64,000 nucleotides of DNA from Citrus sinensis. Its lineage: Eukaryota; Streptophyta; Magnoliopsida; Sapindales; Rutaceae. The notes beneath the pieces are model-generated. The model was not told the DNA's origin and did no database searches. It was given only the letters and a program-made list of their open reading frames with translations. Where the stretch lies: the NCBI RefSeq assembly GCF_022201045.2, contig NC_068558.1, forward strand, positions 45,411,001 through 45,475,000. The letters are read 5' to 3'. Positions 1 to 64,000 of the stretch are shown in pieces (position 1 is the first letter of the stretch; every line of letters starts with the position of its first letter). Position numbers and translations under genes: made by a program.

Positions 1-67
1 AATGAGGGGTAATCAAGGAAGTGGTGGGTTTCAAAGAAGAACTTAAACGGCTCCTCGTAATAACGAC

Positions 68-187
68 CATGTGGCAAGCCACGAAGGGGCCTTTGCGTGT
101 CTCTAGAAACCACCTTTGACCGAGTCGGTTTAAAATTAAAATTAAACACTGGTGGCTGGCACTTGCTCCTTCGAAGCTCTATATAAA
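68..187 (+). promoter_or_regulatory. LEA5 promoter elements (MYC-type CATGTG, DRE core, TATA box)
   Basis: A TATA box (TATATAAA) lies at 180-187, about 190 bp before the LEA5 start codon. GTCGGT at 124-129 is the reverse complement of the DRE/CRT core ACCGAC, and CATGTG at 68-73 is the E-box used by drought-responsive MYC factors. These motifs fit known stress induction of LEA5-type genes. They are short, and their function here is inferred. Confidence 0.55.
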
Positions 188-375
188 GCACGTAGCTCCT
201 CCTCTCTCCAAGAACCCATAAACACAAACACTTTGAGGGGATTTTCGCGCTACGAAGAGGGAAGTTTCTTTAGCTGCTGCTGAAGGCTTTTCGATAGAAA
301 GAAAAGAAGGAAATTGCTTTCTGCAGCAGCGTTAAGATCTCTTATCATCATCATCATCCCACATAACTAAGAAAA

Positions 376-672
376 ATGGCTCGCTCTTTCTCAAACGCTA
401 AGCTTTTCTCTGCTCTCGTCGCTGACGGAATCTCTAACGCCATCTACAAAAGAGGATACTCGGCGGCATCACAAGGCGCTGTGTCGCGGGCAACAGGGGG
501 AGCTAGGAGTGCTGCTGCGATGTTGAAGAAACCAGCAGAAGAGATGACAGGATCCAGTGAGAAGGTCTCGTGGGTCCCAGACCCAGTCACTGGTGTCTAC
601 AGGCCGGAGAATCTCGCCAACGAGCTCGATGGGGCCGACCTCAGAGCCATGTTCTTGAAGCACAACAACTGA
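376..672 (+). CDS. LEA5: Late embryogenesis abundant protein LEA5 (LEA_3 family, SAG21-like)
   Basis: Uninterrupted 98-aa frame. The basic, Ser/Ala-rich N-terminus (starting MARSFSNAKL) resembles the organelle-targeting region of SAG21/LEA5 proteins. The C-terminal half carries the LEA_3 signature WVPDPVTGVYRPEN, ending near DLRAMFLKHNN. The length fits the family (about 90-105 aa). Known members are small, mostly mitochondrial proteins induced by drought, salt, oxidative stress and senescence; their biochemical role is unsettled. The sequence looks very close to citrus C-LEA5 as I remember it. Some relatives have one intron, but none is needed here. A TATA box and DRE core lie upstream and AATAAA lies at 927-932. 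The ATG context (AAAAATGGC) is good. Confidence 0.93.
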   Translation: MARSFSNAKLFSALVADGISNAIYKRGYSAASQGAVSRATGGARSAAAMLKKPAEEMTGSSEKVSWVPDPVTGVYRPENLANELDGADLRAMFLKHNN

Positions 673-926
673 TCATCAAAATTAATAAGTATTATTATTA
701 ATATATATTAATTCGGACATGGAAACTGAGGAAGGACGAAAGAAAAATTAAAAAAAGGTTAAAAAGGGATTTGTTCTGATGTGGTCAGCCGCATGAGCTC
801 TCGAGGAATTCCGGGAAATTGGCGTAGCAGCTGCAGCTCCCCTGTTCTCTCTGTTTTGACTTGGGGATCCAAACTAGATTTTGTATTGCATGTAACATTC
901 CTGTTTTTTTGTTGCCATTTTTCGGA

Positions 927-932
927 AATAAA
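927..932 (+). terminator. Likely LEA5 polyadenylation signal AATAAA
   Basis: A canonical AATAAA sits about 255 bp after the LEA5 stop, inside a T-rich stretch with TTGTAT/TGTAA-like motifs at about 880-895 that fit a plant far-upstream element. The cleavage site itself cannot be seen. Confidence 0.5.
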
Positions 933-2950
933 GATGATTTATTATTTACAATTCTGATATATGCAATTGGCGTTGTATCTTTCTTTCATCTAATCGCTTT
1001 CGCTTCCATACCATCCTAAAAGTATTAATGTATCATGATGACTCTCCCAATCAGCAGGAGTTGCCAAGTGTCCAAGACGCTGCATGTTACTTGTTCGTTT
1101 TCTGCTTTGTACTAGGCAAATGTTTACAATTTCTATTATTCATCGAGCCGCTCACATCGCTAAAGATCGCTTCCGTTGTCATACAAGTGAAAAAAAAAAA
1201 AAGGCTCCGGTGGCTATCGTATTCGTAGATGCATAATATTTTACGCTTGATAAATAATCCCCAATTATTTAATAGAATTGTAGCTAATTATTGGATGGAA
1301 TTTGGTTTAATGATACATTGAGACCGTGGAAAGCTTTCTGTGATTATCTTCAGATTCGTTAGTCGAACGCTTGGGGACCTCTAATATTCTTATTCTTGAT
1401 AATCACATATTCTCCATCATTGTGAATAAATAATTAAGTGGATACGACGAATGCGATACAATCGTCTTCGTCTTCTTTTAAACAATTATTAGGCTCCAAT
1501 TTATTTATTTGGTCTGAATTCTGTGGTGGGGTCGATCCTGCTAATTTTGTGATGCAGGCGAAGACACGGGTGAATGGTCGGTCTACTTTTGAGTTGTGAT
1601 GATCAAGAGTATAAAACGAAGCTATTTTCTGATCAACAATTGTATGCGCAACTTTTCTGCACTGAGAAGAGTCAACTATCAACAGAACTCATTGTGGTAG
1701 AAAGAAGTTTCTGATGCACGCATGTGTTTGAGTCGATGTCAAGACAAAGTAAGCGACGCTGAGTTGACCCGGCACTTATGGTTTACTGACTTGCAACAGG
1801 AGCTACAAAGAAAAAAATCGGTTTCTTTTAGACTTTAGTTGCTTGCTTCATACATACTACAAGCTAGGTTGCTTCGTAATGCAAGCCAGACGACCGACGA
1901 CTTGATTCTGAAATGACAGATGCCACTTTGCTTGGCTGAGTTTTTGTCTTGTTAAGCAATTCCAGAAACCAATAACTTGAGGCTTAATTGGTTGGACCAA
2001 CAGAGGACGTCCTGGTTTGGCAACCCCGGGATTGATGAACGGTTAACATTTCAAGCCAGGAGATTTTTTAAGTTCAGAACATAACAAAAATGAATAAGTG
2101 GAAGGCTGGTCACCAGACGTGCTGTACTAAAAAGAAGAGTGACAGTCTGAGCTAAAGGGACGTTTATCTCTACAGGATTCTGTCATTCTGTGTCCACCAA
2201 AATCACAAATAGGGAATTATCTTGAAAACCCAGAGGACTTTTCTCTTAACTGATTTATGTCCACAGCAAAGATGCGGTGATCCTACATTGTCGACTATGA
2301 TTCTCAACCAAAAGCGACTCAGAACTCTCTAGAGCAACAGAACCAACCAGATAATATTTGAGCTTTAATCCTTAAATTTTGCCTGCCGTAGCTATAAGAT
2401 ATGCAAAGACAGCTGAATTTAGGATATCTGCTGGATATGTCGATCAGAATCAGAGTCGCAGTCACTCCACCCAACAGAATGGCCAACACAGGCCAGCCTG
2501 TAGCTTTCAAGAAAGAGTAACCATGAAGATAGCAAACCTATGACTCCCTCATTGCAATATATAGAGGTAGATTATCATTCTCTCCTAAAATTTAGGTTTG
2601 GGGCTTTCAATTGTTGCTGGGACAAAATAAAATAATGAGAACAAGGAAAGCCAGAATAACATGATTAGAAAATAGTATATATAATTATTATGGCGGATTT
2701 GTGGTGTTACAATGACCTGGCCAAATTAACATCTTCAAAAGTATAAAGCAAGTTAAAGAACGGTGAACAATAGCAATTTTAAGGCATCTTAGATTGATTG
2801 ATTCTGAGAGAATCTGATAGCCTCTTTGAATTTTGTCATAAATGGTATCGGTCCTCCAATCATAAACAAAAGTTTGTTATCCAGTTGGAGGTCCTAAGAA
2901 TCACCAAATCGGTGGTTAAAATACATCCAAAAAGGCTAAAGGAAATATAC
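933..2950. other. Intergenic, no gene seen
   Basis: AT-rich sequence with short random open frames and an A-run near 1190. I recognise no protein family, tRNA or repeat boundary on either strand. Confidence 0.5.
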
Positions 2951-2958
2951 ATTATTTG

Positions 2959-3940
2959 TAGGGATGGCAAGAATCCCCACGGGGACGGGTACCTTCGGGG
3001 ATTTTTTTCATTCGGGGAGGGTATATGGATAATTTCATACCCAATTCCTTATTCGGAGAGGGGACGGGGAAATTTTTTTACCCAATTTTTTATTCGGGGA
3101 GGAAACGGGGATGAGGTGGAATCCCCATCCCCTACCCATTTCCCCATTTTAAATTTTAATTTTATTTTAATTTTTTAAAATTACTAGTAAATAAATTATA
3201 AAATTATAAATATTGGTAAAAATGAAAAAATATCAAAATATTTATATTATTAAACTTTTAGGCCTAATTAGCTAATTAAAGTTCTAAATTTTTATTTAGG
3301 ACATTAAAAAGACCGAGTAGATTCTATTAGCCAAATTTTTTTTTAATTTTAATATTCTTTAAATATTTTAAACTTAAATCTATTTTTTATTTAATTTTAG
3401 ATGTCATAATTGCCCACAGCGAATTACAATTTTAATATCTAATCTAATATAATCTAATATTTTCTTTTGATTTGCTCCGATTTAACTATTGTGTTGTAAA
3501 GGGAATAGTCCACATTTATAAAGTGCCCACGCCACCATTGAAAAAGTTAATTTTGAATCTAAATTCGATTTTATTTGTAACAATTTTGTATTAGACTATT
3601 AATTTGTTCATGATAGTTTGTAAAAGAAGTTTGTATTCCTTGCATATTGCGTTACTTACTAATTTAATGTATGTGACTTTTGTAATAAATATTAATGTAA
3701 GATATATTTCGAACTTTACTTTTATTTGAATTTTTTATTTTAATATGATTAACTCAAAATCGAAAAAAAAATGTATTAGTTATTCGGGAATCGGGGATCC
3801 TCGGAGATCCCCTGTTATTATTCGGGGAGGGGATGGGGATTCTCTCAAGTAATTCTGACGGGGATGGGGACATACGCAAAATATCGGGATGGGTACGGGG
3901 AGATCGGTCCCCTCCCCTCCCCTCCCCATTGCCATCCCTA
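2959..3940. mobile_element. Non-autonomous hAT-superfamily element with 8-bp TSD
   Basis: The ends are perfect 12-bp inverted repeats, TAGGGATGGCAA at 2959-2970 and TTGCCATCCCTA at 3929-3940. They are flanked by an exact 8-bp duplication ATTATTTG (2951-2958 and 3941-3948), which is the hAT signature. Subterminal regions are rich in repeated CGGGGA-type motifs on both sides, as in many hAT ends. The AT-rich interior of about 600 bp has no transposase frame, so the 982-bp copy would depend on a transposase elsewhere. The perfect TIR and TSD suggest a fairly recent insertion. Confidence 0.9.
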
Positions 3941-3948
3941 ATTATTTG

Positions 3949-5737
3949 TAGTAGTCGTATATAAGTCATCCGAGGGTAGCTATTGCACAGAACTTAAGGT
4001 TTGCAGTAGGACAACCACATTTCAAGTCCAATAAGAAAGCAGCAAAACTCTGATGATAATTGGTAAATTATCACCATGGAGCAGGCACAGGTGGTGTATA
4101 TTCCATCACTGAAGAAAGGGAACGGAGGGGAACTGACAACATAGTCAGATTATAACATAAGTGGTAATATAGTCAGATTATAACATAAGTGGTAATAACC
4201 ATCTAAATCATGTAATCAATCCCATGAGAAAGAACTATTTACCAAAACCATGAACAACATATCAGCCGCTTATTCTGGGCCTCATATCATCACCAGATCT
4301 CTTTCCAGAATAAGGTTATTGGTTGTAAGGCATGATTCCTCTGATTTAACATCTTTTCACATTAAAATGTGTAAGCAAGCACAAATGTTGGTTGTTTCTT
4401 GGCATATGTATATAAGAAACCCATGTAAGGTTAATTAACTGTCTCCTTCCAACAAACGTCATCCAGGGTCAAGTTCTGGCTAGGTTTACTTATTCTAGAG
4501 AAACTTAAAAACCTTCCTACCTTTCTATAAAGTAGCTCAAACAATCCTTCCAATGATAAAACCTTGTTAACTTGACATCTTAAATCTAGAAGAGTACATT
4601 ATTTCAACAAATAGCTCTGCGCCCCTTCCCCATCCCCCTAACCCCCAATTGAAAAACACAATGGAACGTAGACCATATCTGTACAGCCACAATATGACAT
4701 TTTGCAGAACTCTATGTTGATACTTAAGTATATAACCTAAGAGGGTTGCACTTTTCAGTATGAAGTCTACAAGGCCTCCCTCAAGACTCATGGATAGTGG
4801 TATCAACATCATAGACCAAATTCTATTGAGTCACAATAAGACCATCTCTATCTCGCCACATTGAACTTAGTGAAGACAATTGACAATGACAACGAAACAT
4901 GGTTGGGGGTCTGTAGCCTTTGAGGATAGTCAACGACCTTCAACCACATCATCTCATCCTGCTCTCTTAAACTTGAATGGTGACCATACGGACAAATTCA
5001 AACAGCATACACGCTCTGAGCTTCCCTACAACAGTAAGATTCACCAAGCGCAAGTCCAGATGTACGAAATTGAATTCTAGATTTCTACCACATCCTAGGG
5101 TGCATGTGCAGGGTGTCTGAAACTAGAATAAGCCTTTGGACCATATAATCTCCAAACTGTAAGAACTCTAAAAAACATCTCCATTAATTACAAATTACAG
5201 GTGGCATTGGGCTTTTTATTCAAGCCACAAAGGAATTGGTTCATACATGTAATTGACTTAAACTGATGTTGATGGTATACCTCCTTTTGTAAAATTCCTA
5301 TGAAATTACTCTAAGGCAATTTACCAACTAGACAACTTTTTCTCAGAACAAGATTGCAATTGAATAGCAGGGCCAAAGAAAACTATGGGCTCTTTTGCAC
5401 ATTTTCATTAATTATCGCTAAAAACGCTTTCATTATAACCCATCCCCTACAGCCACCAAAATACAAAATTTTGCTTTCCTAAAACCTATAATCACAAACG
5501 TCATTATTCATTCATTCATTTATCATTATTATTATATTTTTAATAAATTGATTTAAAACCATGACTGTAATCCAAGGCAAGTAAAAGATTACACAGATAG
5601 AATACATATAGAACCGATCCCAATTTTGACTGTATAAAGTTCAACATTTTCAATTTTTTTGTCATTAAAAGAAAAACTACATGTGCCGATTTGCAATCAT
5701 CGCAAGAAAAACACAATCGACCACAGAAAATTCAAGC
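3949..5737. other. Intergenic, no gene seen, containing a small tandem repeat
   Basis: No recognisable coding signal on either strand. The only structure noted is the 28-bp tandem duplication at 4141-4196. The right end lies just downstream of the minus-strand DUF538 gene and probably holds its 3' UTR. Confidence 0.45.
4141..4196. repeat. 28-bp unit, two perfect tandem copies
   Basis: The unit begins ATAGTCAGATTATAACATAA and occurs at 4141-4168 and 4169-4196 without mismatch. Replication slippage or an old excision footprint could explain it. Confidence 0.9.
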
Positions 5738-6259
5738 CTAGATGGAAGAAACGAGAGATTTAACTCTAAGCTTGCTTACTTGTCCGCTAACGCAATCCAA
5801 TCCACATCCACACTGAGGACACTCGTAAAAATTATCAATTGCAAACGACGCCGAAGCAATCCCAACAGAAAAATCAATATCATCTCCGTTCCTAGTAACC
5901 TCCACAATGTTGAGCCACAAGAACAACACTTTGACGCTGACCCCGGTCAAGCTCGTGAGTTTGTTTTCGGATATGTAGCCGCTGATCTTGGATTTGTATT
6001 TGAGCTGGTACGATCCTTCGAGGGAGAAACTGCACGTGCCGTCCAAGTAAGCGTGGAACTGGCCGGTCTCTCTGTCTATATCGTACTGCGTGATGCCCTT
6101 TGGGAGGAGACCCGCTGGGAAGTTGTACGACTGGAGGATGTCGTAGGCTGATAGTTGGTCCGAATTTGCGGATAGCGATGACGTGGCGACGGCAGATTGG
6201 TGGAGGAAGATGAAGAGCAGGGAGAGGAGGAGAGTGGAAATGGGTGTCAGCGACATCAT
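5738..6259 (-). CDS. Secreted DUF538 family protein
   Basis: Intronless 173-aa frame starting MMSLTPIS. Residues 1-25 form a hydrophobic signal peptide (LLLSLLFIFL) ending near AVATS. The DUF538 domain follows at about residues 35-165: AYDILQSYNFPAGLLPKG, then DGTCSFSLEG, VKVLFLWLNIVEV, and a Cys-rich CPQCGCGLDC near the C-terminus. DUF538 proteins are plant-specific, about 150-180 aa, mostly secreted, and linked in Arabidopsis (SVB and relatives) to trichome size and stress; no enzyme activity is established. It is the outermost intact copy of a same-strand DUF538 array (remnant 10333, intact 12676, pseudogene 14338). Two adjacent Met codons make the exact start ambiguous by one residue. Confidence 0.92.
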   Translation of the reverse strand: MMSLTPISTLLLSLLFIFLHQSAVATSSLSANSDQLSAYDILQSYNFPAGLLPKGITQYDIDRETGQFHAYLDGTCSFSLEGSYQLKYKSKISGYISENKLTSLTGVSVKVLFLWLNIVEVTRNGDDIDFSVGIASASFAIDNFYECPQCGCGLDCVSGQVSKLRVKSLVSSI

Positions 6260-6307
6260 GGTACGATCTCTTGTTTTTGCCTTTTTCTTTTTCTTTTGTT
6301 TTTTTTT

Positions 6308-6330
6308 GGGGGGGGGGGGGGGGGGGGGGG
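6308..6330. repeat. G-homopolymer of about 23 bases in the DUF538 5' flank
   Basis: A T-run is followed directly by an uninterrupted run of about 23 G on the plus strand, some 50-70 bp upstream of the minus-strand DUF538 start. It could form a G-quadruplex on the plus strand. Its exact length is uncertain, as homopolymers are error-prone in sequencing. Confidence 0.8.
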
Positions 6331-6549
6331 AGGAGTTTTCTTTCTATATTTTTCTGGGGGAAATTTTGGAAGGAAACAGTTCAGAATTCAGATACGATGA
6401 TGATGAATGATTTGTTTGCAGTAGATGATGAAAGGCAGTCAAGCAAATGGCGTACGTAATTTTCATTTATTCCAATTACACGACGTCGTTGCTGTGTTTT
6501 AATTGCTATTGGCTGTTCGCGTCCCACTTGGTGCTCATTGCTTAAGTGG

Positions 6550-6553
<4 letters not shown>

Positions 6554-6584
<31 letters not shown>

Positions 6585-6589
6585 ACGTG
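6554..6589. promoter_or_regulatory. (GA)n microsatellite next to a G-box, DUF538 promoter region
   Basis: About 15 AG units (6554-6583) run straight into CACGTG (6584-6589), a G-box bound by bZIP/bHLH factors. It lies about 300 bp upstream of the minus-strand DUF538 start. GA repeats are common in plant core promoters and can recruit BPC/GAGA-binding proteins. Regulatory use here is inferred from position. Confidence 0.5.
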
Positions 6590-6617
6590 GCGGTGATTTA
6601 ATCAATATAAAAGACAA

Positions 6618-7790
6618 GCGAAATCAGTCAGGTCAGGGGTAGTATTGAAAGCTTTTGAAAAGTTCAAAGTTGCTTGGGTAGATGGATGTTGATTTAATCA
6701 CAAGTAAACTATAATAAAACAGAGTGCAAGGGGTTCAACGAAATGTTACAATACAGAAAGTTTCACAATATTTTTTTATAAATTATAAATAATATAAAGT
6801 AAAAGGGTCGCCAAGATATTTTACAGCAACAATTCAGAAAAGACAAAAGCAGCTTCAAGTTACGTTAACTGTAACTTAGGGGATCCTATTGCTAAATTAA
6901 TAGTTGATAAAATGATAATTATAATTAAATAATTATTAAATTAATATTTGATAAATTAATCATTTTTATTATATATAATAATTAATAGTTTCATAAATAT
7001 ATTATATATAGTAAATATTTAAAAAAATTATTTTTATTTAGAACCCAATTAATATATAAATTACTAAATAACCAATTTAAATCTAACTATATATGATATA
7101 ATTATGGTTTTTTTGTTGTTGTACGAGCATAATATCTTATGAATTTCATTAATTGATATTGCTTTCTTCACAACTTTCAGATGTGAGACTACTATTGTAT
7201 TTTATGTCCTATATCAAGAGAAATAAGAGACATAGAGATCAACTGAATATTTTACATCTAAAAAGTTTTTCCTCATGAGTTACTATATAATCGTGAACCA
7301 ATCATGCAATCTAGTCAAAAGATTATCAAGTGATTAATTCACTCAATCAAGATCAAATAAAATCGTATCACACAACTTAATAGGATCACTACATTCTCAA
7401 ATTATAATACCTTTATACATCATAAAAACTCTTATTATGAACTTGATATTATCTTTATAAATTAATGAATTATTAATTATTAATTTATCATTCTATTAAT
7501 ATTCACTAAATTAATAAATTTTTTATGGTCTCAATGCTATTAGTTTATCGTGATTCTACTTGTATGAGGGTAGCATAGGGTCGGGTTAGTTGGATCTATT
7601 ATGAATTCAACTAAACCGATATATTTTTGTCCATTGTTGGTTCGCTTGGTTTTTCAATATTAAACCATTAATTCCTTTGTAGTTTGTATTTTTTTTTTTT
7701 GTACAAACTGATTGGTTAATTTCTAAAAATTGGACCTAATTATTAGATTAATTGGATTTTTTTATGGTGTTGATTTTTAACCCACCCCTA
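6618..7790. other. Intergenic AT-rich DNA, no gene seen
   Basis: Very AT-rich with many short AATTAATA-type words. No coding similarity or defined element ends recognised. Confidence 0.45.
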
Positions 7791-7798
7791 CCTAGTAC

Positions 7799-9127
7799 TA
7801 GGAATGACAAAATTCTCCACGGATTTGGAACCTCACAAAAAATGGGGGTGGATTTTGAATAATTTTTAGAAAATAAGATGAGGAATGGAAGAAAAATAAT
7901 TATCAAATTCTCAATGGAGTAGAGTTTGGTTTTGCATTCTCCACATCACTCCTAACGTAACCCCATTATATATAATTTTTCTAAATTTTTATTTTATCAA
8001 TTTCAATGTTGGTTAATAAATTTTCTTTTTATTTTTAAATAATATAAGTAGGATATAACTAAAAGAAAACCTTACAAAATAATTATTATTTAACCTAAAA
8101 CACTGTTATGTTTTATTTTCTCACTTAAGGTGTTGTTCTCTTCAAATATTTTTCAGTTTTGATATCATTTCAATATATTATTTCAATTTTTTGGAGATCT
8201 TTTCAAATAATATAAATACTTTATAATACGATGATGATTTTATTTAAGTATCTAATTTTTTAATTTATTGTATTCATGTATTTCTACCTATTATAAAATA
8301 AGTAAATAAAAAATAAGGTAGAGATGGAGAAATCATTCTCCACATGAGGATTCTCATTCGGGTAAAAGCTCGTTTAGTCCCTATATTTTGAAGTTAGTGC
8401 CCGTTTAGTCCCTATATTTTTAAAAATACCTCAAACCATCCCTATCATTAAATTATTGACACTTTTGCCATTATCTTTTGTTCATTTTAACTTATTTTTA
8501 TAATATTGCCGTATTATAATAATTTTTTAGACATTATTAAAAAGAAAAAAATAACCCTATTATAATAATTTTTTTAGACATTATTAAAAAGAAAAAAATA
8601 AATTACCAGTTTAACACCAAAAAATAAAATAAAATAAAATAATATATATTAATTTTTGTGGAACATACTCTTGAGTTAAAATATTAATTTTTCTAAAAAA
8701 ATTGATAATGTAATTTTTTACCATATTAATTTTTTAGACATACGTGAGCTTCCACAAAAATTAATATATACTTTTTTTGTTTTTATTTTATTTTTGAGTT
8801 TAATTTGATAATTTAATTTTTTATTAATATCCAAAAAAGAAACATTATTGTAAAAATATAATATTATAAAAGCAAGTTAAAAATAAAAAAAATAATGGCA
8901 TAAGTGTCAATATTTAGTAGCAGGGACGTTTTGAGGTGTTTTTAAAAATACAGGGACTAAATAGACACTAACCTCATAATATAGGGACTAAACAAGCTTT
9001 TACCCTTCTCATTCTCACCTCACTAAATTTATTGGAGAATGAGATGAGAAATGAAGGTGAAATTTTTAATGGGGGTAGGAAATGGGGTATGTCTCATCAC
9101 TTTCATCCCACTCTATTGCCATCGCTA
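7799..9127. mobile_element. Second hAT-type non-autonomous element, older, with nested insertion
   Basis: Imperfect 12-bp ends, TAGGAATGACAA at 7799-7810 and TTGCCATCGCTA at 9116-9127, resemble the ends of the 2959-3940 element. They are flanked by an exact 8-bp duplication CCTAGTAC (7791-7798, 9128-9135). No transposase frame is visible. TIR mismatches indicate it is older than the first copy. A Mutator-type MITE (8360-9005) has inserted inside it, so the original length was about 675 bp. Confidence 0.82.
8360..9005. mobile_element. Mutator-type MITE nested in the hAT element
   Basis: Long inverted arms start GGGTAAAAGCT (8360-8370) and end AGCTTTTACCC (8995-9005). Each arm carries two copies of a TTTAGTCCCTATAT-like word, and pairing extends for about 100 bp. 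An exact 9-bp duplication TTCTCATTC flanks it (8351-8359, 9006-9014). A 9-bp TSD with long TIRs is diagnostic for Mutator-like elements. The interior is AT-rich and non-coding. Confidence 0.88.
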
Positions 9128-9135
9128 CCTAGTAC

Positions 9136-10332
9136 CAATAGGAAACTTTACTTATTTCATCCTTGAATATTTTTTAGTACTAGTATATTATTATCACAAA
9201 TCTACAGATATTTAACAAATAAAAATCTATTGAGGTTAACCTATATAAATTTTTTTATGGCGCATGATTTTTGTTTGTTCTCAAGTTAAGATATATAAAC
9301 CCCATAAATATTAGAGGACATATATTACCTTCATTTATGAAAAAAAAAAAAACCTATTGCAACCTAATTATATATAATGAGGAGGGAAAATTAGAGTCCC
9401 AATATTAGAGCCGAGACTTAAATTTCTATCAGTACGAGCCCAATTAAGATTAATGCACGTTGCATAAGTCATCGTAATTAAAATTTCATGTTAGTCAATC
9501 TCGTCCTGATTAAACATATACGATTGTGATGAGTGATTATATGTGTATAGTAGCCACACACATACTAAAAAAATTCATTCACAGTCACATCAACGCAGAT
9601 CAAATTTGATATGTAGGGTATGAATCTAGGACTCGCCTATCGTGCAACAGTGGCACCATGACACCGCTTTTGTCTTTTCTGTGTAAAATTTCATGAAGCC
9701 CTTTTACTTATTCTTATTTGAACTTTGCTTTAAAAATATTAAGTTCATTTCTCCCAAACCCGTGAATCCTTCAACGGTCGATCAACGGAAAATCGGCTCT
9801 TCCGATGGCTGTGGTTGGTTAGAAAAGACAGAGGAAACTGTGGAGAATAAAACCCAAGTGGTGACGTCACCGGAAACTGGAGAAACAGCGGCGAATTGAA
9901 GCGGGGATTCTGTGACTTTTCACGGCTTATCGACAGCTTTCTGAATGTTTTACGGCGATAAGGATGTCATAGAGATGACCGACGTCACACGAGCTTCTGA
10001 TCGGTACCAACCTTAGCTGGTGGTACAGTACAATGGTGGTACCGTAGCTGGATCCATGAATCTAATATGGGGTGCGGGAGACAAAATGAGTCTTCATCGC
10101 CTTTAATATAATAGTACTGGCTTTTGTTTTGTCCCCAAAAAAACAAAAGCACCGGCTTTTGTCATTGACTTTGTTGATATGGAAGATTATAGGAAGAAGT
10201 ACTGCTCAAGCAAGGCAATACCTAAGTTACGTGTTTGATTCTTATGCAACTTCTTTTTTTTCGATCCAAAAACAAGTAGCAGTCTAAATTCTAAAACTAC
10301 AATCTCAAGCAGAGAAATTACTCAAGGATTTA
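9136..10332. other. Intergenic, no gene seen
   Basis: AT-rich to about 9670, then a somewhat GC-richer stretch (9760-10030) containing a 68-codon plus-strand frame without recognisable domains. I do not call a gene. The DUF538 remnant starts at the right edge. Confidence 0.4.
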
Positions 10333-10440
10333 TTAATTTCGAGTTTCCCTTGGCATTGGCAGTGCCGCAGTGACAGTGACACAACGACTGTCGCAATCCA
10401 AGCCGCACCCACAAGTTGGACACTTTGGTTTTCTCAAATC
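10333..10440 (-). pseudogene. DUF538 C-terminal fragment (remnant)
   Basis: On the minus strand one frame reads KPKCPTCGCGLDCDS, the conserved Cys-rich end of DUF538 proteins (compare CPQCGCGLDC in the 5738 gene), followed by a low-complexity tail and a stop at 10333-10335. Nothing upstream matches the family. Sequence to the right changes abruptly into GGTTCGGTT-rich DNA, suggesting the rest was lost or displaced by an insertion. It lies on the same strand and between the two intact copies, so a relic of the tandem array is the simplest reading. Confidence 0.7.
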
Positions 10441-11725
10441 GAACCAAAATTTTTTTGGTTCGGTTCAGAGAGTAAAACTCGAAATTTGAAAATAAGCGAA
10501 CAACCTTTAAAAACAAGCGAGTCGATTGGTTCTGCTCGGTTCGGTTCAATTAAATAAAAAATTATTTAACTTAAAAGTGTAAATTTAAAAATTAATTTGA
10601 ATTCCTAAATCCAACCCTAGATCGGCATGGGAGCAAACGGCCATCTCTCACAAAGCTTCATGCACAGCAATCTCTCTCTCCCGCGGCCTCTGACGGTCAG
10701 CCTCTCACGTACTCATCCCTCACGCACGGTCAGCCTCTCACGGTCACGGACTCATCACTCACGGTCTCACTCTCACCGTCAGCCACCGTTCATCTCGCCA
10801 GCTGTTGCAGCCTCTCTCCGTCGTTGCTCTCGTGCCGGTGAAGGTGAGCAGCCTGAGTTGAGTTCAGTTTCACTCGCCGACTCACCGTTAGCAGCAACTA
10901 GTTCAATTTAATTTCACTTCGTTTATTCTTTGATTAATTTAATTTTTGTAAATAAAAAAATGAGTTGATCTGTTTTGTTTTTAATTTGAGGCATACGAGT
11001 TTGATTTGATTTTTGTTATATTATGATCTGTTTGTTTTGATTTGATCACGCACTGGTTGGTTTGATTTTTGTAATTTGTAATTTGTAATTGATATTTGAT
11101 TGGGAAAACTGTAAAAATCATGCACTCACTTTCTCTATACACACAGATTACAGTAAATTAAAAGAAAAAGTTTTTTGAATTGTGTGATTGAATTTGAGGC
11201 GCAATAGCTTCAATGGGAAATACGAGCAACTGTCTACTTTCTTTTCATACTTTGTATGCTGCTAGTTTCTGCCATGGCTTCTGGAAGCAGAGTAATTCAT
11301 CAAACAACAGAAGCAGTTGTAGATAGAGTGGGAGACTTGCCGTGTCAACCCGAAGTTGAGTTCAAACACTATTCCGGGAACGTGAAGGTCCGGCCCAACG
11401 ACCAAAAAGCTTAGTTCCCTACTTTCTTTGAAGCCCAAAATGGAGTTTCTAACTTTTCTTCTCTCACTTAATTTATTTCCTGTTGCATTCCCGTGTTGTT
11501 TCTATTTTTGTTTCGTCCTGGAGTTTTTACATTCATATTTAAATAAATAAAAAAAAAAGCTCTTGCAAATTGGTACAATATCCAAATTCAGTAACTGAAA
11601 TTTTCGAACCGAAGCGAAATATCCTCAATTCTGTTTGGTTCGATTCTGAAATTTGGTTTATATTCGGTCTATTTTATGGAGAATCGTTCAGTTTTTGGTT
11701 CGGATCTGCTGCCTAAAAACTGCAA
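10441..11725. other. Possible degraded mobile element rich in GGTTCGGTT words, carrying a gene fragment
   Basis: Both edges (10441-10550 and 11580-11710) contain clusters of GGTTCGGTT/CGAACC words in inverted orientation, while the middle holds low-complexity CTCACGG repeats (10690-10790) and a serine carboxypeptidase exon fragment. This fits a transposon that captured host sequence, but I could not find a matching target duplication, so ends and class are unknown. Confidence 0.35.
11274..11448 (+). pseudogene. Serine carboxypeptidase-like first-exon fragment
   Basis: From an ATG at 11274 the frame reads DRVGDLPCQPEVEFKHYSGN and then VKVRPNDQKA. This matches the N-terminal signature of mature plant SCPL (peptidase S10) proteins, where a DRV-LPGQP-V-F-HYAGYV pattern precedes the first intron. 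TAG at 11412-11414 interrupts it where ALFYWFFEA is normally found; FFEAQNG is still visible after the stop. No signal peptide is in frame before the ATG and no later exons follow. The known family are vacuolar or secreted peptidases and acyltransferases. The flanks look transposon-like, so capture by a mobile element is possible. Confidence 0.65.
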
Positions 11726-12675
11726 AATAAGCCAGCATTGATGAGGCAGGATTATAGGAGCATGCTGAAAACGAAACTTTTAAGGTATTTAGGGCACATT
11801 ATTATATATATGTTGATAAAAGAGATATCCTAGTTGAAGCTCCAGAGCATTTTTTGTCCCCTCATAATCTCCAATGTGATCATAGTGGTTTAACTGATAT
11901 TGCAACGTATCTATATGTCGATCCTCTGTGATGAATGCACAGTTCTGTAAATATAGTTGGAATGAAAATACTTGCAAGGTGTAGAGACGAACAGCTGGGA
12001 GTTATAATTATGGATGCATAAACTACGAAGTGACACTAATGGCTCTCTTTACATGGCATTTTGAGAAAGGTCACTAGGCCTGTACATGTAACGCGGTAGT
12101 ATAACTCACTCAATCTCCAAGTATGTTGAGGGAGGAGGGAGCGAGTAAGATTGCGGCGCTCTCATTTCTTCTGATCCTAGAATTAAATGTGTGGGTGTGG
12201 GTGGGTGAGGTAAATATACCCAAATAATACCCCATGATGTACTATTATAAAATGATTTCGATTGTTTTCTGCTTTCTTCTTTAAAATTAAATGGAGATAG
12301 ATGCATCACGATACAAGAGTAACTTGGACTATGGCCCGGTAGAAATGAAAGACAGTAAATAAAAATAAATAATTCCTTATTTTTAACAAAATACGTTAAG
12401 AGAGAGAGAGAGACAGAAAATCTTAAATAATGGAACCATGTGTTCCGTGTATCCATCCAATAAATTTCTACCGCATCCACAAATGAAAAGAAAAAAGGTT
12501 GATAGTTTCAATACAAGTTGTAAAAATTGGTTTGGCTCATAGTCGGACTCAGCAATACAACAAAACAAGCTTTTATTGGATCCAAATTAAAAAAAAAAAA
12601 AAAAAAAAAACTAAAGAAACTACAATCGGAAGCAGATTAAGAAATTAGATGCGTAGATAATGATATAATTAAGAT
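11726..12675. other. Intergenic, no gene seen
   Basis: No family recognised. Contains an A-run of about 21 (12590-12610) and a short GA repeat near 12400. The right end probably holds the 3' UTR of the DUF538 gene at 12676. Confidence 0.4.
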
Positions 12676-13182
12676 TTAAGAAATCGACGACAGTACATTA
12701 GGAGTAAAGCGGAGGTTATTGGCGGTGGCAGTGAAACAGTCAAAGCCACACCCACAAGTCGGACGCTCGGCAAAGCTGCTGACAGGAAAATCAGCAGAAG
12801 CGATTCCAACAGAGAGCATCAGCTCATCACCCTGACGAGTCACTTCCACAATGTTCAGCCAAAGAATAAGCACTTTCACACTGATCCCACTTAAATCAGA
12901 AATCTTGCCTTTGGTTATAACGCCCGTAATCGTGGGCTTGTACTTGAGGTCATATGATTCGATTGAGAAACTACAGGTGTCTTCCAAGTATACCGAAAAC
13001 TTACCCGTGGTACGGTCAATTGTGTAGCCCAAGACGCTTTTTGGGAGGAGGCCGATCGGGAAGTCGTATTCTTGAAGAACTTCGTATGCGGTTTCCGAAT
13101 TGTCGCCGCGGGCGCCGGACGAGACCAGCAAGAGGAAAATTATGCAGAGAAACCCCATTGACGTTGAGGATACTGGTCGCAT
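12676..13182 (-). CDS. Secreted DUF538 family protein (second intact copy)
   Basis: Intronless 168-aa frame. A signal peptide (GFLCIIFLLLVSSGARG) ends near residue 27; Met9 at 13158 is an alternative start giving a more typical leader. The DUF538 domain shows AYEVLQEYDFPIGLLPKS, EDTCSFSIES, VKVLILWLNIVEV and CGCGFDC. Domain order is the same as in the copy at 5738, but the two differ at many positions, so the duplication is not recent. It is closer to the pseudogene at 14338 (shared VLQEYDFP and VLILWLNIVEV). A secreted role in development or stress is inferred from the family; the biochemical function is unknown. Confidence 0.92.
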   Translation of the reverse strand: MRPVSSTSMGFLCIIFLLLVSSGARGDNSETAYEVLQEYDFPIGLLPKSVLGYTIDRTTGKFSVYLEDTCSFSIESYDLKYKPTITGVITKGKISDLSGISVKVLILWLNIVEVTRQGDELMLSVGIASADFPVSSFAERPTCGCGFDCFTATANNLRFTPNVLSSIS

Positions 13183-14337
13183 GCGGTCTGGTTTGGTACA
13201 TATATTTTGTTTGCTTTTAAAACCCCAGGGGCCACAACGGGGTTTGTGCTGAGGTTGGTTGTTGGATCAATGAATGGGTAGATAGAATTTACGGACAGGA
13301 TCTTTACACGTAGTATTCCTACCCTTTTTCCAAAAAGACAATTTCGTTCTCCAGACTGTTGTCATAACTAATAAGCAAGTCGCTTCAATTAATGTGAACA
13401 ATTCTGTGTCGCTGTTTTTAGCCTTTGAAAAAACAACTACAAAATATTTGACAAAAGTACAAAAAAAATTAATTACCATAGCAGTCATAAAATAATTTAA
13501 TTTTATTAAATATATATTAATCTTTTTTATCAAAATTTTATAACTCAATAATATTTTCCTTCAAAATATTTAATTTCTATAAATGAACACGAAAGATTAA
13601 ACTTTTATTTACACTAGTATATGGGGAGAACTAAATTTTGGACCTTAAAATAAGTGATTCATGTAATTTTACATAAATTACCACCAATGTAGTAAATGAC
13701 ACTACTTGCCCTTTTTCATGATATTTAGTGCAAGAAAATGTTAAATGGAACATGTGTTCCACCTTACTGTCATCTCTCCTTTGCCCATTCAATTAAATTA
13801 TACCACCCATGCTATTTCAGAAAACCAAAAAAAAAAAAAAAAACCTTCTTGTTTTCTTTAAGTGTGTTAGGATCATGAAAAAGGCAAGTACTTTTTTTTT
13901 TTTTGTGTGTGTGTATTTTGTATGTAATACAAAATCAAAGGATTTAGAGAAGAAAAAAAAAAGGACGAATGTTTTGATGCATCAGCAATCAGCCACCAAG
14001 GTTCATTTTAAAAACGATCATGCAGATTAGAGATATTTCTTTTTCTTTTTCTTTTAGGTAATTACAATTTATCTAGAAATGCAACCCACCTCCCCTCAAA
14101 ATTTTCGATCGAATTGATTCCATTATCAAATTATTTCATTCATTAAACATCCCAAGAAAACCAATGCCCATTTTCATGGCTGTAAAACCCACAAATTAAT
14201 TTATGCTTTTCCACCCTAAAAAATTTCTAACAAAAAGCGACATCCAACTCACATGAAACTTTTCTGCAATTAAGATGAAAACACTCTTAGTCACACATTA
14301 TTATTATTGGGCAGAAATAAATTAAAAGACCATTTAA
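13183..14337. other. Spacer between DUF538 copies, no gene seen
   Basis: AT-rich, with homopolymer A and T runs (13830-13845, 13890-13905) and a GT microsatellite near 13904. Upstream DNA of the 12676 gene starts at the left edge; no clear TATA box stands out. Confidence 0.4.
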
Positions 14338-14801
14338 CTAGTTACAATCAAATCCACAGCCACATTGAGGATACTGATCAAAGTTATCAATCGGGAAAAC
14401 AGCACAATCGATTCCCACAAAGAGTGCAAGGTCACAGCCTTAATGGATGACTTCCACGATGTTAAGCCAAAGAATCAGGACCTTGACGCTAGCACCCTTC
14501 AAATTCGTGAGTTTGTCTTTTGATGTAACCCCTGAGATGGTGGACTCATACTTGAGCTCGTAAGATTCAATGGTGAAGCTGCAACTGTTGTTCATATGTA
14601 CCGAAAATTAACTCGCCTGTTTCTGCGTTGAGTGCATAGCGGGTTACTCCTTTTGGAAGAATGCCAACTGGGAAGTCGTATTCCTGAAGAACGTCGTATG
14701 CAGACGGCTCACTGTCGGCTGAAGCAAATGGGCTGGTGATTCTGGTGATGTTGAATGTGCAGCCAGCAGATGTTCAAAATGACGACGGCTAACGAACCCA
14801 T
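14338..14801 (-). pseudogene. DUF538 pseudogene (frameshifts and premature stop)
   Basis: Reading the minus strand from the ATG at 14801, DUF538 segments appear in order but in shifting frames: an N-terminal hydrophobic part ending in a stop after about 30 codons; AYDVLQEYDFPVGILPKG in a second frame; SCSFTIESYELKYES and VKVLILWLNIVEV in a third; then an in-frame TAA soon after IVEV; finally PQCGCGFDC before the terminal stop at 14338-14340. At least two indels and one nonsense change make it non-functional. The order and flanks match the intact copy at 12676, supporting tandem duplication followed by decay. Confidence 0.88.
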
Positions 14802-15500
14802 TTTGTTTTTACTGTTTCTCTGAGTTAAAAAGATGGATGTTGGTATTGCGGAACCTTGAAAGTTAATAATTTTAGTATGCGTTTATACCTGTTGATCTTG
14901 ATGGTGCCCATTTTGTCACAATTCTCATTAAAGTACAGAGTTTTAAGTGCATAGACAGAGAAGCTGATAATTGTTTCTGGGTCACGGTGGCAGTGATGTG
15001 TCTACATATTGGAGCAGATGTTCATCTTTTTGGCTACTTGTAAAGTAAAGATGGTTCCACGTGGCGGCTGCTAGCCAACTGTGCAGAAGACCACCAATTA
15101 TGGAATGATTACACGGATGGCCCAAATTAGTTTCCATGCATGAACGCACTCTAAATCTGCAAATGATCAAAGTAAAATTATTTTTCAGTCCCCAAATTCT
15201 AATCTAATAATCAGAAAAACAGAAAAGAAGTGAAATGCGGCGGAAGTGGGACTGGGAGGTGGCAACGTTTCGTGTTGACGCATGCACTGTTGTAAGCGGG
15301 AGGGCGACATGATACCTCCCCACCAGACAACACGTGTCAAATCTCTGATAAAACAGATCGTCCGAGGTAGACAAATTCGTCTTGGAATCGAAGACATAAA
15401 CGGACTTATTTGACTTTGTCACCTCGGGGAGAAAACGGAATTTGCTCATCCTATCCCACTAAAAAAATATCGGCCGAAATTTTCGTCCACACGGGTAAAT
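14802..15500. other. Intergenic, no gene seen
   Basis: No recognisable coding or repeat boundary. The right edge adjoins the small MITE at 15501. Confidence 0.4.
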
Positions 15501-15786
15501 GAAAAATTTACAAAAATAATCATAAAATTTTTTAATTTTTTATTTTAAATTTAATCCTTTTCAGTTTTTTCTTGTCATAATTAGTTAAATATTAATTTTT
15601 TTGACTAAATAATCTTTATTACTTTCAACAAATTTATAAACAATGACAGACATTATTTATAAATATATTGAAAGTAATAAGGATAATTTGATCCAAAAAA
15701 ACAACATTTAATTAGTAATGATTAAAAATACTTAAGGGTCAAATTTTAAAAACTGAAAAATTTTATGATTATTTTCATAAATTTCC
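15501..15786. mobile_element. Small inverted-repeat MITE, probably Mutator-related
   Basis: The arms pair across nearly the whole 286 bp: the left arm contains AAAATAATCATAAAATTTTT and the right arm its complement, ending TAAATTTCC. The inner part also pairs (ATTACTTTCAA with TTGAAAGTAAT). The ends resemble the TIRs of the large element at 22089-36650 (GGGAAATTTAC...AATAACCATAAAA). Flanks ACGGGTAAA and ACGGTCAAA could be a decayed 9-bp TSD. Exact ends are approximate. Confidence 0.65.
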
Positions 15787-17821
15787 ACGGTCAAACACCG
15801 TGAGATCACTCATGCCAGTACACTATCTCGACACTACGTGACAAAGCAATGCCTTCTTGGGCTTCCCCGAGTGATTTTGGATTTAGTTTTAATTCTTTTA
15901 ACTGTTTCAGACTTTTAGTTACTAAACACATAATAGGGACAAAAGAAGTATCATTTATTCTAGCTTTAGCAATGACTTCATCTTCCAGATATTTTTGGTT
16001 TTCCTGAAAGATGCATATTGACGATACTGGTTTACAAAAATATGTGAAACCAAACTCTACCAGCGTCCAATTTGCTCTTTTCCTTATAATTGGTTTCCAC
16101 CAGAATCAACATTTCCTTTGCAAAAATTGTAAAAACTTCAAATCGAGGCAAAATATTTCTTTTAATGCCCAAAAAGCCGATAGAAAGGACACTCTTTCTG
16201 CAACGAAACTGCTGTAACAATCATTGACAACAAATATGACATAACCATTGGGACCAACCAACCACTCCTACAATCTCTTTAACGTATATCCTACCTGCTC
16301 CACTCACCTCTGGATAGCCCGCTGGAATAGAATCAAACCGTAAAAAATACTTTTAATTTTTGAACTTTTTGATTTCTGCTTTGTTTCACTAATTTCATCA
16401 ATTTGAACTACTTACATCAGATTAGGACGAGCATAGCACAAGTTGGACTTGTGTTGAATTCAGACAACCGTTGATTTCAAGACAGTTCAAAAACTAAGAC
16501 CGACAATTTATCAAATCCCTATACTTACCCAATGATGTTCTTCTGCCGTCTCTCCCTCTCCCTCTCCTGAGTATCGATCCCATCCCCTTTGGTGCCTGCA
16601 TGAATATGAGGGCATGATAGAAATTAGAAACAATACACACGCACATATTGACAAATTGATGAACAGAAACGGACTAGACTCAGGAATCAGAAAGTAATTA
16701 AGCACTGCACACCTTTGAAGAGATACAGGAATTAGTTCTTGAAGATTAAACAAACACATCCTTTGCTGTGAAAATAGAAACAAGCACAAAAACAAATAGA
16801 AAGCTTTTTCCTCGTGCTTAATTCTCGTCAGCCAATCATGAGACAATAAAGCCCACCACATTATTGAGGGGCAACATTATCATCTCCCCTCACTGTAGGA
16901 AAAGGAATTTGGAAACAATTCTGCCAGCTATGTTTCCATATACAAATCAGTTGTTTTTGCTGTCCATAAATTAACGTGTACTTTTTAACTATGAGCATGC
17001 AGCTATATCAAAGATGTTCTGACAGTTCTGCATTATTTCTCTCCTATTAACATCTTAAACCTCTCACAGAACAAATGGTTTCCTATTTAAACAGCACTCT
17101 CTCTATTAATTACCCCATTTTTAAAGTTGTATCATATGTCTTTATGTAGGAATTGTTGTCTTGCCATCCGATCTAGGTTTGTCCTTGATTTTCTCATCTC
17201 ATAAGAGGATTCTATTCCAATAATAATATTAAGTATACATTTCTTCTTTAAACTCCCACTCAGTCTAGATGCAGCATCTTTATCTCTTCCCAGAAAAATA
17301 TGCATCATTTGAAAGTGCGGTCTAGTAAATAAGTATGTGTTATTTTCAAATCCATTTGTAATCAAAAGTTTGCAACACACCAAAGTCAAAAGAATGGAAC
17401 AATATACTGGTTAAAAAAGCAAACTACAGGTTTGTTGAGGTGGTTTGTTCATGAAAGGTGAAACATGAACCAGTAAAGGAATGCAAGAACCCTGTTCCTG
17501 AGGAACCATCCCAATACAAAGAGAATCAGATAAGGGCTGAAGAATTACCCATTAGATGTATCCAGAAAAGTCAAAGAAAGAAGAAGCAGCAAATTCACTA
17601 ATGTAGCTTGAAAGAATTAAGAGTACAACAACCAATGCCTACGTATGAGAATTTTACAAACAAAAATTTCCACATCTATCAATACAATCAAATGAGAACA
17701 GTAGGCAGGAGTGGTCCACAGACAAATAAAGTCAGCAATGGACCTCTAACAAATATGCAATCACAATCAACAGGGGCAAGGAAAAAAAATACCAGGATCC
17801 TACGTTTTAGCTGCCCCTGAC
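15787..17821. other. Intergenic, no gene seen
   Basis: No recognised gene on either strand. The last few hundred bases before 17822 probably include the 3' UTR of the minus-strand SEC15B gene. Confidence 0.4.
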
Positions 17822-20248
17822 TTAGCTCACATCCCTTAGTCTTTTTATCAAAGCATCCAGTGATTTCTTTTTTGGATTCTGTTTGGCTCCCCTGCTTCCA
17901 AAAGTTCCAAAAAGCCGATCTGAAGGATCTCTTAACTTCTCTGAAATTGTCACTACTTTCCTGTGGTCCAAAGCATTGTAACTCCTTTCCCTAATCACTG
18001 GATTCAGAAAATTCTCAGGATGATTGCTCAACAGCAAATTCACCAACTGTCTTGACTCAGCAAGCGCTGTCTTCAACTGATTAGCATCCCCATCTGTGAA
18101 TAGGGGAGCCAAATTATCAGCAAATGACTCCAAAAGCCGAATATCTACATCAATTCCCATAATAGCATTGATATTAAACCTCTTCACAGAATCCCCATAT
18201 ACAGCGCCTACAATTGTCTCTGATATGTGAGAAAGGACATCTTGCAAAACCCTTCTAAGAACCTGAGCAGGCAAAATCTGTTGAGCAGTAGAAACCAGGG
18301 TCTCCAAATATATTATCACCTCATTCACATATTCATTCCCATTCTGTAAGGGCTCATCAGCCATCCAGTTCACATTCTCTATCAATGACATGAAACCATC
18401 AACCTTATTCTTAAGCAACCCAGATAGCATTTCCTCTGCAGCATCACGGGCTTTGGTTAGAGGAAATTGCCTCCTACTTCTCTCTGCCATTCTCAATGGA
18501 ATACCAGAAAGCTGTGCAGCATGACGGAAGAAAAAATCACAAGCACGCTCTAAAACGGCCATATTAGCAGCCACCTGCATTGCCTGAGAAACCCCATGGA
18601 CAGATGAATTGATAAGCTTCAACAAAGCCTCATCCAAAACCTCGCCCAAAAGCCTATCCAAATACTTTTTCACAACATCAAAGAACTCCAGATGCCCACC
18701 GTATGACATAAAGCTCACTGAATCCTCAATAAATGACCGAACAATCCTACAGCAATCAGGCACTGTAGAAGAAAATGGTGCAACGTAAGGAAATGCAGGT
18801 ACAATATCGGACGTCTGAATCTGAAATGAAAGCACATTCATCGAATACTCATACTCCTTCTTCATGAGCATCTGCTCAAACTTATCAGCAGCAAGTGCTT
18901 CAGTAATCTGTTTACGACAATCTGACAACAGCAATTCATGATATTTGTCCCTATGTTTGCTCAAAACATCAAGCAAAGCATCTATGGGATACCCATACCT
19001 CCGCAATGTAACACCTAACAAACTCACATAGTCCTTAATCAACAACAAATGATTAGCAGTTTGCATCCTCGAAAACTGATCCTCTAATACTGAACACATT
19101 TTACTAACAGCAGCATCCCACAGATTCTCAACTTCAATTTTAGATATCAAACCACCACCAGTCCTCAAAATTCGATCTTCAACAATGAAAAAGCCCGCAA
19201 TTTGGGCAAAAAATGTTTGATGAGATTCTAGAAACGGAGTCATTGAAGATACCTGAAAATCAGACGTCAATTGAAGCTTCCTGTTTTCGAAATAATACTG
19301 CTTAAATCGATCCTCAAGACCTAATGTTTGGTGAATATGATAAGCTCTATAAAGCGGCGTCAAATCAAACCCTAACAGACCAGCACCACCGTTACTATCA
19401 CTTTCGACGCCGTTACTAAGCCCGTTCTCATCATCATCTTCCTCCTGCAAGGCGTAAACGCAGTCACGCAAACTGAGACGGCTTTGTTCTTCGGCTTGCC
19501 TCTGCTTGATTCGTAAGTCCTCTTCCCGTTGCCGAGCCGAAGAAGCTTGGCCTATCGCTAATTGGCCTAAATTTCGACTCACTACACGGATCTCAACTAG
19601 CCAATCACCGAACTCCTTGTTTACTTTTCTTTCGATGTATGATCTAATCGATGGAGTTTTCTTCTCTAACATTCGCTTCAAAGTAGACGACGGCGCTTTA
19701 TCTGAAAACTCACTTTCCAGTGCATCCGTACACTTCAAAGCCATGTAAAAATTGTTATTCGAAAGATGATGATTTGCTCTGGAACACAGCTCCATCAATT
19801 TGACACAAGACACGATTGATTTCAACGCTAAGTCAATGTTTTTTGAAATAGTTTGCGCTTCCACGTAAGAATCGAGTGAAGCGAGCAGTGGACCGGCAAC
19901 GGACTGGAGCTTGGAGTTGGAATCGGAGAGAGCAGATTTGAGCGAATCGACGTCTGAGAGGAGAGATCGAAGATCATCAACGGCTAGGATGAAGTCCTGG
20001 TAGTGAGCTTTGCAGACTTCCTCGATTTCAGATTCTTTGGATCGGGAGAACTGGCGTAGGTGTTGAAGGAGTGTCTCCGGCTTCCCCGATGCGAAGGCTT
20101 TCCGTACGAACGGGCCCAAGTCTTCGCCGTTGCCTATGGCGGAAGACAGGAGTAGCTGATCGAGTTTATCGGCGGAGTCTCCGCCGTTTGCAGTGGCAGG
20201 AACCACCTTGCGGCGGGTCCTTGCTGACAGCTGCATCCTTTTGAACAA
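17822..20248 (-). CDS. SEC15B: Exocyst complex component SEC15B
   Basis: Single 808-aa frame without introns, as usual for plant SEC15 genes. The N-terminal part (about 30-140) has GEDLGPFVRKAFASGKPETL and KESEIEEVCKAHYQDFI, the conserved coiled-coil start of SEC15; the C-terminal half (about 470-790) is the helical Sec15 domain with EFFDVVKKYLDRLL and INAIMGIDVDIRLLESFADN. SEC15 joins the octameric exocyst, links Rab GTPase-marked secretory vesicles to SEC10, and supports tethering at the plasma membrane during polar growth and cell-plate formation. It looks closer to Arabidopsis SEC15B than SEC15A. Met5 (20236) is a likely alternative start, since relatives begin near MQ-S--RRKV. Length matches the family (about 790-810 aa). 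Confidence 0.95.
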   Translation of the reverse strand: MFKRMQLSARTRRKVVPATANGGDSADKLDQLLLSSAIGNGEDLGPFVRKAFASGKPETLLQHLRQFSRSKESEIEEVCKAHYQDFILAVDDLRSLLSDVDSLKSALSDSNSKLQSVAGPLLASLDSYVEAQTISKNIDLALKSIVSCVKLMELCSRANHHLSNNNFYMALKCTDALESEFSDKAPSSTLKRMLEKKTPSIRSYIERKVNKEFGDWLVEIRVVSRNLGQLAIGQASSARQREEDLRIKQRQAEEQSRLSLRDCVYALQEEDDDENGLSNGVESDSNGGAGLLGFDLTPLYRAYHIHQTLGLEDRFKQYYFENRKLQLTSDFQVSSMTPFLESHQTFFAQIAGFFIVEDRILRTGGGLISKIEVENLWDAAVSKMCSVLEDQFSRMQTANHLLLIKDYVSLLGVTLRRYGYPIDALLDVLSKHRDKYHELLLSDCRKQITEALAADKFEQMLMKKEYEYSMNVLSFQIQTSDIVPAFPYVAPFSSTVPDCCRIVRSFIEDSVSFMSYGGHLEFFDVVKKYLDRLLGEVLDEALLKLINSSVHGVSQAMQVAANMAVLERACDFFFRHAAQLSGIPLRMAERSRRQFPLTKARDAAEEMLSGLLKNKVDGFMSLIENVNWMADEPLQNGNEYVNEVIIYLETLVSTAQQILPAQVLRRVLQDVLSHISETIVGAVYGDSVKRFNINAIMGIDVDIRLLESFADNLAPLFTDGDANQLKTALAESRQLVNLLLSNHPENFLNPVIRERSYNALDHRKVVTISEKLRDPSDRLFGTFGSRGAKQNPKKKSLDALIKRLRDVS

Positions 20249-22079
20249 GTGGCGAAAAGAAACGGAGGGTGTACTTGGAAAGAATGAAGAGGAGTTATTG
20301 CCGAGAGATAGGGGAAAGGCGGGGACTTGGGAGGCTATAAGTATTTATTTTGTGCTTCGACGAAAATGCCCACTTAATGTTGGGATATTATGTAGGTTGA
20401 TTGTGGAATTTTGAAGGTGAGGTATGAGTCGTTCGGTAATTTGGTGACTTGTTTGACCTCCTATTACCTCTTAATTAATTCGACGGCGGTCAAGCCGGAA
20501 TGATGTCCGACGTTGATTTGGTGATTAACCAAGCCGGAATGATGTCCGAAATTTAGTCGCTGTCTGAAAATAATTGCGGGTATTTTTCTTTTCTCTTTTT
20601 TTTTTTTTTTTTTCCCCAATTGGGGGTTCGTTGGCAAGTAACAATCATTTTTTCCACTTCAACAAAACAAAAAGTAGAAGGTAATTAATAAACATTCCTA
20701 TCAACCCCTTTCTTCTTCTCAAAAAAAAAAAAAAAAAAAAAAACCCTTTCTTCAATAATTGCATGTACAGTATAAAGAAGAAAACATATAAACCTAACTC
20801 GTGTGTACAATTAGGTCAACTAAAAGATATATGATGGCTTGTAATTATAAAACAAAGATATATAATTTTCGTAAGTCGTCAATATGAGTTTTTGGACGTC
20901 TTTCATAATATACTAATACAGTAATGCGCACAAATACAGAGAAGAATAGGATCTATTTTGCATAAATTTTGGGTTATTAAATCATAATCAATCGAATAAT
21001 TGAAAATAATAATAATATGAATTTCTTTTAAAATAAAAGATAATAAAATTTGGGTCCCATTAAATATTGTTAATTCCTTTTATTATCTTTTTCTCTGTTT
21101 ACGGCGTGATTACCTTCTTCCTCCATGATTTCTTCAATGGCAATAAATTATAAGGAAAAAAAAAAAAAACACCGACGACCTAATGTTCCAATTTCAAGTT
21201 CCAAGAGATGATTCAGCTCTGTTAATGTAGCCATACAACACTTTGCATTAACTTGATTTTTCTTTTTCTTCATTGTTGATAATAAGAATTAGATAATGGA
21301 GCAATCACTCCACAAATAGATGGACACGACAGCAAACTTTTCCATATGGGTAAGTTTTTTAGAAGAAATAAAAAGAAAATTATAGAGTATAACGGAGCTT
21401 TTCTTCGCCTTATATAATGTGAACAACACTTTTTTCTTTTGTGTACTTTTAATTCTTTCTTACTCTTTAATATTTGATATAATACTGTAATTATTTTTTT
21501 TTCTCCCTTTGTTGATAGAGAAGAATATGTAGAAAATAGAGAAATAAAAATATATTAAAATATGTTAAAATAAGAGAGAAAAAGATAATAGAACGAATAT
21601 ATAATATTTCGTGAGGCCAAATTTTATTATATTTTTTTAAAGAAGAAATCCACTTCACCACTAATTTCAACCATTTGATTGATTAGTATTAAAGGGCTGA
21701 GATTTTGTGTAAAATAAGCATGGGCTACCTCCTATCCCGTAAATATATTAACAGGAGAGAGAGCATTTGTTTCTAACAATTTCTTGATGATTGATGATAT
21801 CTGTGAAACTTTTTGATTGATGGAAGGGAATGGTTCGGTACATTTTGTTATGCCCGGGCCTTCTGCTGTAAGATACTAATATACACACAATTATTGTTAT
21901 TATTATTATTATTATTATTATAGGAGTCACATGTCCATTTTAAAAAGAGAGAACCATGAAAATAGAAAAAAAAAACAAATAATGGGTTGTAGTAATGCTT
22001 TTCACACACCGTTAATATCGTTATAAATTCTCATTTTTGTTATTTATATTACCACTATATTTTCACATGATGGTTTGCT
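20249..22079. other. Intergenic, upstream of SEC15B, no gene seen
   Basis: Contains a direct repeat CAAGCCGGAATGATGTCCGA at 20491-20510 and 20530-20549 (39-bp period), a T-run near 20596-20613, an A-run near 20720-20742 and a (TTA)n tract near 21895-21921. No coding family recognised. Confidence 0.45.
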
Positions 22080-22563
22080 TCATTTTTAGGGAAATTTACA
22101 CTAATAACCATTAAAGTTTTGGTTTTTTTCATCTTAACCCTCCAAACAAATTTCTATCAACATTAGCCATAAAACAAGCTTTGAGACCAAAATACCCCTC
22201 TCCCTCATCTCTCCCCCAACACTCCCTTTCACTCATCTCTCCCAAACCGAACCAACTCCCATCATCGGCGGCAACATCAGCCCTCGTCGGCGGTGGCTCC
22301 ATCTTTCATCGACGTCCGATCTACAATCTACAACTTTCAACAAAACCTAAATTAGCCATTTTTTTTATTTTCATTAATTTCAAATGAAATTTTAGAATAA
22401 TAATGGTTGTAGTTTGAGAATAATGGTGGTGGTGGTGGTGTTTGGTGGTGTTTTGGGAGTATTGTTTTTGGATTTTTGAGTGTTGTGGGGAGGGAGGGGG
22501 GGTGGGGGGCAGCGCGCGCGCGCGCCCATCGCTGGGCAGCAGCGCGGGCGCATGCGCGCCCCA

Positions 22564-22621
22564 CTGTCGCACCAATTTTGGTGCGACAGCGCCCTACTGC
22601 CGCACCAATTTGGTGCGACAG
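22564..22621. repeat. Two GGTGCGACAG palindromes, left side of the Pack-MULE
   Basis: Two hairpin-forming sequences sit 33 bp apart: CTGTCGCACCAA followed by TTGGTGCGACAG (22564-22589), and a near copy with one change (22597-22621). The same stem occurs on the other side of the retrotransposon at 35822-36330, so the motif belongs to the Pack-MULE interior. They lie in an unusually GC-rich stretch (22490-22625). Confidence 0.75.
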
Positions 22622-22694
22622 CAAGCCTCTCGCACCCTATATTCTTTATGTTTTTGCATCCAGTTTTTCCAAATTTTGAATTTGTTGGTCTGCT

Positions 22695-24056
22695 TGTTGT
22701 GCAAATTTTAATGTACTCGCAAGCGCACGAATCTATTGTAGTATAGACTAATGGTGACGAGTGTCGATCCCACGAGGAGGTGGATTTTAATTATATATAG
22801 AATTAATTTTGTAAATGGGTAGTTGGATTTATGGTGGAAATGATTTGGAATATGCTAATACTTAAATTAAAATGGCGAGAATAAATTCTAAAATTGGAAT
22901 TGCAATGGAGAGAATAAATTGAAGAGAAAATCTATTAAATTAACGTACTTGGGTATCTGGATCCGTATCAACATGCATCACGGGCTAAATAATCCGTATT
23001 AATGCCAATTAAATCATGAGGGGGGAATCCACACCTCATGAACCACGCTCTAATCAATATGGTGCTAAGGGCTTATCGTGCCAAATAATAATAACCTTAT
23101 ACTAGAGAGCCGGTGTAACCAAGGCGGTATCTAGACAAGATTAGTATTATTTGTCGACGAGAAGTCAAAACATCCACAAAAATTAGAGGGGAAGAGAAAG
23201 TAAATTTACCAAATTAAGCCCATGACACATGTTGAGACTTCACCTTCAACCCAAGCTTGAAAGAAAATTAGCCACTCATAATTGAACTAGGGGCAAAATG
23301 GGAATTTATTAAAATACGAAGAAAATACAAGATGGAGAAGGAATTACAGAAAATGGATTCCAAAAATGGATTCAGAGATATCAAATTAGGGGGGGGAGGC
23401 CCCCTTTTTATAGATACATGGAGTAAATCATGGCCATCGGATTAAAAAATAGTTTGGACGCTCAGGATTGCGCCACGTCATCAGTCAACAGTCCACGGTT
23501 TGACCACGCGGATGAACAGTAACACGGTTTGACCCGACTTTGAACAGTAACGCGGTTTGGTTGAAAATAATCCTGTGTGATGCATGCACCGTACGCGAGA
23601 TTTTTCGTCCACTGATATGCTGCCACGTCACCATCAACAGTACATAAGAATTTTAGTCCAACAGGATCGTGACACCTCATCAGTCAATGCCACATCATCG
23701 GTCAATGCCACGTCATCATCCGTCTATGTGAACAGTGTCGTGAACAGTAACGTATACAGTACCGTACACGTGAATAGTACCGTACATGTGAATAGTGTCA
23801 TTTTTCCTTTTATGCTCCTCCTAAGGTTTTCGACCGTCCTGAGTTCAAAAGTGATGTCCGTTTTGCCGTCTGATCTCTCCTTTATTGTGAAATGACTATA
23901 ATGCCCCTAAAATACATAAAATACTTAATTAAAATAAAACACATGTAATTAAATCACAAGAAGGTTAAATATATAAAAGTAAGGGTTGTTAGTAAGACTT
24001 AAAATGTAAAATGACGGTTTTCTCCTTTATAAATATGCATTTTCTAACACTCAACA
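22695..24056 (-). repeat. 3' LTR of the Athila-type element
   Basis: Starts TGTTGTGCAAATTTTAATG and ends ACTCAACA on the plus strand, 1362 bp. By eye I see only two differences from the other LTR: T at 23359 against C at 34528, and C at 23720 against T at 34889. Confidence 0.95.
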
Positions 24057-24066
24057 CACCCCCCAA
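24057..24066 (-). promoter_or_regulatory. Polypurine tract of the Athila-type element
   Basis: On the element strand TTGGGGGGTG directly precedes the 3' LTR. It is the expected second-strand primer site. Confidence 0.75.
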
Positions 24067-26003
24067 CCAGCTTATTGCTAGTCCCTAGCAAATAAAGCGA
24101 AAACAAAATTCAAATTCAAAATAATTTTTTTTTTTTTTAATAGAAACACTCGTATTTATTCCATCAGATTAATGATAGCAATCAAATAAAAGTATAAGCA
24201 TTATCTCCAGTCTAAAGCAACATCACACCCACATCAACCATCCACATGAATTAGCCCAGTAGACTTTGTTTTAGCTACTCTCAAGAATGACATGTCAAAC
24301 CCCAAAATCTCACTGGAAGTAGTGACACTCTCACAAATAAATTAATCCCAATAAAAATAGTCACTCCAATGAATGGTAATTGAGAGAGAAAATAATAAAG
24401 AAGTGATATCACATGCTCTCACCAAGATGAAATAAATATGCCCTCAGCTTAGAAATAATACGATCTCAAGTCAAATAAAATGTTAGTCAACCCACTTTAT
24501 TTATCTTTTTTTTTTTTTTAATTATGCATCACTACATCTTTTTAGCCCATATAACTACCTTCTACTTCGGACTATAGTTCCCTAAAATCAAGAAGGACTT
24601 TTATTAGGACGTAACGTAGGCTAGGGACATGGTTAACAAAGAAGGGAAATAAGGAAAACAAAGTGTATGTTTGAGAAAAATGCAGAGAATTTTTTTTTTT
24701 TTTTTTTTTTGGAAGTTGCAAGGTGGATTTCACCTATTTTTATTCTTTTGAAACAACAACTTTTGTTTTTGTTTTTGTTTTTTTTTTTGTTTTTTTTTTT
24801 GGCATAACTTCACTAAACAACATAATTATTTACATTTTCTCAAACATAAATAGGTGATGGAACTTATAAGACATCGGGTAATACTCCAAATCGGAGTGGG
24901 TCAAGATGATAAGTTGACAAAGAAAATGTTTTTTTTTTTTTTTTTAAAGGCTCAAAAGGGTTAACTATGGATATTAAATAAAAGGGATGGCTTGAAAGGC
25001 TCAAACGGATCAAAGATGGCCTCTCCATCGTCTTTTAGGGCTCTAAATAATCTTCCATATCTACTAGTTAGATGGGCCTCCAAATGTAGCAACACACTCT
25101 TTTTTCTTTTTCTTTTTTCTTTTTTTTTATTTTACAATTTTTTTTTAAGGGTTAACTCAAAAGTAATTTAGAGATCGTGTATAAAATAATAAACTGCTAA
25201 GCTGTATAAAGAGTGGGCAAAAGGGTTATTCTCCAAGAAAAATAATAGGCTCAAAAACTCACTTGGTACTTATTATGACATGTTCATTCCTTCAAGCAAC
25301 TCACATTTGTCTCCGACATCAACATGTAGAGTAGCAAACATAATGTAACATCACTTAAGACCAAAGATAATACAAATACTAAAATTTAAATTAATCATGT
25401 CACCCAATGTTAAAACAAATCAAATTTTTTTTTTTTTTTAAAAAAAACATTCTACCCCCCAACCTATTCTAAACATTAAAAAAAAAAAATATGCATGCAG
25501 AAATGTGAAAATGATGTAGAAAAATTAATTTAGAAAAGTTACATTTAAAATGATAGAAAAGAAAATGATTTTTTTATTATTTTTTTTAAAGAAGATGCGT
25601 TTCTAGAGGAACTACACTCCATATTCAGCCATCTTCGACTCAAAAGTTGGAAAATGCATTTTTATAGAGGATAAATTAAAAAGAAGAAAAATAAACATAA
25701 ACACATAATAAAGAAAAAAGAAAATGTCTTAATTTTTTTTTAAGTTTTTTTTTTTAATTTTTTTTTTAAACGATGAAGATGCGTTTCTAGAGTCACTACA
25801 CTCCATATTCAGCCATCTTCAACACAAAAAGTTAGCAACAGTTAGTTTCTACAACAAAAAATTAGTAAAAACTTAACCAAAATTTCATAATTGTCGACTA
25901 TTCCCTCCCCCCAACCAGAACGAAACATTGTCCTCAATGTTTGAAATGAAAGAAGTAGAGTTTAGAAGACATCACCTGGGTGGTACAACACAGAAGAAAA
26001 TAT
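24067..26003 (-). other. Long non-coding tail of the retrotransposon with A-tracts and a diverged 60-bp repeat
   Basis: Nearly 2 kb between the LOG-like ORF and the polypurine tract has no open frame of note. It holds at least eight homopolymer T runs of 10-22 bases on the plus strand (A-runs in the element transcript), for example near 24690-24710 and 24922-24944. A direct repeat containing GAAGATGCGTTTCTAGAG and CTCCATATTCAGCCATCTTC occurs at 25591-25652 and 25775-25838. Function unknown. Confidence 0.7.
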
Positions 26004-26672
26004 TTACAGGCGGAGAGTTAAATCTAATTTGTACTTCTTACTGCTGCTACTGTTACCATCATTATTTGGGCGCTCCAACACAAAGGTCCAGGGGTCTGGC
26101 TCCGGTTTATACGCTTGTAACAGATCAAGTAGCTCATTAGCAGTGTGAGCACAAATAAAGAGTTTTTTCACATTAGCGGGAATGAAATAGTTTTTTATTG
26201 CATGGTTAAGAAATGCGATAAAGCCATCATAAAAGTTATTGACATTTAACAAACCGATGGGTTTTTGGTGGATGTGCAGATGGGCCCAAGATGCTAGCGT
26301 GATAAGTGCCTCTAGTGTTGCAAGATCTCCTGGAAGGAAAATAAAAGCATCAGCATGATTAAGCATTTCAGTTATTCTTTCTTGCATACCTGAGACGACT
26401 AACTCTTCTCCAGTTGATGAGTCAGACGAACTGCCCAATGGTTTTAAGACTCTTGGGATGATGCCTAACACTTGACTTCCTCTGATAAAAGCTGCTTCGG
26501 AGACCATTTTTGATAACCCTCGGTTACCTCCTCCATACACCAAATGTAAATTTCTCGCTGCTATGCTTCGACCAAGATCTATGGCTGCCTCAACGAACTC
26601 TTTATGTTTGCCATATGTAAATCCAGAAAGCACACAAATGTTCTTGAATTGTCTATTGGGAGTAGCTGACAT
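26004..26672 (-). CDS. LOG-like (cytokinin riboside 5'-monophosphate phosphoribohydrolase) protein encoded by the retrotransposon
   Basis: Intact frame of 222 aa from the ATG at 26672; it stays open 57 codons further upstream (to 26843), but the homology begins at FKNICVLSGFTYGKHKEF, where LOG proteins start. LOG features in order: LVYGGGNRGLSKMVSEAA (Rossmann loop), VLGIIPRVLKP, GMQERITEM (the catalytic Arg is kept) and WAHLHIHQKPIGLLNV. The signature PGGxGTxxE is changed to PGDLATLEA, losing two Gly and the catalytic Glu, and the Lys usually after the catalytic Arg is Ile. Authentic LOG releases active cytokinin bases from their nucleotides. Here the fold seems kept but activity is doubtful. 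The frame has no stop or indel, unlike gag-pol. Confidence 0.85.
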   Translation of the reverse strand: MSATPNRQFKNICVLSGFTYGKHKEFVEAAIDLGRSIAARNLHLVYGGGNRGLSKMVSEAAFIRGSQVLGIIPRVLKPLGSSSDSSTGEELVVSGMQERITEMLNHADAFIFLPGDLATLEALITLASWAHLHIHQKPIGLLNVNNFYDGFIAFLNHAIKNYFIPANVKKLFICAHTANELLDLLQAYKPEPDPWTFVLERPNNDGNSSSSKKYKLDLTLRL

Positions 26673-26992
26673 TGTGATACTTCTCAAAAACAATTTGTGA
26701 GTGCTTGACAAAAAAGAAATCACATTTAAGAGTCTTGGTGATAGTGGGTCATGGTTGTGTATGAGGTAATATGTCAGTGTCAAATAACGCGTAAAGCACG
26801 TGGCTCGCAAGTCAAAAAGAAAACAGTAAAAAGGAAAAAGCAAACAGTAATAAAATTATTAAAGACAATAATGCAAACAATAAGACAATAGTGAAATAAA
26901 ATAACAATAAAGTAAAAGGATATTTACAGGTAGTTGCGACTGTGGCTCACATCTTCCTCTGGTTTTACGTCCAGAAACGGCTTGAACGCCCT

Positions 26993-27550
26993 CTATGGGT
27001 CGAGGATAGGCTTCCTATCCAGTTTTCTTATAAACTGGCAAACAGGGTCGTTTATAGTCAGATTCCCGAGACTATATCGTGCATGCTCTTTCTGGAATAA
27101 TGGCCATAACTGGAGAATCGCTCCTTGCACATATCCACTGGGATGCGTTTCAAGAGACAAAAGGATATCATCCAATGACTCCTTATTCAAGCCATCCCTA
27201 ATGAATTGAATCTTATCTTCCCTGTTATCAGACACCATTCCTAAAGAACATGGGTTTTTATTGCAACTCATTCTGGCACACTTATGACAAGCAACAGAAA
27301 TTCTTCGAGCTCGTCGTTTTCTTGCATAATTTCCTTTACCACAACCAGGCATGTATGCAATAAATTTTGGAGGTAACTCACCTGCCGATCGTACTTTAGC
27401 CTCGATTAACCAACGGATGTCAGCAGGTATGTTATTCCTCATGAGTAATCGCATGCGTTCGGACCGAGCTTTATAGATCGTAAGGAGGGCATTCTGAGGA
27501 AGTGAAGGGAATCGCTTGTGAAGCTTCGCTAGAATCTCGTTTCTGTCCAT
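26993..27550 (-). CDS. Accessory ORF: basic Cys-rich protein, carlavirus NABP-like layout
   Basis: Intact 185-aa frame between pol and the LOG-like ORF. The N-terminal third is helical and basic (TIYKARSERMRLLMR). At about residues 74-100 a basic patch, GNYARKRRARRISV, runs directly into CHKCARMSCNKNPC (C-X2-C, X4, C-X4-C), then a Gly-hydrophobic-Asn stretch. This order of Tyr-Ala-Arg basic patch and four-Cys finger resembles the small cysteine-rich nucleic-acid-binding proteins of carlaviruses (Carla_C4 family); the C-terminal 70 residues (THPSGYVQGAILQLWPLF) match nothing I know. Nucleic-acid binding is a reasonable inference. The relation to the viral family is by pattern, from memory, and needs a profile search. 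It could instead be a diverged plant zinc-finger gene. Confidence 0.6.
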   Translation of the reverse strand: MDRNEILAKLHKRFPSLPQNALLTIYKARSERMRLLMRNNIPADIRWLIEAKVRSAGELPPKFIAYMPGCGKGNYARKRRARRISVACHKCARMSCNKNPCSLGMVSDNREDKIQFIRDGLNKESLDDILLSLETHPSGYVQGAILQLWPLFQKEHARYSLGNLTINDPVCQFIRKLDRKPILDP

Positions 27551-27691
27551 ACCTTCGCCTCAGAATATCAGTTATTATGGGAAACTGAAGTAACCGACTT
27601 GATTGTCACGGAGTACCGTTATCCGCCACTTCACCGGGGTAACAAACTAAAGCACACAAATAGAAAAACAAATTAAAACACACAAAGAAAA

Positions 27692-27967
27692 TTAAAATCG
27701 TCCTCTTATTGAATTTACCTCAAGCTCCAACTGGATGTCGTAAACACTTCTCTCAATGTCTCTGAGTTGGTGTTCTAAACCCTCAACATAGGCTACTAAC
27801 TCTGGTGGTTGTAGAGCCCAAATGCGATGTGTTTTACAAAATTGAATCTGTCTTTTGAGATGAGTTTTGACACGTTGAAGTGGTTTAAGAATGTTCAAGA
27901 GGAACGGTCTAAGTATGAGACTCATGATTAAAAATGATAAGAGAAAACTTAATGGTAAAATAAACAC
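27692..27967 (-). CDS. Accessory ORF: small protein with hydrophobic N-terminus
   Basis: Open frame of 91 aa, the first after integrase on the element strand. Residues 1-28 are strongly hydrophobic (LPLSFLLSFLIMSLILRPFL), enough for a signal anchor or one membrane segment. The rest is basic and then acidic and probably helical (HQLRDIERSVYDIQLELEV). Met15 could be an alternative start that removes half of the hydrophobic stretch. I recognise no family. Its position suits a vestigial env-like gene of Athila elements, but no sequence match supports that. Confidence 0.4.
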   Translation of the reverse strand: MFILPLSFLLSFLIMSLILRPFLLNILKPLQRVKTHLKRQIQFCKTHRIWALQPPELVAYVEGLEHQLRDIERSVYDIQLELEVNSIRGRF

Positions 27968-28053
27968 ACTTATGCAAAAACAATTTCAATTAGCAAAAGA
28001 ATAATATAAAGAAAGAAAACAAAATCAAATCAACGAAAAGAAAGAAAAAAAAA

Positions 28054-31000
28054 TCAATTCAAATCTGGTGGGTCACTCAAATTTATTTCGGTGTCTTCTC
28101 CACGTGGTTGGTATTCTAGATATGGCTTTAATCTTTGACCATTAACTTTAAACGTGACACCGTTCTTTGGGTCCTTAATTTCAATTGCCCCATGTGGAAA
28201 AACAGTATGAACAATAAATGGGCCAGACCAACGAGAGCGTAACTTACCTGGGAATAGGTGCAAGCGAGAATTGAACAAAAGCACTTTCTGACCTGGAGTG
28301 AAAGATTTTCTCATAATGTGCTTGTCATGAAAAAACTTTCATTCGTTGCTTGTAAATCTTGGCATTTTCGTATGCATCATTGCGAATTTCTTCAAGTTCT
28401 GCCAGTTGTAATCGTCTTTCTGAGCTGGCATGCTGCATGTCAAAATTGAATTTCTTGATGGCCCAATACGCACGATGCTCGAGTTCCACAGGTAGGTGGC
28501 AAGCTTTTCCATACACTAGCCTGTAGGGTGACATCCCAATCGGGGTCTTGAAAGCCGTTCTATATGCCCATAAGGCATCATCAAGTCTAAATGACCAATC
28601 TTTTCTGTCCGGCCTCACCGTCTTTTCTAATATGTGCTTTATTTCTCGATTGGAGATCTCAACTTGGCCACTGGTTTGCGGATGATACGGGGTCGCCACT
28701 TTGTGTGTGATTGAATACTTTGTCAAAAGAGCTTTGAATGCTTTGTTACAAAAGTGGGCACCACCATCACTGATTATTGCTCGAGGGAATCCAAAGCGTG
28801 AAACAATGTTGCTTTTCAAAAATGCTATCACCACCTTGTGATCATTGGTCCTACATGGAATTGCTTCTACCCATTTTGATACGTAGTCAACAGCAACCAA
28901 TATGTATTGATGGCCAAAAGAAGGGGGAAAGGGTCCCATGAAGTCGATACCCCATACGTCAAAAATCTCAACCACTAAAATTGGATTTAGTGGCATCATG
29001 TTCCTTCGTGTAATGCTTCCCATTCGTTGACACCTATCACATGAAGAACAGAAAGTGTAAGCGTCTCGAAATATAGATGGCCAATAGAAACCACATTGTA
29101 AAACTTTAGTCGCTGTCTTCTTAGCACTGAAATGGCCTCCACAAGCTTGTTCATGGCAGAATGAAAGGATATTCTGAATTTCACTTTCTGGGACACATCG
29201 TCTAACAATTTGATCCGCACAATACTTGAACAAATACGGGTCATCCCAAAAGAAATTCTTTATCTCTGCAAAGAATTTAGCCTTGTCTTGCTTGGTCCAA
29301 TGCTCTGGAAGTTTACCTGTAACAAGATAATTAACTATATCAGCATACCAAGGTAATACTTCCACACTCATTAATTGTTCATCTGGAAATGACTCATTTA
29401 ATGTTAATGGCTCTGTAATTGTGTCAAAGTGAAGACGAGAGAGATGGTCCGCCACAACATTTTCTGACCCTTTCTTATCTTTGAATTCCAAGTCAAATTC
29501 CTGCAAAAGTAACACCCAACGAATTAGTCTAGCTTTTGCATCTTTCTTTGTGAGAAGATATTTAAGAGCAGCATGATCTGTGAACACAATTATTTTACAA
29601 CCAATGAGATAAGATCGAAATTTTTCCAATGCAAACACTACTGCTAGCATTTCTTTTTCAGTAGTTGAATAGTTCAACTGTGCATCATTCAATGTCATAC
29701 TAGCATAGTAAATAACATGAGGAATTCGATCAACTCTTTGTCCTAAAACTGCTCCTACTGCATAATCAGATGCATCACACATGAGCTCAAATGGTAAGCT
29801 CCAGTTTGGGGCCTGAATGATGGGTGATGATGTCAACAATTGTTTTAATTTTTCAAACGCCATGAGACATGAATCATTAAAGATAAAAGGTACATCCTTA
29901 GCAAGTAAATTGCATAAGGGTCTAGAAACTTTGCTAAAATCTTTAATGAAACGTCTATAGAAACCAGCATGCCCAAGGAAAGATCTTACTTCTCTGACTG
30001 TTTTGGGTGGAGGAAGATTAGAAATGAGATCCACCTTGGCTTTGTCAACCTCAATACCTTTGCTCGAAATGATGTGACCGAGAACAATACCTTGTTTTAC
30101 CATAAAATGGCATTTCTCCCAATTTAAGACCAAGTTCTTCTCGATACATCTCTGCAGAACTAGTGTTAGATGATGTAAACATTGATCAAACGAGTCACCA
30201 AAGACAGAAAAGTCATCCATAAAGACTTCAAGGAATCGTTCAACCATATCAGAAAAAATGCTCAACATGCATCGTTGAAATGTAGCAGGTGCATTACATA
30301 ATCCAAATGGCATTCTCCTATATGCAAATGTGCCAAAAGGGCAAGTGAAAGTAGTTTTCTCTTGATCTTTTGGTGCTATGGGAATCTGATTATATCCTGA
30401 GTAGCCATCTAGAAAGCAATAAAATTCATGGCCTGCTAATCTATCAAGCATTTGATCAATAAATGGTAAAGGAAAATGGTCTTTACGTGTGACAGAATTC
30501 AACTTCCTATAATCAATACATACACGCCATCCTGTAGTTACTCTAGTGGGTATCAATTCATTATCAGCATTCGTAACTACTGTGATTCCTGACTTTTTGG
30601 GGACAACTTGCACAGGACTGACCCATGAACTATCAGAAATTGGGTAAATGATACCTGCATCTAATAGCTTAAGGACTTCAATTCTAACAACTTCTTTCAT
30701 ATTAGGATTTAACCGACGTTGCATTTCCCTAGTAGATTTAGCATTTTCATCGAGGTGAATGTAATGCATGCAGTCTACTGGATTTATACCTTTTATATCT
30801 GCTATGGTCCATCCTAATGCTTCTTTGTGCTCTTTTAAAACATCCAACAACTTACCTTTTTGTTCGTCATTTAGGGATGATGAGATGATTACCGGCAGAG
30901 TACTTTCTTTTCCCAAAAATGCATATTCCAGAGTGCTGGGCAATGGTTTGAGCTCGAGTTTCGGTGGTAATTCTGATGATGGGATGAGTTTCTTCTCTGA

Positions 31001-32842
31001 TGGTGCTAGTTGTTCAACTCTTGACTTCCATTTATTAGTGTCCATGGATGGTGCTGAGTCAAGTAGAGCGTTGACCTCATCGACCGATCTGTCAATATCA
31101 AAATTCAAACCAAAGTGAGTTAAACATGTTTGTAAAGGATCATCACTAAGGTTTGAAACAAAAGTATCATCAACTAATGCTTCAATTAAATCCACATCAA
31201 CAATTCCATCATCTGCACTGTGAGGTTGTTTGGCAATGTTGAAGATGTTTAGCTCCATAGTCATGTTGCCGAAGGACAACTGCATATTTCCAGTCCTACA
31301 TTGAATGTGAGCATCCGCAGTTGCCAAGAAAGGTCGGCCTAGGATAATGGGGATGTGCTTCCTTGAATCCTGTATTGGTTGAGTGTCAATTACAATGAAA
31401 TCAACAGGAAAATAAAACTTGTCTACCTGGATAAGCACGTCCTCCACAATACCACGAGGTATTTTTGTGGACCGATCTGCAAGCTGTAACACCACTGGAG
31501 TTGGGTGTAATTCTCCAAGTCCAAGTTTCACAAATACTGAATAAGGCAACAAATTTACACTAGCTCCTAAATCCAACAAAGCATTCTCAATTGTGTGGTT
31601 CCCTATGCTACATGAGATAGTGGGGGAGCCTGGATCTTTGCATTTTAAAGGAATTTTATGTTGGAGTATAGAACTAACGTTTTCTGTTAAAAAAGCCTTC
31701 TTTTGAACATGCATATTTCTCTTTTTAGTACAAAGGTCTTTAAGAAACTTGGCATAAGATGGAACTTGTTTAATAGCATCAAGTAAAGGGATGTTAACAC
31801 TTACCTGTTTGAAGATTTCGAGAATCTCACCTGTGGATTTTCCCTTCTTGCCTTTAGCTAACCTCTGGGGAAATGGAGCTTTCGGAACATATTCTCGTGG
31901 GTTGGTTTCTTCTTTCTCCTCCGATAATGAGTCGTCAACATTTATAGGTACAATTTGATTTTCTTTTTTCGCCGGCATCTCCACTTTGTTGTCGACTTCT
32001 TTTCCTTTTCGCAAGGTCATTACTGCTTTGACCTCTCCATGCTGCTGTGGTGAACTGGTACTTGCTTCATGCACTCCTTTAGGGTTAGGCACTGGTTGAC
32101 TTGGAAACTTACCTTTCTCAACGGTCATTGCCAAGGTTTGAACTGAAGAAGCAAGTTGTCCCACCATCTTCTCGAGGCTTGAAACCGATTGAGCTTGTGA
32201 GTTGAAGCCTGCTCTCAACTCATTTCGTAGTCCATCAATGGTGCGGTTCTGTTGCTCAATCGTGGAGTGAGTAACATTCCTGAAATTCTGAAATGCATCC
32301 TCCCATGGTCTAGGTTGAGAGTGGTTCTGGTTCTGATTGTATGGTCTAAATGGTGGCTGAGAGGCTTGAGAAATTTGAGGAATTGGTTGCATTGGTGGAG
32401 CTGGAGCTGCTGGTCCATTCTGTTGGAGTCCTTGAGACCATGAAAAATTGGGGTGGTCTCTCCATCCAGGGTTATATGTGTTGGAGTATGGGTTGTAATT
32501 TGATGGCTTTCTCATTACACCTATGGCATTGGCTTGATCTGAGTATGAGTCATGGTCATGTGGTTCTGTTGATTTAGCAGTCGATAACGATGCTATTTGT
32601 CGAGCAAGACCTTCAATTATCGCTTTGACTTCTTTGATTTCTGAATTTGATTCGCCAATTTGAACCTCATTCACTCCTTTAATTCTTCTAGTATTCCTGA
32701 GTGATCGACTCCGTTGTTGGGAATTATCCGCTTGTCGCTGGAAAAATTCCCAAATCTCTGATGCACTTTTTGACATTAGCTCTCCTCCACTTGTTGCCAT
32801 TAGCCATTCTTGCACATTTGGTAGTAATCCCTCCAAAAAGTA
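28054..32842 (-). pseudogene. Athila-type pol (late gag, protease, RT, RNase H, integrase), one frameshift
   Basis: Long frame in phase with gag but separated from it by a TAA at 32843-32845. Residue numbers count from the codon at 32836. Protease DLGAS is at about 422; RT has [13 protein letters not shown] and the catalytic FMDD at about 872; RNase H has [13 protein letters not shown] and [11 protein letters not shown]; integrase has an HHCC finger and a D,D-35-E triad (Asp1298, Asp1357, Glu1393). The frame breaks in a T-run near 28333-28340, and the integrase C-terminus ([17 protein letters not shown], 28054-28314) continues in another frame. All visible catalytic residues are kept, so apart from these two lesions the polyprotein looks competent. 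Confidence 0.9.
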
Positions 32843-33448
32843 TTAGCATTGGTGCCATTTCTCGTACCCATGATGTGGACACTTCAAGAGTAGCCCATTG
32901 AATCGCTCCCATGTTTCGAAAAACTGCTCGTCCTCTCTTTGGGTAAACTCCGAGATTTCCCTGCGAATAGCATTGGTTTTATGCACTGGGAAATATTTAT
33001 TCAAAAATTTTGTAACCATTTGTTCCCATGATGCAATGCTATTAGCAGGCAATGTATTAAGCCATGAACGAGCCCTATCCTTTAAAGAAAATGGGAATAG
33101 TCTAAGTTTAACATCATCGTCTGAAAAATTTTCATATTTAAAAGTTTGACAAATGGCATGAAAATCGTTCAGATGATTATATGGATCCTCATTTTCTAGG
33201 CCATAAAATGTGGGGAGACAATTTAGCACACTAGGTTTTAATTCGAAACTCCTAGCAGCTACATTTGGGTATCTTATGCATGATGTGCTCAAATTAGCTA
33301 AGGGACTGAAGTAGTCCTTAAATGGCCTCTCTTGTGGTTGCAAATCCATTTCAAATTTATTTTTAATGTGCTTTTGTGTGCGAAGTGTTTTTTCTAATTC
33401 AAGGTCTATAGGTTCAAGATTAGGTAATAATGACCTACGACCATGCAT
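32843..33448 (-). pseudogene. Athila-type gag, N-terminal part ending at an in-frame stop
   Basis: From the likely start MHGRRSLLP (33448; the frame is open 20 codons further upstream) this is the retrotransposon gag domain, with LRLFPFSLKDRARSWLNTLP, FPVHKTNAIRREISEF and LLLKCPHHGYEKWHQC. It ends at TAA (32843-32845), where homology to gag continues directly in the same frame. A single nonsense change, or rarely a read-through stop, explains this. Gag would form the virus-like particle that packages the element RNA. Confidence 0.88.
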
Positions 33449-33839
33449 GCAAAATAAATAAAATAAAAATAAAGATGCAAACAAAACAAAAAATAAAGAT
33501 GGGAACAAAACAAATAAAAATAAAGAAGAGGGAGAAATTACGATACTAACCTTATTGCGCTATTACAACCTTTCTATAAAAATACACAAAAATAAATACG
33601 TGAAAGAAATTAACTAAAAATTAAATTAATAAGATAAACAAAAAAAAATTACAAAGAAAAATAAATAGAAAATTAAATTACAGAATTTTAAAGAAGAGAA
33701 AAAAGAAAAGAAATACTAACCTTTAAATGTAGATTCACTTTTTTTTTTCTTTTTTTTTAATTTAATAAAAAAAATACAAGAAAACAAATAAAAGAAATTA
33801 TTCAAAAAAATTTAATTCTATTAATTAAAATTACTTACC

Positions 33840-33857
33840 TCCCCGGCAACGGCGCCA
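33840..33857 (-). promoter_or_regulatory. Primer-binding site, tRNA-Asp type
   Basis: On the element strand TGGCGCCGTTGCCGGGGA lies 6 bp inside the 5' LTR boundary. I recall this sequence as complementary to the 3' end of plant tRNA-Asp, the usual Athila primer. Confidence 0.75.
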
Positions 33858-33863
33858 AAAACT

Positions 33864-35225
33864 TGTTGTGCAAATTTTAATGTACTCGCAAGCGCACGAA
33901 TCTATTGTAGTATAGACTAATGGTGACGAGTGTCGATCCCACGAGGAGGTGGATTTTAATTATATATAGAATTAATTTTGTAAATGGGTAGTTGGATTTA
34001 TGGTGGAAATGATTTGGAATATGCTAATACTTAAATTAAAATGGCGAGAATAAATTCTAAAATTGGAATTGCAATGGAGAGAATAAATTGAAGAGAAAAT
34101 CTATTAAATTAACGTACTTGGGTATCTGGATCCGTATCAACATGCATCACGGGCTAAATAATCCGTATTAATGCCAATTAAATCATGAGGGGGGAATCCA
34201 CACCTCATGAACCACGCTCTAATCAATATGGTGCTAAGGGCTTATCGTGCCAAATAATAATAACCTTATACTAGAGAGCCGGTGTAACCAAGGCGGTATC
34301 TAGACAAGATTAGTATTATTTGTCGACGAGAAGTCAAAACATCCACAAAAATTAGAGGGGAAGAGAAAGTAAATTTACCAAATTAAGCCCATGACACATG
34401 TTGAGACTTCACCTTCAACCCAAGCTTGAAAGAAAATTAGCCACTCATAATTGAACTAGGGGCAAAATGGGAATTTATTAAAATACGAAGAAAATACAAG
34501 ATGGAGAAGGAATTACAGAAAATGGATCCCAAAAATGGATTCAGAGATATCAAATTAGGGGGGGGAGGCCCCCTTTTTATAGATACATGGAGTAAATCAT
34601 GGCCATCGGATTAAAAAATAGTTTGGACGCTCAGGATTGCGCCACGTCATCAGTCAACAGTCCACGGTTTGACCACGCGGATGAACAGTAACACGGTTTG
34701 ACCCGACTTTGAACAGTAACGCGGTTTGGTTGAAAATAATCCTGTGTGATGCATGCACCGTACGCGAGATTTTTCGTCCACTGATATGCTGCCACGTCAC
34801 CATCAACAGTACATAAGAATTTTAGTCCAACAGGATCGTGACACCTCATCAGTCAATGCCACATCATCGGTCAATGCCACGTCATCATTCGTCTATGTGA
34901 ACAGTGTCGTGAACAGTAACGTATACAGTACCGTACACGTGAATAGTACCGTACATGTGAATAGTGTCATTTTTCCTTTTATGCTCCTCCTAAGGTTTTC
35001 GACCGTCCTGAGTTCAAAAGTGATGTCCGTTTTGCCGTCTGATCTCTCCTTTATTGTGAAATGACTATAATGCCCCTAAAATACATAAAATACTTAATTA
35101 AAATAAAACACATGTAATTAAATCACAAGAAGGTTAAATATATAAAAGTAAGGGTTGTTAGTAAGACTTAAAATGTAAAATGACGGTTTTCTCCTTTATA
35201 AATATGCATTTTCTAACACTCAACA
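33864..35225 (-). repeat. 5' LTR of the Athila-type element
   Basis: 1362 bp, nearly identical to 22695-24056. On the element strand it would drive transcription of gag-pol and possibly the accessory genes. Confidence 0.95.
34570..34884 (-). promoter_or_regulatory. LTR promoter: TATA box and three TGACGTGG motifs
   Basis: On the element strand TATAAAAAGGGG lies at 34570-34581. Upstream are three exact TGACGTGG motifs (34642-34649, 34792-34799, 34877-34884), a bZIP target of the C/G-box hybrid or UPR-element type, and several GTTACTGTTC repeats. The same arrangement occurs in the other LTR (23473, 23623, 23708). Transcription would start some 30 bp after the TATA box. Stress induction is inferred. 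Confidence 0.55.
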
Positions 35226-35799
35226 CTGCTTACGGGGTAAATGTCAGTAATATTGGTCTGCTTACGGTTGCTTCAAATTTTCAGGATGATATGTCTCGTA
35301 AAGACTGGAACTTGGTTAAGGTGCTGAAGAAAATTTTTAAGATACCATAAAGTGATGAATATTGTTCTATGAACGATTGGGCAGTTGAGTACTGCTCTTG
35401 GAATAATGCAGTCAATCTTTCTTTCATGCTAAGTTTTGTTAATAAATTTTTCATAGATACTTTGAGATAATCGATAACATGAATCTTTTAATTTCTTCGG
35501 ATACTGATTCCAAATTCTGGGATTTTCTTCATCTTTCATTTGTTAGAAATTGGTGCCTGAAGCCTGAAGCCAAACGAACATATTGGCAGTTTTAAATCAA
35601 GTACCTTAGACAACCAATGATTCATTTAAAATAAATTTAAGAAAGAAAAAAAGAGAGAACAGTAACATATGACATCTCAAATACGGCCAAAGGTTCAAGC
35701 TACAAAATGTGCCAAGCCATGTTGTTGAGCAAGCGTGCCTCTGGAACTTCCATCTTCATCAACTCTATTTTCTTCCAGCAAAACAATAACCAAGCAAAT

Positions 35800-36330
35800 G
35801 CGATTAATCCTCGAATAAAACTTGGTGCGACAGGTTGCCTGTCGCACCAAGCTAAGTGCGACAGGTTGGTTTGCAAATCGTTTTACATTACAGAATCAAA
35901 GCACCGCAAGAAACTGAAGCCTCTTCGCCAAGAGCACTTACCAGCTGTTCTCATTCGATATTCAAACACAACCCATCTTGATCTCAGTCTCTATCCACGC
36001 ATAAATGACCATTCTTTATTTGCAATATCGAAAATCACTAGCTTTACACTTCAATCTATTGATCTTTCACGTTCTTGGGGCTTTTCAAGTTCTGGGTTGC
36101 TGAGTTTGACGTTGAGCTGTAAGAATTTGGAATGATTTATGGCTTCGAAGTGACACAAAACCGAACTTGTTGAAGGCTGGACCCTCTGTAGCTCGCACTT
36201 ATGGAAAAGCAAAACTTGGTGCGATTAATCCTCGAATAAAACTTGGTGCGACAGGTGCCTGTCGCACCAAGCTAAGTGCGACAGGTGCCTGTCGCACCAA
36301 GTTTTTTTGCGACAGGCACCTGTCGCCATA
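35800..36330. repeat. Clustered GGTGCGACAG palindromes and a duplicated block in the Pack-MULE
   Basis: Hairpins of the form GGTGCGACAGG-TGCC-TGTCGCACC occur at 35822-35851 and 36242-36271, followed by partial copies to 36330. A block of about 70 bp beginning GCGATTAATCCTCGAATAAA is present at 35800 and again at 36222. The same stem occurs at 22564-22621. Confidence 0.8.
35866..36135 (+). pseudogene. Captured F-box/LRR gene fragment (FBL3-type)
   Basis: The plus-strand frame reads LVCKSFYITESKHRKKLKPL, then THLDLSLYPRINDHSLFAIS and LQSIDLSRSWGFSSSGLLSL. This is the end of the F-box and first leucine-rich repeats of plant F-box/LRR proteins of the FBL3 group, which recruit substrates to SCF ubiquitin ligases. 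It stops at TGA after SCKNLE, and the F-box start and later repeats are missing. It sits between GGTGCGACAG palindromes inside the Pack-MULE, so it is best read as transduplicated host sequence. Confidence 0.75.
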
Positions 36331-36803
36331 TTCACCCACGACTCAGTTTACTGAAACTCTCGAGCAAGTTCAAAAAATAACTCATGTGATGCCGATTAGT
36401 GTTGGATCCGGATAGATTATGATCGGATTTCACTTTTATCGTTGTCTTTTGCCGTCGCCGTTGGTTGATGATTAAAGAGTGGAAAGCTGCCTTTGGTTTG
36501 ACGATATGTGAGAAAGAAAGTTGCTTTTGGTCTGTAAAGAAGGGTAATTTGGGGAGAAAAGCGTGTGTTTGGCTAATGTTGATAGAAAAAAGTTGAGAGG
36601 GTTAATTGTGAAAATAACAAAATTTTTATGGTTATTTTCGTAAATTTCCCTCATTTTTATTATATACGCCTATACGGTCAATGTGCATATTTACATCAGT
36701 TGTAGCTTCGTGCGATTTGAGCAAAAGTATACATGATTGTTAACTCAATTACAGTGTATAACGAGATTTCCCTCTTAATTTCACAAAATATAATTTCTTT
36801 TTT

Positions 36804-37418
36804 GGGTAATTTTTAAAAACCTCCCCTGAGGTTTGGGCTTGTTGCAAATAGATGGCGAGAATTGATTTATTTGTAAAAAACCCCCTACCATCAGTTAAGT
36901 TTAACATTGACCGTTAGTTGACCGTGCAAAGACAATATTGCCCTTAACAATAGTTTATAAACGAAAATAACTAAAAAAAAAACCAAAATTATTAGCTATT
37001 TTACACTTTTTAAATTATTGATATTTTCTTAAAGTTCCTATAAAAAAGTTAAAATTAAAAAATTAAAAAATCATCTTTAAATTATTGATATTTCCTTAAA
37101 ATTCCTACAAGAAAGATAAAATTTAAAATTTAAAAATGAAATAGTCATAATCTTTACCTATGATATTGTAAATTTTTAGAATTGACAAGGATAAAATTGT
37201 CAAAAAATAGAATTTGTGCTTTTTGCACCAATAATTTTGGTTTTTTTTTAGTTATTTTCGTTTACAAACTATTGTTAAGGGTAATATTGTCTTTGCATGG
37301 TCAACTAACGGTCAATGTTAAACTTAACTAATGATAGGGGGTTTTTTACAAATAAATCAATTCTCGCCATCTACTTACAACAAGTCCAAACCTCAGGAGA
37401 GGTTTTTAAAAATTACCC
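36804..37418. mobile_element. Mutator-type MITE upstream of RPL18
   Basis: Long inverted arms start GGGTAATTTTTAAAAACCTC at 36804 and end with the near-complement at 37418; pairing extends about 200 bp, including TCAATTCTCGCCATCTA-like and CGTTAGTTGACC-like words. A 10-bp direct repeat TTTCTTTTTT flanks it (36794-36803, 37419-37428); low complexity weakens this as a TSD. No coding content. Its right end is about 230 bp from the RPL18 telo-box. Confidence 0.8.
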
Positions 37419-37646
37419 TTTCTTTTTTTTTTTTTTTTGAGAAGACAAAATATAATTTCTAATGCGGAAACGACGTCGTTAAAGCGCTAATTTCCATCGA
37501 CATAGTTAACCATTTAACGGTCCAGATCAATTAACAAAAGCCAACGTGTACCGTTCAGGATGACGAATCGTCAAAAGCGATGGACCTCAGCACTACAGTG
37601 TACTTACCATTCACAACCTTCGTCTAGAAAATAAAACGCGAACACT

Positions 37647-37654
37647 AAACCCTA
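37647..37654 (+). promoter_or_regulatory. Telo-box AAACCCTA of the RPL18 promoter
   Basis: AAACCCTA lies 71 bp before the RPL18 ATG. Telo-boxes near the transcription start are typical of plant ribosomal protein genes and coordinate their expression in dividing cells. Confidence 0.65.
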
Positions 37655-37724
37655 GTCTCCTTTGAATAGCATTTGCTGTTTAGGGAAGCAGTCGCAGGGA
37701 GCAGCAGCAGCAGCAACAACAACA

Positions 37725-39553
37725 ATGGTGCATTATAGTCCTTCCTTTCAAACCCTAACCTATGAACAATTCACTTATATCTGTTTAACTAGTTAATTTT
37801 CGTTCTATAAAAAAATAATAATTTAATTTTCGTGCTTTTGGTTTTGGAAGGGTATCGATTTGATAGCCGGTGGTAAGAGCAAGAAGTCCAAGAGGACTGC
37901 CCCGAAATCGAACGATATCTATCTCAAGCTTCTCGTCAAGGTAACTCTTGTCCATGTTTATTTGAATTTTGTATTTGATTATGTCATGTATTTCATTAGA
38001 TTTACGCCTGATTGATCCATTATGACCAGCTGTACCGATTTCTCGTGAGGAGGACTGATAGCAATTTCGATAAGGTGATATTGAAGAGGCTCTTCATGAG
38101 CAAAGTCAACAAGCCTCCTATGTCTCTCTCTCGTTTGACTAAATTCATGAAGGGCAAGGTCCGTGTCTCTATTTATTTTCTTTTGGATAATAATGTTACA
38201 TTAATTCAAAATGTGTTAAAGTCTTACTTAGCTTCTTGTATTAGTTCATATAAATGCAGGATTGAAAACATCAATGCCTTTGGTTATTTGTTAGGATCTG
38301 TCAAAGTTGTTCCGAATGATTTATGTAGCTGTATTATTATATGGATTGCTAGTTGAACTTATTTGTGTTGTGCGTTTCTAAAAAGATGAAAAATAATGAA
38401 AGTTTATTAGTTATATTTGCTTTTATCTATGCCTGTATCAACCATTCTGTAGGAGCTTTGGTTGAAGTCGAGTACTAACTGTTTCTTGGTTTGATTCTCC
38501 AGGAGGACAAGATTGCTGTGGTTGTTGGAACAGTCACTGATGATATTCGTGTGTATGAAGTTCCTGCACTCAAGGTTACTGCACTGAGGTTCACAGAGAC
38601 AGCAAGGGCAAGAATTGAGAAGGCAGGGGGAGAATGCTTGACATTTGACCAACTGGCTCTTCGTGCTCCTTTGGGTCAGAACACGGTATGCATTTGACTC
38701 AGATTCTTTTCTATTGTAGTTTGATTTCATAATTTAGCATGCACGCTGCCTACTTTTGAGCTTAGCTTATTATATTATTATTCTATGATTTAATTGGAAC
38801 AGTCAGGTTAACTTGGGCTGTTTTGTTCTTAATAGTGAAGTTGCACCATCTAGTTTTGGAATGTTTATTTTATGTCAGTAAAAATATTATAGTGTACTTT
38901 CTACCTGTTTTATTTGGATTTTATTTTTCTGTGAAATTTTGAAACTTGTGGGTACAGATTGGGACTTAGATTGCAATAGAGGTTTAGGTTGTTGAGCATT
39001 AATTGTTTACAAGTAAAAAGGGACTGCAGTAATTATTTTACTCAGTTTATAGTTATTATATCTGTGGTTTTAGAAAACTATTCCCTCTTTAAAGATTTAG
39101 CAGCATAAGCTATTATGTAACATTTTCTTCTGTAGATGTTTTATTCTAATCATATGAATCTCTTTATTCTCTCTGTGTGTGTGTGTGTGTTTATATATAT
39201 TGTTGGTATATCTTCACAACTCCAATTCTGGTAACAGTGATTAATTTTTTTAGGAGTTCTCCTGATGCCATACTTTGAATGCAACATCATTTGCTTTGGT
39301 AGACAAATTAGTTGGGAAAATTTAGATTGCTGTATAATTGTTTAAAGTTATGGATTAATAATCTTAATAAGGTGAATTTTATGGCCAAATTCAGGTTCTC
39401 CTGAGAGGTCCGAAGAATGCTCGTGAGGCTGTCAAGCACTTTGGACCTGCTCCTGGTGTACCACACAGCCACACCAAACCCTATGTGCGATCTAAGGGAA
39501 GAAAATTTGAGAGGGCTAGAGGAAAAAGGAACAGCAGAGGCTTCAGGGTTTGA
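37725..39553 (+). CDS. RPL18: 60S ribosomal protein L18 (eL18), five exons
   Basis: Exons by frame and GT-AG sites: 37725-37727 (ATG only), 37851-37940, 38030-38158, 38503-38685, 39395-39553. All introns are phase 0 and the CDS gives 187 aa, the usual plant eL18 length. The protein reads [60 protein letters not shown] and [20 protein letters not shown]. eL18 is a structural protein of the large cytosolic ribosomal subunit. A first exon holding only the start codon occurs in several plant RP genes; its donor GTGCAT is weak, so an RNA check of exon 1 is useful. A GT microsatellite lies in intron 4 (about 39173-39191). Confidence 0.93.
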
Positions 39554-40157
39554 GATGCAGAACTCATTCATAAGGATACAGAGCAGCCGACCACCTTATG
39601 CAAATGTTGTGTTTTCTTTTTTTCTCCTTGCTATTTTAAATCTCTTGGGACAATATCTTAGCAAGTTATATTTGGATTTTTGGATTTTTTTTTGTTTGAG
39701 ACAGATCTTGGATGTCCTTCGGGGCTTGATGTTTAGAAGTGAAGACAGGATGCCTCATTTAAAAGTTGCCCAAGTTCTACACACATACATGCATGCCTAG
39801 TTGAATTAAAATGAACCATGAGAACTGGTTTTAGTTTTGTTGTGGATGTTGCTTTGTGCTAAATACTGCCACATTTGTCGTAAAAATGGCTTTTATAAAT
39901 GATTGTCCAATCCTGCAGAATGAGTTTCATTTCAATCTTCTAATTGAAGAAGCCTGCCATTTCCATTAAATTCAATTTTTAGGGTACATTCATTGGATAT
40001 GGCATGTTGTCTCATAATGCATGCTATATTTGTAAGCAGACTTTTTGGACAATATATTTATATGCAGATTTGCTACTTAGCTCTTTTTATGTTTGAAAAT
40101 GCAATTCATAAACGGCGAGATCCAAATTGGAATTATAGGAGAGACGGGCCAACGCGG
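39554..40157. other. RPL18 3' UTR and spacer
   Basis: T-rich sequence typical of a 3' UTR, to roughly 39900. No clear AATAAA. The converging minus-strand epoxide hydrolase remnant ends at 40158. Confidence 0.4.
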
Positions 40158-40375
40158 TTAGAAATTTCTGATGACGTAGTAGATGCATGCACTGGTTTCG
40201 TCTGGCTTTTCTTGGTTGAGAAAATGACAGCACAACTTGCGGCAAATCGGGATTCGGGTGCATCTTTCTTGAAGCTACCTGGTCTGATAAACGTAGTATC
40301 CAGATCCCCCACGATTGGGTACTTCGATCTGAAAACCCAGTTCATGGAGCTGTTTGCTCCCGGTTTCTACAAGAA
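40158..40375 (-). pseudogene. Last-exon remnant of a third epoxide hydrolase
   Basis: The minus strand shows pieces of the final epoxide hydrolase exon in two frames: PIVGDLDTTFIRPGSFKKDA in one, and FLNQEKPDETSACIYYVIRN before a stop at 40158-40160 in another. They correspond to VGDLD...GGFKKDVP and FINQEKADEV..IYDFIKQF of the intact neighbours. An in-frame stop, frameshifts and loss of the catalytic His region make it dead. No earlier exons are seen between it and the intact gene at 40913. Confidence 0.82.
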
Positions 40376-40912
40376 CAGAAAATTAAGCCTTGTCTCACAT
40401 GGTGAAATGTGGATCATATTCTCATTATGACATTCCTGTCCAATTGTCTCGTATGGTGAAATATAAATAATAGTCTCATTAGTCACATTCCTCTGCAAGA
40501 AGACATCCTTCTTTAACAAAATATTGAAAAAGGCAACATGTTAGATAACTTGCAGTCTGTTTATTGGCGATAAGTTAATAACCAATTCCGACAGATAAAA
40601 CTGTAAGAAAAAGATTTACTTACGACCAACATTTCAGTCTCGATGTTTGGTTAGACCGAAGCCACACTCTGTTAATGGTATTATACATCTTCCATATATT
40701 CTCATTCGAGTCCAAACGGACATATTCTTCATTTGTCTTAGATATGGCAAGTCCTACAACTACAACACATTTATTCAGAGACAAACAGAACAATACAAGA
40801 TACATAGGCTGGAGTAGGCCTAGACTGTTGGTATGGTGGAATTAATGAAACTTTAGATTGTAACTCTTATGGAGATGCATGGCATGCTGAGATGGTCAAT
40901 GCCAAAGCTCCA

Positions 40913-43529
40913 TCAGAACTTCTTGATGAACTCATAGATGTGTGCACCAACTTCTTCTGCCTTTTCTTGGTTGATAAAGTGAGCTACCCCTTCCATGACA
41001 ACTACATCCTGCAGATATGGTACATATTTCTTGAAGCCACCATTGTGTATATATTCCTTCGTACCTTTGTTGTTATAGACAAGATCCTGGTCACCCACGA
41101 TATACTTGACTGGTACTTTGATTTGTACCCCAGTCCATGGCGCCATCAGCTCCCAATTTCTATAAGAAAGAGAAAATTTACTTAAATATACCGTACTCCA
41201 CAATAGGCAGCATATTGTTTTCACATAAAGTATCCAATCACTACACTAGTATTAGTAAAATTATGTGCCACCTAGATACCAAAACAAGATTTGAAAAAGG
41301 GGCATCCATAACCTGTCCTAGTACTTCCAGCCATGAAAGTAGTCACGAATGTGTAAGTTCGGTGTTTCATATCAGTCTCAGACATGGATCAAAGATTACC
41401 AATTGTATGTAGATGAAATAACAAATTTCTAGAACATAACAGTAAGGTACGTGATGAAAGGCAAGATTGGCCCGACATAAAATGTATTCATCGACTACTA
41501 GAAAATATCGCCAAAAAGATTAATCGCCAATTTGGCCAGATAAAAGATTGATAACTAGCTCTTTAATTTATGAAAGCCACGGTATAAGTTTTTGGAACAT
41601 ACAGATCCCAACATCGATAATAATTCACTGGTCCAGTGAAGCCTTTCTGGTTAAATTTGGAGGCATAATAATTGACATCTTCTTCTGACAGCCAAGAGGG
41701 CAACGCTGAAGGATCCGGTAGAGTACTGAGTCCTGTATCTTTGGGTATACAAAGTGGTTTTGGAATGCGCAAACACAGAAATTTCTTCATAAGTCTTGCA
41801 GTATCAATCTGAGCAAACTCTTCTTCAATCTCTCCAGGTTCCTACAGCATAAGTTAGAAATGTTTTGAACGAGAGTCAGCTCATGAGATTTACGAATGAT
41901 GCACTTAAATAGATGCTTCTAGAGTAAGAATACTGAAGATTAGATCAACATGTGGGAACTATTCTAGAACCAAAATCAAATTAAAATCTACTTCAGTGTC
42001 ATTGCTTCCAAGTATAGTGGTTTTGCTCACAATTTTAACACTGATCAAGAGAATACAACCACTGTTTTCATGACTAGAGGAAATCAGCAATATATTGCAA
42101 AACATAACCATGGCACACATTTTGCAATGCTTGTATGTTTAATCTTTTTGGACTTAACTTTAGGAATATCACTCGTCAGTCGCATAAAACAAATTGACCT
42201 TCACTGTTACTACCACACCTATCTAATTGAAAGAATGATCTATTTGAGGGAATATCTAATTGGAATAGGGAAGGGATCTCTCACATATGCCACCAGTAGC
42301 TTATTTGTTTCAAGATTTCTGACAAACTTCTGACATTATTTAGTGTTTTGGATAGATTAATGAGAATAAAGGAATAATGCCAAGTCATTCCTTGGTACCG
42401 ACTGACGAGAGAGAATTTAGGTGATCCATCAATAACCAATTTTCCGTCACTAAAGCACACTTAATGAGAATTTGGCATGTAGGACTTGTGAGGAATAACA
42501 CTCCTGTTCATCTATTTTGGACACTCACAAGGACAAATATAGAAGAACGCATCTATCTACCTAAAGTATGTAAAATACAAATTTGTAATTTCACAAACCT
42601 GCAAAGCAGATAATAGTTTTCCATGCTTCTAAAAGCAAATGCATACAGCAGTTTAGAATATGTCTAAATTACTTGTCTACATTAACATAGTGCCATTGTG
42701 TCTTCTTTATGGGTTTGGCGCTGAAAGCCAGTTTTTGTGTGAAAACACCATACTCAAGTCCATGCTTACAGCAAATAATTAATGATAAACAATCCCAAAA
42801 CATTGTACATATTGAATAATCATCACAAACAATTGGGTTCTTCCCAATTTCTCTTGCTCTTCGTAACTCCAGTGAAATTATGTCCAAAATTATTGACGCA
42901 AATCAGTAACCAATGTATAAAACTGAAACATTTCGTAGGCTAAAAAGATGAATTTAAGCAAAATTATACCACAATTGTCAACGAAACCAAATTCAATGCA
43001 TTACTTTAAAGTTATTTCTTAATACATGAACGGAAATGTTGTTAAAAAGAAGGAAAAAAATCACCTGAAATCTGCAGATATAATAATCATCACCATAGAC
43101 AGCCCTGAAGTTATTAAGAGGTCTCACAGCCGGGTTTCTGGGAGGAAAGGGGACGCTCATGTTGACTAAGGCCTTGACTCTGTCCGGCCTAAACAAACAA
43201 AAATACCAAGCAATCAAAGCACCCCAGTCATGACCCACTAGGAAAACTTGATGGATACCCAATTTATCAAGGAGGCCGATGAGGTCACCGACAAGATGGA
43301 GTGCCGTGTACGACGTGACCGAGGGTGGGGCGTCGGTGTCGCCGTATCCACGAAGGTCTGGGGCAATGGCACGGTAGCCGCGGGAAGAGAGATAGAGGAG
43401 CTGGTTGCGCCAGGAATACCAGAGTTCAGGGAAGCCGTGAATGAAGAGAACTGCTGGGCCTGTCCCTATTGATGCCACGTGCATGTTTATGCCGTTAGTG
43501 GCTACTGTTGTGTGCTCTATTTTCTCCAT
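40913..43529 (-). CDS. Soluble epoxide hydrolase (alpha/beta hydrolase), three exons, copy A
   Basis: Exons 43065-43529, 41603-41841 and 40913-41159 join in frame with GT-AG borders to a 316-aa protein. Catalytic features: oxyanion HGFPE (31-35), nucleophile Asp101 in GHDWGA, cap-domain tyrosines (YYASKF, NYYRC), acid Asp260 in VGDQD and base His295 in GVAHFINQEK. There is no signal peptide, so it is probably cytosolic or peroxisomal. Plant soluble epoxide hydrolases open fatty-acid epoxides to diols in cutin-monomer, oxylipin and defence pathways. Copy B (45654) has identical exon lengths (465, 239, 247), proving tandem duplication. Intron 1 is about 1.2 kb. The substrate cannot be read from sequence. 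Confidence 0.93.
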
Positions 43530-45653
43530 TGTTTGTTTGTTTTTCCTTTTGGTGCAACTCTGAAATCTGAAGGTTTCAGGATTAGGCTCTGTTTAAGTTG
43601 AATGAAAGGAACGTGAAACAGGACGGCTCCTGCCGGACTCCCGGTTGATGATTGAGCTAAATATCAAATGGATAAGAAGAATAGGACGGACAAATGTCAT
43701 CCGACTAAATGAGCATGCATAAGAGAGCTGTATTTAAAATTAAAATTTAAATGAATGAGAGTTAAGGGCAGGTTTGGAACTGCGGTAACTCATTAAATAA
43801 GTTATTTTTGTTGTGAGGATAAAATAAGTTGGTAATTAAAAAAGTAATTTAGTATTTGATAAATTATACTGTTATGATTGTTGTGAGTTTAAAAAATAAT
43901 GTATATGTATTTGATAAATTTTTTTTATGAAAATATTATTTTATTATATTTATGACCAAAATAGACATAATTTTAAATTACTTTTTATTTTTTAGAGCAT
44001 GTTTAATAATGTTTAGACATGCATTTTTCTTTTTAAAATACATAAAATTACATAAAGTGAAAAAAAACTCAATTATATAAAATCTAATGAACTTCATTAT
44101 CTATTACATAAAATATGATAAAAATTCAGACTAATACATAATTCAAATAAAATAAAAAAGTAATATGCATTGCATTTATATTAAATTTATCGCCATAAAA
44201 CACCTTGTATATAGAAAAATATATATATGATTGAATGTTAAAATCAATAGTTATGAAATTAATTTTAGAAGTCATGGTTAAATTTCGTTTGAAATTGTTC
44301 ATAGTTCAAAGAAAATTTACGTAATCATATGCAAGTCTTATTAAATCTTATAATAAAAAATAAAAGTAAAATATCAAAAATATAAATTTATTGGATCAAA
44401 GCTTTATAATGTAAGGGTAATTCGATTATGTTGGTAATGTGATATTTAATGGTTATATATTAGGTGTATGGAAAAATAAGACATAATTATCTTTTTGTTA
44501 AAATATTAAAATTATAATAGGAATTTAAAAAATGGGTACTGATTTATTTAATAAGCTGCTTATGAAAAGCAACTCCCTACCTGGCTTTTAAAAGTTGCTG
44601 TCAAAATAGAAAAAATTATAAAATAAGCAGATTTTACAAAGTTTACCAAACACTATTTTTATCAAAAATTATAAAATAAACAACTTATTAAATTTTAACT
44701 TCAATCTCAAACGAGTCATAAGTAATCCAAATTTCCTAATGTTGCTTATCCCAGTATTGGTGGCTTGGGTGAGTTCTGTCTCTGCACTAGACCGGATGAA
44801 ACTAATTAACTCATTATTAGTTTTCGTTACTAGATAAAAACATTGCATTGGAGATTATAGAACTGATAAAATTAAATATGATCCAACTATCTAATATGAA
44901 TACAATATATGAGTATGAGCCATTAAATTTGATATGATAATTAAATAGGTCAAATATGGATCGATACGTTTTGTTTCATATTAAATTAGAACTAAAATTC
45001 TTTACTCATTTATTCGATTAATAATACGATTATATTTTATATTCTAAATTAATTCTAAATTCTTTTAACAAAACTCAAATATTGACCATAATTTTCTTTT
45101 TTATTTTTTATTTTTAAAATGAACATATGAACATTGTTTTATTTATAAAATTGTATATAAATTTAGAACTTCAATAGTATAAATATCTAATATTGTGATA
45201 ATATTTTAATATATATGTAAAACAATATGTAAATGTTTTACATAAATTTTATTAAATACATAGATATTAAGCGGGTTATTAGATAATCCAGTAATTTTTT
45301 GTGACAAATTCTCGTCTCAATATTTTAACACGATTATTAAACAGATCATGTTTGGATCGACTTAAATTTAACACGACACGAAACTCAGAAACTGACACTC
45401 AGAAACTGACACGTCCTATAATGACCCAAACATGATCTAATGACCTGTTTGGATCGCCTTGAAAGGGTAAACATGAGTCATAACGGAGGTTCCACTGACA
45501 AAAGCAAAATATGTAGACCCCCCAAGAAGTAAGAAGAACACTCTTTGCCACCCTACCAATGGGATCATGATAGAAGAGATGAAACTAGAGATCGACCATC
45601 AATCACAACTCAAAGTATCATCGCATTCTGAGATTCCCAATGGCAATGCTCAA
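43530..45653. other. Spacer between epoxide hydrolase copies with a probable degraded TIR element
   Basis: AT-rich. A segment of about 43765-44720 begins GGGCAGGTTTGGAACTGC and ends TCTCAAACGAGTCA, with TTTACAAAGTTTACCAAACAC-like words before the end. A segment near 61095-61692 has a similar architecture, suggesting one family of old elements. A further stretch (45330-45480) contains repeated GAAACTGACAC-like words. No gene seen; the first 200 bp are presumably the promoter of copy A. Confidence 0.4.
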
Positions 45654-48111
45654 TCAGAACTGCTTGATGAAATCATAAATGTGTGAGCTGACTTCGTCAG
45701 CCTTTTCTTGGTTAATAAAATGGGCAACTCCTTCCATTACTATTACTTCCTGCAAACCTGGTACATCTTTCTTGAACCCACCATTTTGTATATATTCCCT
45801 GATACCAGGGATGTGATATGTGATATCCAAGTCACCCACCATAAACTTAACTGGTATTTTAATTTGTGCACCTGTCCATGGAGCCAGGAGCTCCCAGTTT
45901 CTGCAACAAATCAAAACAAACTTTATTTTGGGTAACAATAGAACATACCCCGTCCTAAACATGAAACTTACTTTGGGGCTCTGGTAACATTGATATACAT
46001 ATGCAAGTTGTAAAGTCAAATTGCCTGTTTCATACAAAGATTACAAAATTACTTAAATAGATGTGACAATTCTTCATGTGCATTGATATCAACTAGGGAC
46101 CACGAATGTCTAAGTTAAGTGCTTCATATCAGTCTCAGGCTTCAAATGAAAGGCAAGAATTATGGACTTTCTATGAATATTACTGCAAAATTTCGGCAAA
46201 AAGATCATTTTTCAAAGACTAATTTGCCTGATATCTGATTTAACTCTTTAATTTATCATAGCTGGTACAGTGGTTGTATGGGAACTTACAGGTCTAAACA
46301 TCGATAATAGTTCAATCCTCCAGTGAAGCCTTTCTGGCTAAATTTTGAGGCATAATAGTTGACATCTTCTTCTGACAGCCAAGAAGGCAAGGTTCGAAGA
46401 TCCGGTAGACCTCTAAATCCTATTTCTTTAGGTACACATGGTGGCTTCGGACTGCGACCTCCCAAAAATTTCTTTATCAGTCTTGCAGTATCAATCTGAG
46501 CAAAATCTTCTTCAGCCACTCCAGGTTCCTACAGCATATCTCAGTTTTGAGAGAGTCAATTCAAGAGATTTGAGAACAACACAACAAAAATAAGCATTTA
46601 GAATAAGGAATCACATAATGAACTTGATAGAGCATTATGGGATTGGAACCCAGAAATCGTGTCAAACAATGACAGACTCAAGACTGTGTTAGTGATAATA
46701 ACACTCCGACAATATGCTGAATAATGAAAGACAATAAACCAGAGAATATTAAAATATTCTTATTTCCTTTTTACTGTAGATTATATTTAGCAATAAAGAA
46801 AACCTTATTTTATTAACAAAATTCAACGAGATATACAAATTTTCTTGTACTTGAATACCACAATGAAATCATGTTAAGAATTATTAATGGAAATATAAAA
46901 ATGCCAACAACTGGAACTTTACTATATGGCAAATTTGATACTGATGTATTTTGATAAGAAGACTAAAAGATAAAATTTAAGCCCAACCATTGTATAAATC
47001 TAACCAAAGCCAAAATGAAGCTACAACAAAGAGCCACAGACTGTCAGTCAAAATAAACAATACATCAAGAGTTATGTCATTTGAGAGCCCTGCTCTGATC
47101 TAAAAATGGCTAAGAGATCTAATTAAATTTCCGAGTAAAGATGTAGCCAAATGCAATAGCTATAAACTTGTTTAAGCTTGTGATATCAGATTCTGGGGCG
47201 GTAATTTTGTTACATCAAAGTCCTACTTTACCGAATAAATAAATGCAACAATAAAATTAATTAAACATATGCATATAACTGCTATTGATTGACATTTGAC
47301 CCAAGAAAATACAGTTGGATACATACAAATGTTCCCAGCCTAAGGAAGAATATTGGCAACATAACAGCCGGCGCCATTGCCATTTTCCCAACACAACACA
47401 ATTGTCCTAATTCAGAAATATATTAAATGCATAACATCCGAGCACCCAATTCAGATCCATTTGTTCATTTAACACTCCTACTTAAAAAGCAAAACAAGTT
47501 TCTTAATTTGACAGGAAACGAAAACAGAAAGGTTCTCAAATCAACAGGGCGATTATTGTTTTTTTTTTTTAAATTTAATTACGGTACTAAATTAAAACAA
47601 AACAAAAGAAAAGAGGTAAAACAAAAAAAAAAAAAAAAACAAACACCTGAAACCTGCAAATATAGAAGTCATCACCAAACAAAGCCCTGTATTGATCGAC
47701 AGGTTTCGTCGCAGGGTTTCTGGAACGAAACACAACGCTTAAGTTGACCAAAGCTTTGACTCGGTCAGGACGAAGCAAACAAAAATACCAAGCAATCAAA
47801 GCACCCCAGTCATGGCCCACCAAAAAGACCTGTTCGATACCGAATTCATCGAGGAGACCGACAAGGTCACCGACGACGTGGAGTGCCGTGTAGGACGTGA
47901 TGGAGGGCGGGGCGTCGGTGTCGCCGTAGCCACGAAGGTCAGGGGCAATAGCGCGGTAGCCGCGGGAAGAGAGGTAGAGGAGCTGCTTGCGCCAGGAGTA
48001 CCAGAGTTCAGGGAAGCCGTGAAGGAAAAGGACGGCTGGGCCGGTCCCTATCGATGCCACGTGCATGTTTATGCCGTTCGTGGCCACTGTTGTGTGCTTT
48101 ATTTTCTCCAT
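45654..48111 (-). CDS. Soluble epoxide hydrolase (alpha/beta hydrolase), three exons, copy B
   Basis: Exons 47647-48111, 46290-46528 and 45654-45900 give a 316-aa protein with the same splice phases and exon sizes as copy A. HGFPE, GHDWGA (nucleophile Asp101), YYASKF and NYYRC (cap tyrosines), VGDLD (acid) and GVAHFINQEK (base His) are all kept. Exon 1 differs from copy A at modest frequency (for example KQLLYL for NQLLYL, DEFGIEQV for DKLGIHQV). Exon 2 differs more (LGGRSPKPPCV for LCLRIPKPLCI), so the two may differ in substrate tunnel or expression. Intron 1 is about 1.1 kb and intron 2 about 0.4 kb. Confidence 0.93.
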
Positions 48112-48935
48112 TTTTCTGAAACTCTTACTGTTGTTTGTTTGATTCTTGGTCTTATTGGGGTTGGGTGGGTGTTTTTGAGCTTTTATTTACTATCTACGTT
48201 TTGGAAGTGAACGAACCATTCTTATTAATTTCTCGGGGAATGAAGTAAGCTGTTGCTGCGAATGCGATGCGGCTTCATCGATGATTATAAAATTCAGAGC
48301 GCCATAAACATAATATAAACAGAAAATAGAATTGCGTTTCAGGCTGTTTTGAAAAAAAAAATTTGTAATATCATTTTTTCTTAGTTTATATTTGATAAAA
48401 TTGATAAAAAATATGAATTAATTTTTTTTTTTAAGATGAGGCAGCCTTATAAAAAATAAAAAAAATTATTAGCTAACAATACAAATAAAGAAGCAACGCA
48501 AGATAAAGAATAAAATGAGAGAATATATTATAAAGTGATTTTATTAATTTCAATTGTGTGTGTACAAAATAAAAAGATGAGTTCTCCTTTTATAGTTGTA
48601 TAATAACTCTATGAAATTAATAAAAAAATTATGGATTATAATTCCTTATGAGATAATGGGAGTTATAGGGAAGTTAAAAGTTACTAATGAGAGATAGTGG
48701 GGAGACTAAGAGATATATGTTATAAACATCTATTTACATAATTGTTATTGTGTAATAACAATCAAATTAATTGTGAGAAGATGAAAAGCTAAATGTAAAA
48801 GAAAATTTCTCTATTTATTAGATAATAGAGAATATACAAAGATGAGAAATGGTGATGCCACATTACCTCCTTAAGTCCTAGCTTTATATATATATATATA
48901 GATAATTCATTTTAATATTACGAATTAAACGGAAA
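48112..48935. other. Intergenic, upstream of epoxide hydrolase copy B
   Basis: AT-rich, with a (TA)n tract near 48884-48901. No gene or defined element ends seen. Confidence 0.4.
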
Positions 48936-48936
48936 A

Positions 48937-49413
48937 TTATCATTTTACTCCTAAAATTATTCTGATATTCTATGTCAGTACTATAATTTATCGAAAAATA
49001 TATTTTATTACTGAACATTTACGCTGTTATCAATTTATTATTATTCCGTTAAGAAAACGTTAATGTTTAACAGAAATTGAGTTAAAATTCGATTTTAACC
49101 TCAAGAGTTTAAAAGATAATTTTATATGTTGTAATTTAAGCATTATATGTTAGAATAACTTTGGTAGTATAATGATAATTCTCCTAAAAACTTAGTAAAA
49201 AAATGATAATTTATCTTTAAATTAACATATAATTTTACTATTACAGTTAAAAATATCTTTGATACCCTTATAACATCAACAAAATTTTAACGTTCTTAAC
49301 GAAACAATAATAAATTGGTAACGGTGCAAACGATTGATAATAAAATATACTTTTCGATAAATTATGATATTGATATGATATGTAAGAATAATTTTATTAA
49401 TAAAATAACAATA
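48937..49413. repeat. Long inverted repeat (probable MITE)
   Basis: The left arm (from about 48937) and right arm (to about 49413) pair over about 130 bp with mismatches, sharing ATAATTTATCGAAAA and CAATTTATTATT-like words; an AACGTTAA-like word closes the arms near 49062 and 49290. The interior is AT-rich. The ends are approximate and no target duplication is clear, so the class is unassigned, although long-TIR architecture would suit Mutator-type elements. Confidence 0.6.
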
Positions 49414-50864
49414 TTCTTAAAGAAAAAGATGGGTTTAAAGTTGGCGCGCATCGTCATCATCATCTTCAAGAAAGAATAAAAATAAAGTTGGTGAACATCG
49501 AGGCAGTAGATTGTGCTTACTTGTAGCACATCAGAAATGAGGCCTTCTAAGTGCATCCCGGCAACAAGTAGCCCACGTTCAGCAGCTGGCCCTGCTCCAT
49601 GTTGGGAATGGACTTCCCAATGAATTGCGTGCAGAAACGTTTAATGAGTAGCTCCCTCTTCAAAACATTGACGGGCGATTGATTGCACCCGATTTTCTGG
49701 ACCCAATTCCCAAATTATCAATTTTCTATTTGATGATTCTATTCTATCGGTAGGTTTGGATTGGAGAGAATATGATATGAGCCTCTGGGACAAGCAACTG
49801 TTAACAAATGGTCCAGGTATCGTGAATGATATTGTACGATCTCCAGTGATCCCTTATCCTCAGTCTCACCACCATTTCATAGAGATATTTTATAGTATCT
49901 TATTCGATTCACTTTCTATCAGTCGCTTTTTGTTTATGATTTAATCAGTTAGCTACAAACAAAATGGGGTTGATAGTTGCTCAAGAATCTGTTATCATCT
50001 TGAAGTTTTCATCCCGAATTGCTTGCAAATTAACTTCATTTGGTTTATGATACAACTTGTACCCATCAAATAGGTGAACCCTTAATACTATATATTTATA
50101 TAGTTGACGAACATAATTTTCATTGCAACTGATGTGTCTGCCACTCATTATTATTACCTGCTTCTCATGTCTTATGTGTCCATTGATTTAATTTTACAGT
50201 ATACTAATGTCTTAATTTTATACTTACTATTCATCAGTCTCGAATTAAGAGAAGAGTTTCAATCTTCACGAGTAGTAAATTATGAATAAATTTATTCTTT
50301 ACTCACAGCAACTCCAAAAATATCTTGTGTAAGTTCTCCTGATTTCTAATTGTAATAATATTAATAATATACTTGTGAAATAAATTTTTTTCCTCCAAAA
50401 AAAAAAAAAAAGAAGCTTGGCTTTTATTAGACAAACTTTCACTAGATATTTTTGGTTTTTGGAAGTACTGATAAGTTCACACGCCATGCCCACGCGACAT
50501 CTTGAAGCAACTTGCGATCTTTCTCCATCGAAAGCGCATACAAAGATTCAAAGCAAAAGCAAGAGAATATCTATTTTATTTTTGCTTCTATATATAAAAC
50601 TAAAAAGATAATAAAATTATAAATACCAATCAATTTGATTTAACAAATAGAAAAAAAGGACATGAAGCCGCGAACTCAAGAACAATCGGTTGGATAGTTT
50701 ATCGATCAAAATACCGGTTGAACTTTTGATATATATATTATGAAGCAGACGGTTAACAATCCTCTAATCTAAACACATTACTGATTGGGATCTTCTGCTA
50801 ATATAATCTTTTCTAAGTTTTCTACAAGATCATGACGCATACATATCATTTAAGTCTTTTTAAG
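49414..50864. other. Intergenic, no gene seen
   Basis: Contains a short GC-richer island (about 49545-49680) with a minus-strand frame reading HGAGPAAERGLLVAGMHLEG that I cannot assign; it may be a gene fragment. Otherwise AT-rich. The copia element starts at 50870. Confidence 0.35.
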
Positions 50865-50869
50865 GCTAA

Positions 50870-51534
50870 TGTTGGCTGAAAGGTGAATTCAAACACCTTT
50901 GCCAGCAAACGACAGCGTTTCCAGTAGTGTTTAGAAGCTTTAAGTGATCACGTGAGAAGCACAGCCAATCCTTGTTCCGAAACGGCAACACATGAGTTCG
51001 TTTTGGATATGCTCAACTTAAGTGAAGTCACGGGTTCTTCACGTGATGGTTAGCTGAAGCTGAGTTCGTTAAATAACAGACTCATAGTACACGTGTCAAG
51101 GAGCTGTGCAATCTGGGTTGTTAGAGCTGTTACAAGACTGGTATATAAGCAACAGTCTTCTGGTGCGGAGATCATCGTGCGAGATAGAGATTGAGGGAAG
51201 TCTGAGAGGAAGTGTCTTACTTGTTCTTGTTCTTAGAATCTCTGTAACAAACTTCTTGAATCATTCAATAAAGCTGTCTGAGGAATTCACTCGTGGATGT
51301 AAGCCATTAATGGCTGAACCACGTTAAAGCTTGTGCTCTGCTTTGTGTGATTAGTTTTCTTGCTATTTTTGGTTTCTAAGTTTGTAATCAATCCATTTTG
51401 TTACGAGTCTAATTGGGTTTAGTTGATTCTCTTAAGTTGATCTAAGCTGATATTGCATCTTGATTAATCTTGGCTGAGAATCTTGGGAGGATCTGGTTCT
51501 TCATCAAAGCAAAGCTAACGAACCAGATTCAACA
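50870..51534 (+). repeat. 5' LTR of the copia element
   Basis: 665 bp. TATATAAGC near 51140-51148 is a probable TATA box, and AATAAAG near 51267 a probable polyadenylation signal inside the LTR. Confidence 0.92.
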
Positions 51535-51536
51535 AT

Positions 51537-51548
51537 TGGTATCAGAGC
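51537..51548 (+). promoter_or_regulatory. Copia primer-binding site, initiator tRNA-Met
   Basis: TGGTATCAGAGC, 2 bp after the 5' LTR, is the classic plant copia site complementary to initiator tRNA-Met. Confidence 0.93.
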
Positions 51549-51572
51549 TTGGTTCTTAACCAAGATTCAGGT

Positions 51573-54500
51573 ATGGCTACTCAGAAGGTAGATTTGGAGA
51601 AGTTTAATGGCAGAAACGACTTCAACATATGGAAGGTTAAAATCGAGGCTCTCTTGGTTACTCAAGGTCTTGGTGATGCACTTGAAGCTTCAACCAAGAT
51701 CGAAGGGAAGGGAACATCATCTTCCAAGACTCCAGAGCATATGGCTGAAATTGACAAGAAGGCAAAATGTACCATAATCCTTAGCCTTGCTGATTCTGTA
51801 ATTAGAGAAGTTGCCAAGGAGACATCTGTTGTTGGTTTGATGGAGAAATTGGAAAGCCTGTACATGAAGAAATCCTTGGCCAACAGGCTGTATATCAAGA
51901 AAAAGATGTTCACTCTAAAGATGACAGAAAGCTCATCACTGGATAAGCACATTGATGAATTCAATCAAGTGTGTGACACACTTGCAACAATTGATGAAGC
52001 TTTAGATGATGAGGGAAAAGCTTTGCTACTGGTTAGCTCTCTTCCAGGGTCTTACAAGAACTTTGTTGATGCACTCATGTATGGGAGACAAACTCTCTCA
52101 TTGGATGAAATTAAGTTAGCTCTAAACACAAGGGAGCTGCAAGAAAAGAGACAGAATCTTGATCAAGAAACTGGGGAAGGGTTAACTGCAAAGGGTCAAC
52201 ATTACAAGAACCAGAAAAAGAAGCAAGGGAAGGCCAAAGACAAGAATAAGACTCTTAAGTGCTTCCAGTGCCATAAGGAAGGTCACTTTAAGAGAGATTG
52301 TCCAGAAAGGAAGAACAAACAGCACAAAGAGCAAAGAAGTGAAAATGGTGATGCAGCAGTAGTTGAAGAAGAAGGTTATGAGTCAGCTGGAGTCCTAATT
52401 GCCTCTGATGTTGATCAGGAAGGTAAGTGGGTGCTTGACTTAGGGTGTTCTTTTCATATGTACCCTTTTAAACATCATTTCTCTGAGTATCAAGAATATG
52501 ATGGTGGTAGGGTGATGATGGGGAATAATGCAATCTGTAGAGTTATAGGGATTGGGGTTATTAAACTGAAATTACATGATAACTCAATTCTTGAACTCAA
52601 ACAAGTGAGGCATGTACCTGATTTAAAAAGGAATTTGATCTCACTGGGGATGTTGGATCAGATAGGTTGTGTTGTTAAGGTCCAGCAGGGTATAATGAGT
52701 GTTGTAAAGGGGTCATTGGTTCTGTTAAAAGGAATCAAGAAGAATGGTCTCTATGTGTTAGAAGGGACAACTGTGACAAGGATGGTGTCAGTGTCATCTA
52801 GCTTTAGTGTTGACAAAACTAGGCTATGGCACTTAAGGCTTGGACATATGAGTCTGAGAGGCCTTAAAGAGTTGTCAAAACAGGGGTTGTTAGGCAGTGA
52901 TACAATTGGTGAGATGATGTTTTGTGAAGATTGTGTCCTAGGGAAATCTACAAGAACCAGTTTCAAGTCATCAGTTCACACTACTAGAAGCATTCTGGAT
53001 TACATACACTCAGACTTATGGGGACCTGCACAAGTAGCATCACTGGGAGGTGCAAGATATTTTTTGTCTATAATTGATGATTTTTCAAGAAGAGTCTGGA
53101 TTTATGTGCTTAAGAGTAAAGAACAGGTGTTTGAAAAATTCAAGAACTGGAAGGTCTTGGTTGAAAAACAGACTGGAAAAACAGTGAAAAAGTTGAGGAC
53201 TGATAATGGATTGGAGTTTTGCAACCAGGTATTTGATGAATTTTGTGCAAAGGAAGGTATTGCAAGGCATAAAACTGTAAGAATGACACCTCAGCAGAAT
53301 GGCTTAGCTGAGAGGATGAATATGACTCTCATGGATAAGGTGAGGTGCATGATGATTCAAGCCAAGCTACCTAAGAATTTGTGGGCTGAGATTCTCAACA
53401 CAGCTTGCTACCTGGTGAATTTGAGCCCCTCCACTGCCATTGAATTCAAGACACCTTTTGAGCTTTGGTATGGTAAACAAGCCAGTTATAAAGACCTTAA
53501 AGTGTTTGATTGTCTGAGTTATGCTCACATAAGCCAAGGAAAACTAGCACCCAGAGCACTGAAATGTGTGTTCATTGGGTATCCAGAGGGAACCAAAGGA
53601 TATAAGCTTTGGTGTACTGATCTCTCTCCACCCAGGTGCATAGTAAGCAGAGATGTCAAGTTCAATGAAGAAGCAGCAGTGGATAGTATTCAAAGAAACA
53701 GTGTGAGAGCTGATTAAGTTCATGAGAAACATTTTGAGGTGGAGTCACCTGGCAACCTGAATCATAATGATGATACAGAATCAGCTGAAAGTGCTGATGA
53801 TATTGGAAGACGGGAGTCACTTCAAGAAGCTGGATCAACTCAATCACAAGTAATGGATTATTAGTTGACAAGAGATAGATAGAAGAGACAAAGCAAAGCA
53901 CCTAAGAGGTATGGCTATGCTGATCTGATTGCTTTTGCATTACATTCTGCTCATGAGATAAATGCTGAAGAACTACAGAATTTCAAAGAAGCCATTAACT
54001 GTCAGTATTCAAAAGAATGGAAGAAATCTATGGATGAAGAAATGACCTCACTGTACAAGAATTGTACCTGGGAACTGGTTAAAAGACCTAAGAATAGGAG
54101 GATTGTTGGTTGCAAGTAGATATACATAATCAAAGAGGGTATGACTGCAGCTGAACCAAGGAGGTTTAAGGCTAGGTTAGTTGCAAAGGGGTACACTCAG
54201 ATGAAGGGTATTGATTTTAAGGAAGTTTTCTCCCCTGTAGTAAGGCATGCTTCCATAAGAGTACTGATGGCTATAACAGCAACACAGAATCTGGAGCTGG
54301 AACAGCTTGATGTTAAGACTGCTTTTTTGCATGGAAATCTTCAGGAAGAAATTTTCATGAGTCAACCAGAAGGATATGAAGCTCCTGACAGAAGAGATTA
54401 TGTATGCTTGCTAAAGAAATCCCTCTATGGCCTGAAGCAATCTCCCAAGCAATGGTACCTCAAATTTGATGAGTTTATAACCACTCATGGATTTCAGAGG

Positions 54501-55542
54501 TGTAATTATGATTGCTGTGTCTACCTTAAACAGCTAAGTCATGAAAAACATATCTATCTACTGCTATATGTAAATGATATGTTGATTGCTTGTGAAGAAA
54601 GGTCTGAAATAGATGCTTTGAAGACATTGCTTGGCACTACATTTGACATGAATGATTTAGGAAGTGTTAAAAGGATATTAGGAGTTGATATAAGAAGGAA
54701 TAGAAGTGAAGGGCTGGTATTTTTATCTCAAGAGAAATACTTGAAGAAAATACTGGAAACCTTTGATATGGAGGATTCTAAACCTGTACAAGGCCCCTTA
54801 GCAGCACACTTCAAACTTTGCAACCTATATTGTCCAAAGTCTGAAGAAGAAAGACTTGAGATGACCAATATTCCATATGCAAAGGCAGTAGGATGCCTTA
54901 TGTATGCCATGGTGCTGACTAGGCCTGACATCTCACATGCTGTGAGTGTTGTCAGCAGATACATGGCATCTCCAGGCAAAGAACACTGGAAAAGGGGTGA
55001 AATGGATACTAAGGTATCTAAAGGGTACTTTGAATGTTGGTCTGGTATATGGAAAGAACTCTGGAACAGAAGAAATGTTGTGGGGCTATGTAGATTCTGA
55101 CTATGCAGGAGATCTGGACAGAAGAAGATCACTCACAGGATACTTGTTTATGTTAAAAGGCTGCCTGATTAATTGGAAGGCAAACTTGCAGCATGTAGTG
55201 GCACTTTCCACAACAGAAGCAGAATTTACAGCTGCCACTGAAGCTGCAAAGGAGGCCATTTGGCTCAAGGGCTTAATCACTAAGCTCGGTTTAAAACAAG
55301 AGTCTGTACCAATTTTCTGTGACAGCTCCAGTGCACTGCATTTGTGTAAGAATCCAGCTCACCATGAGAAGATCAAACATATTGATATTAAACTTCACTT
55401 CATAAGAAATGAAGTCTCCAGGGGAGTTATCAAGATGGTTAAAATACATACTGATGACAACCCCTCTGACATGCTCACTAAGGTGGTTCCTGCAACTAAG
55501 TTCAAGAAATGTTTGGACTTAGTTGGTATCTGCAAAACCTGA
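51573..55542 (+). pseudogene. Copia gag-pol, broken by four stops and a frameshift
   Basis: From the gag ATG at 51573: gag with DFNIWKVKIEALL; zinc knuckle CFQCHKEGHFKRDC (near residue 230); protease with DLG where DSG or DTG is expected (near 289); GAG-pre-integrase RLWHLRLGHMSLRGL; integrase with HSDLWGP, RTDNGLEF and PQQNGLAERMN (the D, D and E are kept). In-frame stops fall at 53715 (TAA), 53862, 53880 and 54117 (all TAG), between integrase and RT. RT follows in the same frame from 54141, but its YVDD box is YVND. A frameshift near 54995 moves RNase H ([20 protein letters not shown]) to another frame. Protease and RT active-site changes alone would abolish autonomous mobility. Confidence 0.92.
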
Positions 55543-55586
55543 TATGAATTAGTTGGTGAATGTATCAGTTACAGGGTGTTTGATTC

Positions 55587-55598
55587 AAGGTGGAGTAT
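55587..55598 (+). promoter_or_regulatory. Copia polypurine tract
   Basis: AAGGTGGAGTAT lies directly before the 3' LTR; the purine core AAGGTGGAG is typical of plant copia elements. Confidence 0.8.
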
Positions 55599-56264
55599 TG
55601 TTGGCTGAAAGGTGAATTCAAACACCTTTGCCAGCAAACGACAGCGTTTCCAGTAGTGTTTAGAAGCTTTAAGTGATCACGTGAGAAGCACATCCAATCC
55701 TTGTTCCGAAACGGCAACACATGAGTTCGTTTTGGATATGCTCAACTTAAGTGAAGTCACGGGTTCTTCACGTGATGGTTAGCTGAAGCTGAGTTCGTTA
55801 AATAACAGACTCATAGTACACGTGTCAAGGAGCTGTGCAATCTGGGTTGTTAGAGCTGTTACAAGACTGGTATATAAGCAACAGTCTTCTGGTGCGGAGA
55901 TCATCGTGCGAGATAGAGATTGAGGGAAGTCTGAGAGGAAGTGTCTTACTTGTTCTTGTTCTTAGAATCTCTGTAACAAACTTCTTGAATCATTCAATAA
56001 AGCTGTCTGAGGAATTCACTCGTGGATGTAAGCCATTAATGGCTGAACCACGTTAAAGCTTGTGCTCTGCTTTGTGTGATTAGTTTTCTTGCTGTTTTTT
56101 GGTTTCTAAGTTTGTAATCAATCCATTTTGTTACGAGTCTAATTGGGTTTAGTTGATTCTCTGAAGTTGATCTAAGCTGATATTGCATCTTGATTAATCT
56201 TGGCTGAGAATCTTGGGAGGATCTAGTTCTTCATCAAAGCAAAGCTAACGAACCAGATTCAACA
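55599..56264 (+). repeat. 3' LTR of the copia element
   Basis: 666 bp, one base longer than the 5' LTR in a T-run, with about four substitutions by eye. Confidence 0.92.
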
Positions 56265-56269
56265 GCTAA

Positions 56270-57348
56270 GATTTAGCTTCAACTCCACTTCTATTTTGTT
56301 TAGTATAGTATTTTTTTAAAAAAAAATTTTTTTTATCTATTCCCCTTTCTTGTTCACTGGATAATCAATCAAGGAGGTTAGATACTTTTTTTTCTTTTTT
56401 TCTTTTTAATTGTATTTTTAGTCAATGGAGAATGAGAAAGATGGAACTATATTCATGTATGTAAAATAGAGTTAAATTAATTGCGGACGATCACAATAGA
56501 ACTTGTCTTCAGTGGTATTTTTCTGTTTCAAGTGTCATTGTCGTTGCAGGCTACCAATAACAATAATGCATTCAATGACATAAATTCTTAAAAGAATTAC
56601 GAATTAATTGTTAACGTTTTCTTCTTTGCTCAGGTTTATAAGTTTGTGATATGAGAAGCGGGAAAGGAGCGGCAGTTTGATCGCGTCGGTTAAGTTTCAG
56701 ACGCTTATTTAGTCAAGAAACGATGCGTTTTGATTTTAATGAGAAAAGTCTAAAATAAATTAAATCCTAACCTTAAACATGCATCATGATCTAATAAAAA
56801 AATTTAAGAAAAATTAAATTAAGAGAGGATTTAAATCGTCTACATCTAATATTGATGCTGTAATATAAGGGATGACAAGTGATCTTATATAAAACTTAAA
56901 AAGAAATTAAATTAAGAGAGGATTTAAAATTCCAAATTCGTTTACATCGATTAAAAATAAAACACCCCTTAGATTACTGTAATGTAAGGAATGAGCCTAC
57001 ACCAAACAAAACTGCAAATTGCTACTGTAAATTATAAAAAACTCAAGAACGCCATTCACATATTTTAATTATTTATGATGTTACGAATTTAAATATTTAA
57101 GTTTTATTCTAAGTCTTAATATAAATTCAACATCAGTTATGAGTGAATTAAACATTTAGATATTGAAATATCCTGTATAGCTTTTCAATTATTCAATTTA
57201 GTATTTATTCACACTCGCATTCACACAAGAGGATAAGGAACCCTCCCTTTCCCTTCCCCTTCCCCTTCCGCTTTAATTACTACCCCAAATAAAACCTCCC
57301 CACTGTCCGACAACTAGCTATGCAAAAAATATCCTTTTATATTTATGT
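56270..57348. other. Intergenic, upstream of the ATL gene
   Basis: AT-rich. AAATTAAATTAAGAGAGGAT occurs twice, near 56812 and 56903, a small direct repeat. A CCCTTCC-rich pyrimidine tract (57240-57270) and a likely TATA box TATATATA near 57350-57358 precede the ATL gene. Confidence 0.4.
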
Positions 57349-57408
57349 GTATATATACAGACGCGCGCGCGCGCCCCCATTCACTCTCCAATCTCTTTGT
57401 CTCATCCG

Positions 57409-58203
57409 ATGATGGATTCTAACTCGACAACGTTAACAGCACCAAGTGGTCTTGATCAGATTCAGAATCCCAGCGCCAGCAGCTACGTTCTTAATGGAAA
57501 GATCATGTTTTGTTCTGTGATTCTTCTCTTTGTTGTTGTTTTCATCTTAGTCTGCTTTCACAGTTATGCCAGTTGGCTCCGTTACCGCCACCGCCACCGT
57601 TACCGTTACCGTCACCGTCACCGCCGTGCCCATCGGCTCTTCTTTCTCTCTAGCGGTGCTAATACCATGAACACAGCTCCTCCTCACGCTCATCAAGCTT
57701 TGGACCTCTCTATTCTCAAAAGGATACCCGCTTTTGTCTACTCACCAAACATAGAACACCCCAAGGAGCCGCTAGACTGCGCCGTTTGCTTGTCGGAATT
57801 TGAAGACAACGAAAATGGCCGTGTCTTGCCCAAGTGTAGACATGTATTCCATGTTGATTGCATCGACATGTGGTTTCAATCTCACTCTAATTGTCCACTC
57901 TGTAGAGCCCCGGTTCAACTTGACATCACTCTGGTTCATCCACTGGTCCAAGTCGAAGAGGTTGTCTCCGTTATCGAACCTACTGAGAGGGACTTAGGTG
58001 TTGTTCATCAGATGGGTTGCTCGTCTTCTTCTTCTTCTTCATCTTCTTTGCCGCAATTGGAGAGTGTGTCGGTGGAGATACCTCGAGCTCGAGAGAACTT
58101 CAGAGGTTTGGATGATATGGGTTTGAGTTTAACTAATGAACGCAACGGGTTCAAGTCTCCGGGTAATCGGGTTCTAACTTTGAAGAGGATTTGGAGCATA
58201 TGA
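57409..58203 (+). CDS. RING-H2 finger protein, ATL family E3 ubiquitin ligase
   Basis: Intronless, as in most ATL genes, 264 aa from the first of two adjacent ATGs (57409, 57412). One transmembrane segment lies at about residues 32-55 ([17 protein letters not shown]), followed by an Arg/His/Tyr-rich run ([15 protein letters not shown]) that would face the cytosol. [15 protein letters not shown] corresponds to the ATL GLD region but lacks a clear GLD. The RING-H2 domain [14 protein letters not shown]...[13 protein letters not shown]...CPLCR has all eight metal ligands and the conserved Trp. A poly-Ser run follows. ATL proteins are membrane-bound E3 ligases, often early defence-response genes. 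A (CG)n tract at about 57362-57374 lies in the leader. Subgroup resembles ATL2/ATL3; the exact orthologue is uncertain. Confidence 0.92.
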
Positions 58204-58680
58204 CTGCTTTGCTGTTCAACTGACGAGAAAAGATAAAATTGAATCCCCACAAGAGGACGGACCATTCTGTCTGTTGCCAACATGTGGTGGATATTTTGCA
58301 GAAGTGGCAAATTAATGCAACACCTATGTACAAATAATGTATAGCACAGATAAGTACTAAATACAGTTTTGATATCGTGCTACTGAAATCAATTTTTGTT
58401 TTTACCTCGTTAAAATTGTGTCAGAGGCACTAACAACCAATGATTCGAGCGACACAAATTATTATTGTTGGGATGCATCAAAGGAATTAAATATTAATTT
58501 TTTAGGGTGAAAACTAAACCATGATTAATAACTATTTATTGATGTATTAATATTTAATTTGACCGAACATTCCTGTTTTGATTCTACTAATGTTAAGTCA
58601 ATCATACAACAAGTGAATAATATTATAATATATGTATATTTCTTTCTTTTATTTTTCTTAATACATAAAGGATCTAGTTA
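58204..58680. other. ATL 3' UTR and spacer
   Basis: AT-rich, no gene seen. The 3' UTR probably ends before about 58450; TATGTACAAATAATG near 58324 could be part of its processing signal. Confidence 0.35.
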
Positions 58681-58689
58681 AAAGTAGGC

Positions 58690-59590
58690 AACAACCAAGC
58701 ATGGGTGCGTAGACCCGGAAACATCATGCAACATCCATCATTCGGTTTCGGTTACAGGAATTGGAAAAACATTGATCCCAAGAGGTAAAATGATAGCTTG
58801 GTTGACGAGGTAGTTTTTTTTTTTTTTTGGAATACTGTCATACAGGACTGTTACTGATATTACATCAGGTATTATAATTAATATTTACAAACAGATTGTA
58901 CAATTGAGACTTTCTTCGTGGCATGTACTCCTTTGAAGCGTTGCTCAGATTCTTTTAAACTCTCTCAAATATTCGAGAGTTGTCCACTCCACTCACATTT
59001 CGTGAAGGATAGACGGGCTCCACTCAATTATTTTGATAATTGAGGGAGGATTGTAAATAACCCTCATAAATAGTTTTATGGAGGATCAAACCATTGCACT
59101 CAACATTGTAAGTGCAAGGGTTCTCCCACTGGACCAAAGACCCATTAGTGGTTGACGAGGTAGTTAGCTGTGAAATTGGTTTCCCGATAGCTATATGATA
59201 GAGATACCTACCAATTTCTCTTGAGGAGTCTTTTAATTCCCCGAATAAGAGGGGAATAAGCATTAGGATGACTGTTATTTGTGGTTAGGATATAAGTGAT
59301 GCACCGACTATCCACTTCAATTTGAAGCTATCGAATCCCAATATTCCACGCAAGTTGCAAACCTCGAAATAAGCCCCAAAGCTCCACTTCAGTAATAGTG
59401 CAATGGTCAATATTCGTACCAAAACCGCGAACCCATTCTCTGTAGTAATTTCTAATGAAACCACCTGCCCTTGCATGGCCTGAAATTTGTCTACACCATC
59501 TGTATTTAATTTAAAGAAAGGCCAAGCTAGGGGCATCCATTCGAACCATATGGTGATCCTTTCATGGCCTGTTCTAATGCGATTCTCCAT
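58690..59590 (-). pseudogene. RNase H-like (RVT_3) retroelement relic, split by a SINE
   Basis: The minus strand from 59590 reads EWMPLAWPFFKLNTDGVDKF, the start of the plant non-LTR-type RNase H domain (W-P-P--W-K-N-DG). Decayed middle parts follow, then SYRETNFTANYLVN, matching the REAN-VAD-LAN end of the domain. The SINE at 58816-59150 interrupts right there, and beyond it the strand resumes with QAIILPLGINVFPIP, the usual C-terminal tail. Several frame changes and lost catalytic acids show it is dead. It probably derives from a LINE or a domesticated RNase H-like gene. Confidence 0.72.
58816..59150 (-). mobile_element. tRNA-derived SINE with 15-bp target duplication
   Basis: On the minus strand the 335-bp body starts near CACTAATGGGTCTTTGG, has a Pol III A-box TGGTCCAGTGGG (plus 59125-59136) and a B-box GGTTTGATCC (plus 59083-59092) about 32 bp apart, and ends in a 13-base A tail (58816-58828). 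The exact 15-bp duplication GTTGACGAGGTAGTT flanks it (58801-58815, 59151-59165). These are diagnostic SINE features; mobilisation would use LINE reverse transcriptase. Confidence 0.9.
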
Positions 59591-60001
59591 TGAAGATTTA
59601 AATTTAAAAGACCACCATGTAAACGGTGGCTACATTAAATACAATTATAAATATAATACATGTATCAATTAATATGTATTTTAAAATTCCTCTTAATCTG
59701 AACACGTCCCCCTACTAGCTTGAACACATTACCCTTAACTGCAGAATAAAACAAGCAAAACAATTAATTTCCGTTTAATAGGAGGGACCCGTATACATCA
59801 ATGGATGGCCGAACAAATTTTTCTTGCTTCAATGATGATTCTTAAATCGCGCTCCAACAGACTGTAGTTCACAGAATATTACCGGCTATATATATGTTTA
59901 TTGTCTCAACAAATTAACCAACAACGAATTCTCTTATTTAATTTGTTCTCCTTTAAATTAAACTGGAAGCATCACAAATTAATATTTCTTCAATCAAGAA
60001 A
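59591..60001. promoter_or_regulatory. Upstream region of the PMEI gene with TATA box
   Basis: CTATATATATG at 59886-59896 is a good TATA box about 105 bp before the PMEI start. Nothing else recognised in this AT-rich stretch. Confidence 0.5.
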
Positions 60002-60520
60002 ATGAAGTCTACAACAAGTTTTATATTTCTCATTGGCCTTAAGCTTTGTGCAATTAGTGGCACCAGTAATTTGATAGAAAGAGTTTGCCAAAGTTCGGAA
60101 GACAAGAATCTATGTTACAGCACTTATAACAATGCCCAAAAAGCCGATCTAAATGGCCTTGCAATGATCGGGCTCAATCAGGCATCTGGAAATGCAACAG
60201 CTATATTGAAGTACGTCCAAGAAAGGATGGGTCAGCCAAATTTGGAACCTCTAGTGCAGCAGGGGCTGATAGATTGCGCGAACTTGTATCAAGACGCTGT
60301 TGATCAGGTTGATGATTCGATTGCTGCTCTGGAAGCAGATGCATTCAAAGATGTTCGTGCTTGGGTTGAAGCTGCCCTTTCTGATGCAGTAGCATGCCAA
60401 GAAGCTTTCACACAACATCCAAATGTTGATGCCAAGCTCACTTGGAACAATGGAATCTTTATCAGACTATGCAAAAATGTTTTGGCTGCCAACAAGCAAT
60501 TGGCTGGAATGCCGCGGTGA
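60002..60520 (+). CDS. Invertase/pectin methylesterase inhibitor (PMEI domain) protein
   Basis: Intronless 172-aa frame. Residues 1-21 form a signal peptide (TSFIFLIGLKLCAISG). The PMEI fold follows: NLIERVCQSSEDKNLCYST contains the first conserved Cys pair; LIDCANLYQDAVDQ and SDAVACQEAF contain the second. These disulfide pairs stabilise a four-helix bundle. Members inhibit either cell-wall or vacuolar invertase or pectin methylesterase; the sequence alone does not tell which, although the short stand-alone form with DALESDAF-like helices resembles invertase inhibitors. A pectinesterase gene lies 2 kb away on the other strand. The last exon part and 3' UTR are duplicated in tandem at 60719. 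Confidence 0.88.
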   Translation: MKSTTSFIFLIGLKLCAISGTSNLIERVCQSSEDKNLCYSTYNNAQKADLNGLAMIGLNQASGNATAILKYVQERMGQPNLEPLVQQGLIDCANLYQDAVDQVDDSIAALEADAFKDVRAWVEAALSDAVACQEAFTQHPNVDAKLTWNNGIFIRLCKNVLAANKQLAGMPR

Positions 60521-61080
60521 TCTTATTTTGTATCTCATGATTTTTTTTTTTTTTTTGGTCAATTATATGCCTTAAGTCTTTGTAATCTTCCAAACTTTAA
60601 TTATCATAATGTTCATCAAAGCTGAACATCATTATCGCTTAATTATTATAAATTTGATTAAGAGTATACAATTAACATAACAAGACAAAAGCCCCCCCAC
60701 TACAACAAAAGACAAACATGGGTTGAAGCTGCCCTTTCTGATGCAGTAGCATGCCAAGAAGCTTTCACACAACATCCAAATGTTGATGCCAAGCTCACTT
60801 GGAACAATGGAATCTTTATCAGACTATGCAAAAATGTTTTGGCTGCCAACAAGCAATTGGCTGGAATGCCGCGGTGATCTTATTTTGTATCTCATGATTT
60901 TATTTTATTTTTTGTCAATTATATGCCTTAAGTCTTTGTAATCTTCCAAACTTTAATTATCATAATGTTCATCAAGCTGAACATCATTATCGCTTAATTA
61001 TTATAAATTTGATTAAGAGTATACAATTAACATAACAAGACAAAAGCCCCCCACCCCAACTACAAAAAAAGACAAACATG
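60362..61080 (+). repeat. Tandem duplication, about 357-bp unit, of the PMEI gene 3' end
   Basis: Unit TGGGTTGAAGCTGCCC...GACAAACA starts at 60362 and again at 60719, covering the last 52 codons, stop and 3' flank. The CDS part looks identical in both copies; the copies differ mainly in a T-run after the stop (60541-60556 against TTTATTTTATTTTTTG) and a C-run near 61046. The event is recent. Confidence 0.93.
60719..60877 (+). pseudogene. Truncated duplicate of the PMEI C-terminus
   Basis: Encodes the last part of the PMEI protein (WVEAALSDAVACQEAF to AGMPR, stop 60875-60877) without start, signal peptide or first Cys pair. It has no promoter of its own but may be included in read-through transcripts of the PMEI gene as extra 3' UTR. 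Confidence 0.9.
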
Positions 61081-62613
61081 TGGTTGACTGACTATGGGTA
61101 AGTTTGGTAATGCAGTGGTCTTTAAAAATAATTGTTGTATAATCAGTTGTAAAAATAATCAGTTAAACGTTTCGTAAAATTTACAAATTCTCAAAAGTGC
61201 TGTGAAATTTAAAAGCTATAATATGTGCTTGTTTAATCTTTTTGTTAAATTGCTATACGAATATAAATAACTGAATTTGACATAATATTAAATAAAATTT
61301 ATTTACATATTTATAAACGTGTATATAAAATATATATATATATAACAATTGATAACTAAAATAAATATTTTATTTTCTTAATTTTATATCTTTATGTTGT
61401 TATCTCATTAGAATTGGTAATATTAATAATAATCTCTTGAAAATTAATTATTTAATTTCTTAATTAATAAGGATAATTTTGTATATATATATGAAATTGT
61501 AGTAAGTACAAAACTGATTTACAAAATCAGACTTTGAAAAGTTATTTTTTTGCTACTTTTTAAAATCTAAAAGATGGGATGATTTTACCAAAAGTAATCT
61601 TTTAAAAAATTTACCAAACACCAAAATTAATTTTTAACTTTTCAAAATCAATTTTAAACTTCTTCAAAACAATTTCAAACGACCTTATATGCCGAATTTC
61701 CTAATCCAAATTTTAGGTGTCATAACTTGTGGGCGGATTTTTTAGGAAAAAAATCCTGTGTGAGGAGGACATTGATTTAGAAGAAAACGGTACAAAAATT
61801 TGAAACTCTTCTGCGTAACATTCATTAATTTACCAGATAATGTTTTATTGCGAATTGCGAAACTATGATTAATTAACTTAGATAAGTAATCTAGCCTTTT
61901 TTATTTTTTATTTTTTTGTAAATAATTTATGATCCCGTTTCTATCTAAAAATTCTCATCATAATCGCATGATTAAAAGATTATACTTTATGGATATTCTT
62001 AGGAAAAAAATGATTAGTCATTCGCTAAAGCATGTTGTTTTCTTAATTATAAACAAGCTGAATTCATTTAATTATATCTATTTTCTTAACAGTGATGTGT
62101 ATGTTGCAATAAAAAAATATGGTAATTGTTTTAAATAAAGTTTATTATAGCTTATTCTAGATTTTTATCCTCATCCTATAGAATTAGCAGGGAAATAGAG
62201 TCTCAGTACATGAACATGTGCTTGATAATTTTTGCAGTTTTTGTTTGTTCAAAGTGTACCTTTATATATAACTCCTAAATTTTCTTTTATTATATATATA
62301 TATATATATATATATTTCTGTCTAGAATGTTTGTGGCATGTTTTGTACGTTGAAATTAACATCATTTGGTGAAAAAGAATTAAAATTATAAACGTCAACT
62401 AAAAAAAATTAAAAAAATGCGCGTCAGTTGCTCAAATTAACAAATTTAATAAATAAATCCAATTAAAGTGAAATACCACCGAGTTGCACATTTGGGTAGC
62501 TTGGGTAAAACATGCATGATCAAACACAAACAGTTTAAGAAAGTGGAAAAAGGGAAAAAAAAGAAAAAAGAAAAAAGAAAAAAAGTAACAAATACACCCG
62601 CATCAAGTAATCA
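61081..62613. other. Intergenic with a possible old TIR element
   Basis: About 61095-61692 starts GGGTAAGTTTGGTAATGCAG and ends CAATTTCAAACGACC, similar in plan to the segment at 43765-44720, so both may be copies of one degraded family. A (TA)n tract lies near 62288-62313 and a G/A-rich AAAAAG tract near 62550-62585. No gene seen. Confidence 0.4.
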
Positions 62614-64000
62614 TCAGCTTATTAAGCCACCAGTGTAAGGCACCCCTGTTCGTGGTAGCCATTGATCTCCCAACAGGAAATTAGACACGGTGAAATTAGC
62701 GGCATCAGTTGCATTAATCGCATGGTAACCAGGCCACGTAACTCGATTGGCGGTGTTAGATCCAGGTCCCCTGTTATCGTACTCAGCATAATATAATGTA
62801 CTCAGCGCGAAATCTCCAGTCCAAATCTGCCAGCCTGCAGGATTTATCAAACCATCCAGGAAAGATTGCATAACAACAGTCCTCGAGTACTCTTTCCATG
62901 GCCTCCCAAGATATGTTGGTAATGTTCGATTGCTCGATGCGAGTTCATCAGCAGCTCTAAAAGTGCAATTATGAATGGATATGCCGGTGTTTTGGTTAGG
63001 GTCTGTTCGACCTTGTGCAGTGATGACATTATATTGTCCAATCATTGGTAGCCGTGCATGGATATTACAATTTTGGAGAACAACAGCGGCGTTTCCAAGT
63101 ATGAAATCAATTGTACCATAGATATCGCATTCTCTGTAGAATTGCCTTAGAGAATGTGTATATAATGTATCTTGGTACCCTTCGAAGCTGCAGCTATAAA
63201 ATGTAGACAAATCCCCCCCACTGCGTAGTGCCACAGCCTGGAACTTGCTTGGACCGGCTGTATTTTGAAAAGTAATGTCCACCGCGACAAAATTTGGTGC
63301 CACCACAGCTGCGCATGTAATATTTATGCATTTTGCAAATAGTGAATGAACTCATTAGAATACGTATCCAATATAAGTTTACACTGGGGACAGTAGTAGA
63401 ACACACACACGCACGCACACATGTAAAATTAATTAATTAATTACCAAAGGTAGCAGAATTGAACGTAGTCCATCCATCTACAGCGCTTCTGTTGCCAGTG
63501 ATTATTGTCTGATTGATGCCGTCTCCTATCATCATTAGATTTATCTTGTTCTTAGCAATGGATACGTATTCTTGATAGACCCCGTCCTTGATATATATCA
63601 AGAAGTATCCATTGCTAACATCAGTATCGTTTGGAGCTGCATTAATAGCATCATTGATGGTGGAGAACATTCCCCTCCCGTCCTGACTCACCGTCACTAT
63701 TTTGCTCACCAACACTCCACGTCCATCACCACTGTTGAGTTTTCTTTTGCATACTTTCTCGTAAATTGCCCGATTTTCATCAGACATTATCAATGGCAAG
63801 CGTCCGTCTTTGCCGAACAGACGTTGCGTTCCTGTAGGCATCTGCCATATGGTTCCTTTCCTCTTCTGACCAACCCAACCCTTTTTGAAAAGAGCAAGCA
63901 AGACGCTGCTGAGTTTTGTGTCGTCTAAGAGAGGAACAGAGAGGCCATTCGCTGTGCTCCAGGCCGAGACAGCGGCTTGAAGGCCATCTAAACAGGTTTG
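62614..64000 (-). CDS. Pectinesterase (type I, PRO-region PME), 5' end outside the window
   Basis: Two exons: 63445-64000 (open to the window edge) and 62614-63309, with an intron at TFG|A as in many type I PMEs. The first visible residues, TCLDGLQAAVSAW, are the end of the PMEI-like PRO region; CKRKLN is a likely basic processing site before the mature enzyme (VTVSQDGRGMFSTINDAINA). Pectinesterase motifs follow: GYQDTLYTHS (catalytic Gln), GTIDFILGNA (the two catalytic Asp lie in YQDTL and TIDFI), and YLGRPWKEYSRTV (Arg). The stop follows TGGLIS. It de-esterifies homogalacturonan in the cell wall, controlling stiffness and ripening. The start and signal peptide are missing only because the window ends. 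Confidence 0.94.

Follow-up and report, generated by a model that had tools for sequence, protein, structure and literature searches.

A three-ORF cassette under purifying selection, with a predicted flexivirus-type Cys-finger protein and a probable LOG pseudoenzyme, in an abundant Citrus retrotransposon family

Background

What do three sense ORFs lying 3' of the integrase do for the retrotransposon that carries them? For plant LTR elements in general, both the reason that additional ORFs are retained and their function are posed as an open question in the available text of PMC7264820 and PMC11728184. The case considered here lies in a window of 64,000 nucleotides of Citrus sinensis (GCF_022201045.2, NC_068558.1:45,411,001-45,475,000), which is the whole stretch of DNA analyzed and to which all positions refer. 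A first-pass annotation had placed three ORFs (here A, B and C) between integrase and 3' LTR on the minus strand of an Athila-type element, and all three are indeed present there.

The element and its copies

The element has two LTRs with TG..CA ends, a target-site duplication, a primer-binding site and the order gag-protease-RT-RNase H-integrase, all on the minus strand. The LTR pair (22693-24057 and 33862-35226) is 99.85% identical, with 2 mismatches in 1365 positions; trimmed to their ends, the 3' LTR spans 22695..24056 and the 5' LTR 33864..35225, flanked by the 5-bp duplication CTGCT (as read from the element flanks) at 22690-22694 and 35226-35230. Adjoining the 5' LTR is the primer-binding site (33840..33857), which we take to be of the tRNA-Asp type. 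By Pfam matches, the gag ORF (Retrotrans_gag, 32843..33508) ends at an in-frame stop at 32845 and is followed by a 1503-aa protease-RT-RNase H-integrase ORF (28325..32836); an 86-aa integrase C-terminal ORF lies in a different frame (28054..28314) and is 75% identical in a second lineage. This one stop and one frame change (28327) are the only defects in an otherwise single long open frame, so that gag-pol, previously described as broken, hardly deserves the term. As the element is young and its gag-pol so little damaged, the survival of open ORFs beside it, earlier taken as a sign of their importance, is weak evidence. The RNase H matches are to RT-linked Pfam models only, with no second, archaeal-type RNase H, which is a mark of Tat elements in the available text of PMC6317226. 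The element is thus a young Athila-type LTR retrotransposon, the clade name being taken from its structure and the first-pass annotation.

Athila elements likewise bear sense accessory or env-like ORFs between pol and the 3' LTR (Transposase_32/PF03078; available text of PMC11728184 and PMC7264820). However, ORFs A, B and C give no Pfam match to these Athila 3' families, and elsewhere in this genome there are Athila copies that carry an Athila-type ORF where the cassette would stand. When copies were picked by the RT motif alone, 14 of 20 had A, B and C in place, confirming that the three ORFs recur at the same position, and in these 14 ORF-B was intact (no stops, no indels) in 13 and ORF-C in 11. 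The B-C order is kept in three lineages. The LOG-like motif PGD[L/F]AT.EA has 832 matches in the genome and the RT motif 859, the reversed control giving none in either case. The cassette family is therefore large, very abundant in this genome and recently active.

ORF-B, ORF-A and the conserved blocks

ORF-B (26993..27550, minus strand; 185 aa) combines a basic stretch with a Cys4 finger, and the proposed presence of a viral-type nucleic-acid-binding protein in the element is upheld by profile matches of its family. The profiles PF05515 and PF01623 were each matched by 24 of 28 aligned members at E<=0.01 (best E 1e-8), and among seven members scanned singly six exceeded the curated cut-off of the former and five that of the latter, while none of ten shuffled controls matched; the window's own ORF-B scores below both cut-offs. 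The basic, NLS-like run and the four cysteines are invariant or nearly so among the members (A1). On these sequence grounds ORF-B is a predicted homologue of the cysteine-rich nucleic-acid-binding proteins (CRP/NABP) of flexiviruses (carlaviruses, allexiviruses, mandariviruses), with which it shares the basic stretch followed by the finger. The likeness is limited to approximately 80-95 residues surrounding the finger, and beyond the Pfam match the ORF-B family shows a conserved C-terminal part peculiar to it. Viral CRP/NABP bind nucleic acid and blunt host silencing or alter host transcription, and some flexivirus cysteine-rich proteins are suppressors of RNA silencing. The viral proteins are encoded by RNA virus genomes, whereas ORF-B resides in a retrotransposon; the mandarivirus gene overlaps the coat-protein ORF (available text of PMC12172455). 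Relatives of ORF-B were found in the named hosts Citrus, Acer, Xanthoceras, Populus and Rhamnella, and scans of IMG/VR contigs yielded no viral relatives. Its structure model (mean pLDDT 60) was too low for use.

Non-coding blocks on the minus strand are conserved on either side of ORF-B. Block N2 (26893..26995), directly 3' of ORF-B, is found in three lineages, including the gamma locus L090, and a comparison between lineages shows differences at 9 of 100 sites (P=1.6e-8 relative to the cassette 4-fold rate). Translation might in principle run past the ORF-B stop into N2, which is open, but this was discounted because the inter-lineage differences there are, on inspection, not synonymous; for the same reason the constraint on N2 looks to be at the RNA or DNA level. 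The count for block N1 (27570..27625), upstream of ORF-B, is by itself weak (22 of 88 sites differ in the region 27644-27556, P=0.067). Stable structure around N1 and N2 was unsupported (z 0.31 and -1.07). Further along the same strand lie an internal polypurine-tract-like block (25880..25990), present also in the second-lineage copy L002 and the gamma locus L089, and two hairpin repeat units at 25753..25829 (fold z = -3.1) and 25569..25645 (z = -0.94). Rfam gave no match at E<=1 in N1, N2 or the hairpins.

ORF-A (27692..27925, minus strand) encodes 77 aa with no known domain. It had been read as a 91-aa protein with a hydrophobic N-terminus, a reading that begins at GTG and is an artefact of that start: the ATG at residue 15 is conserved in all 14 sampled copies carrying ORF-A, and in 5 of these a stop codon precedes that ATG, at residue 4. 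The protein accordingly has 77 residues and lacks the hydrophobic stretch, whose codons precede the conserved ATG. A possible splice donor (GAG|GTAAAT) could have joined ORF-A to an exon further downstream, but it is not conserved in L002 and the idea was dropped. ORF-A has 48 relatives, and their sole named host is Citrus.

These features invite comparison with the env-like region of other Athila elements, for which A, B and C might stand in, serving in particle assembly, RNA packaging or chaperoning with ORF-B as an accessory nucleocapsid protein. The cassette does occupy the place of the Athila-type ORF of another lineage, ORF-B is a basic Cys-finger protein, and the conserved blocks adjoin it. 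However, the ATG-started ORF-A has no obvious membrane segment on inspection, and to our knowledge no LOG-like protein contributes to particles; we regard such a role as rather unlikely.

ORF-C, a LOG-like protein without the catalytic glutamate

ORF-C (26004..26672, minus strand; 222 aa) matches PF03641 with E=9e-28 in Pfam and scores above the cut-off for the broad family TIGR00730, which bears out the identification of a LOG homologue in the element. Its similarity to canonical LONELY GUY proteins (AtLOG3, 2a33; AtLOG8, 1ydh; CgLOG, 5its) extends over nearly the whole length, with 42% identity to AtLOG3 (77/183) and 38% to AtLOG8, and includes the Arg99-type residue. Canonical members keep the catalytic Glu and the phosphate-loop Gly, whereas ORF-C has both replaced and does not show the PGGxGTxxE motif with its catalytic Glu. 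In an alignment of 182 ORF-C sequences (165 distinct), none has the catalytic Glu, two having a gap at the site; Gly116Asp is seen in 177 and Lys100Ile in 168, and Arg99 is retained in 161. The phosphate and prenyl sites also carry substituted residues. Outside this alignment, three other genomic element copies have Glu at the catalytic site (PGDLATLEE). Replacement of such residues by Ala in CgLOG nearly abolishes activity, except for S19A (available text of PMC4979012). The deposited chains 5zbj and 5zbk show the same Glu-to-Ala difference in alignments. The structure model of ORF-C, built on a shallow alignment of close relatives, was unusable (mean pLDDT 36.6), and the LOG fold was judged by sequence.

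The altered pocket suggests that ORF-C is probably a pseudoenzyme and not a maker of cytokinin, though such changes do not prove the loss of every catalytic activity. We consider it very unlikely that ORF-C still releases cytokinin by a changed mechanism and, as was earlier proposed, raises meristem cytokinin so that the element reaches the germline. Its LOG-like length, its TIGR00730 score, the purifying selection upon it and the general retention of Arg99, Thr119, Glu121 and Trp129 would fit such an enzyme, but the Glu is absent from 182 of 182 sequences, Gly116, Gly118, Lys100 and Glu125 are replaced in nearly all, the score against the equivalog NF058542 is 91.8 bits, far below its cut-off of 300, and the 5zbj/5zbk difference speaks against it as well.

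Two decayed, older elements (gamma copies) carry ORF-B and then a LOG downstream of pol and retain PGGLGTLEE, from which it follows that the catalytic motif was lost after capture; by its sequence, ORF-C is best read as the descendant of a LOG that had the motif when first carried. In trees of nine and ten sequences the element LOGs sit on a long stem with gamma at its base, and these trees did not resolve the source host LOG group. ORF-C is intronless; the host Citrus LOGs at L043 and L087, by contrast, contain introns and still have the motif. Between lineages the cassette is less diverged than pol (41 of 125 against 177 of 279 4-fold sites differing, p=1.4e-8, with one second-lineage copy in the pol comparison), which suggests that it was exchanged between element lineages; there is no sharp exchange boundary, and the spacer at 28050-27900 is nearly unalignable.

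Selection on the cassette

Comparison of the window copy with L002 gave dN/dS of 0.33 for ORF-A, 0.24 for ORF-B and 0.20 for ORF-C, at dS of 0.95, 0.95 and 0.77 respectively; the ratios are well below 1 and the cassette is not confined to one copy. Private variants have nonsynonymous to synonymous counts of 59:24 in ORF-B and 62:35 in ORF-C, against a neutral expectation of about 2.4, and variants common to at least three copies have 2:9 and 13:30. The contrast is significant for B and C (Fisher p 0.001 and 0.0004) in the larger sample, whose loci beyond the RT sample were mostly picked by match score; it is not significant within the 14 RT-sampled copies alone and never so for ORF-A. Private variants look neutral and shared ones are poor in amino-acid changes. 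The A-B-C cassette is under purifying selection. That the ORFs are functionless passengers of gag-pol is scarcely credible: young copies do stay open without selection, many are nearly identical and the RT-sampled copies alone show no significant contrast, but this is largely contradicted by ratios of 0.20-0.33 at dS 0.8-0.95, by the paucity of amino-acid changes among shared variants in the larger sample and by the B-C order kept in three lineages.

Proposed role of the cassette

We think it probable that the selected cassette aids the element, ORF-B through nucleic-acid binding and ORF-C as a pseudoenzyme through binding. In this family the cassette would have taken the 3' place of the Athila-type ORF and would be expressed. 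ORF-B, by analogy with the viral proteins, might enter the nucleus, bind nucleic acid and weaken host silencing or change host transcription. Because its catalytic residue is lost, ORF-C probably acts by binding and not by hormone making; it would release no cytokinin, and would most likely pair with a host LOG or else hold a nucleotide ligand. A bolder form of this proposal, which we put forward tentatively and hold to be unlikely, is that the cassette is a counter-defence module passing from one retrotransposon lineage to another, comprising a flexivirus-type silencing suppressor and a LOG pseudoenzyme that binds host LOG as a poison subunit or traps a host nucleotide signal. If true, a retrotransposon would have taken up a virus-type anti-silencing gene together with a hormone gene whose product changed from enzyme to decoy.

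The first-pass annotation knew of no such combination, and as to the LOG domain this did not stand: the available text of PMC9289625 (citing Steinbauerova 2011) reports YgdH/LOG in Citrus Ty3-gypsy consensuses, and also in Populus trichocarpa when the n5 filter is dropped. Given the same domain, superfamily and genus, these Citrus elements are very probably the same as ours; that text gives presence only, whereas the catalytic residues, selection, neighboring genes and exchange come from the present analysis. As to the viral-type partner, the titles and abstract beginnings of the literature searched place no carlavirus-type NABP in a retrotransposon; nor was a viral-type gene, catalytic loss, selection or exchange found there for LOG-bearing elements. 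The orchid Ty3-gypsy elements with an AlkB-type m6A demethylase (available text of PMC9289625) are likewise a case of plant LTR elements in which an additional gene became fixed and was amplified; they carry one domain, functional according to the title, whereas the citrus element carries three ORFs, one apparently a pseudoenzyme.

Conclusions

ORF-C has 757 relatives, and among the best 120 all named hosts are Citrus; Citrus x changshan-huyou has many proteins of this kind annotated as cytokinin riboside phosphoribohydrolases, and some of its gene models fuse B and C (P0173, P0194, P0203). Gene counts are thereby affected, the changed LOG motif standing at 832 places in the Citrus sinensis genome. 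The family allows selection, the loss of catalysis after capture and a homologue of viral silencing-suppressor type to be tested together in one abundant and recently active group of elements.

The element and recurrence of its cassette

The window element (22695-35225, minus strand) is a young LTR retrotransposon flanked by a 5-bp TSD; its two LTRs, aligned over 1365 bases, show 2 mismatches, and it has a PBS, gag and a frame for protease, RT, RNase H and integrase. The first-pass annotation described its gag-pol as broken; with only one in-frame stop (32845) and one frame change (28327) we call it lightly damaged. Downstream of the integrase lie, all in the sense orientation, ORF-A (27692-27925, 77 aa), ORF-B (26993-27550, 185 aa) and ORF-C (26004-26672, 222 aa). 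The previously proposed 91-aa version of the first of these needs a GTG start; the conserved ATG at residue 15 is kept in all 14 sampled copies that have ORF-A, with a stop upstream of it in 5 of them. Proteins near-identical to those of the window occur in Citrus x changshan-huyou. A snoR71-like match (32865-32968, plus strand, antisense to gag) scores 39.1 bits against a gathering threshold of 40. The element lies about 2.4 kb upstream of a SEC15/EXOC6-type exocyst gene (17822-20248) in the same orientation, so transcription starting in its 3' LTR could extend into this gene.

Motif scans of the genome (299.7 Mb, 11 contigs) recovered 859 places with a degenerate RT motif (reversed control 0) and 832 occurrences of the LOG-like motif PGD[L/F]AT.EA (control 0). 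Every fourth of the 78 RT-motif places listed on contig C1 was sampled (n=20), and 2.6 kb was read at the expected cassette position of each: 14 copies contained A, B and C, one (L064) had a damaged LOG only, and five had none of the cassette. The ORFs recur at the same position in many copies, the outcome that the first-pass annotation's check asked of a system as opposed to a single passive capture. Of the 14 complete copies, 13 have a B without stops or indels and 11 such a C; A, read from its ATG, is stop-free in 12. Two cassette-free copies encode an ORF matching Transposase_32 (L061, 38 of the required 45 bits and hence below the cut-off; L063, 47.4, above it), a domain described as related to Athila ORF1 (PMC11728184). 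Two others, L066 and L070, share peptides with these, the Pfam match itself being confined to L061 and L063; the four form a separate Athila lineage with a Transposase_32-type ORF in place of the cassette. At the fifth place (L075) the sequence passes into a further copy, at its 5' part.

Selection, exchange and non-coding conservation

A second lineage (L001-L008 and others) contains all three ORFs at 56-75% identity to those of the window, open in most copies read, with B interrupted by a stop in L048 and in L001 (a copy also recorded as L045). Between the window and L002 of this lineage dN/dS, which the first-pass annotation had proposed to compute, is well below 1: 0.33 (A), 0.24 (B) and 0.20 (C), at dS of 0.95, 0.95 and 0.77. 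Among copies of the window element's lineage, we contrasted variants seen in a single copy (private) with those common to at least three. Private variants have an about neutral N:S ratio (B 59:24, C 62:35; 2.43 and 2.33 expected without selection), whereas common ones are short of amino-acid changes in B (2:9, p=0.001, n=48 copies) and C (13:30, p=0.0004, n=43 copies). ORF-A shows no significant difference (28:12 private, 5:4 shared, p=0.45), nor do B (p=0.32) and C (p=0.13) in the 14 RT-sampled copies alone. As most additional copies came from similarity-ranked searches, this contrast is supporting evidence from a sample that is not clean.

Four-fold sites, for which L077 and L002 were each compared separately with the window, differ between lineages at 177/279 positions in pol versus 41/125 in A-C (p=1.4e-8). 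When pol is restricted to the codons for which cassette-free Athila copies were compared as well (0.66-0.73), 119/187 sites differ; in the integrase C-terminal ORF, 8/26 do. Identity drops back to 0.3-0.5 downstream of about 25.75 kb. The lower divergence of the cassette and this drop fit its passage between lineages, with only one second-lineage copy set against the window in the comparison; recombination between distantly related Athila elements has been reported in Arabidopsis (PMC2410132). Counting against exchange, the spacer 28050-27900 is likewise nearly unalignable, leaving no clean breakpoint.

Two non-coding blocks flank ORF-B. N2 (26893-26995), directly 3' of its stop, shows differences between the lineages at 9/100 sites (P=1.6e-8 relative to the four-fold rate of the cassette) and also follows ORF-B in L090 (82 bases), a locus of the decayed gamma lineage, extending it to three lineages; it was not found in the other gamma locus, L089, whose ORF-B is truncated. 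N1 (27570-27625), upstream of ORF-B, is weaker by count (22/88, P=0.067), and its three-lineage conservation is less clear: it precedes ORF-B in L089 (73 bases), and the gamma copy of L090 has only 22 bases of it, with a 52-base match elsewhere in that locus on the other strand. These blocks may act in translation, splicing or packaging. Tandem hairpin units (25569-25645 and 25753-25829) follow an internal PPT-like block and are doubled in L002 too. Across 8 sequences the outer stem retains 7 of 7 pairs, and a single sequence accounts for both of the compensatory changes seen; for the inner stem, in the form drawn, only half of the cells pair.

A virus-type protein beside a LOG without its catalytic glutamate

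Relatives of ORF-B number 282; the named hosts among the 120 listed are Citrus, Xanthoceras, Acer, Populus and Rhamnella, which belong to three rosid orders. Clusters of 566 and 315 members suggest repeats, with protein sequences as the source outside this genome. In an alignment of 28 members, a basic stretch and a Cys4 finger stand out. The flexivirus profiles Viral_NABP and Carla_C4 each match 24/28 members at E<=0.01, the best at 1e-8. The first alignment member, which is the window's protein lacking its Met, matches neither at this threshold; with Met the protein gives E = 0.047 and 0.0095, respectively. Scanned singly, 6/7 members pass the Viral_NABP cut-off and 5/7 that of Carla_C4, and neither profile matched any of 10 shuffled relatives. 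Mandariviruses infect citrus, and their proteins of this type are described as pathogenicity factors with an NLS and a zinc finger, one of which suppresses silencing; a carlavirus counterpart is a transcription factor inducing hyperplasia (PMC12172455).

The closest solved relatives of ORF-C are AtLOG3 (42% identity) and AtLOG8 (38%); its structure model failed (pLDDT 36.6), so the LOG fold is argued from sequence alone. In CgLOG, catalysis is proposed to depend on Arg99 and Glu122, phosphate is held by Ser19 and a glycine loop, and substitution by Ala nearly abolishes activity, except in S19A, which is more active (PMC4979012). We aligned 182 element LOGs (the window, 61 loci and 120 database proteins, the best 120 of 757; 165 distinct), in which some loci are one copy fetched twice, one is the window's own, and some database models are truncated. 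No sequence keeps Glu122 (Ala 169, Thr 7, gap 2, others 4); Asp replaces Gly116 in 177, Ile replaces Lys100 in 168 and Thr replaces Glu125 in 177, while 161 retain Arg99 and 179 retain Trp129. The putative Ser19 position, placed by offset in the solved-relative alignment, is Phe in 175. Between lineages, the changed stretch ranks with the best-conserved parts (85-90% of bases). In host LOGs of this genome (L043, L087) the motif is intact and the gene is interrupted by introns. Four published Citrus x changshan-huyou gene models (P0005, P0173, P0194, P0203) fuse ORF-B and ORF-C, and three are named cytokinin riboside phosphoribohydrolase, element proteins thus being annotated as hormone genes.

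A motif scan recovered six places with Glu at the catalytic position: three single element copies reading PGDLATLEE, one host LOG and two gamma copies. In the gamma copies, pol is followed by a damaged ORF-B, which precedes a LOG reading PGGLGTLEE, although Lys100 is replaced by Leu and Glu125 by Thr. Hence the Lys100 and Glu125 changes seem to have come first and catalytic loss later, in lineages that then multiplied, as judged from a gamma lineage seen in two copies only, both decayed.

Functional implications

The first-pass annotation knew of no such combination of genes. That Citrus gypsy elements can carry a YgdH/LOG domain was already known (PMC9289625); by the literature searched, what seems new is the virus-type neighbor with rosid-wide relatives, along with catalytic loss after capture, selection on the ORFs and exchange. 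Our preferred reading is that ORF-B manipulates host silencing or transcription and that ORF-C is a LOG-derived binding protein. ORF-C might poison host LOG or, alternatively, trap a ligand. As the LOG pocket is formed by two subunits (PMC4979012), a poisoned mixed dimer of ORF-C and host LOG would give the former proposal a concrete, testable form.
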